Under the pieces are notes generated by a model. The model made no database searches, was not told the origin of the DNA, and saw nothing but the letters and a program-made list of their open reading frames with translations. 40,693 bases of DNA, from IMG/VR virus record IMGVR_UViG_3300031552_000011, positions 1 to 40,693 of that record; one strand, given 5' to 3'. A program made the translations under genes and the position numbers. This DNA comes from a virus. Below, in pieces: positions 1 through 40,693 of the stretch (position 1 is the first letter of the stretch; each line of letters opens with the position of its first letter).

Positions 1-170
1 TGGCCCAACTGGACCACTTCGTTGCCTGCGGGGCCAGGAAGGCGAGTTAGAATACTGCCCTCCTCTACGATGTTAGCGGCTGGGGCCACTTCGAATTGGC
101 GTTTCCACTCGAAGCGCGACCGCGTAATATCGTATTTGGTCTTTACAGACGCGTTTGGAAGAAGCGGCAT
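1..170 (-). CDS. Virion gene, N-terminal part only (candidate major capsid protein)
   Basis: The ATG is at 170-168 and a strong GGAGG Shine-Dalgarno lies at 178-182. Fifty-six codons are visible before the window edge, starting MPLLPNASVKTKYDITRSRF. The gene follows terminase, portal, scaffold-like and protease genes, the place where many phages carry the major capsid gene. It is preceded by a promoter-like motif and a long structured leader, unlike its close-packed neighbours, which suggests separate high-level expression. The capsid assignment is an inference from position; the visible residues are not diagnostic. Confidence 0.55.
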   Translation of the reverse strand, partial: MPLLPNASVKTKYDITRSRFEWKRQFEVAPAANIVEEGSILTRLPGPAGNEVVQLG

Positions 171-247
171 TTTCTATCCTCCATGAATACGTTTTACCGC
201 TGTTGACATTCGCGACGTTCCACACTGTGACTTCTCGTTCTCAGAGA

Positions 248-365
248 GGGCACGAGTGCGCCACATTTATCACGGGGGTAATGCTGCCGCTTCGTCCGCT
301 GAGATTCTAAAGTAATGTTGCCCAGAAAGTAATTTTACGTGAATCTCGACAAAGCACTCGTGCCC
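248..365 (-). promoter_or_regulatory. Structured 5' leader RNA upstream of the candidate capsid gene
   Basis: Read on the minus strand, GGGCACGAGTGC (365-354) is perfectly complementary to GCACTCGTGCCC (259-248), a 12-bp helix enclosing 94 nt. Inside it GAGATTC (347-341) pairs with GAATCTC (307-301). The element lies in the 323-nt gap between the gene ending at 494 and the ATG at 170. No open frame with a good ribosome site was found in the gap. A stabilising or regulatory leader for the downstream gene is inferred. Confidence 0.55.
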
Positions 366-434
366 GCGTTGTGATGCGTCACGTCGCACGATTTTCAATA
401 ATGTTGGTGATGCTGAGCGGTTGGAATAATGTTG
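277..434 (-). repeat. Four spaced CAACATTA-type repeats
   Basis: On the minus strand CAACATTATT occurs at 434-425 and 406-397, CAACATTACT at 320-311 and CAGCATTACC at 286-277. The end-to-end spacings are 28, 86 and 34 nt. A further CAACATTACC lies in the leader of the scaffold-like gene near 7552-7561. The copies could be protein-binding sites or recurring RNA motifs in leaders of structural genes. No function is known to me. Confidence 0.4.
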
Positions 435-442
435 CTAGCTCA

Positions 443-461
443 GTTGCTCATCATATAGTAA
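443..461 (-). promoter_or_regulatory. Putative phage late promoter motif
   Basis: The minus-strand sequence TTACTATATGATGAGCAAC closely matches TTACTATATGTTGAGAAC at 21369-21352, upstream of another structural-type gene, and a relaxed version at 8293-8272. TACTAT resembles a -10 box, but the conserved block runs past it and no good -35 is present. This favours a phage-specific promoter or factor site over a plain sigma70 promoter. Confidence 0.45.
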
Positions 462-493
462 GTAGTTTCACGTTCCGTAAACACAAAACGCAA

Positions 494-1636
494 CTACTTA
501 TTGCTGGGACGATCTGATCGTTTTTTACCCTTTCCAGAGGACCAGTAACGATTGATCATGAAAACCTTGTAGCGTTTCGCTTCCTCCTCGGTTTTGTACC
601 GAGCACGAAGATTTCCGTGGCTGTCGAACACACACCACACCTGATCCCCCTTAGGCTTCTTGTCAGTCTGGTCCTTTGGTGTGCAGGTTGTTACACCCTT
701 CATCTTGCCTGGAGGCAGATGGTAAGCCTCGCGCACGTTCTCTTCAGAAGGCACGAGCTCGTACAGCGCACCACGGAAAGTGACGAAACGAGAAACTTTT
801 GTTGAAGCAGCCACGGGAAGCTCCAAGGATTCTAGTAGCTCAGTGAGCGCTCCAGGATTGGAGCCGCTATCTGTGCCGTAGATGAACTCTCTAGACCTTT
901 TGCGATCTGTTAGAAAGTAGCGGATCGCCATCTTGAGGTTGCTGTTGGGAAGCTCGCAAACATCTAGCAGCTCAGCAGCCTGTTCAAGTGCGACAATTCC
1001 AGCGTCTTTACCATGCCCGAAGTCCACCGACTTAATGAGGTTGACTGCTTTTTGAAGGCACCAGGAGGCTGGATAAGGAGGAGGTGCTGCCGTGACTACA
1101 GAAGCTGCTTTGCCAATCTGCTCTTCTACCTCTTGTGCCGCTTCTGAAATCTCTTTAGCCATCGCTGCGTCCTCATTTGTTTCTTCAGCGGGCTCTGGGC
1201 TCTCGGTATCCTTTTTCGGAAAGCGTTTTCGTAAGTCTTCCAGGTCTGCACTCGAGGCGTGAAAAATCAAGCCGAACTTCAGACCATCTCGCCCAGCAGC
1301 ATACTCAGCGCCACCTACCTTAGTGATTCCACTTTTACGGTTGAGCGCCTTGATGTCACCATTGTTAAGCGCTTCTTCGATATCGTAGAAAACATCATCT
1401 ACGTGATCGTAGCGTTCCTCGAGGGTAGCAGGATCACCAAGCTCATCTTCAAGATCGAAGTTGTGGATTATTTCCTTGGCAGTCTCAAAAGTAATCATGG
1501 GAGCCCACTCATCCAAAAATAGCAGCATCCCATCATAATCTGCAGCATCCCAAGCATCGTGGATGCGTTTAAGCACTGCAACGTCGAGATCTGTAACGGC
1601 GAATGTACGCCCCGCTATTTTCAGAGTAGCAGGCAT
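494..1636 (-). CDS. Head-region protein with internal YRG-type motif
   Basis: This is a 380-residue protein of unknown function at the end of the head-gene series. A helical acidic middle part (about residues 130-190) is followed by a Pro/Ala linker. Residues 287-295 are FRGALYELV, a copy of the short motif found in eight other proteins here, preceded by an AAST-type stretch. The C-terminal 50 residues are basic and end in a Lys/Arg/Ser-rich tail. It starts six bases after the gene on its right ends and is the last gene before the structured leader of the next transcription unit. A virion or assembly role is inferred from position only. Confidence 0.75.
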   Translation of the reverse strand: MPATLKIAGRTFAVTDLDVAVLKRIHDAWDAADYDGMLLFLDEWAPMITFETAKEIIHNFDLEDELGDPATLEERYDHVDDVFYDIEEALNNGDIKALNRKSGITKVGGAEYAAGRDGLKFGLIFHASSADLEDLRKRFPKKDTESPEPAEETNEDAAMAKEISEAAQEVEEQIGKAASVVTAAPPPYPASWCLQKAVNLIKSVDFGHGKDAGIVALEQAAELLDVCELPNSNLKMAIRYFLTDRKRSREFIYGTDSGSNPGALTELLESLELPVAASTKVSRFVTFRGALYELVPSEENVREAYHLPPGKMKGVTTCTPKDQTDKKPKGDQVWCVFDSHGNLRARYKTEEEAKRYKVFMINRYWSSGKGKKRSDRPSNK

Positions 1637-1641
1637 CGATA

Positions 1642-2235
1642 CTAGATGAGGGTGGGATTATCCCCGTGGTTGACTTTGTTGTGACAGTAGGAAAACAGGA
1701 TTGCCTGTCGTCCGCGCAGGAAATCAAGGAGGCTCTGAATTTCTGCTACTCCTTTGTCACCGTTGCGCTTGTTCCAGTTCCAGCCTCCGGTAGCACTGAG
1801 GTAGTACAGTGGAGGGCTGGGTCTGACGCTTAGCATCTTCTCGATGCGGCTAAGAACAGCATTACCATTACTATCGTCCTCGATCATTTTGAGAACGTCT
1901 TTGGGAATGCTAGTTAGTTTTTCTATCCGTTTGATGCTGAAGTTACGTCTGCGCACGCCGCCAGCAGCGTTCTCGAGGCCGGGGATACCAGATCCGTCGT
2001 AGCTGTGCACCAGTGCTTTGACAATAAACGTTACACCTTCACCCGTGCACTCATCGATGCGAACTCGAGCAGCACCTGTTGATTTCTTGGGTGCTGGTGC
2101 TTCTTCCTCGGCTTCATCACCTTCTGCAGCCTCTGTCTCTTCCTCATCTTCTTTTTCAGCGAGTACGTACCGGTGTCCCATATAAAGGACGGTCTCAGGC
2201 TGCGTGGTGTAAATCGACTTCATGCGACGTTTCAT
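1642..2235 (-). CDS. Head-region protein, N-terminal YxG motif
   Basis: This 197-residue protein has no family I can name. AGGGG lies 8 nt before the ATG. Residues 16-26 (VLYMGHRYVLA) are a divergent copy of the shared short motif. A run of Glu/Ala (about residues 28-50) follows, then a basic globular region. The C-terminus is short and not charged. It sits in a close-packed series between the prohead protease and the candidate capsid gene, so it could be an internal head or decoration protein. Confidence 0.7.
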   Translation of the reverse strand: MKRRMKSIYTTQPETVLYMGHRYVLAEKEDEEETEAAEGDEAEEEAPAPKKSTGAARVRIDECTGEGVTFIVKALVHSYDGSGIPGLENAAGGVRRRNFSIKRIEKLTSIPKDVLKMIEDDSNGNAVLSRIEKMLSVRPSPPLYYLSATGGWNWNKRNGDKGVAEIQSLLDFLRGRQAILFSYCHNKVNHGDNPTLI

Positions 2236-2248
2236 TGTTGACCCCTAC

Positions 2249-2788
2249 TTAGCACGGAGGCAGCGGCGCTCCACAGGCCCTGCAGTTCACTTCATCACTG
2301 GAAGCGTGCGTACCACAGTATAGACAAGTACACCTGGTCTCACGCTCAAGAATTATGGGCAGGTGCTTCGTGTCCAGCGTGACGTCCATTTTTAGTGCTG
2401 TCTTGCCGCGTAACCTGCGTACAGTGTTGACACGCATGGTGGTGTCCACGTTGTTTATGGTAATAGGAAGCATTATTCCAGGACGCATCTTCAAGGCGGA
2501 CCGCATGGTGGGGCGTCCCTTCTCGAAAAAGTTCTGGTACTTCCAGGGAACAGAGCGTAGGCCAGCAATACGCTCACCCACTTCTTTTAGCTGCTCCCGA
2601 CCTATCTCTGTGTTCACACAGATGTAATCATCCGCTCCACCAACCGCTACATGTCGTTGACGACTTGCCAAGGAAAGCTTGAGCACTTTCGTCTGGTTGG
2701 TCTGATTCCACTCTCCATTAACAGGCCAAAGCGATAGAAGCTCTGGCAGGAGGTAGCTGAAATCAGCTCTGGAAAAGATAAGGTCCAT
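2249..2788 (-). CDS. Protein with C-terminal zinc ribbon
   Basis: A 179-residue protein. The last 30 residues contain two CxxC pairs (CLYCG and CRACG), a typical zinc-ribbon arrangement. The N-terminal 150 residues are predicted mixed alpha/beta with no recognisable motif. Its ATG overlaps the TGA of the preceding gene by one base (TGATG), indicating translational coupling within the head operon. Function unknown. Confidence 0.75.
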   Translation of the reverse strand: MDLIFSRADFSYLLPELLSLWPVNGEWNQTNQTKVLKLSLASRQRHVAVGGADDYICVNTEIGREQLKEVGERIAGLRSVPWKYQNFFEKGRPTMRSALKMRPGIMLPITINNVDTTMRVNTVRRLRGKTALKMDVTLDTKHLPIILERETRCTCLYCGTHASSDEVNCRACGAPLPPC

Positions 2789-3420
2789 CAGAGATTTCTA
2801 AGTTGAGATAGCACAGAAGCACGACGGTACAGTTTACCCTTAAAGCGGACTAGTACAGGAGGCAGTATTCCGCTAGCAGGGACCATCTTGTTAATCTTCT
2901 CGTCACTTATGTGACTAACCATATCCTTCGCCTCTTCTGGATCCATCTTCCTTTCTTTAACAAGAAGCATCTCAAGCTTTTTACGCTTGTCACTGGGCGC
3001 CATCAGTTGGTCTGCGGGTAGCTTTTTAGCGGGCTGAACGTTCTGCGCAAACGTGTTCAGCGCCGAGTGTAGCTTGTTGAACGATTGGTACGCTTGAGTA
3101 CCAGAATCCATGATGGCTTTGTCAAGAGCCATCCAAGCGTTGCCACCTGCTTGCAGCTGCTGCATAGCATTTTCAAACCCTTTGGGGTTTTTCTTGTAGA
3201 AAGAATTTACCAGGTTGGCGAGCTCTAGCACCTGCTCCCTCTGCTCGTGAAAACCATCGCGTGTCTTCTTGGCAACCAGCGCAAGCGCACCTGCTACCTG
3301 TGCTGCCTCTGGCATAAACTGCAGAACAGCACGTTGAGCCTGCTCCACCTTCTCTTGAGAAGGCTTGCGAGCATCCTGCGGAATTGGGGGTGGTGCTCCT
3401 TCTACCAATGACTTAGACAT
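2788..3420 (-). CDS. Helical head-region protein with C-terminal FKG motif
   Basis: A 210-residue, mainly helical protein rich in Ala, Gln and Lys. The C-terminus carries VRFKGKLYRRA (about residues 193-203), one of ten copies of the shared short motif; here it is terminal. The start overlaps the previous stop as TAATG. The helical character and position between protease and capsid candidates would fit a scaffold or core component, but no family match is claimed. Confidence 0.72.
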   Translation of the reverse strand: MSKSLVEGAPPPIPQDARKPSQEKVEQAQRAVLQFMPEAAQVAGALALVAKKTRDGFHEQREQVLELANLVNSFYKKNPKGFENAMQQLQAGGNAWMALDKAIMDSGTQAYQSFNKLHSALNTFAQNVQPAKKLPADQLMAPSDKRKKLEMLLVKERKMDPEEAKDMVSHISDEKINKMVPASGILPPVLVRFKGKLYRRASVLSQLRNL

Positions 3421-4142
3421 TACGCCTCCAGGTCTGCGAGGTGAACAGCCGCTGCTCGAAGCAACTCTGCACGAGTTTGCCCCTGTGCCTGAATACGACG
3501 CTTCGAACGTGTGGAGCGTAAACGACGTCTGAACTCACCTAGCGTACCCGCAGCAGTCTCCACCTTGGCCTCCCCACCACCAGCTTCTTTACCTTCCAAA
3601 ATGGCAGTAAGATCCTCGTCGGTTACTTCTTCTGCCTTCTCTTTTTCTGGCTCCTCTTTAGAAGGAGTGGCAGCAGGCTTAGGAGCCTCTACTTCTAGAA
3701 GTGCCTCTCCCTCATCAGTAGTCTCACCCTCTTCCCCAGGAGACTCTCGGTACTGCACTGAAAACTCGCTGGCAAGGTTGCCCAACGAGTCAGCAAGACC
3801 TGGAACACCCTTGATCTGCAGATCGCTAACAATCCCACGCAACCAATCATGGATGAAGCGCTTCGATTTCTCGAAACCCTGGCGCCCGGTCTCCTCAGTA
3901 ACGGTAGACTGTAGCGTCTGGATACCTTCACCGAAATTGCGTTTCACGCTCTCGGTTATCTCCGACATCGTCTTGTCGTAGAGGTCTTCTCCCACACGAG
4001 AAAACTCGCGAGCAAGGACATCAGGAATTCTGTTGACCAGATCGGGTTGAAGGGAACCCGGTCGACGGTCAATATCGTTGGACCGTCGTGCAGTAATCAT
4101 CTTGTGTACTGCGCCTTTGGACTTGATTACTATCTTCGCCAT
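3420..4142 (-). CDS. Coiled-coil/acidic head-region protein
   Basis: A 240-residue protein. The N-terminal basic stretch is followed by a long helical region, an acidic Glu/Ala/Pro-rich segment (about 130-200) and a very basic C-terminal tail with many Arg. AGGAG lies 8 nt upstream of the ATG. The charge asymmetry resembles phage scaffold or core proteins that bind capsid and portal, which is an inference from composition and location. Confidence 0.7.
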   Translation of the reverse strand: MAKIVIKSKGAVHKMITARRSNDIDRRPGSLQPDLVNRIPDVLAREFSRVGEDLYDKTMSEITESVKRNFGEGIQTLQSTVTEETGRQGFEKSKRFIHDWLRGIVSDLQIKGVPGLADSLGNLASEFSVQYRESPGEEGETTDEGEALLEVEAPKPAATPSKEEPEKEKAEEVTDEDLTAILEGKEAGGGEAKVETAAGTLGEFRRRLRSTRSKRRIQAQGQTRAELLRAAAVHLADLEA

Positions 4143-4144
4143 TG

Positions 4145-4921
4145 CTAAGACTCCTGTTGTCCCTGCTTGTACTCTCGGTAGTAGTCACGCCACAAATCCA
4201 TCGCGAGCATGTTGACCTTTGCGTCGTAACCTTTTACCGGAACGTTCAATTTGTTCAGTACTATTGGATGCCCACAATGAGGATCGGGCTCATCTACTAC
4301 CTGCGTGTCCACTATCGCACCAGGGAACATCTGCATAAGCTCAACGTGGAGATCTTGCGAAAACTTCTCTACGAGGTCGCGTGGTGCATCCTTGTAAGGA
4401 ATATCACCTACTGAGAAGCCCTTGGCTGGGGTACACAAACGGAAGATCACACGAGCAACTTCTTCATCTGGACGTACACGTAGCAATTTTTCGCCCTCCC
4501 AGCGTAAGAGGATTGCCACGCGTTTGGTAGCTGCGGTTAGCTGCTTCTGTTGCTTTGGCGCCAGCCCTTTGGTCACTTGTTCCACAGGACCAGGCACGTC
4601 ACCGTCTGTTACTAGCCTCTTGTACTCCTCACTCAACACTCCACCATCGCGAGACAGAGCCAAAAAGATTAATGGAGCATCATCAGCATCAAGAGTAACT
4701 GGGAATGATGCCTCTACCCCAGGAGCAAAATTCCACTTTAGCGTGATCTCAAGAACAAAAGCTCCCCCAGAGTAGAGGAGCTCTCGCGTCTCAGTTGGAT
4801 AATCCTTGCGGATGATCGAGAAGTTCTTGTCTGCACCAGTAGTACCTAAACCATCTGCACTGCGCAGACGGTACAAGGAACCCCTATACTTGACCTCGAA
4901 CGGAACGGTACCAGATTCCAT
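4145..4921 (-). CDS. Head-region protein with N-terminal YRG motif
   Basis: A 258-residue protein of unknown function. The shared motif is at the extreme N-terminus: VKYRGSLYRLR at about residues 9-19. The rest is predicted mixed alpha/beta with no catalytic signature. AGGA lies about 9 nt before the ATG. It directly follows the prohead protease gene. Given the motif in several head-operon neighbours, an internal virion role is plausible. Confidence 0.72.
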   Translation of the reverse strand: MESGTVPFEVKYRGSLYRLRSADGLGTTGADKNFSIIRKDYPTETRELLYSGGAFVLEITLKWNFAPGVEASFPVTLDADDAPLIFLALSRDGGVLSEEYKRLVTDGDVPGPVEQVTKGLAPKQQKQLTAATKRVAILLRWEGEKLLRVRPDEEVARVIFRLCTPAKGFSVGDIPYKDAPRDLVEKFSQDLHVELMQMFPGAIVDTQVVDEPDPHCGHPIVLNKLNVPVKGYDAKVNMLAMDLWRDYYREYKQGQQES

Positions 4922-4936
4922 CTCTCTCGTTCCTTT

Positions 4937-5740
4937 CTAGCCCCAAATCTTGTCTGACAAAGCTACGACGTACGCTGGATCTTCTACGCTCGAACTTTCC
5001 ACAAAATAGAAGTCCAACATGTTCTCGTAGACGAGATGGTTGTTGATGACCTCTGCTTTTCCAGCTCCATTGCGGATATGGTCACACGTGATCCGTCCGT
5101 CGCTGTGGAAGCCGCACCATGGCAACGAGCAGACCGTGCGCTCTACCAACGCACCCATGCTGTGGCCTATGCGGTTCTTGTGTTGCACAAGCTGCGCCAG
5201 GCGCTGATCTTTCGAGCGGTCAAACCCCTTCAGGATTTTGACGTGCCAGCGGTTGCGAAATTTGACCATCGTCGCGTCGAAGATGACACCTTTGGCGCGA
5301 GTGTCATCCAGATTATCGTGGTCTTGGTGAACGGGCTTTCCGATGAACGTCTGGAAGGCCACCCGACCAATGGGGGTACGCCACTCTGTGAGCTCCCCAT
5401 AGGTGAACGCGTCCATGTTGCGGTTGGGAAAATCTGCAACAACTATCGGCACATCCACCAGCACGTAGTCTGCGATGTGGGGGCTGATGTGGTAGCGTTG
5501 AGCGCAGAAGGGAAGCCAGGAGATGTCCATGAAACCGCAGGCACAGTTCCCTACCTTCTCGAGCTCAGAACCAGCTATGCGAAGGTTGGTTCCAGACTTG
5601 TGCACCTCAAGCGTGCGCCCCTCGATAATCGCTGGTTCATCGACAAACTTGTTGCCGTCGAAACGGCGCGAAAGGAAGGGCTCTCCAATGTGGAGACCGG
5701 GGCCAGCTTGAACAATCTGTGTGGTTGGTGTTATGTACAT
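4937..5740 (-). CDS. Prohead maturation protease
   Basis: A 267-residue protein if started at the ATG at 5740 (MYITPTTQIV). It has the layout of phage head-maturation serine proteases related to T4 gp21 and the HK97 family. A histidine sits in GKPVHQDHDN (H138) and a serine in IGHSMGALVE (S194), followed by an acidic SSVEDPAY turn. Position after portal and scaffold-like genes supports the role of cleaving head proteins in the assembling prohead. The frame stays open upstream to a GTG at 5821, but that stretch contains two hairpins (5779-5821), so the ATG is preferred even though no strong ribosome site precedes it. Confidence 0.8.
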   Translation of the reverse strand: MYITPTTQIVQAGPGLHIGEPFLSRRFDGNKFVDEPAIIEGRTLEVHKSGTNLRIAGSELEKVGNCACGFMDISWLPFCAQRYHISPHIADYVLVDVPIVVADFPNRNMDAFTYGELTEWRTPIGRVAFQTFIGKPVHQDHDNLDDTRAKGVIFDATMVKFRNRWHVKILKGFDRSKDQRLAQLVQHKNRIGHSMGALVERTVCSLPWCGFHSDGRITCDHIRNGAGKAEVINNHLVYENMLDFYFVESSSVEDPAYVVALSDKIWG

Positions 5741-5778
5741 TTTTCCACAGTATGGGGATGAGTTGAATGCCCTCCAAA

Positions 5779-5821
5779 GGAGGCAGGAAGTTGCCCTCCT
5801 GCCTCCGTGTGCAGAGCACAC
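5779..5821 (-). terminator. Tandem hairpins between scaffold-like and protease genes
   Basis: On the minus strand GTGTGC-TCT-GCACAC (5821-5807) is followed directly by a 9-bp stem GGAGGCAGG / CCTGCCTCC (5806-5779) with a 10-nt loop and then TTT. The T-run is short, so this may be a partial terminator or an mRNA-processing and stability element that sets protease level relative to scaffold. Confidence 0.45.
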
Positions 5822-5829
5822 AAGTTGAA

Positions 5830-7506
5830 CTAGCGGGTACGGTTTGCGAGAGACTTCTGCACGAGCAGACCGTGCAGGTTGAGCTCACGCTTCATCTGCT
5901 CCCTGTCGTAACCGCCCTGCGGAGTGGGGCGCGTGGAAGCGATGGTGCGCAGTGGAACGTTGGTGGGGACAGCCGACGCCTCGATCATCGGAGCCTCTTC
6001 CATCGGAATTTCCTCACCCATTTCCTGAGAGTAGTATCCGGGGTGACGGTAATTCATCTGGGAGATTTCCTTAACGTGGTGCTCGAGCACCTCGTTGGGA
6101 GCGCCGATCCACTCTTCCGCCTTCTTGAAGATGGTGCGGAAGAAGTCGCTGCCCTTCTCACGGAAGGCTGCTTCTACGATGTCGAGCGCAGCGCGCTCGT
6201 CCACGTTGACCGACTTCAGCTTACGCACCAGGGAATCGCGGAGCGGGTTGTCGGTGATGTAGTTTTTGAGGGAACCCTCGAGCACGATGTTAGCGGTGTT
6301 GAGCAGCTGGTCCTTCATTTCCGCCAAACGCTGACGATGCTCACCTTCGAGGTCGTGCGTGGCAGCGGTACGCATCTGCTGAGCCACTTCACCCTGGAAT
6401 GCACTGGCCACGTAGTACTTGGCGTTAACGTGCTGCAACGTTTCCTTCAGTCCGAAGGTGTCCACGCTCTCCAACACGAACTTCGGGTAGTCGTCGTCCA
6501 TGAACAGGTCATGGTCAGCGGTCAAGCTCTCGGGTTGATCACTGAGGGCTACCTTCGCAACGGGGTCACCATCGACCATGACCACGTACTGCGGGTTGTC
6601 GGTATCCTCTCTGGTGCGGATGAGATCTACGCGCTCAGCACCAACATCTGCCAGCGCTTCAATTGTCCCCAGCGTCTCGTACACCGGTTGGTCAACTGCA
6701 TCAGTAGTTGGAGTAGCGACTGCGTCAGTTTCTGCGGTCACTTCCTCACCAGGCTCCTCGTCCTCTTCCACTGCAGCTTCCTTGGGCTCATCGAGGAAAG
6801 TCACCTCGTCATCACCCACCTCAACAATGCCCTCATCTCCAGCGGGAGGCGCTTCTTCCGTAGTCACGGGTTGGCATCCAGCGGGGCACGGACCCTCAGT
6901 AGCTGGTGCTTCTTCCGTGGCTACTTCTTCACCAAGGTCGGCAACCATGGCATCTTCTGCGGGTTCCATTGCCATGCGCAGACGCTCAGCAAAGCTTCCC
7001 TCGGAACGCTTCATCATCGTGGCCTCTTTTTCACCCTGCATGGGACCGCATCCTTCCGCTTTCCCTTCCTCATCCTCTTCCTCGTAGGGCTCTGCTTCTA
7101 CAGGGGCCTCATCGCCGTAGTATGCCTCTTCGATGTCCCCGTCTTTTACTTCCATGCCCTCTTCGTAGTCCATGTCGCGCTCCTCTTCCTCGTCATCTTC
7201 CTTTTCAGTTTCGTTTCCTTCAGGGCCCTCCTCGTAGGGAGTGCCTTCGTATGCTTCGTACGCCACCTCTTCCACTTCCTCTACACGAGGAGGAGCTTGA
7301 TCGGTGACGACCTCTACGTCTCCAGGGTCTACTTCTTCCGCTACATCGAAGCCACCACCACCTTCTTCTACATTCAGGTAGCCCTCCTCGAGAGCTCTGT
7401 CGGCATCGAATTGATCGCCTGGTATGCGATCATACTGGCGCACGCGAGACTTTTGAGTCGTACGACTCTTTAAGTCCCGGTACGTCCTCGTCGCTTCCTT
7501 CTTCAT
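5830..7506 (-). CDS. Acidic scaffold/prohead-core-like protein
   Basis: About 558 residues. I chose the second ATG (7506), because AGGAG lies 7 nt before it and only one base before the first ATG (7512). Residues about 40-330 are extremely rich in Glu, Asp, Pro and Ala, with two Cys-containing spots (CGPM and CPAGC). The C-terminal 230 residues are helical and end in a basic segment. Large, acidic, low-complexity proteins just before the prohead protease are typical of scaffold or core proteins, and an IASTRP stretch near the C-terminus might be a protease site. Role inferred from composition and gene order. Confidence 0.65.
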   Translation of the reverse strand: MKKEATRTYRDLKSRTTQKSRVRQYDRIPGDQFDADRALEEGYLNVEEGGGGFDVAEEVDPGDVEVVTDQAPPRVEEVEEVAYEAYEGTPYEEGPEGNETEKEDDEEEERDMDYEEGMEVKDGDIEEAYYGDEAPVEAEPYEEEDEEGKAEGCGPMQGEKEATMMKRSEGSFAERLRMAMEPAEDAMVADLGEEVATEEAPATEGPCPAGCQPVTTEEAPPAGDEGIVEVGDDEVTFLDEPKEAAVEEDEEPGEEVTAETDAVATPTTDAVDQPVYETLGTIEALADVGAERVDLIRTREDTDNPQYVVMVDGDPVAKVALSDQPESLTADHDLFMDDDYPKFVLESVDTFGLKETLQHVNAKYYVASAFQGEVAQQMRTAATHDLEGEHRQRLAEMKDQLLNTANIVLEGSLKNYITDNPLRDSLVRKLKSVNVDERAALDIVEAAFREKGSDFFRTIFKKAEEWIGAPNEVLEHHVKEISQMNYRHPGYYSQEMGEEIPMEEAPMIEASAVPTNVPLRTIASTRPTPQGGYDREQMKRELNLHGLLVQKSLANRTR

Positions 7507-7577
7507 TTCCATTCTCCTGATGTTGCTGGCAAAAACCTGCCGTGGTTAAAGAGGTAATGTTGACAGGCGTAATTTAT

Positions 7578-7814
7578 CTACTGGAGACCCAGTAGTTTGA
7601 AGTACTCTTTGAGCTCGAACCACACGCCACGTGCTTGCTCTTTTTTGTTGTGGTCCTCAGCGTCGCCATCGGAAGCGAGTTCAAACAAAGTTTTTAGGCG
7701 AGGGGCAACTTTGTTTTTCCAGATGTTTCCTTCATCTGTAATCGCTACACGATTGTACTGACGTCCCTTATATCTTAACTTCGCTGGTGGCGCTTTTTTG
7801 TTTGCTGTTGTCAT
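7578..7814 (-). CDS. Small head-region protein carrying YKG motif
   Basis: A 78-residue protein. LRYKGRQYNRVA (about residues 13-24) is a good copy of the shared short motif and makes up a sixth of the protein; the remainder is helical. The ribosome site is weak. The gene sits between two structural-type genes, so it is probably a minor virion or assembly protein. Confidence 0.65.
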   Translation of the reverse strand: MTTANKKAPPAKLRYKGRQYNRVAITDEGNIWKNKVAPRLKTLFELASDGDAEDHNKKEQARGVWFELKEYFKLLGLQ

Positions 7815-7823
7815 GTTTTTACG

Positions 7824-8246
7824 CTAGCGGAGTGAGTATGCAAGCCAGTCAAGAAGGTCTGCTAGACTACTAAAGGAAGCGTTGCCTGTGCTGGCGCCTT
7901 TGGTGTAGCTGCCTACCACAGGAAAATCACCGTTGGTGTTCGTAAAACGAATTGTCGCAGAGGCAGTTGTTTTGCTGTTGATACGTATATCTAGCGTATA
8001 GTTGGCAAGTGAATTACTTTTAACGATGATGTTGTTTGCTGGGATGGCGCTCTTCAATGCCTGGGCAAGCTCAGTCATCGCTTGTCCGAGCGTTTGAATA
8101 TGTAGAGGGAAATCGTTTAGAACGTTTCCTTCTTTACTTGCAGGAGGGTTCAGAGGATTGTAGCAACTAGATGGACAGCCATCACCGCTGCTAGTTCCAA
8201 CCAAGCCAACTCCTCCTGTACCCCATACGAAACTCCAATATGCCAT
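7824..8246 (-). CDS. Putative virion surface or fibre-like small protein
   Basis: A 140-residue protein. The N-terminus is Gly/Ser-rich with two Cys, the middle is a helix, and the C-terminal part is Thr/Ser/Asn-rich beta-strand sequence typical of virion surface proteins. A copy of the putative late promoter (8293-8272) lies about 26 nt upstream of the ATG, suggesting independent late expression. No family identified. Confidence 0.6.
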   Translation of the reverse strand: MAYWSFVWGTGGVGLVGTSSGDGCPSSCYNPLNPPASKEGNVLNDFPLHIQTLGQAMTELAQALKSAIPANNIIVKSNSLANYTLDIRINSKTTASATIRFTNTNGDFPVVGSYTKGASTGNASFSSLADLLDWLAYSLR

Positions 8247-8271
8247 GCAATTAACCCGTTTGGTCTACCTT

Positions 8272-8293
8272 GTTCTCATCACTATATACTAAC
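8272..8293 (-). promoter_or_regulatory. Putative late promoter, divergent copy
   Basis: The minus strand reads GTTAGTATATAGTGATGAGAAC. Apart from 3-4 extra bases in the middle it matches the motif at 461-443 and 21369-21352. It lies in the gap in front of the gene starting at 8246. Confidence 0.35.
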
Positions 8294-8294
8294 C

Positions 8295-8843
8295 TCAAAG
8301 GTGGTACACATTACGGTTTACATGAAAAGTTGGCATATACGGGGTGCTCAGCGTAGGATAAACCAAATCAACATCACCAAGAGAACCGTCTGGCGTAATG
8401 GCTGCGTCAAAACGCAAAGGCTCCCCTTGTAGTTCAACAGCTATATCCTCAGGGACATCTTCTAGGAAATGCACAATACCCACAATATGAAATCCTAATG
8501 AAGTATCATTATCAAGCCCAATAGTGTAGCTGTTGTGCAACTCAATGGGTACCTTCAGCTTCGTATCTTTGATGATTTTAAGGATGGGCCGTAGGTATTT
8601 TTTCCACTGTACTCCAGGGCTGTTCTCGATTTCGTCAAGCATCTCCTCTTCAGAGGGGCCAGTTTCTTTGGGCTCTTCGTCAGTAGGTTCATCAGCTGGT
8701 GCATCTTCTGCAGGTGCCACTTCATCAGTTTTTTCTTCAGGGTCTTGCGCTTCCACTTGAATAGCAGTAGGCAAATCATAAGGGGAAGGAGCAGCATACT
8801 GCAGCGCAATCCCTCCCTCAGACAGGGTTTCTTTTTCCGACAT
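8295..8843 (-). CDS. Acidic head-region protein, unknown
   Basis: A 182-residue protein with a clear GAGGTGG ribosome site. The first 80 residues are rich in Glu, Asp, Pro and Ala; the C-terminal 100 look like a compact beta-rich domain. It lies directly after the portal gene, a spot often used for head-completion or core proteins, but nothing diagnostic is visible. Confidence 0.65.
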   Translation of the reverse strand: MSEKETLSEGGIALQYAAPSPYDLPTAIQVEAQDPEEKTDEVAPAEDAPADEPTDEEPKETGPSEEEMLDEIENSPGVQWKKYLRPILKIIKDTKLKVPIELHNSYTIGLDNDTSLGFHIVGIVHFLEDVPEDIAVELQGEPLRFDAAITPDGSLGDVDLVYPTLSTPYMPTFHVNRNVYHL

Positions 8844-8861
8844 GCTACCACCTCGAAGTGG

Positions 8862-11273
8862 CTAGGATTTCAAGAACGGGTTTGAATCGATGACACCAGT
8901 GAGAACGCGATTGTCTGATAGGTGTCCCTCGTAACGAGGGATAATACCCACTGGGTCAACGAATTTAGCAAGCTTGCTGTTGCCGCGACGACCACCAGCT
9001 TCAGCTATCTTGGACAGCATAACTATCTCGTTGCTCACCGATTTGGTGAGCCCATTGCCATCCATACGTGAAACGATGAACTTGCGTAGACGGTCGAAGG
9101 ACTCTTCTGGAATCTGTACGGGCGGGATAAATCCTAAACGGATAGCTAGATACTGCACCATGGTGGCTTGCATGGAATCCAGCCCCTCTTTGCGGCGCAG
9201 TTCTTGTGGAAGGTTGGTTGCCAGCTTTTGTCGGTGCTTGTGTTCTGGGTTCGTGTGGTCAATGCGATCTAGAATCTTCGCCACCCGACGCTGAGTCAAC
9301 CCGAAAAGAGCACCATCAGCATCCCATACAGGAATAGCCTCTAGGTCTTTAACGATATCGTTTGCTACCTTGAGTCGCTGAGCAATTACTTTCCTCGTGG
9401 GGATAGTAGGTTTCAGTGGGAAACGAGCTTTTGCCAGATCGGCACCAAAGCCTTCACCAGCACCTGGGGTAGGTGCTGCAGGTGGCAGCTCTGCTGCTCC
9501 ACCCCCACCAGCTTCTCCACCAGCTGCACCAGCCTCTTCGCCACCTCCCAACCCAGCCAGTCCTACTTCCTCGCCCGTAGGGAGCTCGCCCTCTTCGCCT
9601 AGTGGAAGCTCACCAGGAAGACCACCGCCAAGCTCACCTCCAAGCTCTCCACCTAAACCACCAAGCTCTCCACCTTTAAAAGCTCCTTCCTCATCGAAAC
9701 CATATTGTTGGCTGAGTTGTGCGATAGCACGACGATGTTCGAGAAGCTTCTTTCGCGTTTCCAAATCACTGTCAAAAGAATCAAGCGCTTTATCGATATC
9801 GAAGCCAGCCACCTGCGCTATCATTCTAATGGGCATAGGAAGCCCAGCTTCTTCAAGCGACTTCAAGATATCGAGGTAATCTCTATCTGCTATGGGAGAA
9901 AGCGGCTTGTCCCACTCGATTGTTGGAAGTTGATACTCTGGATTGGAGCGTTTGCTAATCTTTCGGCTAGTACGTATCCTGTGTGCAAGGTCTGCTTCGG
10001 ACCGCTTAACAAAACCATGCATCTGCGCCAACTGCAAAAACATCTTCTCCAGCATGATTTTGCGGGTGAAGTATGCACGTACAGCGCGGATCTTCTCGAG
10101 GAATGCAGACAGCACCATGTCCATGCTGTTATAGTTCGCCTCACCGCTTAAGAAGGTCGTAGAGACTCCTAATGCGTGCATCTTGGCTTCGCTGAGGAAC
10201 GCCCACTCGTCAGACAGTTTCCAGAAGTCTGCTCCTCCACCACCAACAGGAACAACCTCCACACCCTCACGAGTAACCACCTTGCCACCAATAGGGTCTT
10301 CTTCGGCTGCAAAAAACAAATCGAGAACTTCAGACATCTCGACATCGGTAGCATCAGGCCAAACTTTGATGTGCCAAAGCGGGCCTGCTCGTCTACGTGC
10401 GCCAGCGATGCTGGCATCGAGTAGGGCCTTCTCGTAGATTTTGAACGGCATGATACGAGTGAGATACGAAGTGCCGTAGTAGTCGGTAGAGAAGACGCGG
10501 CGAGGCAGGAACATCGTATTCTCTGGCGCCAGAGGAATTGGACGTCCAGCGGCCATGAGGCTTACAAGGATTGGATCTATTCCACGTCTCTGAGCAACTA
10601 TACGTTCATCGGAGGAGATCGCCCATTCACGCATATCCTGTGTAGGTTGGATATCGATGATGGGGTCTAAGCTGGGGATGGGCGAGACTTTGATGGAAAC
10701 GTAATCCAGATCGTGTGGAATAGTCTCTGTCCAGTAGCCCATCTTCGTGTCCATGATCATATGGAACACGAACTTGCCGAACGTCAAGTAGTCGCTCAGC
10801 AAGACAGGCATGATGGGGATGATGCCAGAAGCTTCGATTGCGTCCTGGTAAAATTGGATAATTTCTCCGTCCTCAATCCCACTGAGAATCACATTTGAAC
10901 TGAACGCGAGGTCACGGTAGTATTCAGTAGCGGGCCCCGCGATGGGGTCAAACATAATCAGGTTGCGGAAGATTTTATGCTGGGTCTGGGGATCTGCTGG
11001 CATGAAGTCTTCAGCGATGGTCGGATCTTCCGCTCGCTCGAAGACTGGAGAATAACGCTGAGACATGTCCGCACCTGCTTGAGCAGGTGCAGTCACATTG
11101 GTCATTGAGCCCACCGCATGACGACGCTTGTACGCAGGAGCTCCACCTGTGGTAGCAGTTCCGTAACGACGACGGGCATTTGGAGAGGAGCTATGCGGAC
11201 GCATTACCGCTGCAGTGCGGTTGGCAACGCGTCTATAGCGCCCCTCTGTCATGTCGAATTTTACCTTGAACAT
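8862..11273 (-). CDS. Portal protein
   Basis: An 803-residue protein two genes after large terminase, the usual place of the portal. Its size and content fit a long-form phage portal: a mixed N-terminal body with AGARRRAGPLWHIKV-type core segments, a long helical region after residue about 430, and a Gly/Glu/Leu low-complexity segment near residues 530-600. The portal forms the dodecameric DNA gate at a capsid vertex and docks the terminase. GAGGT precedes the ATG. The N-terminus (FDMTEGRYRRVAN) weakly resembles the shared YRG motif. The family call rests on gene order, size and overall character. Confidence 0.75.
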   Translation of the reverse strand: MFKVKFDMTEGRYRRVANRTAAVMRPHSSSPNARRRYGTATTGGAPAYKRRHAVGSMTNVTAPAQAGADMSQRYSPVFERAEDPTIAEDFMPADPQTQHKIFRNLIMFDPIAGPATEYYRDLAFSSNVILSGIEDGEIIQFYQDAIEASGIIPIMPVLLSDYLTFGKFVFHMIMDTKMGYWTETIPHDLDYVSIKVSPIPSLDPIIDIQPTQDMREWAISSDERIVAQRRGIDPILVSLMAAGRPIPLAPENTMFLPRRVFSTDYYGTSYLTRIMPFKIYEKALLDASIAGARRRAGPLWHIKVWPDATDVEMSEVLDLFFAAEEDPIGGKVVTREGVEVVPVGGGGADFWKLSDEWAFLSEAKMHALGVSTTFLSGEANYNSMDMVLSAFLEKIRAVRAYFTRKIMLEKMFLQLAQMHGFVKRSEADLAHRIRTSRKISKRSNPEYQLPTIEWDKPLSPIADRDYLDILKSLEEAGLPMPIRMIAQVAGFDIDKALDSFDSDLETRKKLLEHRRAIAQLSQQYGFDEEGAFKGGELGGLGGELGGELGGGLPGELPLGEEGELPTGEEVGLAGLGGGEEAGAAGGEAGGGGAAELPPAAPTPGAGEGFGADLAKARFPLKPTIPTRKVIAQRLKVANDIVKDLEAIPVWDADGALFGLTQRRVAKILDRIDHTNPEHKHRQKLATNLPQELRRKEGLDSMQATMVQYLAIRLGFIPPVQIPEESFDRLRKFIVSRMDGNGLTKSVSNEIVMLSKIAEAGGRRGNSKLAKFVDPVGIIPRYEGHLSDNRVLTGVIDSNPFLKS

Positions 11274-11319
11274 GCGTACCTCAACAGCTTCGTCAGCTGC
11301 TGTAAACTTTTACACTGTA

Positions 11320-11691
11320 CTACTGATGATCCATCCAAAGAACAACCTTGCACCTCTTGCAGAACTTGGCTGGTTCATACGTCGCCAGTTTTACCTGCTC
11401 CATATTACTTTTACAGCGTGGGCACTTGTTTTTACTACGTAACGACTCGATTTCTTCAAAACGAGCTGTCGATGAAATAGGGGCTACCACTCCAGCTGTA
11501 CGCAGGTTGGGAGCATCCAACTTACTAATACGATTGGAGATAATCTGTTTAGCCAATCCAGCTTGACGTGCGTCGAGCCTATCCTCGAAGCCAGCTGCTC
11601 GAAGGGTTCCGACCAAACGCTGTATGCCACTTGTGCTGATGGCTACGTCTGCGTCCGAACAAACGCTCTGTACCAGTGTGTAGATGTTCAT
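11320..11691 (-). CDS. Small zinc-ribbon protein between terminase and portal
   Basis: A 123-residue protein with AGGA upstream of the ATG. The C-terminus has two CxxC knuckles (CPRCKSN and CKRCKVV) forming a zinc ribbon; the N-terminal 80 residues are helical. Position inside the terminase-portal pair suggests a packaging or head-assembly accessory protein. Function unknown. Confidence 0.7.
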   Translation of the reverse strand: MNIYTLVQSVCSDADVAISTSGIQRLVGTLRAAGFEDRLDARQAGLAKQIISNRISKLDAPNLRTAGVVAPISSTARFEEIESLRSKNKCPRCKSNMEQVKLATYEPAKFCKRCKVVLWMDHQ

Positions 11692-11693
11692 TG

Positions 11694-14030
11694 TTATCGT
11701 CCTCTGAAAAGTCGCGTTGACCTGTTGTGAGAGATTCCTACGGAACGCTCACTGGAACGTGTTCCAGCGAACTCACCGCCACTGTATATTGAACCTACTG
11801 CGCTCATGCCACGGCTACTTGCGCCGCGAAAGACACCAGCAGTTTGGATACCAGGCAGGCGCCGACCGTGGCCGTAACTGCGTTTTACGTAGATGTCTTG
11901 GTTGCGTCTAATCTGGCTATGGCACAAGGCAGCTACACGGAACAAGTCGTCCGTTCCACCATCAGGTTTGTACAGCTTTCGCCCAAACTGTTCCACGGTC
12001 GTCAACTGCAGTTGGAAGTGCGCTCGAGGATAGGCGGACCGCATAGCCACCGTCCGCATCTTAATGAGCTCATCGGGATCTATCTCGGGCTTGGGGAAGT
12101 GCGCCTTCATGTCCTGCAAGTCGTGCTTGAAGTCCTCGAAGTCTTTCCACTTCAACGTATACCGCTGGGCGGCGTCTTGCCCGTAGGTGTCACGCAGATC
12201 GAGCACTTGCATTGCGCTGTTCCAGCGGTCGAAAACTACATGTACAAACTGGAATGTCCGCATCAACGGAACGATGAGCTCGTTGTAGCACCACAGTAGA
12301 TCTACGTGGAAGCCTTTATACGGAGCCACCTCAAGAAACTCCTCGTAGATCACGGTGTCTGTAGGAGGATCGTACTTGGCAACGCACAAGGCAAACGAGT
12401 CGTTGACTTCACCGTTATCGATTGCCAACACACGAGCGCTGTAAATATCAGGCTGCATGCTCTTCAGCACAGGACGAAGGAGCGCCAAGCTATCTGTACG
12501 ATGCTCTTTCTCGATAGAGTAGGTGAAGAGGGGCTCCACTTCACCTTCGGTAGATGACACTAGTTGCTTCACCAAATCGTAGTTTGGGAAGAATGGGCTG
12601 AGAGCGCGTGGTGGGATCGCATAGAAGTCTCGCATCAGAGACTCGGGGTCACCACGCTTCTGCTCCTTGATGGTTTCCTCGTCTTCGTCTGGGTTGGCTT
12701 CCCATGTCGCATAGTGCGTGTAGAACATTCGTGGGCTTTTGTTGGCCACGGCTGCTCGCTGCATAATTGGATCTGAGATGGATGTTGGGCTTGAGATGTT
12801 GAACATATACGCATCAAGCGTATTGTAGTCACCTTGGTCCCGGCGCCGACGGTTTGCCTGTGTACGGATAGTCTGAAGGCTGTTTTCCAATGCGTTGAAA
12901 ACCTCAGTACCATCCTTCACGCCCGTGCGTCGTTTGCCATCCTGGTTCGTGTTAAACCAGCCCATTTCGTCCATCGCGGCAAAGATGCGTGTTGCACCAC
13001 GAAGGGTGATGGAGCTTGCCGCTTGCATGTAGATGGCAATGCGTTTGCCTGGGTAAAATATGAAACGCTTGGCAGCCTCATACAGAGAAACACCTAAACG
13101 TTTACCTTCTTCGATGTTGTGCTTTTTGACTGCTCTAAACCAGGGTGAGTTTTCATATATCTGTCTAAAGGACTTCCATAGGTTGTCCTCTGCCTGATAG
13201 ATGGTAGGTGCCACAAATGACGCTTGAAGAATAGAGTTGCTCGCCTGCTCAAAGTATCGTGTTGGGTTGGGAAGTGCCAGGTAGCGATGCAACACATAGG
13301 GTGCGGCAAAAGTGGCTACCGTATATGATTTACCAGACCTCTGCCCCCACACACCAACGAGTTCGTTGGGAGGAACTGGGCGTATGGGCGTGCCGTCTTC
13401 GTAGCTATTGTAGTCTGCGAAGCGGGGATCTCTGATCCAGTCTGAAAGCATCTCTGTGCGGTTACGGCGGCACTTGGGGCAGATGCCGTGCTCGAGGAGC
13501 ACGAAGCGATCTAGCATATTCCCTAGACTGTCATCGACGGGAACCGTATGCACGTAGTGTGTATCGGAGCACAGGTAGCAGACATCGGCAAAGAATTGCG
13601 CCAACACCTGGAACTGACGTGGGCGTAGCTCACCAGAAAAGCCAAGAAAGTTGGCGTCTCGGCACCACTCGATGATGTTAGCAGCTACGGGGAAACTTCG
13701 TTCAGTGAAGATGGAGGGATCGAGGTCTGCAGAGATAGCGAGCCGCATGAGCTCGCGTGGGCTGGGAAGTCCATCAGCCTCGATGTCATCTGCTTCTGAA
13801 GCGGCATCCAGAGCGGCGTAGATGTCTCCAAACGGTTCTGGGGAGTCATCTGGGGCTTGTGGAGATGGTGGGGGTGGTGCAGCTACAAGTTCTACACGCT
13901 CTTCCGCAGGTTCTTCGTTTTTCTTTTTCTTACGCTTTTTTGATCCACGACGCTCATCTCCCAGACCCCCGAAAGCTTCAATCGGACGCTTCTTCAACTT
14001 CAGTAGACTTTTGGGTTTCTTGGGAGACAT
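11694..14030 (-). CDS. terL: Terminase large subunit (packaging ATPase/nuclease)
   Basis: A 778-residue protein. The Walker A motif GVWGQRSGKS is at about residues 226-235 and Walker B (TRIFAAMDEMGW) at about 347-358. A RNase H-like nuclease domain starts with an acidic strand (VLAIDNGEVND, Asp near 538), followed by VVFDRWNSAMQ. TerL cuts concatemeric DNA and pumps it into the prohead through the portal. Unusual additions are a Lys/Arg-rich then Pro-rich N-terminal extension of about 90 residues and two CxxC pairs (CYLC, CPKC, about 151-188) in front of the ATPase core that could bind zinc. Neighbours fit the packaging module. Confidence 0.92.
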   Translation of the reverse strand: MSPKKPKSLLKLKKRPIEAFGGLGDERRGSKKRKKKKNEEPAEERVELVAAPPPPSPQAPDDSPEPFGDIYAALDAASEADDIEADGLPSPRELMRLAISADLDPSIFTERSFPVAANIIEWCRDANFLGFSGELRPRQFQVLAQFFADVCYLCSDTHYVHTVPVDDSLGNMLDRFVLLEHGICPKCRRNRTEMLSDWIRDPRFADYNSYEDGTPIRPVPPNELVGVWGQRSGKSYTVATFAAPYVLHRYLALPNPTRYFEQASNSILQASFVAPTIYQAEDNLWKSFRQIYENSPWFRAVKKHNIEEGKRLGVSLYEAAKRFIFYPGKRIAIYMQAASSITLRGATRIFAAMDEMGWFNTNQDGKRRTGVKDGTEVFNALENSLQTIRTQANRRRRDQGDYNTLDAYMFNISSPTSISDPIMQRAAVANKSPRMFYTHYATWEANPDEDEETIKEQKRGDPESLMRDFYAIPPRALSPFFPNYDLVKQLVSSTEGEVEPLFTYSIEKEHRTDSLALLRPVLKSMQPDIYSARVLAIDNGEVNDSFALCVAKYDPPTDTVIYEEFLEVAPYKGFHVDLLWCYNELIVPLMRTFQFVHVVFDRWNSAMQVLDLRDTYGQDAAQRYTLKWKDFEDFKHDLQDMKAHFPKPEIDPDELIKMRTVAMRSAYPRAHFQLQLTTVEQFGRKLYKPDGGTDDLFRVAALCHSQIRRNQDIYVKRSYGHGRRLPGIQTAGVFRGASSRGMSAVGSIYSGGEFAGTRSSERSVGISHNRSTRLFRGR

Positions 14031-14047
14031 ACGAATTTTGTTGGTGT

Positions 14048-14401
14048 TTAAATGTCGTCACCAGCAGGCTTACGCGGCTTGACGGTGGGATATGTTCCAG
14101 TGGCTTTGCGGTGGAGTGTACGTAGAAGCTTAAGGAGATCTTCCGCCCGTTTGGTAGTTTCTATCACGCTTTTCTCTGCACTATGAAGTTCTTCAACTAG
14201 TGCCGCCATCTCTGGCCGTCCTCTTGCACGCATGATTCTAATTACCCCCGTGGTAGTGCGCGGAAGCTCCTCTTGAGGACTGCTTTGTTCTAATTCTTTT
14301 TCAGCAGGATCCTTTTGAGGCATGACCTCCTTTGGCATGAAAATCATGGATTCTCCCTCTTGCTCACTGTGTCCATTATCCCAACCATCCTGGGCACACA
14401 T
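14048..14401 (-). CDS. Small charged protein upstream of terL
   Basis: A 117-residue, highly charged, mostly helical protein with a GGGGAG ribosome site. It ends 17 bases before the TerL start. The position would suit a terminase partner or regulator, but the sequence has no HTH or other signature. Function unknown. Confidence 0.6.
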   Translation of the reverse strand: MCAQDGWDNGHSEQEGESMIFMPKEVMPQKDPAEKELEQSSPQEELPRTTTGVIRIMRARGRPEMAALVEELHSAEKSVIETTKRAEDLLKLLRTLHRKATGTYPTVKPRKPAGDDI

Positions 14402-14415
14402 AGTTGCCTACTCCC

Positions 14416-14868
14416 CTACGACAATGACTTGACCAGCTGCGTCACCAACGTTTGCTGCTGCACCATGATCTGATTCAGGGTGTCGATGGTGCCCTTCATA
14501 GACGCAACATGGCTGCTCTGCGTTTCCATATCTTGTCTGTACGTGTCCCTGCTAACGTACGTAACCCCACAAGTTGTCTGATGCCGCAAATGCTCGCTTA
14601 TCGTCTCGTTGATTTTCTTGAGTGCTTCATCGGCGTCATACTGCACCCGCTTAATCGATTCCTTGATTTCCTGTATCTGTTGCTTGCGTAACTCGTTCTC
14701 TGCTTCTTGTTTTTTGCGGAGTAGATAAAAGAATGCACCTAGGAGAAGTGGTATCACAATCCCAGCCAAGCTGGTCACATCACGCCAATTGAAGCCGCCA
14801 GAACTCTGAGCAGCCTTTTCTGCAGCACTCAGCACAAGGAAAAACAAACTATAGAAAAAATTGGTCAT
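14416..14868 (-). CDS. Holin-like two-helix membrane protein with coiled coil
   Basis: A 150-residue protein. Hydrophobic helices span about residues 3-16 and 30-51, the second flanked by Arg/Lys. A long charged coiled coil (about 52-100) and a polar tail follow. Two membrane helices near the N-terminus and a charged C-terminus are compatible with a class II holin. The lysozyme-like gene about 0.9 kb upstream on the same strand supports a lysis role, but membrane-anchored tail or coat accessory proteins can look the same. Confidence 0.5.
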   Translation of the reverse strand: MTNFFYSLFFLVLSAAEKAAQSSGGFNWRDVTSLAGIVIPLLLGAFFYLLRKKQEAENELRKQQIQEIKESIKRVQYDADEALKKINETISEHLRHQTTCGVTYVSRDTYRQDMETQSSHVASMKGTIDTLNQIMVQQQTLVTQLVKSLS

Positions 14869-14884
14869 CGTTCAGTCCACATAA

Positions 14885-15574
14885 TTACTGCGAGTTAAAA
14901 TCTCTCTGAGTTGTTAACTCCACAAAATCTACCAGATGCTTCAGAACTGAGGCGTCAGGAATGATAGGACTCTTGCGCAGGAATTTGGAGATCGCAAATA
15001 GGAAATCCTTGTCTACTTCCGTGTCTGGGTTGGGTGCCCCTTTCTTGGCTTCTCGATCTGCAATCTCAGGAAGCGCATAGCCAAGCATTGCTCCCAACGC
15101 AGCTGCTAAGCTGGGCAACTCCCCCTCCAGCACCTCACCATTGCGAAGGACCGTGTACGTCATCCCATCGTAGTTGGCGATGTCGAAAGCTACGTCGCCT
15201 ATAGTAACTGAAACTGGGAATGAGTTATCAGAAGGAATAGGTGCACCCTCACCAATCTCCTCAGGAGGCTCTCCTTCTTCTAAAGGCTCCTCAACCTCCG
15301 TGGCTACCACCTCAAGACGATTGTTCCCGTTATCTGTGTAGGAAAGGATGGGTTGCCCAACAGCTACATTGGGGTAGCGGGGAGACAGTGTGTCAATGAT
15401 ATTTTCGATTACTACAGGAATGTGGCTATTGTCGGAAGTAGCGTACTCGAGCAGTAACGATGGCTGCTCAGATGCTACGTCGGCTACCACAGCAGGTAGC
15501 CGACTGGAAGATACACGCAGCAGGAGCAGATCCCGCAATTCATCTACAAAATGCGCTGCAGAAGTGACAGACAT
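14885..15574 (-). CDS. Unknown protein, probable structural accessory
   Basis: A 229-residue protein with an AAGAGG ribosome site. The N-terminal 90 residues look alpha/beta, a Pro/Glu linker (about 95-115) follows, then a second domain with a beta-rich VSVTIGDVAFDI stretch and helices. It may be a two-domain virion or head-tail joining protein. No family recognised. Confidence 0.6.
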   Translation of the reverse strand: MSVTSAAHFVDELRDLLLLRVSSSRLPAVVADVASEQPSLLLEYATSDNSHIPVVIENIIDTLSPRYPNVAVGQPILSYTDNGNNRLEVVATEVEEPLEEGEPPEEIGEGAPIPSDNSFPVSVTIGDVAFDIANYDGMTYTVLRNGEVLEGELPSLAAALGAMLGYALPEIADREAKKGAPNPDTEVDKDFLFAISKFLRKSPIIPDASVLKHLVDFVELTTQRDFNSQ

Positions 15575-15648
15575 ACTGAACCTCTTGGAATGCCCAGGTC
15601 AGCTCAAACCAATATTAGCAACGTCAAATTTTGCTGACACAGGCTCTT

Positions 15649-15669
15649 CTAGGGCTTTCTACACCCTAG
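15649..15669 (-). terminator. Weak hairpin after the lysozyme-like gene
   Basis: CTAGGG / CCCTAG with a 9-nt loop lies in the 135-nt gap between the genes at 15710 and 15574. There is no T-run on the minus strand, so it is more likely a pause or mRNA-stability hairpin than an efficient terminator. Confidence 0.25.
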
Positions 15670-15709
15670 TAGACAGTAACTTCAATTTGTTGAAATTTGT
15701 AGCGAAGTG

Positions 15710-16828
15710 CTACTTGCGGGAGGGCTTGCCGAAAAGGAAGGAAGTGAATGCTGTATCGGTTTGAGGCGGCGCGTAAAATACAGTCCTGATCTTCGTCAAG
15801 CTGTAGCAACGACGACAGCTTCGCTTAGAACGAAGGTTCTGACGAGCGCCATACTCGAAACAGGTAACCTTCTTCCAGTAGGCTGCTTTGTGACGGCAAC
15901 TGTTGCGCCGTTTCTTGCAGTCCAGAAGTGCTAAACGGTAGGCCTCCTTGCCATCGAAACGCTTAGGGCTTATCCAGCATCTCGAGCACTGCTCTGAACG
16001 CCGATAGAAGGTTCCCTGGTTATATCTGTTCAAGACACAGCGACGTGTAGGAAGATTGCGCTTTATGCGCTTTGAGTCAGTACAGAAAGCAATGTGACGT
16101 GAAAGCTCCTCCGCGCTCTTTAGAAACGACAGCTTGGGAGAACGTGCCAGCTTCTTGCACATGCTCTGTACGTACTTCATACTGCCACGCACGTGGTGCT
16201 GTGTCATACCACAGTCGGCATAGCAGTTGTAGTTACGTAGCTTGTACTTGCAGGCAGTGTTGATGAGGATGAGGTTACGGAAATCGCTTTCCATCCGACC
16301 AACAGCAATCAAGAACGTGGCGTCTACACCTACCTTCTCCTGTGCGTTCAGGGCCGCCTCAGCAACAATGTAGCGCCGCTTGACCCACCAGGCGTCATAC
16401 TTGTAGCAACGCTTCCACTTACGCAGGCAGAGCTTGTAGCGGTATGCCTTGCCACTCTTACGTGGGTCTGCATCCGTCTTGAACTTGTCGCAGCGCTTCT
16501 TCCAACGCTCGTCACACTGCTTGCGATCAATGGGCTTCCCACCCCTGTCCTCAATTGCAGCCACAGCCTTCGCAAGCTTATCAAGATGCTGCTTACGAAG
16601 CTCGGGTGTGGCAAAGGTGATCTTGTTCAAGGACAGTATTGGATCAGTGATCTCGGCTTCTTTCTTGACCTTACCTTCTTTCTTTTGTGGTTGTTCTGTA
16701 GTCGTGGGCTTGACTACTTTCTGCTCAACTGTCACCCCATTGTGAGTGGCTGGAGGAGAATCCGCAACTGCAATGGCAGCGCAGAGAATAATCCCCACCA
16801 ATGTACTGAAAAATAGCGTTCTCTTCAT
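15710..16828 (-). CDS. Secreted Cys-rich lytic transglycosylase-like enzyme
   Basis: The chosen ATG at 16828 has AAGGAG upstream and begins a signal peptide (MKRTLFFSTLVGIILCAAIA, cleavage near residue 22). The 372-residue protein has an SLT/lysozyme-like core: a helix with catalytic-type Glu in IAVGRMESDF (E180), then CGMTQHHVRG (about 206-215) matching the glycine/Gln region of lytic transglycosylases. The mature part is very basic and has about 20 Cys, several in C-x6/7-C pairs around Trp or Arg (CDERWKKRC, CLRKWKRC), implying disulfides in an oxidising compartment. It probably degrades peptidoglycan, either as an endolysin exported by the Sec system or as a periplasmic enzyme. Confidence 0.65.
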   Translation of the reverse strand: MKRTLFFSTLVGIILCAAIAVADSPPATHNGVTVEQKVVKPTTTEQPQKKEGKVKKEAEITDPILSLNKITFATPELRKQHLDKLAKAVAAIEDRGGKPIDRKQCDERWKKRCDKFKTDADPRKSGKAYRYKLCLRKWKRCYKYDAWWVKRRYIVAEAALNAQEKVGVDATFLIAVGRMESDFRNLILINTACKYKLRNYNCYADCGMTQHHVRGSMKYVQSMCKKLARSPKLSFLKSAEELSRHIAFCTDSKRIKRNLPTRRCVLNRYNQGTFYRRSEQCSRCWISPKRFDGKEAYRLALLDCKKRRNSCRHKAAYWKKVTCFEYGARQNLRSKRSCRRCYSLTKIRTVFYAPPQTDTAFTSFLFGKPSRK

Positions 16829-16878
16829 AATCTTCAACTCCTTTCGTGCAACTCCGCAAAAGCGTGTGCCTTGTTGCA

Positions 16879-16906
16879 TACTACTAATTTACAAGGCGTG
16901 GGCAAC
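16879..16906 (-). promoter_or_regulatory. Possible sigma70 promoter of the lysozyme-like gene
   Basis: The minus strand shows TTGCCC (906-901), a 16-nt spacer and TAGTAT (884-879), about 50 nt upstream of the ATG at 16828. The match is moderate. It lies in a 184-nt gap otherwise lacking genes. Confidence 0.35.
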
Positions 16907-17012
16907 TTTTTGGAAAATAATCCGAAAAAATTGCAATGGAGCTGCACTTGTGACCGCAGTTTTTTCTCGACTTACGTCGACCATCTCAAAATCCTTGTAG
17001 AAATAGGAAGGG

Positions 17013-17657
17013 CTAGTGGATACTAGGATCCTGCGAAGAATTCGCGTCGGCGGGTTTTTTGGCTGCTTTACGCTGCCGGGTTGGAGAAGCTAGCAATTGC
17101 TGAAGACGCTCTACCAGAGTCTCAGTCTCAGTTTCTAAACGAGTACCGAAACGGTCTAGCATGCGTTTAACCGCGTTATCCGCAGAGCGATACTGCGAGT
17201 GGTCAACAAGGGTTGCTAACTCCTCACGAAGCTTTTTGGCCTCCTCAGATATTAGCAGTATCGTTTGACGGATAAGGGGTGAAAGAATCTTTTCAACGAT
17301 GTCTTGTGTGAGCTCTTCCGATGGACGGATGCGCTCCATCGCTACAACAAGCTCACGTGCCTCACGCATCAGGTTGACGTAGTGAGTCATCGCAGAGTTG
17401 TTGGCATCGGGATCGAAGTCGTACTGTACCTTTCGATCCTCAGCTACTATCCGAATCTCCCGTAGTAGGTCGTTCAGAAGCTCATGCCCCACATTGTTCA
17501 ACGCACCCACACACTTCTGAATGTGGTCGTTGAGCATCGGTACGCTGACGTAGTGCTTCTCTGCAAGCTCCGCTACAGACATCTCTCCACGCTCGATATC
17601 ATCATTGAGCTGACGAAGCGCCCGCGTGGGGAAATTATTGCACAGGTCACATCCCAT
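17013..17657 (-). CDS. HTH-coiled-coil protein, small terminase candidate
   Basis: A 214-residue protein. Residues about 24-48 (MSVAELAEKHYVSVPMLNDH) form a helix-turn-helix, followed by long helical segments and a Lys/Ala-rich tail. Two Cys at the N-terminus (CDLC) plus C49 might bind metal. An N-terminal HTH followed by an oligomerising helical region is the usual design of small terminase subunits, which recognise packaging sites. It lies 3 kb upstream of terL rather than adjacent, so the call is an inference. A transcription regulator is the alternative. Confidence 0.45.
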   Translation of the reverse strand: MGCDLCNNFPTRALRQLNDDIERGEMSVAELAEKHYVSVPMLNDHIQKCVGALNNVGHELLNDLLREIRIVAEDRKVQYDFDPDANNSAMTHYVNLMREARELVVAMERIRPSEELTQDIVEKILSPLIRQTILLISEEAKKLREELATLVDHSQYRSADNAVKRMLDRFGTRLETETETLVERLQQLLASPTRQRKAAKKPADANSSQDPSIH

Positions 17658-17658
17658 G

Positions 17659-18300
17659 TTATATCTGACTCGGTAGCTGGCTTGGGGTTGGGTTTGGTGT
17701 CTCGTCTACCTGAACAGTGTCATCAGGGATACCGTGGCTATCGCTGTTCGGAAGCTGTAGTGTCGAGAGCTCGGAGACTGGAAGGATCATGTCCACCTTC
17801 TCAAAGTCTTCCTCGGTAGCGGGGCGCAGCCCATACTGAGCAGCTTCTCGAGAGGTGACAGTCTGCCTGACTGGCATAGCGTGATCTGGACTGTAGAACT
17901 CGAGATCGAGAACCTGATCCTCGTCACCGTTGTTACCTGTCTTTTCGATGTGCACATCGCGCACTACGATGAAGGGATAGGTCTCCTCGAGGTTCTCAGC
18001 GAAGTACCACTTACCTTCTTCCAGGCTCAGCTTGAACGCCTTACGGGTTTGCGCCTTTTCACGGTGGATGAACATCTTCTTCCCGTAGGCACCTACTACC
18101 CGAAGGGCGTGTGCTTGCGCGATGGAGCCTACATTTTCCATCGAGGATTCGCGCACGTCTCGAAGCAAGATGGAGTTTTGTCCAACGGTGTCTACCGTCA
18201 ATCCTGCCAGCTTGAGAGAAGCCTGAGCATCCTGCAGGTTGGCACTGGGGCCTTCGAGAGAGACCGCTGCGAAGCCTGGTATCTGCTTGGTTATATACAT
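17659..18300 (-). CDS. Unknown protein, operon with HTH protein
   Basis: A 213-residue protein with AAGGAG 8 nt before the ATG. The body is predicted alpha/beta and the last 40 residues are Pro/Thr/Ser-rich and probably disordered. The next gene starts one base after its stop (TAA-C-ATG), so the two are translationally coupled. Function unknown. Confidence 0.7.
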   Translation of the reverse strand: MYITKQIPGFAAVSLEGPSANLQDAQASLKLAGLTVDTVGQNSILLRDVRESSMENVGSIAQAHALRVVGAYGKKMFIHREKAQTRKAFKLSLEEGKWYFAENLEETYPFIVVRDVHIEKTGNNGDEDQVLDLEFYSPDHAMPVRQTVTSREAAQYGLRPATEEDFEKVDMILPVSELSTLQLPNSDSHGIPDDTVQVDETPNPTPSQLPSQI

Positions 18301-18310
18301 CGTGCGCTCC

Positions 18311-19414
18311 TTACGCGTCTTTCATGTGCCGGTAGTATTTTTTGTAAAGCCGCATCACTATCTGACGGCGGCGAAGCCCTGAGTTTATATAGCGGCTATG
18401 GTCAAGCACACGTTCAACAATGCGGAACATCGTTTCCAGTGCGTTACCATAACCACCGTTTTGCAAGATGACAAGGTCTACGAGATCTGCAAGGCGCCGC
18501 CACAGGAACTCTGAGGCACCTTTACCTGCTTGTCGACGTTTGGAAGTTCTCTTGGTGCTAGCGACGGATTGAAGCTGTACACCACGTCCTAGTGACTGCA
18601 CGTTGCTCAACTCATTCAGCTGCTCATCGACATCTTCGATTTCAGCAAGAACGTCTTGATAACGCAACACGTTGAACATCGCCAAGACGATAGGAGAGGG
18701 AACTCGGTTAGCGTCGATAAAATCACGAATGTCGTCTTCGTAAGAATCAGCGTCAATGAGCTCTTGAAGAGCTGAAGCAGTGCGCCAGACAGACGCTTCC
18801 TTGTAGCTCGCTAGCACATCCCCAATATTGTTCTTCAACCTAGAGATGACTTCTCTGAGGGAGTCCTTCAGATGTTGCCGTCCATCGGGAGAAAGATGTC
18901 GTACTGCTTCAGTGACCACATCCCAATCGTAGGGGAAGAGCTCGTCATCGTACTCTTTAACTTTGTACAGGCGCCACTTGATTCGCTGCAACAGTGCGTC
19001 TGGGCGGATCATCTCTGTGTTGCCAGTAACACGCTTACCAAACCAACGATCCATCTCGATGTCGAAGATGGGGCCGAACTTCTCTGCCAGAAGCTCCGGT
19101 CTGATGGAATCAGCAATGATGTAAAAGTAAACACCATGTTCAGTGCCGCTCAACAGGTAACCATTCACCACCTGAGCTTCTCTGCGATATTGTTCTACTT
19201 TATCAGCTGGAGCGGCGACGATGAGATCGAGCGGAGAGATTTCGTCGTAGTAATGACCGGCCAAGTCGCCTGCTAAGTACACTCGACTCGCTCGTGGAAA
19301 ACGTGCCCTTAACTGTGTACGTATTTGATTGCGTACACGAGGTGCTGGACGTAGCTCGTCTGTTTTCCAAACAGTGGGGCTAAGTACCCGTCGATGATAG
19401 TTGAAGATGCTCAT
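18311..19414 (-). CDS. Nucleotidyltransferase-fold-like protein
   Basis: A 367-residue protein. Residues about 49-66 (GDLAGHYYDEISPLDLIV) match the hallmark of the pol-beta-type nucleotidyltransferase fold, in which G-S/D and a later D-x-D bind metal. Here the usual S-D-x-D is S-P-L-D, so the first metal aspartate seems missing and D57 or D63 would have to serve. The rest is long helices with an Arg/Lys-rich C-terminus. It could be a degenerate or divergent transferase, or a structural use of the fold. Its start overlaps the previous stop (TAATG). Confidence 0.5.
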   Translation of the reverse strand: MSIFNYHRRVLSPTVWKTDELRPAPRVRNQIRTQLRARFPRASRVYLAGDLAGHYYDEISPLDLIVAAPADKVEQYRREAQVVNGYLLSGTEHGVYFYIIADSIRPELLAEKFGPIFDIEMDRWFGKRVTGNTEMIRPDALLQRIKWRLYKVKEYDDELFPYDWDVVTEAVRHLSPDGRQHLKDSLREVISRLKNNIGDVLASYKEASVWRTASALQELIDADSYEDDIRDFIDANRVPSPIVLAMFNVLRYQDVLAEIEDVDEQLNELSNVQSLGRGVQLQSVASTKRTSKRRQAGKGASEFLWRRLADLVDLVILQNGGYGNALETMFRIVERVLDHSRYINSGLRRRQIVMRLYKKYYRHMKDA

Positions 19415-20403
19415 TAGAGTACCTTCGTAGTTTCCTTGCGGCTAGGTAGCTCAACCTTAGTAACCGACTCGGGAGCGGGTTGCTTGCCAGGATTTGTACC
19501 AGATGGCGCCTGCGAAACAGGTGGTGTATCACCACGCTGCAGATTACTGTAGAAGCGATCCTTCCAATCAATACCTCTACCCACGTCTTCGAACCACTTC
19601 ATCGCATTTTCATGGATGGCTGTATCCAACGCAGCAGAGACAACGTCGCCTACGTTGTTGCGCGCTGGATTCATCTTCTTGAGCAGTGGGTCTATCTTGG
19701 ATAGCGCAAGCAGCGGAGACTTCTTGAGCAGACCAAGCTTCTCACCTGGCTGTAGATCTTGCGTACGCGGGCCATTGCGGATCATGAATGAGTGAAGTTC
19801 ATCAGGAACAAGCTGCTGCACAGAAGGTGTGTTCTTAGCCCAATCCTCAATCACCTTGTCGAGGTATTGAAATGTGTATGAGTTCAATCCCTCAAAGGGC
19901 CACTTCCTCATCCTACCAAAGTCAATAGGGGAGAGCGCGTGAAATACCTGGCCTTCCATACCACCCATTGCTGCAGCGCGTTGAAGCGCTTGTTCTATCT
20001 CCTTTTGAGAGGAGTTCAGAACAATGCGTACCACAATGGAATCAATAGCATCTGCCAGCAACCCGGTAACTGTATTGTGGCTAGCAGAGACATGCATAAG
20101 CTTTCCGAGAGGTAGCTTCAATACAATCGGATTCTCAGCGGCAAAATCAATTACCTGATCTGGGTTCGTGTGGAAGGATAGGCCCCAACTGCGCGCTTCG
20201 TCCTTTAGATCATCAAGAAGCTGAGCGCGATCTTGTTGGAATGCCTCGGCCCCCAATACACGCACTGCGTGCTCACGAAACTCCCGCACACGTTTGTCGA
20301 GACCCTCGTTGCCACTCGCTGCTGCTCGTAAAAACGGCCCGAGTGCATCCTTACGGATGTTGCTGTAATCACGTATCGGTTTCAATTCAGGTACTTGGAT
20401 CAT
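19414..20403 (-). CDS. Unknown 329-residue protein
   Basis: Mainly helical, with a Pro/Ser/Thr/Lys-rich C-terminal 40 residues. No known motif is seen. It is translationally coupled to the nucleotidyltransferase-like gene by a one-base overlap. The weak ribosome site suggests dependence on translation of the gene upstream. Location between two structural blocks leaves its role open. Confidence 0.65.
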   Translation of the reverse strand: MIQVPELKPIRDYSNIRKDALGPFLRAAASGNEGLDKRVREFREHAVRVLGAEAFQQDRAQLLDDLKDEARSWGLSFHTNPDQVIDFAAENPIVLKLPLGKLMHVSASHNTVTGLLADAIDSIVVRIVLNSSQKEIEQALQRAAAMGGMEGQVFHALSPIDFGRMRKWPFEGLNSYTFQYLDKVIEDWAKNTPSVQQLVPDELHSFMIRNGPRTQDLQPGEKLGLLKKSPLLALSKIDPLLKKMNPARNNVGDVVSAALDTAIHENAMKWFEDVGRGIDWKDRFYSNLQRGDTPPVSQAPSGTNPGKQPAPESVTKVELPSRKETTKVL

Positions 20404-20409
20404 GATAGT

Positions 20410-20874
20410 TCAGCTTCGCACGTCGCGTCGCCACGTCCACTCCGACCCATCCCACTCGCCCACAACCACATCATCCTTGCCCAGAATGCGCGCCTGCGTA
20501 TCAAAACACAGACCGTCCAGAGCCAGGGTGCCAGTAGCAGACAGTTGTAGTTTGCCTTCTACTAAACGAGCTTCCACCCAACCGCACCACTCGATGGTAC
20601 TAAAAGGAAACGCTGTCGCCAAATCAGTTTCTGGCTGCAGCTTGGAAACCTTGACTGTTACCTCGGTTGACCAAGGCTCACCACCATCGCGGAGCTTGTC
20701 TGGCCCACCAATCTTCTGGCCAGTACGATGTCCGCCAAGCGCAGCAACAGCCTTGTCAACCTCATCCTTAATTTGCCCGATAAAAGCGTCTTTATCAACA
20801 GCTGTCTCCTCTTCGGCGTGGACCTGTCGATAAAGCGCTCCCCGGTACTGCAGAATTTTAGGTAATGTTGACAT
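20410..20874 (-). CDS. Unknown protein with N-terminal YRG motif
   Basis: A 154-residue protein. LQYRGALYRQV (about residues 8-18) is one of the best copies of the shared motif. A helix follows, then a beta-rich domain with several Trp. Function unknown; co-transcribed with the genes on both sides. Confidence 0.65.
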   Translation of the reverse strand: MSTLPKILQYRGALYRQVHAEEETAVDKDAFIGQIKDEVDKAVAALGGHRTGQKIGGPDKLRDGGEPWSTEVTVKVSKLQPETDLATAFPFSTIEWCGWVEARLVEGKLQLSATGTLALDGLCFDTQARILGKDDVVVGEWDGSEWTWRRDVRS

Positions 20875-20890
20875 CGCCTGTTAGCTTACG

Positions 20891-21289
20891 CTAGACCCAG
20901 GCAGATCCATCATTGGTCACCAGTGCGGCAGCTGTGGTATCATATGCCATGAACCCGATGGGCACGTCGGTGTTGGCTGGGAGATCTACAGTTGCCAGCA
21001 GGGGAACCGGCTGCTGTGGGACTACACCCGTGGCGGCCAGACCGATAAGCTGGTCAGCGTTCAGGACGTAGTTAACAAAACCCATTCCGTTTACCAACAC
21101 CTGAATGGCATGGCGACGTGTGAGTTCAGCAAGCTCGCCTGCGCGATACTTGTCATTCACGAACACCTGACCAGCAACTTCACGCTGCTGTCCAGGAGGC
21201 ACGTTCGCGCCAGAAACAACAACGCGCTGCCCAGACGTGTTCTTGATGGTAAGGCACAGTGGGCTGGAAAGAATGGTCCGGTATCCCAT
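20891..21289 (-). CDS. Putative capsid decoration or minor structural protein
   Basis: A 132-residue beta-rich protein. The C-terminal part, with a FMAYDTTAAALVTNDGSAWV-type ending, resembles the strand-turn-strand endings common in phage virion proteins. AAGGAG precedes the ATG, a perfect hairpin sits just before that, and a strong copy of the putative late promoter lies 63-80 nt upstream. Dedicated late expression supports an abundant virion protein; the exact role is inferred. Confidence 0.55.
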   Translation of the reverse strand: MGYRTILSSPLCLTIKNTSGQRVVVSGANVPPGQQREVAGQVFVNDKYRAGELAELTRRHAIQVLVNGMGFVNYVLNADQLIGLAATGVVPQQPVPLLATVDLPANTDVPIGFMAYDTTAAALVTNDGSAWV

Positions 21290-21301
21290 TATGGTCTCCT
21301 T

Positions 21302-21319
21302 GCTGATATATAAATCAGC
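21302..21319 (-). promoter_or_regulatory. Leader hairpin just before the ribosome site
   Basis: GCTGAT and ATCAGC (6 bp, 6-nt AU-only loop) end two bases before the AAGGAG that serves the gene starting at 21289. It may stabilise the mRNA or affect ribosome access. Confidence 0.4.
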
Positions 21320-21351
21320 GAAAACGAAATATTGCCACCAAGAACGGCGGC

Positions 21352-21369
21352 GTTCTCAACATATAGTAA
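21352..21369 (-). promoter_or_regulatory. Putative late promoter motif
   Basis: The minus strand reads TTACTATATGTTGAGAAC, nearly identical to the motif at 461-443. TACTAT may act as the -10. It is the only promoter-like signal in the gap before the gene at 21289. Confidence 0.45.
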
Positions 21370-21388
21370 CCTGAAAATGGATTGCTGC

Positions 21389-21998
21389 TCACTGTAAGCA
21401 GCGGCTGATTTCAGGGTACTTCCACGGAGCGTTTTTATTTGTGTGAAGTCGTGCAAGCTCAGTCTTAAAAAGCTTCAAGTTGGGGGCAGTCACTATCCAA
21501 TAGTCATCCTGAATAGTCGCCCTCACATTGCAAACACAAGGACATATCTCGGTGGGACGCTCGTTGTTGTAGCACTCCTCCTCTATCTTGAGCCCCTTTG
21601 CTTCGCAAAGGGTGTAGGATACGCGAGAAGGAACAAGCTGCTCACCAGAACACTTTGAAACGTACCAATCAGCCGGGACGTAAACACCAAACCAGTCACG
21701 GTTGATTTTCTTCGTGGAGCCTCCGCTTTTCAGCAGACACGCCTCGAGCTCGTCTGTTTTCTGATCGACCAGCTTGAAGAAGTCCAGAGTGACATCCTTC
21801 TTGGTTGCTACTACACGAATGTTCTTTGGGGTGCGCCAGGTATCGTTTTTGTTAATGCTGTAGTGGGTAACGTTGAGGAATCCTCCGGGGTAGCTTCGTG
21901 GTGGACAGCCTGCACTCAACGTAATTAATATCACCCCACCAGCGAATATTAGAGCTACCAGAAGAATAAGAATCGAGGCACGTAACCAGAATCGCATG
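21389..21998 (-). CDS. Phage lipoprotein
   Basis: Started at the ATG at 21998, with GGGGAGGA upstream; 202 residues. MRFWLRASILILLVALIFAG is followed by a lipobox-like LSAGC, so the mature protein would start at Cys and be lipid-anchored in a host membrane. The mature domain has several Cys, including a CPCVC cluster. Membrane lipoproteins in phages may act in superinfection exclusion or as lysis spanin components. Nothing here decides between these. Confidence 0.65.
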
Positions 21999-22040
21999 AG
22001 TCTTCCTCCCCACAGACTCCATGAATGAATAGTATGGCGC

Positions 22041-22065
22041 CTGTGATATTTGACATCACAGTATA
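22041..22065 (-). promoter_or_regulatory. Operator-like palindrome overlapping a -10-like box
   Basis: CTGTGAT-N7-ATCACAG (22061-22041) is a perfect inverted repeat whose edge touches TATACT (22065-22060). It lies 43 nt or more upstream of the lipoprotein ATG. The -35 is poor. A repressor-controlled promoter is possible; a hairpin in the mRNA is the alternative. Confidence 0.35.
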
Positions 22066-22095
22066 ACATGAATTTTTGTAGGAATTAACGGGGAG

Positions 22096-22638
22096 CTAAG
22101 CGGCGACGGCAGGACGTAGCCAGCCTACGAACTCGTGCCACTGATTGGGGATCGCGTTGTCGGACAAGCTCTTCACGAGTAGAGCGGGCATCCAACGCGG
22201 CTTCTTGGGTGCTCGTAGCAGCGTCATACCTGACTTCTCCAACAGCTGGTCACCCTTCCGCTGGTTGCAGGGAACGCAGCAGGTAACCACGTTTGACCAG
22301 GTGGTTCTACCACCCTGGGCGCGGGGTAGGACGTGGTCGAACGTCAGAGCAGATGCAGGGAAGCGCTCACCACAGTACTGGCAGCGCCAGCCATCACGAG
22401 CATACACGTAGTGCCGTGTGAGCTTCACCTCAGGCACGAAGCGCTTGGCCTTGTGGCGTAGCCAGATAACTGCGGGCACACTCCAAGTAATGTGCTTGGA
22501 GTGCACAGAGTCATCATACTCGCTGAGCACAGATGCCTTATCGAGCCAGACCATGGTAACGGCGCGCTGCCAGCTTACCACTCGGATCGGCTCGTACCCC
22601 TGATTCAACACTAGAGTTCTTAGGTTTGGCTGTGTCAT
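22096..22638 (-). CDS. HNH endonuclease
   Basis: A 180-residue protein. A McrA-like HNH core is visible: CQYC (residues 86-89), FDHVLPRAQGG with the DH pair (101-102), an Asn after a TTWSN turn, and CVPC (121-124) completing the zinc site. The N-terminal LVLNQGYEPIRVVSWQRAV is typical of a widespread bacterial and phage HNH family. Such enzymes nick or cut DNA; in phages they act in packaging or as homing-type endonucleases. It is not inside another gene, and no packaging partner is adjacent. Confidence 0.85.
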   Translation of the reverse strand: MTQPNLRTLVLNQGYEPIRVVSWQRAVTMVWLDKASVLSEYDDSVHSKHITWSVPAVIWLRHKAKRFVPEVKLTRHYVYARDGWRCQYCGERFPASALTFDHVLPRAQGGRTTWSNVVTCCVPCNQRKGDQLLEKSGMTLLRAPKKPRWMPALLVKSLSDNAIPNQWHEFVGWLRPAVAA

Positions 22639-22664
22639 AAGGTTATCCCCTTCCTAGCAGAGCG

Positions 22665-22718
22665 CTACAGTAAGAAAAACTTCTGCGCCAATAAACGCAA
22701 CTCGCGTAGCATGTACAT
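22665..22718 (-). CDS. 17-codon leader ORF before the HNH gene
   Basis: ATG at 22718 with AGGAGGACAGTC directly upstream, an excellent ribosome site; stop TAG at 22667-22665. The peptide is MYMLRELRLLAQKFFLL. It lies between a good sigma70 promoter and the HNH ATG at 22638. It could be a leader peptide that tunes HNH translation or a real micro-protein. It is rich in Leu codons (6 of 17). Confidence 0.4.
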   Translation of the reverse strand: MYMLRELRLLAQKFFLL

Positions 22719-22739
22719 GACTGTCCTCCTGATGTCCCA

Positions 22740-22768
22740 CTTTATGGCGTCTCTCCCCAGTATGTCAA
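22740..22768 (-). promoter_or_regulatory. Sigma70 promoter of the HNH gene
   Basis: On the minus strand a perfect TTGACA (22768-22763) is followed by a 17-nt spacer and ATAAAG (22745-22740), or CATAAA with 16. Transcription would begin near 22733, just before the 17-codon leader ORF. Confidence 0.6.
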
Positions 22769-22782
22769 GTCGTTTGTGGTGG

Positions 22783-23322
22783 CTAAGAGAAGTCTGGCTC
22801 GAACTGGGAAGCGTTTAAATAGACGAGCTCTTCGTCGTCCTCAACCTCTTTATCCGCAGCCTCGTAGGCTTCGTCAATAAGGGCTTGGTGGTCTACTGAT
22901 GTAACAGGGATCCACGCTGCACCATCCCACACCTCGAGCTGAGATGCGGGGATAGACTGCAGGGTGGTCCAGGCACCCGCACTGGAATCCTTGGTGCCAG
23001 GCACGTCCTCGTCAACCGTGACAGATGGATCTTTAGGAAAACGAAGCACCACCGGAATTAAACCGTCCTGCACTGGATTATCAGAACGGTTGTCTGCCAT
23101 CTGCCCCAAACGGTCTACCCAAAAGCCCACGCCATCCCAGTCAGCCAGAAATAGCTTGCCAGCAGAGTGCCCTGTGTACCCCTTGCCAAAAGTAACCCCA
23201 GAGCCCGGTCGAAGCCCCTTGGCAGCAATGGCGGGGAGACTTCCAACATAGGTGATGTGGTAGTAGTAATCATCAGCAGAGGCCACTCGATAGGTGGCTC
23301 CTTTGTACACTACCTGTCTCAT
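22783..23322 (-). CDS. ADP-ribosyltransferase-fold candidate with N-terminal YKG motif
   Basis: A 179-residue protein from the ATG at 23322, which overlaps the phosphatase stop as ATGA and has AGGAAGA upstream. Residues 4-13 (VVYKGATYRVA) are the shared motif. YYYHITYVGSLPAIAAKGLR follows, resembling the opening strand-helix of ART-fold enzymes (KptA, DarT and toxin-like families) that bind NAD through an H-x-T site. GYTGHSAGKLFLADWDGVGFW fits a following core segment, and the acidic C-terminus could supply the last catalytic residue. The substrate cannot be told. Pairing with a phosphatase and the presence of a NADAR gene nearby suit ADP-ribose chemistry. Confidence 0.5.
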   Translation of the reverse strand: MRQVVYKGATYRVASADDYYYHITYVGSLPAIAAKGLRPGSGVTFGKGYTGHSAGKLFLADWDGVGFWVDRLGQMADNRSDNPVQDGLIPVVLRFPKDPSVTVDEDVPGTKDSSAGAWTTLQSIPASQLEVWDGAAWIPVTSVDHQALIDEAYEAADKEVEDDEELVYLNASQFEPDFS

Positions 23323-23798
23323 GCTTTGTCTTCCTGTCGCAGGAGCTCGTAGACTAAGGTGTTGTACTTGTCGTAGGATTGGTCGAAGGGGATGCCATAT
23401 TTTTCTGCGATGAACTTGGCGACGGCGGCGGAACGAGAGACTCCACCCCAACAATGGACGTAGATACCCGCGAGCTTTCTTTCGTTGGCTTTGAGCCAGG
23501 AGAGGATTTTCTGAGCGTCGCTGGCAGTTGGTAAACGAGACGATCTTGCATACGGGTCACCATAAGGTTTGTAGGGGTCAGGTTCTTCAACATCATCAAA
23601 TTGGAGGCGTAATACGCTGCCCCACCCTTCGGGTATGTTGGCAATTCTACCGGGATCGGTGATCGAAATAACGCCGTAAAGCGGACTGGGACGAAGACCT
23701 TTCATTTCCTTTTCGGAGTGAAAGCTCACAGAGTCATAGCCTGCACCGAGCGCCTGCACGTACAAGCGTCCCTTGTATTTAATCCGCCTTGAGTGCAT
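23319..23798 (-). CDS. Dual-specificity-type phosphatase with N-terminal YKG motif
   Basis: A 159-residue protein. VHCWGGVSRSAA (H115, C116, R122) is the HCx5R signature of cysteine-based tyrosine/dual-specificity phosphatases, followed by the usual helix. An upstream Asp-rich loop (about 68-81) could provide the general acid. Before the catalytic domain, IKYKGRLYVQA (about residues 6-16) repeats the shared short motif. Possible substrates are phosphoproteins or 5'/2' RNA phosphates. The 4-base overlap with the ART-like gene suggests the two work together. Confidence 0.8.
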   Translation of the reverse strand: MHSRRIKYKGRLYVQALGAGYDSVSFHSEKEMKGLRPSPLYGVISITDPGRIANIPEGWGSVLRLQFDDVEEPDPYKPYGDPYARSSRLPTASDAQKILSWLKANERKLAGIYVHCWGGVSRSAAVAKFIAEKYGIPFDQSYDKYNTLVYELLRQEDKA

Positions 23799-23810
23799 AC
23801 AGGAAAGTAA

Positions 23811-24020
23811 CTAAGATGCTTGTTTTCCGTCTAGCAGTTCAGCCCACAGAAGCATCAACGCACCCAACTCAGTTCCGTAGTATTTCCCAGCCTCACGACG
23901 AATGCTTCTTGCTACCTTCAGCATGACGTGGTGTCTTGATGGTTGTACACCACTACCGCTTTTAGGAGGTGTCCCTACTGGAGGGTTGTCTTTTCCCTTG
24001 GGTTGATAACCACTTTTCAT
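23811..24020 (-). CDS. Small unknown protein
   Basis: Sixty-nine residues from the ATG at 24020, chosen because GGAG lies 5 nt upstream; an upstream GTG or ATG in frame would overlap the previous gene. A basic Gly/Pro-rich N-terminus is followed by one amphipathic helix. Function unknown. Confidence 0.55.
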   Translation of the reverse strand: MKSGYQPKGKDNPPVGTPPKSGSGVQPSRHHVMLKVARSIRREAGKYYGTELGALMLLWAELLDGKQAS

Positions 24021-24022
24021 TA

Positions 24023-24220
24023 CTACTCCATGGGAACATAAGGCTCCCAACCAAGGTATTCGTGCTGTTGACGACAGGCGTCATTCCAATCTGAGGCTTC
24101 GAACACCTTTTGAAGCGTGGCGTCGTCTTCCAACAAAAGAGCAGATTTTTGTGGATGCCCCTCAGGGAACATCGTGTGACAATGCTCGGTTTTGGAATAC
24201 CAGAGCTCGTACTTAGGCAT
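24023..24220 (-). CDS. Small unknown protein
   Basis: Sixty-five residues beginning MPKYELWYSKTEHCHTMFPE; contains His and Cys that could bind metal. Its start overlaps the end of the preceding Tat-signal gene by 8 bases. A small phage accessory protein, function unknown. Confidence 0.6.
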   Translation of the reverse strand: MPKYELWYSKTEHCHTMFPEGHPQKSALLLEDDATLQKVFEASDWNDACRQQHEYLGWEPYVPME

Positions 24221-24824
24221 TTCTTTTCCATACAGGCATTAACCCAGCTTTGACTGCACGCTCGACAAGCGATGGGTTAAAGGCGTCAAGTGCCAACGCA
24301 GGATGGTTGGGATCTCCTCCATAGCGTTCTACACGCCAATTTTCACACACAATAGAAAACCCGGTGTTCGGAGTCAGGATACGTCTGATTGTGTCATGTT
24401 GGTCACCGAACGCTGGAGCAATACTTTCCACTATTGCGACATAGCCAAAGTAGGTGGTGCCCACTTTCGAATTGTGAATATTCTTATCCCAGTAGCTTAC
24501 TACGGTAGGTATAACCTCTACGTCGAGATTCTCTACAACACAGTACGCTCGTAGGGTACCATTTTTGGCCTCCCCAGCTACAATGGTTCCAATGGGAGGA
24601 GGCCCAAGCGTAGCAGAAACGGCCTCATCTGGATTGTGCTCCATTAGAAAAATAACGCGACGACGTACAAGAGGCACCCCAGGAAAGTCGATATACGCGA
24701 TGTGCTCATCTGGCTTCATCAGTAGCTGGCCAGCTTCTGCTTTATCTTTCGCCTCAGCAACGTCAGGAACCTGTGTTGCGATGGCAGCTGCTACACTCAC
24801 TTTGAGAAAATCACGGCGGTTCAT
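24213..24824 (-). CDS. Protein with Tat-type signal peptide
   Basis: The ATG at 24824 has AAGGAGGG upstream; 203 residues. MNRRDFLKVSVAAAIATQVP has the twin-arginine RRDFLK motif, a moderate hydrophobic stretch and an Ala-rich cleavage region (near AEA, residues 23-25). The mature 175-residue domain is beta-rich with no motif I recognise. Folded export by the host Tat system would be unusual for a phage protein and may reflect a gene taken from a bacterium. The gene begins 24 nt after tRNA-Leu(UAA), so the two may share a promoter. Confidence 0.65.
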   Translation of the reverse strand: MNRRDFLKVSVAAAIATQVPDVAEAKDKAEAGQLLMKPDEHIAYIDFPGVPLVRRRVIFLMEHNPDEAVSATLGPPPIGTIVAGEAKNGTLRAYCVVENLDVEVIPTVVSYWDKNIHNSKVGTTYFGYVAIVESIAPAFGDQHDTIRRILTPNTGFSIVCENWRVERYGGDPNHPALALDAFNPSLVERAVKAGLMPVWKRNA

Positions 24825-24847
24825 TTGCCCCTCCTTGTTACACTTTA

Positions 24848-24932
24848 TGCTCGCACCGGGACTCGAACCCGGACGGGAATTACCCCAGTGGATTTTAAAT
24901 CCACCGCGTATCACCGATTTCGCCATGCGAGC
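24848..24932 (-). tRNA. tRNA-Leu (anticodon UAA)
   Basis: 85 nt without encoded CCA. Acceptor GCTCGCA/TGCGAGC with discriminator A, anticodon loop TTTAAAA in stem GTGGA/TCCAC, a long variable arm (class II) and T-arm CCGGGTTCGAGTCCCGG. All tRNA-Leu features are intact. It reads UUA and UUG. Its own sigma70-like promoter is at 24987-24959. Confidence 0.95.
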
Positions 24933-24936
24933 ACAT

Positions 24937-25200
24937 CTATTCAAGACAATCGGGCCATACTATAGCGTAAGAGATGACTCCTGACAAGGGGTTTTTGAAA
25001 CTGATATCACACACTTTCAAGCGGATGTGATCGAACGACCTACCAGCATCAATGGTACGTGTAGCCTCAAGGGATACTTCAGTTCCCACAGGCAGAGCAA
25101 AAGTCACCTCTGGATCTCCCAACTTGAAATCCTTGTCATGTTGGTTTGCGTAATGAAAAAGCAGAGGCTTGATCAAACAGGCTTTAGTTGCCAGTCCCAT
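24937..25200 (-). CDS. Small unknown protein
   Basis: Eighty-seven residues, mostly beta-strand in character, no motif seen. The promoter of tRNA-Leu(UAA) lies inside its 3' end, so the coding region doubles as promoter DNA. It overlaps the end of the gene on its right by 17 bases. Function unknown. Confidence 0.6.
   Translation of the reverse strand: MGLATKACLIKPLLFHYANQHDKDFKLGDPEVTFALPVGTEVSLEATRTIDAGRSFDHIRLKVCDISFKNPLSGVISYAIVWPDCLE
24959..24987 (-). promoter_or_regulatory. Sigma70 promoter of tRNA-Leu(UAA)
   Basis: TTGTCA (24987-24982), a 17-nt spacer, and TATAGT (24964-24959) on the minus strand. Transcription would begin about 20 nt before the tRNA 5' end at 24932. Confidence 0.65.
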
Positions 25201-25594
25201 CGTAGTGTTTCTTCAGCTTCTCCGCTACAATGATGGCGTCTGCCAAAGTTGACACCTCTCGAGTCAGTACCCACTCCTGTACTTGCTCGAAAGCTTCTTG
25301 GCAAATCTCTCGCGGCCTACCAGGAGGAAGGTCTTCCATGAGGTAGTGGGCGAACATCCCAAAGATGTTGAACTCCTGCATCGGGTCTAAAGAAACACCC
25401 GAACCCTTGAACCCGTTGAGCGAGGCAAACTGTACGCTCAGACCTCCAGGTCCACCAGGCTGACCAAGAATGCTGGCAATGAGAAGGCAGTCACAACCAC
25501 CAATCCCTTGTTTGATCACTTCACTCTTCGGAATGCCCTCCGGGTGACAGTCTGCGTTGTACGTGATTCTGTACTTCTGCTCTTCGTCTGCCAT
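25184..25594 (-). CDS. Unknown protein
   Basis: A 136-residue protein with AGGA upstream. It has a Cys-x-Cys (CDCLL) next to Gly-rich turns and helices in the C-terminal half. No family recognised. It is part of the run of small accessory genes between the NADAR gene and the tRNA. Confidence 0.65.
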   Translation of the reverse strand: MADEEQKYRITYNADCHPEGIPKSEVIKQGIGGCDCLLIASILGQPGGPGGLSVQFASLNGFKGSGVSLDPMQEFNIFGMFAHYLMEDLPPGRPREICQEAFEQVQEWVLTREVSTLADAIIVAEKLKKHYDGTGN

Positions 25595-25602
25595 CGCTGA
25601 TC

Positions 25603-26061
25603 CTATTTCTTTCTCTCAGCAGCAAGCTGAGTGCGCACCGCCATCAAGATTTTTCCGAGCTCGTTGCGCCCCCGACCGCCGGGCCCAGTCTTACCAGTTC
25701 CCCAGAAGGTATCCCAGTACGCGTCTTCCTCGAGTGTCCTTCTCTCGGTCAAAAGAAGCTTGTCTCCCAACTCTGGGTTGCTCAGGAACTTTGCTTTCAC
25801 CAAGTCGAGCATGATGCCCAGCTTCACGTGCTCCCAATCCTTACGCAAAGGACAATCGCGTCCTAGCCGCTTGGCAATCCCAGGCGCCTTCGCTGTGCGA
25901 ATCTTCTCCGCCCACGGTCCCTTAAACTCAACCTTCGCTGCCTGGAAAGCGTGCTCTACCGTCAGCCACGTCTTTCCATTGTACTCAAAAGGAGCGTAGT
26001 GAAAGTTGGATAGCCAACCGTACTCGTCGCGCCCAGAAATGAAATGTATGGTGTTCGACAT
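25603..26061 (-). CDS. NADAR-family protein (YbiA-like)
   Basis: A 152-residue full-length NADAR domain. Diagnostic segments are YGWLSNFHYAPFEYNGKTW, TVEHAFQAAK, GRDCPLRKDW, KFLSNPELGDKLLLT, DTFWGTGKTGPGGRGRNELG and a final LM-VR-L helix. Family members are N-glycosidases acting on riboflavin precursors or ADP-ribosylated targets; some are reported to reverse guanine ADP-ribosylation by DarT1-type toxins. A phage copy could protect phage DNA or act on NAD-derived products of host defence. Strong AAGGAATAG ribosome site. Confidence 0.88.
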   Translation of the reverse strand: MSNTIHFISGRDEYGWLSNFHYAPFEYNGKTWLTVEHAFQAAKVEFKGPWAEKIRTAKAPGIAKRLGRDCPLRKDWEHVKLGIMLDLVKAKFLSNPELGDKLLLTERRTLEEDAYWDTFWGTGKTGPGGRGRNELGKILMAVRTQLAAERKK

Positions 26062-26062
26062 G

Positions 26063-26431
26063 CTATTCCTTTTCGGAGAGATCTTTTTCGTGGAAGAGAT
26101 CTACAAAGTGTTCACGCTGATCCCACACGTACCTAGCAGTTCCCTTACGGAAATCAGCGATGACACCTTCGCAGTGGTCCCGCGCACAGTTTTCACGTAG
26201 AGGCTGAATGCGGCTCCTGTCACAATCTGCTATCTGTACTACTCTTGTCTTGCCGTTATGACCGTGGATGGCTATTACTTCATCGACGCTTGTATAAAAC
26301 GCCACCGATGTGTGGTCGGTCAACCAGGTGAGTGCGCACCAGCCGTTGTCGAAAATGACGCCTTGAGCAACAGTACCTGTTCCGCTGACGCCCGATTCAT
26401 CCTCGGTACGACGAAGTTCAAAGAGTCGCAT
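26063..26431 (-). CDS. Unknown protein
   Basis: A 122-residue protein with GGAG upstream, starting one base before the NADAR reading frame begins downstream. It contains three Cys and several His in the second half. It may be co-translated with NADAR. Function unknown. Confidence 0.65.
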   Translation of the reverse strand: MRLFELRRTEDESGVSGTGTVAQGVIFDNGWCALTWLTDHTSVAFYTSVDEVIAIHGHNGKTRVVQIADCDRSRIQPLRENCARDHCEGVIADFRKGTARYVWDQREHFVDLFHEKDLSEKE

Positions 26432-26442
26432 TCTGTTCTCCG

Positions 26443-26643
26443 TTAACTCAACGCATCTGGTGGGAAAGCACGTACACCAGGTACTGGCTCATCCATCTCA
26501 GTGCAAAGACGCTTCTCTGGTTCAATCAAACACCAAAAAACGTTCCCATTCTCGTCTTCAGTACACACCTGAATGGTCTCACCAGCAGCGATGGCTTCCT
26601 CAACGGCTACTTCCCATGGCTCTTTTTGCGAACTATTTTCCAT
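26443..26643 (-). CDS. Small acidic protein
   Basis: Sixty-six residues, Glu-rich, pI clearly acidic. Its start overlaps the previous gene by 11 bases. Small acidic early proteins are common among phage inhibitors of host factors, but this is only a possibility here. Confidence 0.55.
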   Translation of the reverse strand: MENSSQKEPWEVAVEEAIAAGETIQVCTEDENGNVFWCLIEPEKRLCTEMDEPVPGVRAFPPDALS

Positions 26644-27064
26644 AGGTCACACTGCGTCCACAAGCACAGGTAATCCCAGTTGAGTACCATTCATGAGGAG
26701 GAGGTGTGTACTCTATCTCGTGTGTACGCCCGCACTCGCAAGAGAGCGTGCATACGATGCTACTGTGATCCATTGCTAAGCACATAGCGAGACTTTCCTC
26801 GTCCATGTCTGGATAGTGTAGCGCATAGTATTCTTCAGGAGATTCTCCTAAATAGATGTCCTTAACATAGTACCACTTCGTGGCATCGTCCCAAAGACCT
26901 AGTGACTTGCGCTCCTCAACCCAAGCCTCGGTTTGCATTTGCCAACCAAGACACCCGTCTTCTCCACAAGCACAAGCAATGACGACAAAGGAGTTCTCAA
27001 TGAGAGCCTCCATGGACATATTAGACTTGGCTGCGTAGTTCTTTGCGAATTCTTCAGGGTACAT
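26633..27064 (-). CDS. Cys-rich unknown protein
   Basis: A 143-residue protein. Cys pairs (CACGEDGC, CTLSCECGR, CACGR) suggest one or two zinc-binding modules, with an alpha-helical middle. Its ATG overlaps the stop of the preceding gene. Function unknown. Confidence 0.65.
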   Translation of the reverse strand: MYPEEFAKNYAAKSNMSMEALIENSFVVIACACGEDGCLGWQMQTEAWVEERKSLGLWDDATKWYYVKDIYLGESPEEYYALHYPDMDEESLAMCLAMDHSSIVCTLSCECGRTHEIEYTPPPHEWYSTGITCACGRSVTYGK

Positions 27065-27309
27065 CAGTCACCTTGGAAGAGCACATCCCTTTTGATGTTG
27101 TAGAGATTGAGCAGCCCCTGAACGAACTGCTCATCGTTGTCGTAACGCATGAACGCTTGATGTGCATCCGCCATGACGTAGCGGCGCCCGCACCGCTTAC
27201 AACGAATGAACTTCACACCGTGCTGGATAGTTCCACGAAAAACGTAGATGTCCCAGTCGGGTAGGCGGTGAAAGTAGGAACACCACAACTCTCCTAGATA
27301 GTCAAACAT
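27064..27309 (-). CDS. Small protein with CxxC zinc knuckle
   Basis: Eighty-one residues from the ATG at 27309 (AGGA upstream); a longer in-frame start would overlap the gene on its right. It contains one CKRC knuckle (FIRCKRCGRRYV) in the middle and a helical C-terminus. Function unknown. Confidence 0.6.
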   Translation of the reverse strand: MFDYLGELWCSYFHRLPDWDIYVFRGTIQHGVKFIRCKRCGRRYVMADAHQAFMRYDNDEQFVQGLLNLYNIKRDVLFQGD

Positions 27310-27310
27310 C

Positions 27311-27490
27311 TTAGAATCCTGCTGGATATTCAAACATGTCTTCGTGCCAAACGCAAGTTTTGCAGTCAGTGTTTCCGTCAATCCCTGGACACTCGTACGT
27401 GCTACATCTTCCTCTTGCCATCATTCCCACCTCTGGGTAGAGGTAGCAGTCGTACACGTAGTCTGGGCACGTCCACTCGTTACCTAACAT
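27311..27490 (-). CDS. Small Cys-rich protein
   Basis: Fifty-nine residues from the ATG at 27490, three bases after the preceding stop; a GTG at 27526 in the same frame is an alternative start with a longer overlap. Six Cys occur in 45 residues, including CSTYECPG and CKTC, suggesting metal binding or disulfides. Function unknown. Confidence 0.55.
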   Translation of the reverse strand: MLGNEWTCPDYVYDCYLYPEVGMMARGRCSTYECPGIDGNTDCKTCVWHEDMFEYPAGF

Positions 27491-27492
27491 GG

Positions 27493-27864
27493 CTACTTTT
27501 TTCCATGAACTACTGCTTTTATCCACCGTTGTGCTACAGCATGCGCACCGTGGATGATAGCGTTAGGAAGCTCCTCTTCTACAACGTACGTTACATTGTT
27601 ATCATCAGCCCACTCACGTTTTATCGCTTTGGCTGTCTCGTTCCAATCGGTGGTTGGGACACCGAAAAGCTCGCCAATCTGGACTTCTGGGAGCTCGAGG
27701 ATGTGGTCGAAAGCGGGGTCACCTGGAGAGTAGAAACCCAAGTTGACGCCGGGGCCTTCGTCACAGTAGACGCAACCGGTGTAAATTTGGAGCGTGTACC
27801 AGCCACCGTTCGGTCCTGGGAACCTAAAATCTCCAAAGCCATCGCAACAACCACAAGCACCCAT
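27493..27864 (-). CDS. Unknown protein with N-terminal Cys cluster
   Basis: A 123-residue protein. The ATG at 27864 overlaps the previous stop (TAATG). The N-terminus has CGCC and later CVYC, a likely zinc site, then helices. Function unknown. Confidence 0.6.
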   Translation of the reverse strand: MGACGCCDGFGDFRFPGPNGGWYTLQIYTGCVYCDEGPGVNLGFYSPGDPAFDHILELPEVQIGELFGVPTTDWNETAKAIKREWADDNNVTYVVEEELPNAIIHGAHAVAQRWIKAVVHGKK

Positions 27865-28208
27865 TAGTCTTCCCACTCATTAAGAACGTCTTGCAGATAG
27901 CGCGCCTGGTTCACCTGGTCTGCTGTAAACGCGTAACATTTGGCTTCTATGCGCGACTGATCAGCGTAGCAGATGAACCTCTGCAGAAGTGTAGGGAGAC
28001 CGTTGAACAGCTGCTCCAAGCGCTCCTTGTTCGAACATGGAATGACAAAACCAGCAGCGGTAGTTACAGCACCGCCATGTAGCTCGCATTGGAAAGTAAC
28101 TGTGTCAAACGCCATCACTCGTGGAATGGGCTTGTTGTTCTCGTCTACCATAGTGATGCCGTGGCAGAGCGAGCTCACCCCAGTTTTGTCGTTCACACTG
28201 ATAATCAT
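27864..28208 (-). CDS. Unknown protein
   Basis: A 114-residue protein, beta-rich in the first half, helical in the second, four Cys. Its start overlaps the end of the upstream gene by four bases (ATGA type). Function unknown. Confidence 0.6.
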   Translation of the reverse strand: MIISVNDKTGVSSLCHGITMVDENNKPIPRVMAFDTVTFQCELHGGAVTTAAGFVIPCSNKERLEQLFNGLPTLLQRFICYADQSRIEAKCYAFTADQVNQARYLQDVLNEWED

Positions 28209-28618
28209 GGCTTGCAGTCCTCCGTGACAGTCCCATTTGTGGTGATAGTGATTTTCTCGCCCTCATCTATCCACCAATCGCTGCTAGCAGAGACCCATTT
28301 CTTTGCCCACTGCCTCAGCGCGGCCTCGAGCTCTTTTTGTGCTTCCTTGAGATCACCTTCGAGCTCGAACATGTATTCGTCACCACTACCGTGCGTGTCA
28401 TCGAAAGACTCACTGGCTTGGTACACCAAGTCGTCAGCAGGTAGTATGTAGTTTACGAAGTCTTCCCCTGTTAACTCCATTATCTCGTTAATGGTGATGT
28501 CCACCTCTTCGTCGTCGCCCAGATACCCCTGCGCGTCTTTCAAAGCGAGCTCGTAGCTGTCGAAGGGGCCGTGAGCTTGACCACCACCCCATTTCATCCA
28601 ACCGTACTGCTTGCTCAT
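28205..28618 (-). CDS. Unknown acidic protein
   Basis: A 137-residue acidic protein with GGGGG upstream of the ATG. It begins with an aromatic/Gly segment, followed by charged helices. No family recognised. Confidence 0.6.
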   Translation of the reverse strand: MSKQYGWMKWGGGQAHGPFDSYELALKDAQGYLGDDEEVDITINEIMELTGEDFVNYILPADDLVYQASESFDDTHGSGDEYMFELEGDLKEAQKELEAALRQWAKKWVSASSDWWIDEGEKITITTNGTVTEDCKP

Positions 28619-28632
28619 CGCGACCCCCTATT

Positions 28633-28932
28633 CTACGCTTGATTCCATTTCGTGGTGGCTTTCGCACAGTTGATGTCTCGGCACAGGTAAGTTGCGAAAG
28701 CAGCAGCATCATGCAACCAGAAGCCCTCACCTTCTGGCTCGTTATCATGCAGGTTGCTCGCAAACTCCTTGTCCTGCCAATTCTCACCACCTAGCTCCTG
28801 TAGAACGAAGGCAAGACGTGCGCCTTCTTTTCCACAGTGAGCACACTCGACTTCTTCCGGAAAGGGAGCCTGCCAACTGTTCTCACATCCTTTGGTACCG
28901 TATTCCAGTGGGTGTCCTTTTGTAGTATCCAT
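28633..28932 (-). CDS. Small unknown protein
   Basis: Ninety-nine residues with a GGAGGATAGAAA ribosome site nearly identical to that of the candidate capsid gene. A CAHCG knuckle lies near residue 30 and another Cys pair near the C-terminus. It starts 19 nt after tRNA-Leu(CAA) ends. Function unknown. Confidence 0.6.
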   Translation of the reverse strand: MDTTKGHPLEYGTKGCENSWQAPFPEEVECAHCGKEGARLAFVLQELGGENWQDKEFASNLHDNEPEGEGFWLHDAAAFATYLCRDINCAKATTKWNQA

Positions 28933-28951
28933 TTCTATCCTCCAGGGTTGA

Positions 28952-29036
28952 TGCCGGGCCCGGGACTTGAACCCGGAAGGAGCAAAGCTCCAAAGGATTT
29001 TGAGTCCTTCGCGTGAACCAATTTCGCCAGCCCGGC
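28952..29036 (-). tRNA. tRNA-Leu (anticodon CAA)
   Basis: 85 nt, class II. Acceptor GCCGGGC/GCCCGGC with discriminator A, anticodon loop CTCAAAA in stem AAGGA/TCCTT, long variable arm, T-arm CCGGGTTCAAGTCCCGG. It reads UUG. No promoter is seen immediately upstream; it lies directly after the stop of the gene at 29038, so it is probably cut out of that mRNA. Confidence 0.95.
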
Positions 29037-29037
29037 G

Positions 29038-29325
29038 TTAACGATGCATCCGGGTTCCTCTCGGAATGACCATCCCAATGGTCCGCACGTGCGTGTCTTT
29101 CAGCGTCCAAAAGTGCTTACAAGAAGAGCACGCTGCCGTTGGGATTGTTGCTTCACCTTCTTTCTGTTGCCCATTTGCCTGGTACCTGAAAGAAATGTCT
29201 GCGCGCTCGCGCGACCAACGTCCACATTCAGGGCAAGTATATCGGTACCGCCAACGTACTACAAAGTAAATCAGCAGACCAAGAACAGGAATAACGAGAG
29301 GAAGTATCTCAAGTAGTAGTTCCAT
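29038..29325 (-). CDS. Membrane-anchored zinc-ribbon protein
   Basis: Ninety-five residues. One transmembrane helix at about 4-23 is followed by a basic stretch and a zinc ribbon (CPECG and CSSCK). Topology suggests the ribbon faces the cytoplasm. The ribosome site AGGTGGAGG is strong but 16 nt from the ATG. Function unknown. Confidence 0.65.
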   Translation of the reverse strand: MELLLEILPLVIPVLGLLIYFVVRWRYRYTCPECGRWSRERADISFRYQANGQQKEGEATIPTAACSSCKHFWTLKDTHVRTIGMVIPRGTRMHR

Positions 29326-29368
29326 CGTAATATATAGCCTCCACCTATCATTTTACAAGATGGAAGCA

Positions 29369-29749
29369 CTATTGAGGGAAGTCCTTACACTCAGCTAACT
29401 TCTCTTGAAGCTCGAAGAAATCCTTAGGCGATCCCAGCGCCTCCCAGCATTGACGAAAAATGTCGGGAGGCACGGGGCCAACTTCTCGTGGATCTCTGTA
29501 CGCTACAACAGTGACTTTGAGACCGAGAGCTCGCGCCAACCTGACAAGAGTTTTCAGAGTTAGATTACTGGGCCTGTTGAACAGCTGAGAAATTCGTCCC
29601 TCTGTCCTGTTCAGTGTTGCCGCAAGGTCCTTCTGTTGGACGTTGCCATCGTCCATTTTTGTTTCAAGCTGACCAATAAAATCAGCAGCTACAGCGTACT
29701 CAAACGCTTCTGTGCTTTCAGATGTCCAGTGCTTGAAATCATCAGGCAT
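29369..29749 (-). CDS. XRE-type HTH protein (antitoxin-like)
   Basis: A 126-residue protein. QKDLAATLNRTEGRISQLFN (about residues 39-58) is a Cro/C1-type HTH, followed by the usual LTLKTLVRLARALG helix and a C-terminal VTVVAY strand, as in HigA/antitoxin-like regulators. No toxin gene is adjacent. GGGAG precedes the ATG, and it lies 20 nt after tRNA-Leu(UAG), so it could share the tRNA promoter. A phage transcription regulator is the likeliest role. Confidence 0.75.
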   Translation of the reverse strand: MPDDFKHWTSESTEAFEYAVAADFIGQLETKMDDGNVQQKDLAATLNRTEGRISQLFNRPSNLTLKTLVRLARALGLKVTVVAYRDPREVGPVPPDIFRQCWEALGSPKDFFELQEKLAECKDFPQ

Positions 29750-29768
29750 ATGTATTCTCCCGTCTATA

Positions 29769-29852
29769 TACTGGCGGAGAGACTCGAACTCTCACGGGAT
29801 TTCTCCCACTGGGACCTAAACCCAGCGCGTATCGCCATTTCGCCACGCCAGC
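29769..29852 (-). tRNA. tRNA-Leu (anticodon UAG)
   Basis: 84 nt, class II. Acceptor GCTGGCG/CGCCAGT with discriminator A, anticodon loop TTTAGGT in stem CTGGG/CCCAG, T-arm GAGAGTTCGAGTCTCTC. It reads CUA and other CUN codons. A sigma70 promoter lies at 29897-29869. Confidence 0.95.
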
Positions 29853-29868
29853 AAAAACAATACGATGT

Positions 29869-29897
29869 AATGTATTTAATCGGGAGGAAAATGTCAA
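29869..29897 (-). promoter_or_regulatory. Sigma70 promoter of tRNA-Leu(UAG)
   Basis: Perfect TTGACA (29897-29892), 17-nt spacer, TACATT (29874-29869), directly after the terminator of the preceding operon and about 17 nt before the tRNA 5' end. Confidence 0.65.
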
Positions 29898-29901
29898 GGG
29901 G

Positions 29902-29937
29902 AAAAGCCCGGTGGGGAAGAGCTCCCCACCGGGGCTA
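29902..29937 (-). terminator. Intrinsic terminator of the Ro60-like/ARPP-1 operon
   Basis: On the minus strand CCCGGTGGGGA pairs perfectly with TCCCCACCGGG across a GCTCT loop and is followed by CTTTTCC. It lies within 5 nt of the ARPP-1-like stop codon. Confidence 0.85.
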
Positions 29938-29941
29938 GAAG

Positions 29942-30970
29942 TTAGATATCGAAGCGCTTGGACAGCTTCCAGCCCTTGCGCTCGTCCCAACCATCCGACA
30001 CGACCATCGATGCGTACAGCACCTGGCCCGACGTCTGATCAGTAGCAACCTGGCCGAAGAACTGATCGTTGCGGATCGTCACGATGTCCGCTCGAGCATG
30101 TCCAGCACGCTGCTCCTGGTCCTCCTGGAACTGGTCGTCCAGCAACTGGCGTACCTGGCGCCGTGCCAGCTCTTCCTGCTCTGCCTCCACATGCTCAAGC
30201 GCAGAGCACAGGTCATCGAGGTTAGACAGATCCTGCACCTTCAACGGCACGCGCGTCTTCAGCACCGTCTCTGTCTTCTGCGCCTGACGCGATGCAGCAA
30301 TGGCAGCAGACCCGTAGCACACACGTACCAGCGGCTCCCAAACACTCCGCCAGTACTCAGTAGACGGAGCTCGTTCGCAGCCTACCACGTCGCCGTTAAT
30401 CAGGATGATCGCGCCTACCTGATTCTCGACCGTCTCGAACTCCGCGATGAACTGGTCCAGCTGACGCTCGTATCCCTGAATGTAGGTCACGAGGTTTCTG
30501 CTGTCGCCCAGACCAGAGCTCGTGTTGTAGGAACCAATCGAGTTCCACAGCTTGCTGTAGTTGCGCGCCTTCCGGTTCTCCAGCGCAGGCTTGCGCAGCG
30601 CTAGTGGAAGGATGAGCATCTTGTGCTCACCACGGCTGATCATGCCAGCCTGGTTCGCCTGAATGCACATGGCGTTCTCCCAGCTCTGCTGACGCTTCGC
30701 CGGAACAATGCCTGCCGTCGACATGGCGTGGTCCTGGGCAGCCTGCTTTACGATGTAGCCTACATGCGACGGGAGCAGCACAGGCTTATCCGCCGGGTTC
30801 GTGAAATTCATCGTGCCATAGGTACTGGTACCAACACGCACGATATCAGGAGTGGCGAACCGGTCATCCTGCATGGACTGCTCCATGGTCAACGGGATGA
30901 TCTGCATTGCGCCCACCGTCTGAATCCGGCCTACCTCACAGCCGCGAAGGATTTCTCTGATCGTCAACAT
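29942..30970 (-). CDS. ARPP-1-domain-like protein
   Basis: A 342-residue protein with a perfect AGGAGGTG ribosome site, 11 nt after the Ro60-like gene. The N-terminal half (IIPLTMEQSM; MNFTNPADKPVLLPSHVGYI; AQDHAMSTAGIVPA; SWENAMCIQ; LPLALRKPALENRK) follows the layout I recall for the ARPP-1 domain, a family described from neighbourhoods of ADP-ribosylglycohydrolase, rhodanese-phosphatase and RNA-repair genes. The C-terminal half has a long charged coiled coil (about 240-290). A function in RNA or ADP-ribose handling with the Ro60-like partner is inferred. A generic phage protein is the alternative. Confidence 0.5.
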   Translation of the reverse strand: MLTIREILRGCEVGRIQTVGAMQIIPLTMEQSMQDDRFATPDIVRVGTSTYGTMNFTNPADKPVLLPSHVGYIVKQAAQDHAMSTAGIVPAKRQQSWENAMCIQANQAGMISRGEHKMLILPLALRKPALENRKARNYSKLWNSIGSYNTSSGLGDSRNLVTYIQGYERQLDQFIAEFETVENQVGAIILINGDVVGCERAPSTEYWRSVWEPLVRVCYGSAAIAASRQAQKTETVLKTRVPLKVQDLSNLDDLCSALEHVEAEQEELARRQVRQLLDDQFQEDQEQRAGHARADIVTIRNDQFFGQVATDQTSGQVLYASMVVSDGWDERKGWKLSKRFDI

Positions 30971-30981
30971 TTTTTCACCTC

Positions 30982-33099
30982 CTATCGACGCAGCTGCTCA
31001 GCCGCCTGGCGACCGAGATCTGTGTGCAGAATGTAGTCGTTACCGCTCATCTGAACCAACCCACGACGCTGCAAAGCGGTTACCGTATTCGGTGCAGCAA
31101 TTCCACGGTAGCGGACGTTGGCACCTTCTCTAGGTGCTCTGGTGTACAGGTCCACCAAAGCCGACTTCATCGTAGAAGTCAGATCCTTGAGCACCTTTTC
31201 TACCTTCTTGCCGTTCTTTCCTGCGCCGAGAGCACGCTCCCGCGTCGCTGCCGCGAGAGGCTGCTTTCCGCTGATCGCTGCCCTTGCAGCAGTACGACCA
31301 CGCTGCAGCAGCACCTTCAGCCCCGCCAGCGGATCGTGCTCGAGCGCCTCGCGCAGCATGATGGTCGCGAGGGCCCGTGCATCCTGCACCGCCAACGTAG
31401 GCACCAAGTCTGGAGCCAGACGACGCACGGAAGCAGTCTCTGCAGCGGCTACCGGGTTCAGGTGGTAGATCGGCGTCGAAACGCCAACCTTCCGAAGTGC
31501 CCGAACAACCTCTGCGAAACGGCCAGCCGGGGTGTTGTCGTAACCATCGCTGATTACGAAAACAGAGCTCGGCCCGTGATCACGAACAGCCTGCACCAGC
31601 GGGAGCGCCAGTGACGTATCGCCAGCCGGGCGCACCAAGCGTCGACCACGATCATTGCCACCCACGATAATCCGCTTTGCACCGCCAGCTACCAGCATAT
31701 CACTGATAGCCAGAGCCGCAGCCATCGGACGCAGCTTCTGAGTCTTCTCGTCACCGAGCATGGAACCAGAAGCGTCCACCAACACCACAGCACCCTCACA
31801 GCTTACCGGGAACGACGTGGCTGCCTGTGCAGCCTTCTCGTCCAACGCAGCAGTGATGCGAGCGTCCATACCACGCTCGTAGGCGTAAATGTACAGCTTG
31901 ACCGCGTCGTAGTGCGTCGGGTCGAAATCGACCGTCGTACCAGCCTTCTCCACGCGCCGCTGGTGCTTGATCTTCTGGCCGTCCGTGAACGCACCCGTCT
32001 TCGCCGTCAAACGCAAAACGTCGTCGTGCGTCTTCGTCGGGTGGTACTTGGACCGAATGCCCTCCAGTACCTCTGGCGGCAGATTACGTCCAGCCGCCAG
32101 ATCATCCCGAGCAGCTACGAACGCACGCAGCAACGGAGTGGTCCAACGCCCCTTGGTAGCACCCAGCACGAACGCAATGCACTCCTGAACGTCATCCTTC
32201 TGATCCTCCACGTACGCCCATACATGCTCCTCCAGGATGCTACGCTCCTTCTGCGTCCAAGCACGCTTTCGGCAAATGGAGCCGATAACGCTGGCCATCC
32301 GCTTGCCCCAGGCGTGCTGCAGTGCCAGCTTCAGCTTACGCCGGTACTTGACACTCCACCACGGCAGCTTGTCCGAGCCAAGCAACGAGCACAGGATGAC
32401 CCGGCGTGTACGGCTGTTGTTGCAGCCAGACTCACGGAGCATCGCAAACAGCTGGAACATACGAGGAGTCGTGATACTGGTCGCCAGCGCACGAATTACC
32501 TCGCGTTCCATCTGAAGCTCGTGGTCGGACGGCTCACCCACTCCCGGCCACTCGAGCAGCATCCAGGAGGCGATCTTCCGCGCGTTATCTGTCAATCCCG
32601 ACAGGCACACCAGCAGGCTGTACGTCTGACGGTCCATCCCGAAAAGGGTGGCGTGCGCCAGGCGCTCCGCACGCAGCTGGTCCTCCTTCGTGTTGTAGTG
32701 CGTCGCGCGGCCCATGCCAGTCGTGGCGATGTCCAGGAAGCTGGTTACGACACGGCCCACGATGCGCTTCTGCCGGTCGTTGAGATCGGCAATGGCGTCC
32801 CCACGAAGCAGTCGCTTGGCGAGCCCGTGCACCTCAGGGATGCCGTACTGCTCACAGTACACCTTGTTGCTCGTTGCGACGTCACGGATGCGCTTGGCCT
32901 CGGCCTGGTCGGCTACGATATAACCGTCCAGGATCCGACCATCCGGCCCGGCGACCGCCTTCAAACCAGGCTCGACAGAGAGGCCTAGTTGCAGTCCCAG
33001 CTTGGCACCATTGTCATTGCTGTCCATGAACAGCACGTGTGATGTGGTTCGCGTAGCGAGCTCACGACGCAGATCGGTAGTGCTCAATCCCTTTCGCAT
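30982..33099 (-). CDS. Ro60/TROVE-like RNA-binding protein with vWA domain
   Basis: A 705-residue protein from the ATG at 33099 (GGAGGT upstream). Residues about 60-430 are helical repeats. A segment PTHYDAVKLYIYAYERG and an ALD helix then lead into a vWA domain with a complete MIDAS: DASGSM (442-447), T495 in GDTSLAL, and D518 in ISDGYDN. A HEAT-like ring closed by a vWA domain is the architecture of Ro60/Rsr, which binds Y RNAs and the 3' ends of misfolded RNAs. The C-terminal 130 residues are an extra basic, winged-helix-like extension. The five-RNA array just upstream strongly supports the Ro60 reading. Some mycobacteriophages are known to encode Ro homologues. A MoxR-associated vWA protein is the alternative. 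Confidence 0.65.
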   Translation of the reverse strand: MRKGLSTTDLRRELATRTTSHVLFMDSNDNGAKLGLQLGLSVEPGLKAVAGPDGRILDGYIVADQAEAKRIRDVATSNKVYCEQYGIPEVHGLAKRLLRGDAIADLNDRQKRIVGRVVTSFLDIATTGMGRATHYNTKEDQLRAERLAHATLFGMDRQTYSLLVCLSGLTDNARKIASWMLLEWPGVGEPSDHELQMEREVIRALATSITTPRMFQLFAMLRESGCNNSRTRRVILCSLLGSDKLPWWSVKYRRKLKLALQHAWGKRMASVIGSICRKRAWTQKERSILEEHVWAYVEDQKDDVQECIAFVLGATKGRWTTPLLRAFVAARDDLAAGRNLPPEVLEGIRSKYHPTKTHDDVLRLTAKTGAFTDGQKIKHQRRVEKAGTTVDFDPTHYDAVKLYIYAYERGMDARITAALDEKAAQAATSFPVSCEGAVVLVDASGSMLGDEKTQKLRPMAAALAISDMLVAGGAKRIIVGGNDRGRRLVRPAGDTSLALPLVQAVRDHGPSSVFVISDGYDNTPAGRFAEVVRALRKVGVSTPIYHLNPVAAAETASVRRLAPDLVPTLAVQDARALATIMLREALEHDPLAGLKVLLQRGRTAARAAISGKQPLAAATRERALGAGKNGKKVEKVLKDLTSTMKSALVDLYTRAPREGANVRYRGIAAPNTVTALQRRGLVQMSGNDYILHTDLGRQAAEQLRR

Positions 33100-33139
33100 G
33101 GCCGGTACCTCCGTTTCTCTGCGGACGCAGAGCAGACAA

Positions 33140-33173
33140 TAAAAAAGGGTCCACACGTTGTCATGAGGACCCT
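33140..33173 (-). terminator. Intrinsic terminator closing the small-RNA array
   Basis: AGGGTCC pairs with GGACCCT across a 14-nt loop, followed by a run of six T (minus strand). It lies between the fifth RNA and the Ro60-like ATG. No promoter is seen between it and the ATG, so Ro60-like mRNA probably arises by read-through. A second hairpin (CTCTGC-GTCC-GCAGAG, about 33117-33132) follows just before the ribosome site. Confidence 0.75.
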
Positions 33174-33195
33174 CCGCCTATTCGGCGTAAAATTG

Positions 33196-33316
33196 TCGAG
33201 GAAATGTTGCTGTCGTTGCTAGCGTAGGCTCTCACACCCCCTAAAGAGGACCTCCGAAGAGATCCCCTTTAGCGGGGTGTGTGAGAATTATGCTGTACCA
33301 ACAGCCAAGTCCTCGA
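33196..33316 (-). ncRNA. Array RNA 5: Y RNA-like stem with long UUCG hairpin
   Basis: Basal helix P1 TCGAGG (33316-33311)/CCTCGA (33201-33196), 5' loop ACTTG, helix P2 GCTGTTG (33305-33299)/CGACAGC (33215-33209) with one G-U pair, 3' loop AACATTT. The domain above P2 begins GTACAGCATA, as in array RNA 1, but carries no tRNA fold. It is instead an almost fully paired hairpin of about 24 bp (33286-33230) capped by UUCG. It is the last member before the terminator. The shared base with a different top suggests a scaffold with exchangeable effector domains. Confidence 0.6.
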
Positions 33317-33350
33317 AACCGTAATGGGCCTAAAAAGCCTCGAATAAAAG

Positions 33351-33468
33351 TGGTGGAAGTGTGAACGTCAAGTTGGTGTTGAACACGGGATTTGAACCCG
33401 CAACCTCTTCGTTAATGGCGAAGCGCTCATCCATTGAGCTTGTTCTGTACTGACGTTGCCGTCCACCA
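33351..33468 (-). ncRNA. Array RNA 4: Y RNA-like with Asn-type tRNA mimic
   Basis: P1 TGGTGG (33468-33463)/CCACCA (33356-33351), 5' loop ACGGC, P2 AACGTCA (33457-33451)/TGACGTT (33370-33364), 3' loop CACACTT. On top is a tRNA-like domain (33448-33374) with D-arm GCTC/GAGC, anticodon arm CTTCG/CGAAG with loop CCATTAA, and T-arm GCGGGTTCAAATCCCGT. The acceptor has only four pairs (GAAC/GTTC), position 33 is C rather than U, and the anticodon would be AUU. These defects make a working tRNA unlikely and a tRNA mimic likely. Confidence 0.7.
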
Positions 33469-33504
33469 AACTGTAACGACGCCTCCGCGCCGGTTGTTGT
33501 TAGT

Positions 33505-33633
33505 GAGAGGTAGTACAAGAGTGGTTTGTGCTTTTAAGCAACCCCGCCATAAAAGCGGCGGGGCCTGGACTCGAACCAGGAATTCCTTGTTTTGGAGACA
33601 AGTGCTTTACCGTAGTCACTCCTAAGTCCTCTC
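33505..33633 (-). ncRNA. Array RNA 3: Y RNA-like with permuted Trp-type tRNA mimic
   Basis: P1 GAGAGG (33633-33628)/CCTCTC (33510-33505), 5' loop ACTT, P2 AGGAGTG (33623-33617)/CACTCTT (33523-33517), 3' loop GTACTA. The tRNA part is in permuted order. First come D-stem 3' strand AAGC, anticodon arm CTTGT/ACAAG with loop CTCCAAA (anticodon CCA), T-arm CCTGGTTCGAGTCCAGG and acceptor 3' strand CCCCGCC. After the 8-nt loop GCTTTTAT come acceptor 5' strand GGCGGGG, TT and D-stem 5' strand GCTT. The chain opens in the D-loop, into P2. Confidence 0.75.
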
Positions 33634-33674
33634 GAATCCGTATCTCTTCAGCACATCGTGCTGGGAATTTAAAG

Positions 33675-33816
33675 TCGCGGTAATGCCCGGGTAAAGAGAT
33701 GGATGTTATCCACAGCATCTAAAGCTGTTGCCTTTACCAATTAGGCTACGTCGCCGTAAGTGGCGACGCCAGGACTTGAACCTGGATGATTCCTGTACTT
33801 ACCCAGAAGTCCGCGA
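33675..33816 (-). ncRNA. Array RNA 2: Y RNA-like with permuted UAG tRNA mimic
   Basis: P1 TCGCGG (33816-33811)/CCGCGA (33680-33675), 5' loop ACTT, P2 CTGGGTAA (33806-33799)/TTACCCGG (33694-33687), 3' loop GCATTA. Permuted tRNA order: T-arm CCAGGTTCAAGTCCTGG and acceptor 3' strand CGTCGCC come first. The 6-nt loop ACTTAC follows, then acceptor 5' strand GGCGACG, TA, D-arm GCCTAATTGGTAAAGGC and anticodon arm ACAGC/GCTGT with loop TTTAGAT (anticodon UAG in a Gln-type loop). The chain opens in the variable region, into P2. Confidence 0.75.
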
Positions 33817-33859
33817 ACTCGTTATCTCCGATAAGCAGCCGTAGCTGCGAAAACTTAAA

Positions 33860-33984
33860 TCGAGGTAGTTCGACAGTAAACTTGGTGGTGCACGGAGCAG
33901 GATTTGAACCTGCGACCTTCGGTTTGATAGACCGATGCTCATCCAACTGAGCTATCTATGCTGTAGTTACTGTGCCGTCCTCGA
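33860..33984 (-). ncRNA. Array RNA 1: Y RNA-like with Asp-type tRNA mimic
   Basis: P1 TCGAGG (33984-33979)/CCTCGA (33865-33860), 5' loop ACGGC, P2 ACAGTAA (33973-33967)/TTACTGT (33879-33873), 3' loop CGAACTA. The tRNA-like domain (33961-33886) is in normal order: acceptor GCATAGA/TCCGTGC (one A-C mismatch), D-arm GCTC/GAGC, anticodon arm TCGGT/ACCGA with loop CTATCAA, T-arm GCAGGTTCAAATCCTGC, then A-CCA. The anticodon would be AUC; A34 in place of G34 is abnormal for bacteria-type tRNA-Asp. It is the first member after the promoter. Confidence 0.7.
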
Positions 33985-34011
33985 AAGTTTGTGTTTCCCA
34001 ATCTAAGTGCC

Positions 34012-34039
34012 ATTGTAGCGAACTGAGCGCTGGTGTCAA
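34012..34039 (-). promoter_or_regulatory. Sigma70 promoter of the small-RNA array
   Basis: Perfect TTGACA (34039-34034), 16-nt spacer, TACAAT (34017-34012) on the minus strand, about 20-30 nt before array RNA 1. It is among the best promoter matches in the window and directs a transcript through all five RNAs to the terminator at 33173-33140. Confidence 0.75.
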
Positions 34040-34052
34040 GACTTTTTTGCAG

Positions 34053-34349
34053 CTAAAGTGCCTCCGCTACACTCATGATTGTGTACCCCAATCGTGTGCT
34101 GACGGAGGGACCAATGTACCTTCCACGTACCCGTTGGTCGCACTGCCAGCGGAGACAGCGGCACGTACCCGTACCCTCCCACAACATTCTATCGAAGGAC
34201 TCTATGGCATCTTGATACTTCGCTTCGAGGAGGTCACATCCAGCGAGTGCAATATTTTTGATGTCCCCGATGGGCTTGGGATCGTCCAGGAAGTAGATTT
34301 CACCTGGCGGCAGGTCCCGAAGCTTGGGGTGTTTCTTACTCTTCGTCAT
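34053..34349 (-). CDS. Small unknown protein
   Basis: Ninety-eight residues, AGGAGGAG ribosome site. Lys/Pro-rich N-terminus, helical middle, and CRCLRWQCDQ, a possible metal-binding cluster. It ends 14 bases before the -35 of the small-RNA promoter. Function unknown. Confidence 0.65.
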   Translation of the reverse strand: MTKSKKHPKLRDLPPGEIYFLDDPKPIGDIKNIALAGCDLLEAKYQDAIESFDRMLWEGTGTCRCLRWQCDQRVRGRYIGPSVSTRLGYTIMSVAEAL

Positions 34350-34361
34350 GGATAACTCCTC

Positions 34362-35198
34362 CTAAAAGACATCGTGCTCTAGGTCGAAGAAGGCTATATT
34401 ATCCCCAGTAGAGTTGACTTCCATGCACATGCGCTGTTCGATGTGCAGCTCTACGAACCTCGGGAAGGGTACGAAACCAACGAATATTTTGACTGGCCAC
34501 AGGTAAAGAGTACCCACGGCTTCGGGGCTACCGAATACATAACTACTCAGAGGCGCCAGGAAGCGTAGAGTATCGTAGCGCAGGCTATCCGTGTAGACAC
34601 GTAGCGTTGGAGCGTCGTCAGAAGGAGGAGTCATCGTTCCGATGAAGGAAGTGGTAAAGTGATTTCTTTCGGGAAGTAGTGACAGATGCACTTCTCGGGA
34701 GCGTCGGAAGCTCGGTAAGAAACAGGGAACCAGTAACGAACGAGGGCTCTTCACGCCGAGATTGAGCACGCGACGGTCGAGGCGGTCGAAGGTGGGCCGC
34801 TTGGACAAATCGTCGTAGGTGCCTGCGAAGTTTCCGCAGGCTTCGTTGACCAACCGGATAAAGATGTTCTCCTCTCGTACCGTGGTACCTTCGAGAAGGT
34901 CCATGAGTTTCTCTTCGAGGAGGTGATAGCTGCACTCGCTAGCTTCCTCTATTCTCAAGGCGACGGTCGTGAGCAGCTTGAAATCTTTGAGACGTCTTTC
35001 TTGAAAGAACGGCTCAGCGTCTTCCGCCATGTCTTCGATGTGGAGCAACTGTCTAGCGAGGGACATCTGCTTCCAGAGCTCTATGGCGTCCTGTGCCAGG
35101 GTGGTAAGAACTTCTCGAGCGGTCTCTTCGTCTACTTCTGCGCCGCAGAAAGCTTTTTCGAATGGTTCCTTCTGGTCATCGTAGTAACCTAGAAACAT
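34362..35198 (-). CDS. Unknown 278-residue protein
   Basis: GAGGA precedes the ATG. The first 120 residues are acidic helices; the second half is beta-rich with several Phe and Pro. No motif recognised. It is part of a run of accessory genes upstream of the RNA array. Confidence 0.65.
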   Translation of the reverse strand: MFLGYYDDQKEPFEKAFCGAEVDEETAREVLTTLAQDAIELWKQMSLARQLLHIEDMAEDAEPFFQERRLKDFKLLTTVALRIEEASECSYHLLEEKLMDLLEGTTVREENIFIRLVNEACGNFAGTYDDLSKRPTFDRLDRRVLNLGVKSPRSLLVPCFLPSFRRSREVHLSLLPERNHFTTSFIGTMTPPSDDAPTLRVYTDSLRYDTLRFLAPLSSYVFGSPEAVGTLYLWPVKIFVGFVPFPRFVELHIEQRMCMEVNSTGDNIAFFDLEHDVF

Positions 35199-35201
35199 GG
35201 G

Positions 35202-35891
35202 CTAGTCCTCATCATTCCCAGAAAGCTCCATGGCGCAACTTTCGCAGTACCAGTCTAGCTCATCCGCGTCAGGGCGGACAGTGCCGTCTCGAGCGTTGCA
35301 CTCCGTACAGACCTTTTCCAACCGGAATGTCATTTTATTGTATGTGCGTACCGTCCACTTACGGAACTCCTCAGACATGGGCTGCTCACGTGCCACCCGA
35401 TTGACATGGTCCATCATCTGGATGCAGGCATAGCAGTACAGAGAATTCTCATGGATAGGGCGACGGCAGAACTTGCACTGCCCCTCCAGTACCTCTGTCC
35501 TCTTCGCAGATAGGTCCATAGGATGAATGGACACGTCTCCACGCCCAGTGATTACATAGCCAATTAAAACCACAGTAGCTGGGAGTGAAGGCTCCTTTAT
35601 AGTCAGACCCCCATCCTCTCCCAAGAACAGTCTTTCACCAAGAAGACTTTCTTGCGTACGGTCGCCTGTATCAACGTAATTTAATAATCCTGGAAACATA
35701 CCACTTACGACAACGGAAACAGTATCATCAGCAAAGGCGTCACACTCAGCAACTCCCATTACCATATGCTTCATCGGATTCTCTGGGCAGTGTGCCATCG
35801 CCCGTCCACACGTTCCTGGATCGATTATGTAGACAGGGTCTCCTGTCCCAAGTGCATCAATGGTACGCCAACTCATTTTGATGTTTTTCAT
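35202..35891 (-). CDS. Zinc-ribbon protein, unknown
   Basis: 229 residues from the ATG at 35891; a longer in-frame start at 35927 would enter the next gene. The N-terminal 130 residues are beta-rich and may form a virion-type or barrel domain. The C-terminal 100 carry two zinc-binding modules (CKFC with CYAC; CTEC with CESC). Function unknown. Confidence 0.65.
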   Translation of the reverse strand: MKNIKMSWRTIDALGTGDPVYIIDPGTCGRAMAHCPENPMKHMVMGVAECDAFADDTVSVVVSGMFPGLLNYVDTGDRTQESLLGERLFLGEDGGLTIKEPSLPATVVLIGYVITGRGDVSIHPMDLSAKRTEVLEGQCKFCRRPIHENSLYCYACIQMMDHVNRVAREQPMSEEFRKWTVRTYNKMTFRLEKVCTECNARDGTVRPDADELDWYCESCAMELSGNDED

Positions 35892-35911
35892 CTTGCTGTG
35901 GTTTCCTTTCC

Positions 35912-36106
35912 TTATGGTTGAAACCACCCAATGGATATTTCAATGTTCCATAGGTTGAGGTACAAAGCAGGCTTCCACCCTTTCGTCCATAGCAGTCGAA
36001 CACCAACCTGCGGGGGCTCAGTTGTATCGGTGCTCCATTGCGCCCAGAGTACAGTTTCTTCCAATGGGTCTTCCACTGGTGGCCAGGTTGTTTGTCGTAC
36101 GTGCAT
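35912..36106 (-). CDS. Small Trp-rich protein
   Basis: Sixty-four residues with eight Trp; GGAAA upstream of the ATG. It fills the gap between two better-supported genes on the same strand. No family. The unusual composition lowers confidence that it is coding. Confidence 0.4.
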   Translation of the reverse strand: MHVRQTTWPPVEDPLEETVLWAQWSTDTTEPPQVGVRLLWTKGWKPALYLNLWNIEISIGWFQP

Positions 36107-36127
36107 ATTGAGTTTCCGCTTGTCCTT

Positions 36128-36790
36128 CTAATCGTCGTCTACCACAGCAGTTCTCTGCAACCTGTCAATTTCTGCAGCGATGAGAGCCCCAGCAATTATC
36201 AAACATTGCAGCTGGGAATGCTTGCCACGCTTATCCCACTTTTTGCTCCATGGCCACGGATCCTTGAAATAGTCTCCTGGATCATCACTGTAGCCATCCG
36301 TGTTATCAGCAATGTAAACAGGTTCGCCTATTCCCTCTGCTGCGTAACAGATAGCAGCTAGACCCAGCGCACCTTTATCGTGCTCATCATCATGCTCTGG
36401 AGTCCAGCCTTCCTCATTGATTTGCCGCTGGCGCTCCTCTGCAATCAGCTGGACCCCAGAAGGAGGCTGTTTTCTCACCTTACGTTCTTTCATAGACGTT
36501 TCCTCCTGCCTTCTTACATGACAGACAGCACAACTGCAAGTAGCCTCGTGTTCAGGCTCCTCACTGCATTCCAACCTCCAACCCTCCACCACCTCGAGGT
36601 TCATCCCGGTTCCCTTGATTTTCCGCACCGCTCCGCACTCCAGACAAACGGTCTCTGTGCTCCGGTTACGAAAACGAAATTTCTCGTGCTTGCACTCAGC
36701 AGCTCGAGCTGTTTTCTCAGCGGACGTTGGGCGTCTCCCTTTCGTGGAGCGTTGCTTCTTCCGGGTACCGCGAAACTTTGCGTTGCTCAC
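36128..36790 (-). CDS. Conserved phage protein with N-terminal zinc motif
   Basis: 220 residues from a GTG at 36790 (AGGGA upstream), directly after the preceding TAG. The N-terminus is Lys/Arg-rich, followed by CKHEKF and CLEC that may bind zinc. The C-terminal half contains IAEERQRQINEEGWTPEHDD and WPWSKKWDKRGKHSQLQCLI, ending in AGALIAAEIDRLQR. This EERxRQ...EGW...HDD pattern with a final helix occurs in many phage proteins of unknown function. The fusion to a zinc module is the notable feature. Confidence 0.7.
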   Translation of the reverse strand: MSNAKFRGTRKKQRSTKGRRPTSAEKTARAAECKHEKFRFRNRSTETVCLECGAVRKIKGTGMNLEVVEGWRLECSEEPEHEATCSCAVCHVRRQEETSMKERKVRKQPPSGVQLIAEERQRQINEEGWTPEHDDEHDKGALGLAAICYAAEGIGEPVYIADNTDGYSDDPGDYFKDPWPWSKKWDKRGKHSQLQCLIIAGALIAAEIDRLQRTAVVDDD

Positions 36791-37069
36791 CTAGGTTGTC
36801 CCTTCCCCACAGCTACCCAATTTTCCACGAGCTTCGAGATCTCTAACCATCGCTTCACATTCGGTAGCAAGGCTTTCCCAGTGAGCACGGTAGCCAGGAA
36901 GGGTATCGATGAACGCTTCCCACTCTGGACCGGTCCCTCTGGTGCCGACACAAGCTTCCTGGCAAGAATCCATCAGCTGCTCAAGACCACGCTTCGCATT
37001 ATCGTCGGTAGTGAGTAGGTATTGCTGCCATGCTTGGCGGTAGATTCTTTGCGCTTCTGCGGTGGGCAT
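36791..37069 (-). CDS. Small helical unknown protein
   Basis: Ninety-two residues from the ATG at 37069; a GTG at 37087 immediately after the preceding stop is an equally possible start. Helical, three Cys. Function unknown. Confidence 0.55.
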   Translation of the reverse strand: MPTAEAQRIYRQAWQQYLLTTDDNAKRGLEQLMDSCQEACVGTRGTGPEWEAFIDTLPGYRAHWESLATECEAMVRDLEARGKLGSCGEGTT

Positions 37070-37087
37070 CACTATTACTTCTTTCAC

Positions 37088-37336
37088 CTATCTGAGAAGA
37101 GCTACGTTATGCTGATCGGTTCCATCAAACTCTGGGCACCAAGACAGAGAGTATCCATCAAGAGACTGCATTACCTTTCCACGTTTGGCTGCTTTGCGCA
37201 TTGCGTAATCGTAGAACGCTTTGTACCCGGCTTCATTGCTTGGCTTGAACATGTCGCTTGCAGTATCGATGTCATCCAGAAGGCTCCACAAAACCTCGGC
37301 TGCTTTTTTAAACCGTTCCAGCTCACTTACTCTCAT
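37088..37336 (-). CDS. Small unknown protein
   Basis: Eighty-two residues from the ATG at 37336, chosen for AAGGAG 8 nt upstream; a longer frame would lie over the preceding gene. Helical N-terminal part, aromatic-rich C-terminus. Overlaps the preceding gene by 14 bases. Confidence 0.6.
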   Translation of the reverse strand: MRVSELERFKKAAEVLWSLLDDIDTASDMFKPSNEAGYKAFYDYAMRKAAKRGKVMQSLDGYSLSWCPEFDGTDQHNVALLR

Positions 37337-38189
37337 TATGGTTCTCCTTGTCTTTGAATCGGCAGTGTTCGGTATGAGCCACACCGTTCCAGTGAAAGTC
37401 TTCACCGCAAGGACAACGTCCGTCGGGCCAATCGAGCTCGCCACGGATGAACGCGAGGAGCGCGTTGCGTTGTGCTACCAACTCAGAAACAGTAGCCACT
37501 GTGTCTGGAAGCTCTCGGTCACGAAAGTATTCGTGCGCCAAATCGTTGCCGCAAACGTACTTTGCGTGGTCAGTGTCATGGCTGAAATGCTCGAGCATTT
37601 CTTCTAGTTCTTTTTTCGGTACGTCCAGACGTCCGGTTTCCACCAACAAGATCACGTACGCTTGCCAAAGCTTGCTCGTGTTCTTGCTGAACATGAAATT
37701 GGTACCGAGCTCCTCCTCGAAACTACCTCCCCGCACATAACCAATGCGTTGGAGGATGCGCACGCACTCGTTGTGGGAAGGAATGTCTACAAACGGATCG
37801 GAGTAGGGGTGCTCAAGCAATCGAAAGATGCAACCCTGGGCGCGTCCTTCTTTGCAGAAATTACTGCGACCACTGAAGGTGACCCTACCGGTCTCTGGGT
37901 TTTGATGTTCATGCTCGTGCTGTACATGGCGGTCGCAGACACCGTTGAAACAAGTATCTGGGTCCATCCCTTTTTTGCGCTCACGCTCTTTTATTGCCTC
38001 ATTGTGAGCGCGGTACATCGACTGCCGCTGAAATGCCTCAATCAAGCCCTCGTGGATAGAATCCAAAGGAGCATCTACCATCTCAGCAAGGCCTTCAGGT
38101 GTAACGCCCAACGAGTCGGCAACAGCGTTAGCGAACTGAGCAGTCTGCTTCTTGCGAATCTTTTCCTCGATGCTGATTACGTCACTCAT
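37323..38189 (-). CDS. Unknown protein with Cys/His clusters
   Basis: A 288-residue protein. The N-terminal 80 residues look helical with a possible HTH-like segment (about 25-45). Cys/His clusters occur in the middle (CFNGVCDRHVQHEHEH, FCKEGRAQGC) and near the end (CPCGEDFHWNG, HTEHCRF), so several metals may be bound. Function unknown. Confidence 0.65.
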   Translation of the reverse strand: MSDVISIEEKIRKKQTAQFANAVADSLGVTPEGLAEMVDAPLDSIHEGLIEAFQRQSMYRAHNEAIKERERKKGMDPDTCFNGVCDRHVQHEHEHQNPETGRVTFSGRSNFCKEGRAQGCIFRLLEHPYSDPFVDIPSHNECVRILQRIGYVRGGSFEEELGTNFMFSKNTSKLWQAYVILLVETGRLDVPKKELEEMLEHFSHDTDHAKYVCGNDLAHEYFRDRELPDTVATVSELVAQRNALLAFIRGELDWPDGRCPCGEDFHWNGVAHTEHCRFKDKENHNESK

Positions 38190-38204
38190 TTTTCACTGTG
38201 TCCT

Positions 38205-38816
38205 CTAAACTGGCTTTCCACACTTGGGGCAGTGATCGTGTCTACCCCCATTGTACGTAGCACCACAATCACAAATGGCTGCCCAAGAAGGACCGTTGCT
38301 CATGTTAGGATGGCTGCTACTAACGCGCCCTGTATCTGTAGCGTAACGCCCACGTTCAGGTAGACTTTTCACTTCGATAGGGAGTGTGTCAGGACTGTTG
38401 GGGACGTTCCCGTACAAGCTTTTCAGGTTGAGCCGCGCGTAACACTTGGGACAGAACCGGCGACGCTCACCACCCTCTTTTATTTCCAGCACAGCTTCTA
38501 CATCGAGCTCGAGGCACATGGTGCAGGTAAGTAAAGCGCGCCCCTTGTAGTTCTGCAACCACTGGACGCGATCTTCGAGCTCAGTTCCTGTAGAGAGGAG
38601 AGACATGAGAAGCTCCTCGGTACGGCGATCTCTTCGCCCTTCCTCCCTAGCTTCGTCTATTTTTCTTTGGAGGCCTGCAGCGATGGCAAGGCATTGGATG
38701 TCGATGTAGAGCTGGCGGGTGATCCACCGGATGGTGGACTCGCCTTCCCCACGTGTACCAGCGTTAGCCAGGTGGAGATCGACGTACGGATTTATTTCTT
38801 TGTCGGTGAGCGACAT
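38205..38816 (-). CDS. Protein with two zinc ribbons
   Basis: A 203-residue protein with a GGGAG ribosome site. The N-terminal 90 residues are helical. A zinc ribbon (CTMC...CPKC, about 97-130) follows and a second one is at the C-terminus (CDCG...CPKCG). A nucleic acid- or protein-binding adaptor is plausible. No family identified. Confidence 0.7.
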   Translation of the reverse strand: MSLTDKEINPYVDLHLANAGTRGEGESTIRWITRQLYIDIQCLAIAAGLQRKIDEAREEGRRDRRTEELLMSLLSTGTELEDRVQWLQNYKGRALLTCTMCLELDVEAVLEIKEGGERRRFCPKCYARLNLKSLYGNVPNSPDTLPIEVKSLPERGRYATDTGRVSSSHPNMSNGPSWAAICDCGATYNGGRHDHCPKCGKPV

Positions 38817-38866
38817 TTCGTACTCCCGACTATTATTTTACAAGATGTGCAGGGATTTTGGAAGGA

Positions 38867-38952
38867 TGCGACTGGGGAGACTCGGACTCCCACGAGCACT
38901 AAGGCCCACTGGTACCTGAAACCAGCGCGTCTACCAATTCCGCCACAGTCGC
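38867..38952 (-). tRNA. tRNA-Leu (anticodon CAG)
   Basis: 86 nt, class II. Acceptor GCGACTG/CAGTCGC with discriminator A, anticodon loop TTCAGGT in stem CTGGT/ACCAG, T-arm GGGAGTCCGAGTCTCCC (C55 in place of T55 is unusual). It reads CUG. It lies 4 nt after the next tRNA. Confidence 0.93.
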
Positions 38953-38956
38953 GGGA

Positions 38957-39041
<85 letters not shown>

Positions 39042-39087
39042 AGGCAGCTACTCCATGACTGCTATAACAAAGATGTCAAGGGTAAAG

Positions 39088-39843
39088 TTAGGTGGCGAGT
39101 TGGTAAACTGCACCACGGAAGTAGATTTTCTGTGGCGCGGTAGACGCTTCATGTGGTATTTTTCGCTTCAACTCGTGAGCAGAGTACAATAACTCGTCTA
39201 CGCGGCTCGTTTCTTCTTCAGAAGTGTCTTCGTTGTGGCCAAGACGTTCCACAACATTAATGAGTGCGTCTAGTTCTTCTTCTGAAGCTAGGGTTTTCCC
39301 GTAAGCGTATAGTCTACTACCAAGGGCATAGACCGGATCTTCCTGGCCACCGTGGAACCACAGAATTACCTCGGGATCGAGATCTTCGGCAGTTACAGGG
39401 ATGTTGTACTCTGGAGGAAGCTCAGGTTGGGCGGTGCGTACATTGGAAGTACGCAATGCGCGGTACTCGTCAGAGTCCTCAAATAGATCCCGCAGCTCTT
39501 TGGCGACCATCAATCTGGTAGATTTGTTGAACAGCACATGCCAAGGAAGATCGACGCCATGGTCGCGTACGTACTCCTTGGCCGCCTGCTCGGTGAAGTT
39601 GAGAAAATGCTTCAACGCCAGATCATGATCGTACGTACCACGCTCGATACGCTTCAACAACGGAGGGTAGTACTGCTTCATCAACAACCGGTACAGCGGC
39701 TCAGAAGATGTCTGAACGTAAAGACTAAGCTCACGCGCAGCATCCGGATCACCGACGGTGGGCTCGTTTTGCCAAGCTTCACGAATATTGTCTACACGCG
39801 CGTAGACGGCACCATTGTAACGAATCCGTTTGGGGTGATTCAT
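39088..39843 (-). CDS. Unknown protein with the YRG motif at both ends
   Basis: 251 residues from the ATG at 39843 (AAGGA upstream). RIRYNGAVYARV begins at residue 6 and KIYFRGAVYQLAT ends the protein, so this gene has two copies of the shared motif, one at each terminus. Between them lie a helical domain and an acidic region. An HEASTAPQK stretch just before the C-terminal copy resembles the AAST stretch before the copy in the 380-residue head-region protein. Confidence 0.7.
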   Translation of the reverse strand: MNHPKRIRYNGAVYARVDNIREAWQNEPTVGDPDAARELSLYVQTSSEPLYRLLMKQYYPPLLKRIERGTYDHDLALKHFLNFTEQAAKEYVRDHGVDLPWHVLFNKSTRLMVAKELRDLFEDSDEYRALRTSNVRTAQPELPPEYNIPVTAEDLDPEVILWFHGGQEDPVYALGSRLYAYGKTLASEEELDALINVVERLGHNEDTSEEETSRVDELLYSAHELKRKIPHEASTAPQKIYFRGAVYQLAT

Positions 39844-39935
39844 TGCTGAATCCTTTTCACCTACCATCTGTAGGTCGTTGTTATTTCTGCGGGTTACCCT
39901 CAGAAAGTAACTAGGATGGACCTCGGATTCGAATA

Positions 39936-40421
39936 TCAAGGCTGAACAGGATGGAAAAGCACGACACAGTCGGGATAGACTTCAAGCCCATCACCAGGCA
40001 TCGCTCCAACAAGATCGGAGATTTCCACTGCCTTTGATGTCCCTTGTTTGTTACTTCCAGGTTTAGGTGCAGGAAGCAGCACACCCTTACGATAGCGGGT
40101 CAGGTGGTGGTAGCCGATACCATCTTCAACGTCTCCTGGTGCTCCGGTTACGAAGTGGCACTCGACGTCTGCTTTGAGATCGTGGCCTGTTGGGTTGTGC
40201 AGCATGACACGAACGGTAGCCTGGTAGTCGCAGGAGCCTGCCTGGCAACCGCCCATGGAAATCATTGGAAGGAGCTGCACGCTGTAGTGGGCGACCACCA
40301 CTCCTGGATCACCTGAATAATCCTTTACCTCAATCTCTCGACTACCGCAGCTGTTTTTGCTGCTGCAGCCTAGTGCGAGAACAAATAGGACCAGCAGGCC
40401 CAATTTCATGATGGACTTCAT
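39936..40421 (-). CDS. Phage lipoprotein
   Basis: 161 residues from the ATG at 40421, with AGGAG upstream; an upstream extension would run into the tRNA. MKSIMKLGLLVLFVLALGCS is a signal peptide with lipobox LALGC, so the protein is probably lipid-anchored. The mature part is beta-rich with Cys pairs (CGSRE, CQAGSCDY). Outer-membrane attachment and a role in excluding other phages are possibilities. Confidence 0.7.
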   Translation of the reverse strand: MKSIMKLGLLVLFVLALGCSSKNSCGSREIEVKDYSGDPGVVVAHYSVQLLPMISMGGCQAGSCDYQATVRVMLHNPTGHDLKADVECHFVTGAPGDVEDGIGYHHLTRYRKGVLLPAPKPGSNKQGTSKAVEISDLVGAMPGDGLEVYPDCVVLFHPVQP

Positions 40422-40447
40422 TTGTTTTTCTCCTGTTGTGCGAGGTA

Positions 40448-40528
40448 TGGGCCCGGAAGGATTCGAACCTTCGATGCTTTCGCGTTCGGTTATGAGCCGA
40501 ATGTCATTAGCCACTAGACGACAGGCCC
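40448..40528 (-). tRNA. tRNA with CAU anticodon (Met or Ile2)
   Basis: 81 nt. Acceptor GGGCCTG/CGGGCCC with discriminator A, D-arm GTC/GAC, anticodon loop CTCATAA in stem TTCGG/CCGAA, T-arm GAAGGTTCGAATCCTTC. The variable region is about 12 nt and can form a GC-GAAA-GC mini-hairpin, longer than usual for Met tRNA. CAU could be elongator Met, initiator or, after lysidine formation, Ile. Confidence 0.88.
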
Positions 40529-40535
40529 TTGTATA

Positions 40536-40693
40536 TCAACCCATTTTAAGGGTATCTTCCACTTCTCGTACGATATCCTGCCACACCCAATCGTTGCTCA
40601 TCTTCACCAGACGAACACGCTCTCCGGTAGCAAGCGGGAAAGATATTTTCCACACGTCAGGATTTTTCTGGGCGTGCTCGTACGCCTCCTTGA
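40536..40693 (-). CDS. C-terminal part of an unknown gene
   Basis: The frame is open from the window edge to TGA (40538-40536) and gives 51 residues ending in REVEDTLKMG, with a Trp-x-Trp pair. The start lies outside the window. The mRNA end is 8 bases before the tRNA with CAU anticodon, so the tRNA may be processed from the same transcript. Confidence 0.6.
   Translation of the reverse strand, partial: KEAYEHAQKNPDVWKISFPLATGERVRLVKMSNDWVWQDIVREVEDTLKMG

What the first reader, a model, noticed from the sequence alone, without database searches (positions are those of the whole stretch)
33505..33816. Two circularly permuted tRNA-like domains
In units 2 and 3 the T-arm and the 3' acceptor strand come before the 5' acceptor strand. 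CGTCGCC-ACTTAC-GGCGACG and CCCCGCC-GCTTTTAT-GGCGGGG close the acceptor stem with a short loop. The remaining D, anticodon and T elements assemble into full cloverleaves only when the halves are exchanged. Permutation points differ: variable loop in unit 2, D-loop in unit 3. Permuted tRNA genes are known from some algae and archaea, and permuted-like tRNA mimicry fits YrlA Y RNAs. Two independent permutations in one phage locus would be new.
Basis: seen in the sequence. Interest (0 to 1): 0.9.

Follow-up and report, generated by a model that had tools for sequence, protein, structure and literature searches.

The report
Phage Y RNAs wearing permuted tRNAs
Next to a Ro60-shaped protein gene, this phage carries a row of five small RNAs that each present a hairpin or a tRNA-shaped head, two of them with the tRNA's parts in swapped order; relatives occur in many phages and bacteria inside tRNA gene clusters, and their anticodons change freely, which points to tRNA bait or scaffolding rather than ordinary tRNAs.

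Summary
On the minus strand, 33817-33674 and 33634-33504 fold into complete tRNA-like cloverleaves whose halves are exchanged, joined through a closed acceptor stem, with breaks in the variable loop and the D-loop. They are modules 2 and 3 of five tandem Y-RNA-like units (33985-33195), each with an outer stem, GGAC, 11 nt, TAC(A/G)G and an inner stem. Modules 1 and 4 carry tRNA-like domains in normal order; module 5 a plain hairpin. A sigma-70-like promoter precedes the array. A Ro60-fold, VWA-containing protein (no Pfam TROVE match; Foldseek best hit Ro60) follows, then an ARPP-1 protein.

The array is conserved: about 70 modules lie upstream of this gene in 33 of 39 phage and bacterial loci, often inside tRNA clusters; at least 18 are permuted. 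Module 2 shows strong covariation. Between orthologous modules the anticodon varies freely while the rest of the tRNA body is kept, and U33 is sometimes lost, so ordinary decoding is unlikely. Known YrlA Y RNAs are also circularly permuted tRNA mimics but lack the anticodon arm. This is a new variant: full, anticodon-bearing tRNA mimics beside a separate Ro60-fold family. Function as bait or tether is inferred.

The parts
34012..34039 (-). sigma-70-like promoter TTGACA-16-TACAAT ahead of the array
   Evidence: consensus scan 11 of 12; same TTGACA-16-TACAAT ahead of module 1 in L001. Not tested experimentally
33859..33985 (-). module 1: Y-type double stem around a tRNA-like domain in normal order (33961-33886, anticodon AUC)
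   Evidence: fold z -2.84; orthologues in L001-L004 with anticodons UGA, UAU, UGC, AGU
33674..33817 (-). module 2: circularly permuted tRNA-like domain, break in the variable loop; T-arm 33785-33769, acceptor hairpin 33768-33749, D-arm 33746-33730, anticodon arm 33728-33712 (UAG)
   Evidence: covariation over 5 orthologues; weak YrlA match 25.2 bits over T-arm, acceptor hairpin and D-arm
33504..33634 (-). module 3: circularly permuted tRNA-like domain, break in the D-loop; anticodon arm 33602-33586 (CCA), T-arm 33580-33564, acceptor hairpin 33563-33542 with G73, D-stem split
   Evidence: orthologue in L001 with anticodon GAA
33350..33469 (-). module 4: tRNA-like domain in normal order (33448-33377), acceptor stem degenerate, C33, anticodon AUU
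   Evidence: Rfam tRNA 42.2 bits; fold z -2.49; orthologues in L001-L004
33195..33317 (-). module 5: same double stem around a long plain hairpin, no tRNA likeness
   Evidence: fold z -10.0
33141..33172 (-). terminator-like hairpin GGGTCC-14 nt-GGACCC followed by T6
   Evidence: read directly from the sequence; its loop is too long for the scan
30982..33099 (-). Ro60-fold protein, helical repeats plus VWA with DxSxS; conserved start MRKGL at 33099
   Evidence: AlphaFold2 pLDDT 83; Foldseek PDB best hits 1yvp_A and 2i91_A, both Ro60, E 2.7e-5 and 5.3e-5; no Pfam TROVE match
29942..30970 (-). ARPP-1 domain protein, the next gene in nearly all relatives
   Evidence: Pfam PF20208 E 1.4e-34; 31 of 32 neighbours scanned match ARPP-1

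Best explanation
The locus encodes a phage ribonucleoprotein of the Ro60-Y RNA type. A promoter drives five tandem Y-RNA-like modules followed by the gene of their likely protein partner, a Ro60-fold VWA protein, and an ARPP-1 protein. Each module has a double stem (the presumed Ro-binding handle) and a head; in four modules the head is a tRNA-like domain. The handle is inserted at different points of the tRNA (acceptor ends, variable loop, D-loop; also the junction between D and anticodon arms in relatives), so the domain reads as normal or circularly permuted. The domains stay attached to the handle and do not decode. They offer a tRNA shape, including an anticodon stem-loop of arbitrary anticodon, to tRNA-handling enzymes. 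Most likely they act as bait or a docking site during attack on tRNAs by host nucleases, with the Ro60-like ring and ARPP-1 as partners. Shown: the array, both permutations, conservation, covariation, predicted protein fold, gene pairing, free variation of the anticodon. Inferred: RNA-protein binding (about 0.85), non-decoding (about 0.8), bait or docking for tRNA-damaging or tRNA-repair enzymes (about 0.45).
For: 73 modules lie within 3.1 kb upstream of the gene in 33 of 39 loci, against 4 downstream, 5 antisense and 2.3 in shuffles. Module 2 covaries within the module in handle, T-, acceptor and anticodon stems. The protein has Ro60 as its best PDB fold match. ARPP-1 is the next gene in 31 of 32 loci scanned. 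Differences per site at the anticodon versus the rest: 0.70/0.089, 0.80/0.215, 0.44/0.016, 0.67/0.029 in four orthologous module groups. Free-standing tRNA-Leu and tRNA-Cys genes beside them keep their anticodons. The anticodon changes about as fast as four-fold degenerate codon sites, so it is not constrained by decoding. Position 33 is C, A or G in several modules, and A34 occurs. Hairpins of 5 bp with a 7-nt loop other than the T-arm are kept in 16 of 18 permuted inserts and 13 of 21 inserts without a T-arm (shuffled means 5.4 and 3.2). Many loci lie in large tRNA arrays. RtcB or another RNA ligase is present above the Pfam cut-off in 6 of 11 phage contigs; RtcB lies about 4-5 kb from the Ro60-like gene in two.
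Against: No binding, expression or cleavage data. Sequence comparison does not link the protein to canonical Ro60 (hhalign probability 4.8), and the Foldseek TM-scores are modest (0.34/0.44). The anticodon rate matches neutral drift, so diversifying selection by nucleases is not shown. Modules 1 and 4 and many relatives are in normal tRNA order and could be released as tRNAs. Some relatives encode CCA in the acceptor loop, which suggests that the acceptor end may be opened. In window module 5, L002 module 6 and several relatives no tRNA part is left.
Confidence: 0.6

Rival explanations
1. YrlA-like tether: the tRNA-like heads mainly dock PNPase or tRNA-modifying/processing enzymes and steer structured-RNA decay or RNA repair; the anticodon arm is carried along without a role.
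For: YrlA is a D/T/acceptor tRNA mimic tethering Rsr to PNPase and is modified by DusA and TruB (PMC8394870); module 2 matches YrlA over exactly those arms; neutral rate of the anticodon; RtcB near the gene in two phages.
Against: The anticodon stem-loop is kept in most modules, with U33 and a purine at 37 mostly retained, which a pure T/D/acceptor dock would not need; bare anticodon-like hairpins occur with no D, T or acceptor part (L060, L062, L066).
Confidence: 0.3
2. Genuine permuted tRNA genes: the acceptor loop is cut by RNase P and RNase Z, giving an aminoacylatable tRNA, either in two pieces held by the handle (as in two-piece tmRNA) or after ligation by RtcB.
For: Full cloverleaves, G73 with anticodon CCA (tRNA-Trp-like) in module 3, CCA encoded after the discriminator in L054, L056, L077 and L085, RNA ligases in some of the phages.
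Against: Anticodon differs between close orthologues while the body stays the same, loss of U33 in several modules, A34 anticodons, conserved sealed handle, modules whose acceptor stem has decayed (window module 4).
Confidence: 0.15
3. Ordinary phage tRNA cluster with decaying, duplicated tRNA genes; the permutation is a by-product of neighbouring tandem copies.
For: Loci lie in tRNA arrays; a 3' half of one gene followed by a 5' half of the next would look permuted, which is a plausible origin of the arrangement.
Against: The acceptor halves pair and covary within the module; the same handle brackets every unit at fixed spacing; the arrangement is conserved across distant phages and bacterial phyla together with the protein pair.
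Confidence: 0.03

Closest known systems
YrlA bacterial Y RNA (Rfam RF02553; PDB 6CU1)
   Same: Encoded beside a Ro60-type gene; basal stem; tRNA-like head that is a circular permutation of tRNA with the acceptor stem closed by a short loop (PMC11472068, PMC8394870, Rfam alignment).
   Different: YrlA mimics only D, T and acceptor arms. Here a complete cloverleaf with anticodon arm is present, the handle sits at several different places, normal-order and permuted heads occur side by side, and no module reaches the Rfam gathering score (25.2 against 69 bits).
Deinococcus radiodurans Y RNA (RF01053) and Rsr/Ro60
   Same: Same overall layout of outer stem, internal loop, inner stem and T-arm-like head; weak full-length alignment to module 4.
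   Different: 17.6 against 80 bits; the protein here has no detectable sequence relation to canonical Ro60 outside the VWA motif.
Circularly permuted tRNA genes of algae and archaea
   Same: 3' half encoded before the 5' half with a short acceptor loop.
   Different: Those transcripts are circularised and cut to recover the standard tRNA form (summarised in PMC10085705); here the other ends lie in a conserved stem and the anticodon is not conserved.
Phage tRNAs with altered anticodon loops (PMC10264068)
   Same: Phage-encoded tRNA bodies with unusual anticodon loops, linked to anticodon nucleases.
   Different: Those are free tRNAs proposed to be nuclease-insensitive; these are embedded in Y-RNA-like handles.

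Membership tests
YrlA (RF02553) | score above the Rfam gathering threshold | tested here: not met
   25.2 bits against 69, over T-arm, acceptor hairpin and D-arm of module 2 only; no YrlA hit at gathering level in 12 related loci
YrlA (RF02553) | tRNA-like head permuted, acceptor stem closed by a short loop | tested here: met
   modules 2 and 3; 18 permuted modules in the family
YrlA (RF02553) | head consists of D, T and acceptor arms only | tested here: not met
   anticodon arm present in modules 1-4 and in most relatives
YrlA (RF02553) | encoded beside a Ro60 orthologue | tested here: inconclusive
   beside a Ro60-fold protein by Foldseek, but without a TROVE match
Ro60/TROVE proteins (PF05731) | Pfam TROVE match | tested here: not met
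   no match in any of 13 members; hhalign to canonical Ro60 not significant
Ro60/TROVE proteins (PF05731) | helical-repeat ring plus VWA fold | tested here: met
   AlphaFold2 pLDDT 83, best PDB hits 1yvp_A and 2i91_A; TM-scores modest (0.34/0.44)
Ro60/TROVE proteins (PF05731) | binds Y RNA | not testable with these tools
   only synteny: modules upstream in 33 of 39 loci
Permuted tRNA genes | halves form a full cloverleaf when exchanged | tested here: met
Permuted tRNA genes | matured to a functional decoding tRNA | not testable with these tools
   indirect evidence is against: anticodon not conserved, U33 lost in several modules
Decoding tRNAs | anticodon conserved between orthologues | tested here: not met
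   neighbouring free tRNA-Leu and tRNA-Cys genes pass the same test

The most novel reading that the evidence does not exclude
A previously undescribed Ro60-fold/ARPP-1 system, spread among phages and bacterial tRNA arrays, whose Y-RNA-like modules display anticodon stem-loops (in whole, permuted or bare form) as decoys or sensors for anticodon nucleases.
Probability: 0.3. Interest if true: 0.92.

Novelty: new variant of a known kind. Interest (0 to 1): 0.8.

Why it matters
It shows tRNA mimicry by Y-type RNAs with the whole tRNA, including the anticodon arm, and with the handle moved around the molecule, so circular permutation appears as a repeated solution rather than an accident. It ties a second Ro60-fold protein family and the unexplained ARPP-1 proteins to RNA, and gives a testable reason why such genes sit in the large tRNA clusters of phages and bacteria. 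If the heads bait or sense anticodon nucleases, it would be a new layer in the contest over tRNAs between phages and hosts, and would test the earlier suggestion that YrlA may inhibit an anticodon nuclease (PMC7790460).

Tried and rejected
DNA similarity to named phages found only tRNA scraps. Rfam gave tRNA plus sub-threshold YrlA and Deinococcus Y RNA hits. A five-sequence protein model was poor (pLDDT 57); the 36-sequence model replaced it. The first handle pattern scan of viral contigs gave mostly chance hits outside the known loci. Positive selection on the anticodon was considered and not claimed, because its rate is close to that of four-fold sites (the L001 and L003 rows of that call are out of frame and were not used). 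Pairing of halves between neighbouring modules was rejected because pairing and covariation are within modules. A few of the 21 'no T-arm' inserts are tRNA-like with unusual or cut T-arms (L063, L067, L077, L078), so that class is approximate. Papers on YrlA by Chen 2014 and Wang 2018 were not held; I used papers that describe them.

Full report
In each, a T-arm leads into the 3' acceptor strand, a loop of 6 or 8 nt, and the 5' acceptor strand. In unit 2, D-arm and anticodon arm follow; in unit 3 the anticodon arm comes first and the D-stem is split. So the break points are the variable loop and the D-loop, as claimed. RNA folding gives these structures (z -5.10 and -3.13, no shuffle as stable).

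The units belong to a larger array. Reading the minus strand from 33985 to 33195, five modules share one frame: an outer stem of 5-6 bp ending in GG, then AC, 11 nt from GGAC to TACAG (TACGG in module 3), the last part of which forms an inner stem, then the insert, the inner 3' strand, a short asymmetric loop and the outer 3' strand. Inserts: tRNA-like in normal order (modules 1 and 4), permuted tRNA-like (2 and 3), plain hairpin (5). A promoter-like TTGACA-16-TACAAT lies just upstream. A terminator-like hairpin with T6 follows at 33172-33141 (read from the sequence), then the 705-aa gene starting at ATG 33099. The window is a tailed-phage fragment with terminase and portal genes.

The protein. 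Sequence libraries see only a weak VWA. With a 36-member alignment the predicted structure is good (pLDDT 83, pTM 0.77) and its two best PDB matches are Ro60 with RNA (1yvp_A, E 2.7e-5; 2i91_A, E 5.3e-5; probability 1.00), with modest TM-scores. Profile comparison with a canonical Ro60 finds only the VWA metal-site stretch. I call it Ro60-fold, not a Ro60 orthologue. In Minicystis a canonical TROVE gene lies in the same tRNA array just upstream of the Ro60-like gene.

Conservation. Relatives were found in phage contigs and in bacterial genomes of several phyla. Modules are found within 3.1 kb upstream of the gene in 33 of 39 loci: 73 modules, against 4 downstream, 5 on the other strand and 2.3 in dinucleotide shuffles. 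Of 70 filtered modules, 31 are normal-order tRNA-like, 18 permuted and 21 without a recognisable T-arm (the last class is approximate). Break points seen are D-loop, the junction between D and anticodon arms, and variable loop. The next gene is ARPP-1 in 31 of 32 loci scanned. ARPP was described with a conserved cysteine and glutamine and a proposed action on ribose of ADP-ribose (PMC9503650); Ro60 and TROVE are not mentioned there. Bacterial and some viral loci sit in large tRNA arrays (for example 38 ARAGORN calls in L059, a few of them modules; 34 in L077; 24 in L062).

Covariation. Over five orthologues of module 2, 96.1% of cells pair, 10 of 31 pairs change on both sides (shuffled mean 5.0, 0 of 500 reach it), and the covariation score is 0.342 against 0.132. 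Outer, inner, T, acceptor and anticodon stems all take part.

The anticodon is free. In orthologous modules the three anticodon positions differ at 0.70, 0.80, 0.44 and 0.67 per site against 0.089, 0.215, 0.016 and 0.029 elsewhere. Module 1 reads AUC, UGA, UAU, UGC and AGU in five phages with nearly the same body. In five planctomycetes the module body is almost identical while the anticodon is UUU, AUG or CUU; the free tRNA-Cys gene just upstream keeps GCA in all five. The rate is close to that of four-fold degenerate codon sites (0.17-0.42 in the planctomycetes), so this shows absence of constraint, not positive selection. U33 is replaced in several modules. Together this speaks against decoding. 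Yet the 5-bp, 7-nt anticodon-type hairpin itself is retained: 16 of 18 permuted inserts and 13 of 21 inserts without a T-arm, against shuffled means of 5.4 and 3.2.

Mechanism. By analogy with Rsr/YrlA (PMC8394870; PMC7790460), the double stem should be the protein handle and the head the effector-binding part. I infer that these heads present a tRNA shape to enzymes that act on tRNAs. Bait or docking in tRNA damage is favoured by the kept anticodon hairpin, the tRNA-array setting, and RNA ligases in several of the phages (RtcB in 4 of 11, about 4-5 kb from the gene in two). The permutation follows simply from where the handle is inserted; neighbouring tandem tRNA genes in an array would give the raw material (inference). 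Encoded CCA in the acceptor loop of some relatives (L054, L056, L077, L085) leaves open that the loop is cut.

Relation to the known. YrlA is already known to be a circular permutation of tRNA (PMC11472068) with D, T and acceptor arms (PMC8394870). The Rfam model matches module 2 over precisely those arms but far below threshold. The present RNAs add the anticodon arm, several handle positions, mixed normal and permuted heads in one array, a separate Ro60-fold family and a nearly fixed ARPP-1 partner. I rate this a new variant of a known kind.

Limits. All evidence is computational. Protein-RNA binding rests on synteny and fold. Group sizes for the anticodon test are small (2-5 sequences). The literature search covered open-licence papers only, and two key YrlA papers were not readable here, so prior description of anticodon-bearing Y RNAs cannot be fully excluded.

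Noticed in passing
L002:4186-5934: A TnpB/Cas12f-like ORF (Pfam Cas12f1-like_TNB E 9.7e-25; PADLOC Cas12u4 E 3.8e-59) followed by seven palindromic repeats at 62-63 nt spacing, a CRISPR-like array, inserted between the Y modules and the Ro60-like gene of a phage.
   Followed up: partly
L001:5100-5700: Insertion between modules 3 and 4 that looks like remains of a transposase gene; what precedes it looks like remains of a further module.
   Followed up: no
L050:204-660 and L052:349-827: A permuted Y-like module directly followed by a phage-encoded tmRNA gene.
   Followed up: no
L090 and L059 (Minicystis chromosome): A canonical TROVE Ro60 gene and the Ro60-fold gene lie in the same large bacterial tRNA array.
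   Followed up: partly
L060, L061, L062, L065, L067, L066 upstream of the Ro60-like gene: Y-type modules whose head is little more than one or two anticodon-like stem-loops with varying loops.
   Followed up: partly
window 24847-24933, 28952-29036, 29768-29853, 38867-39042: Five free-standing tRNA-Leu genes with anticodons UAA, CAA, UAG, CAG and GAG, plus one tRNA-Met: an unusual leucine bias in a phage.
   Followed up: no
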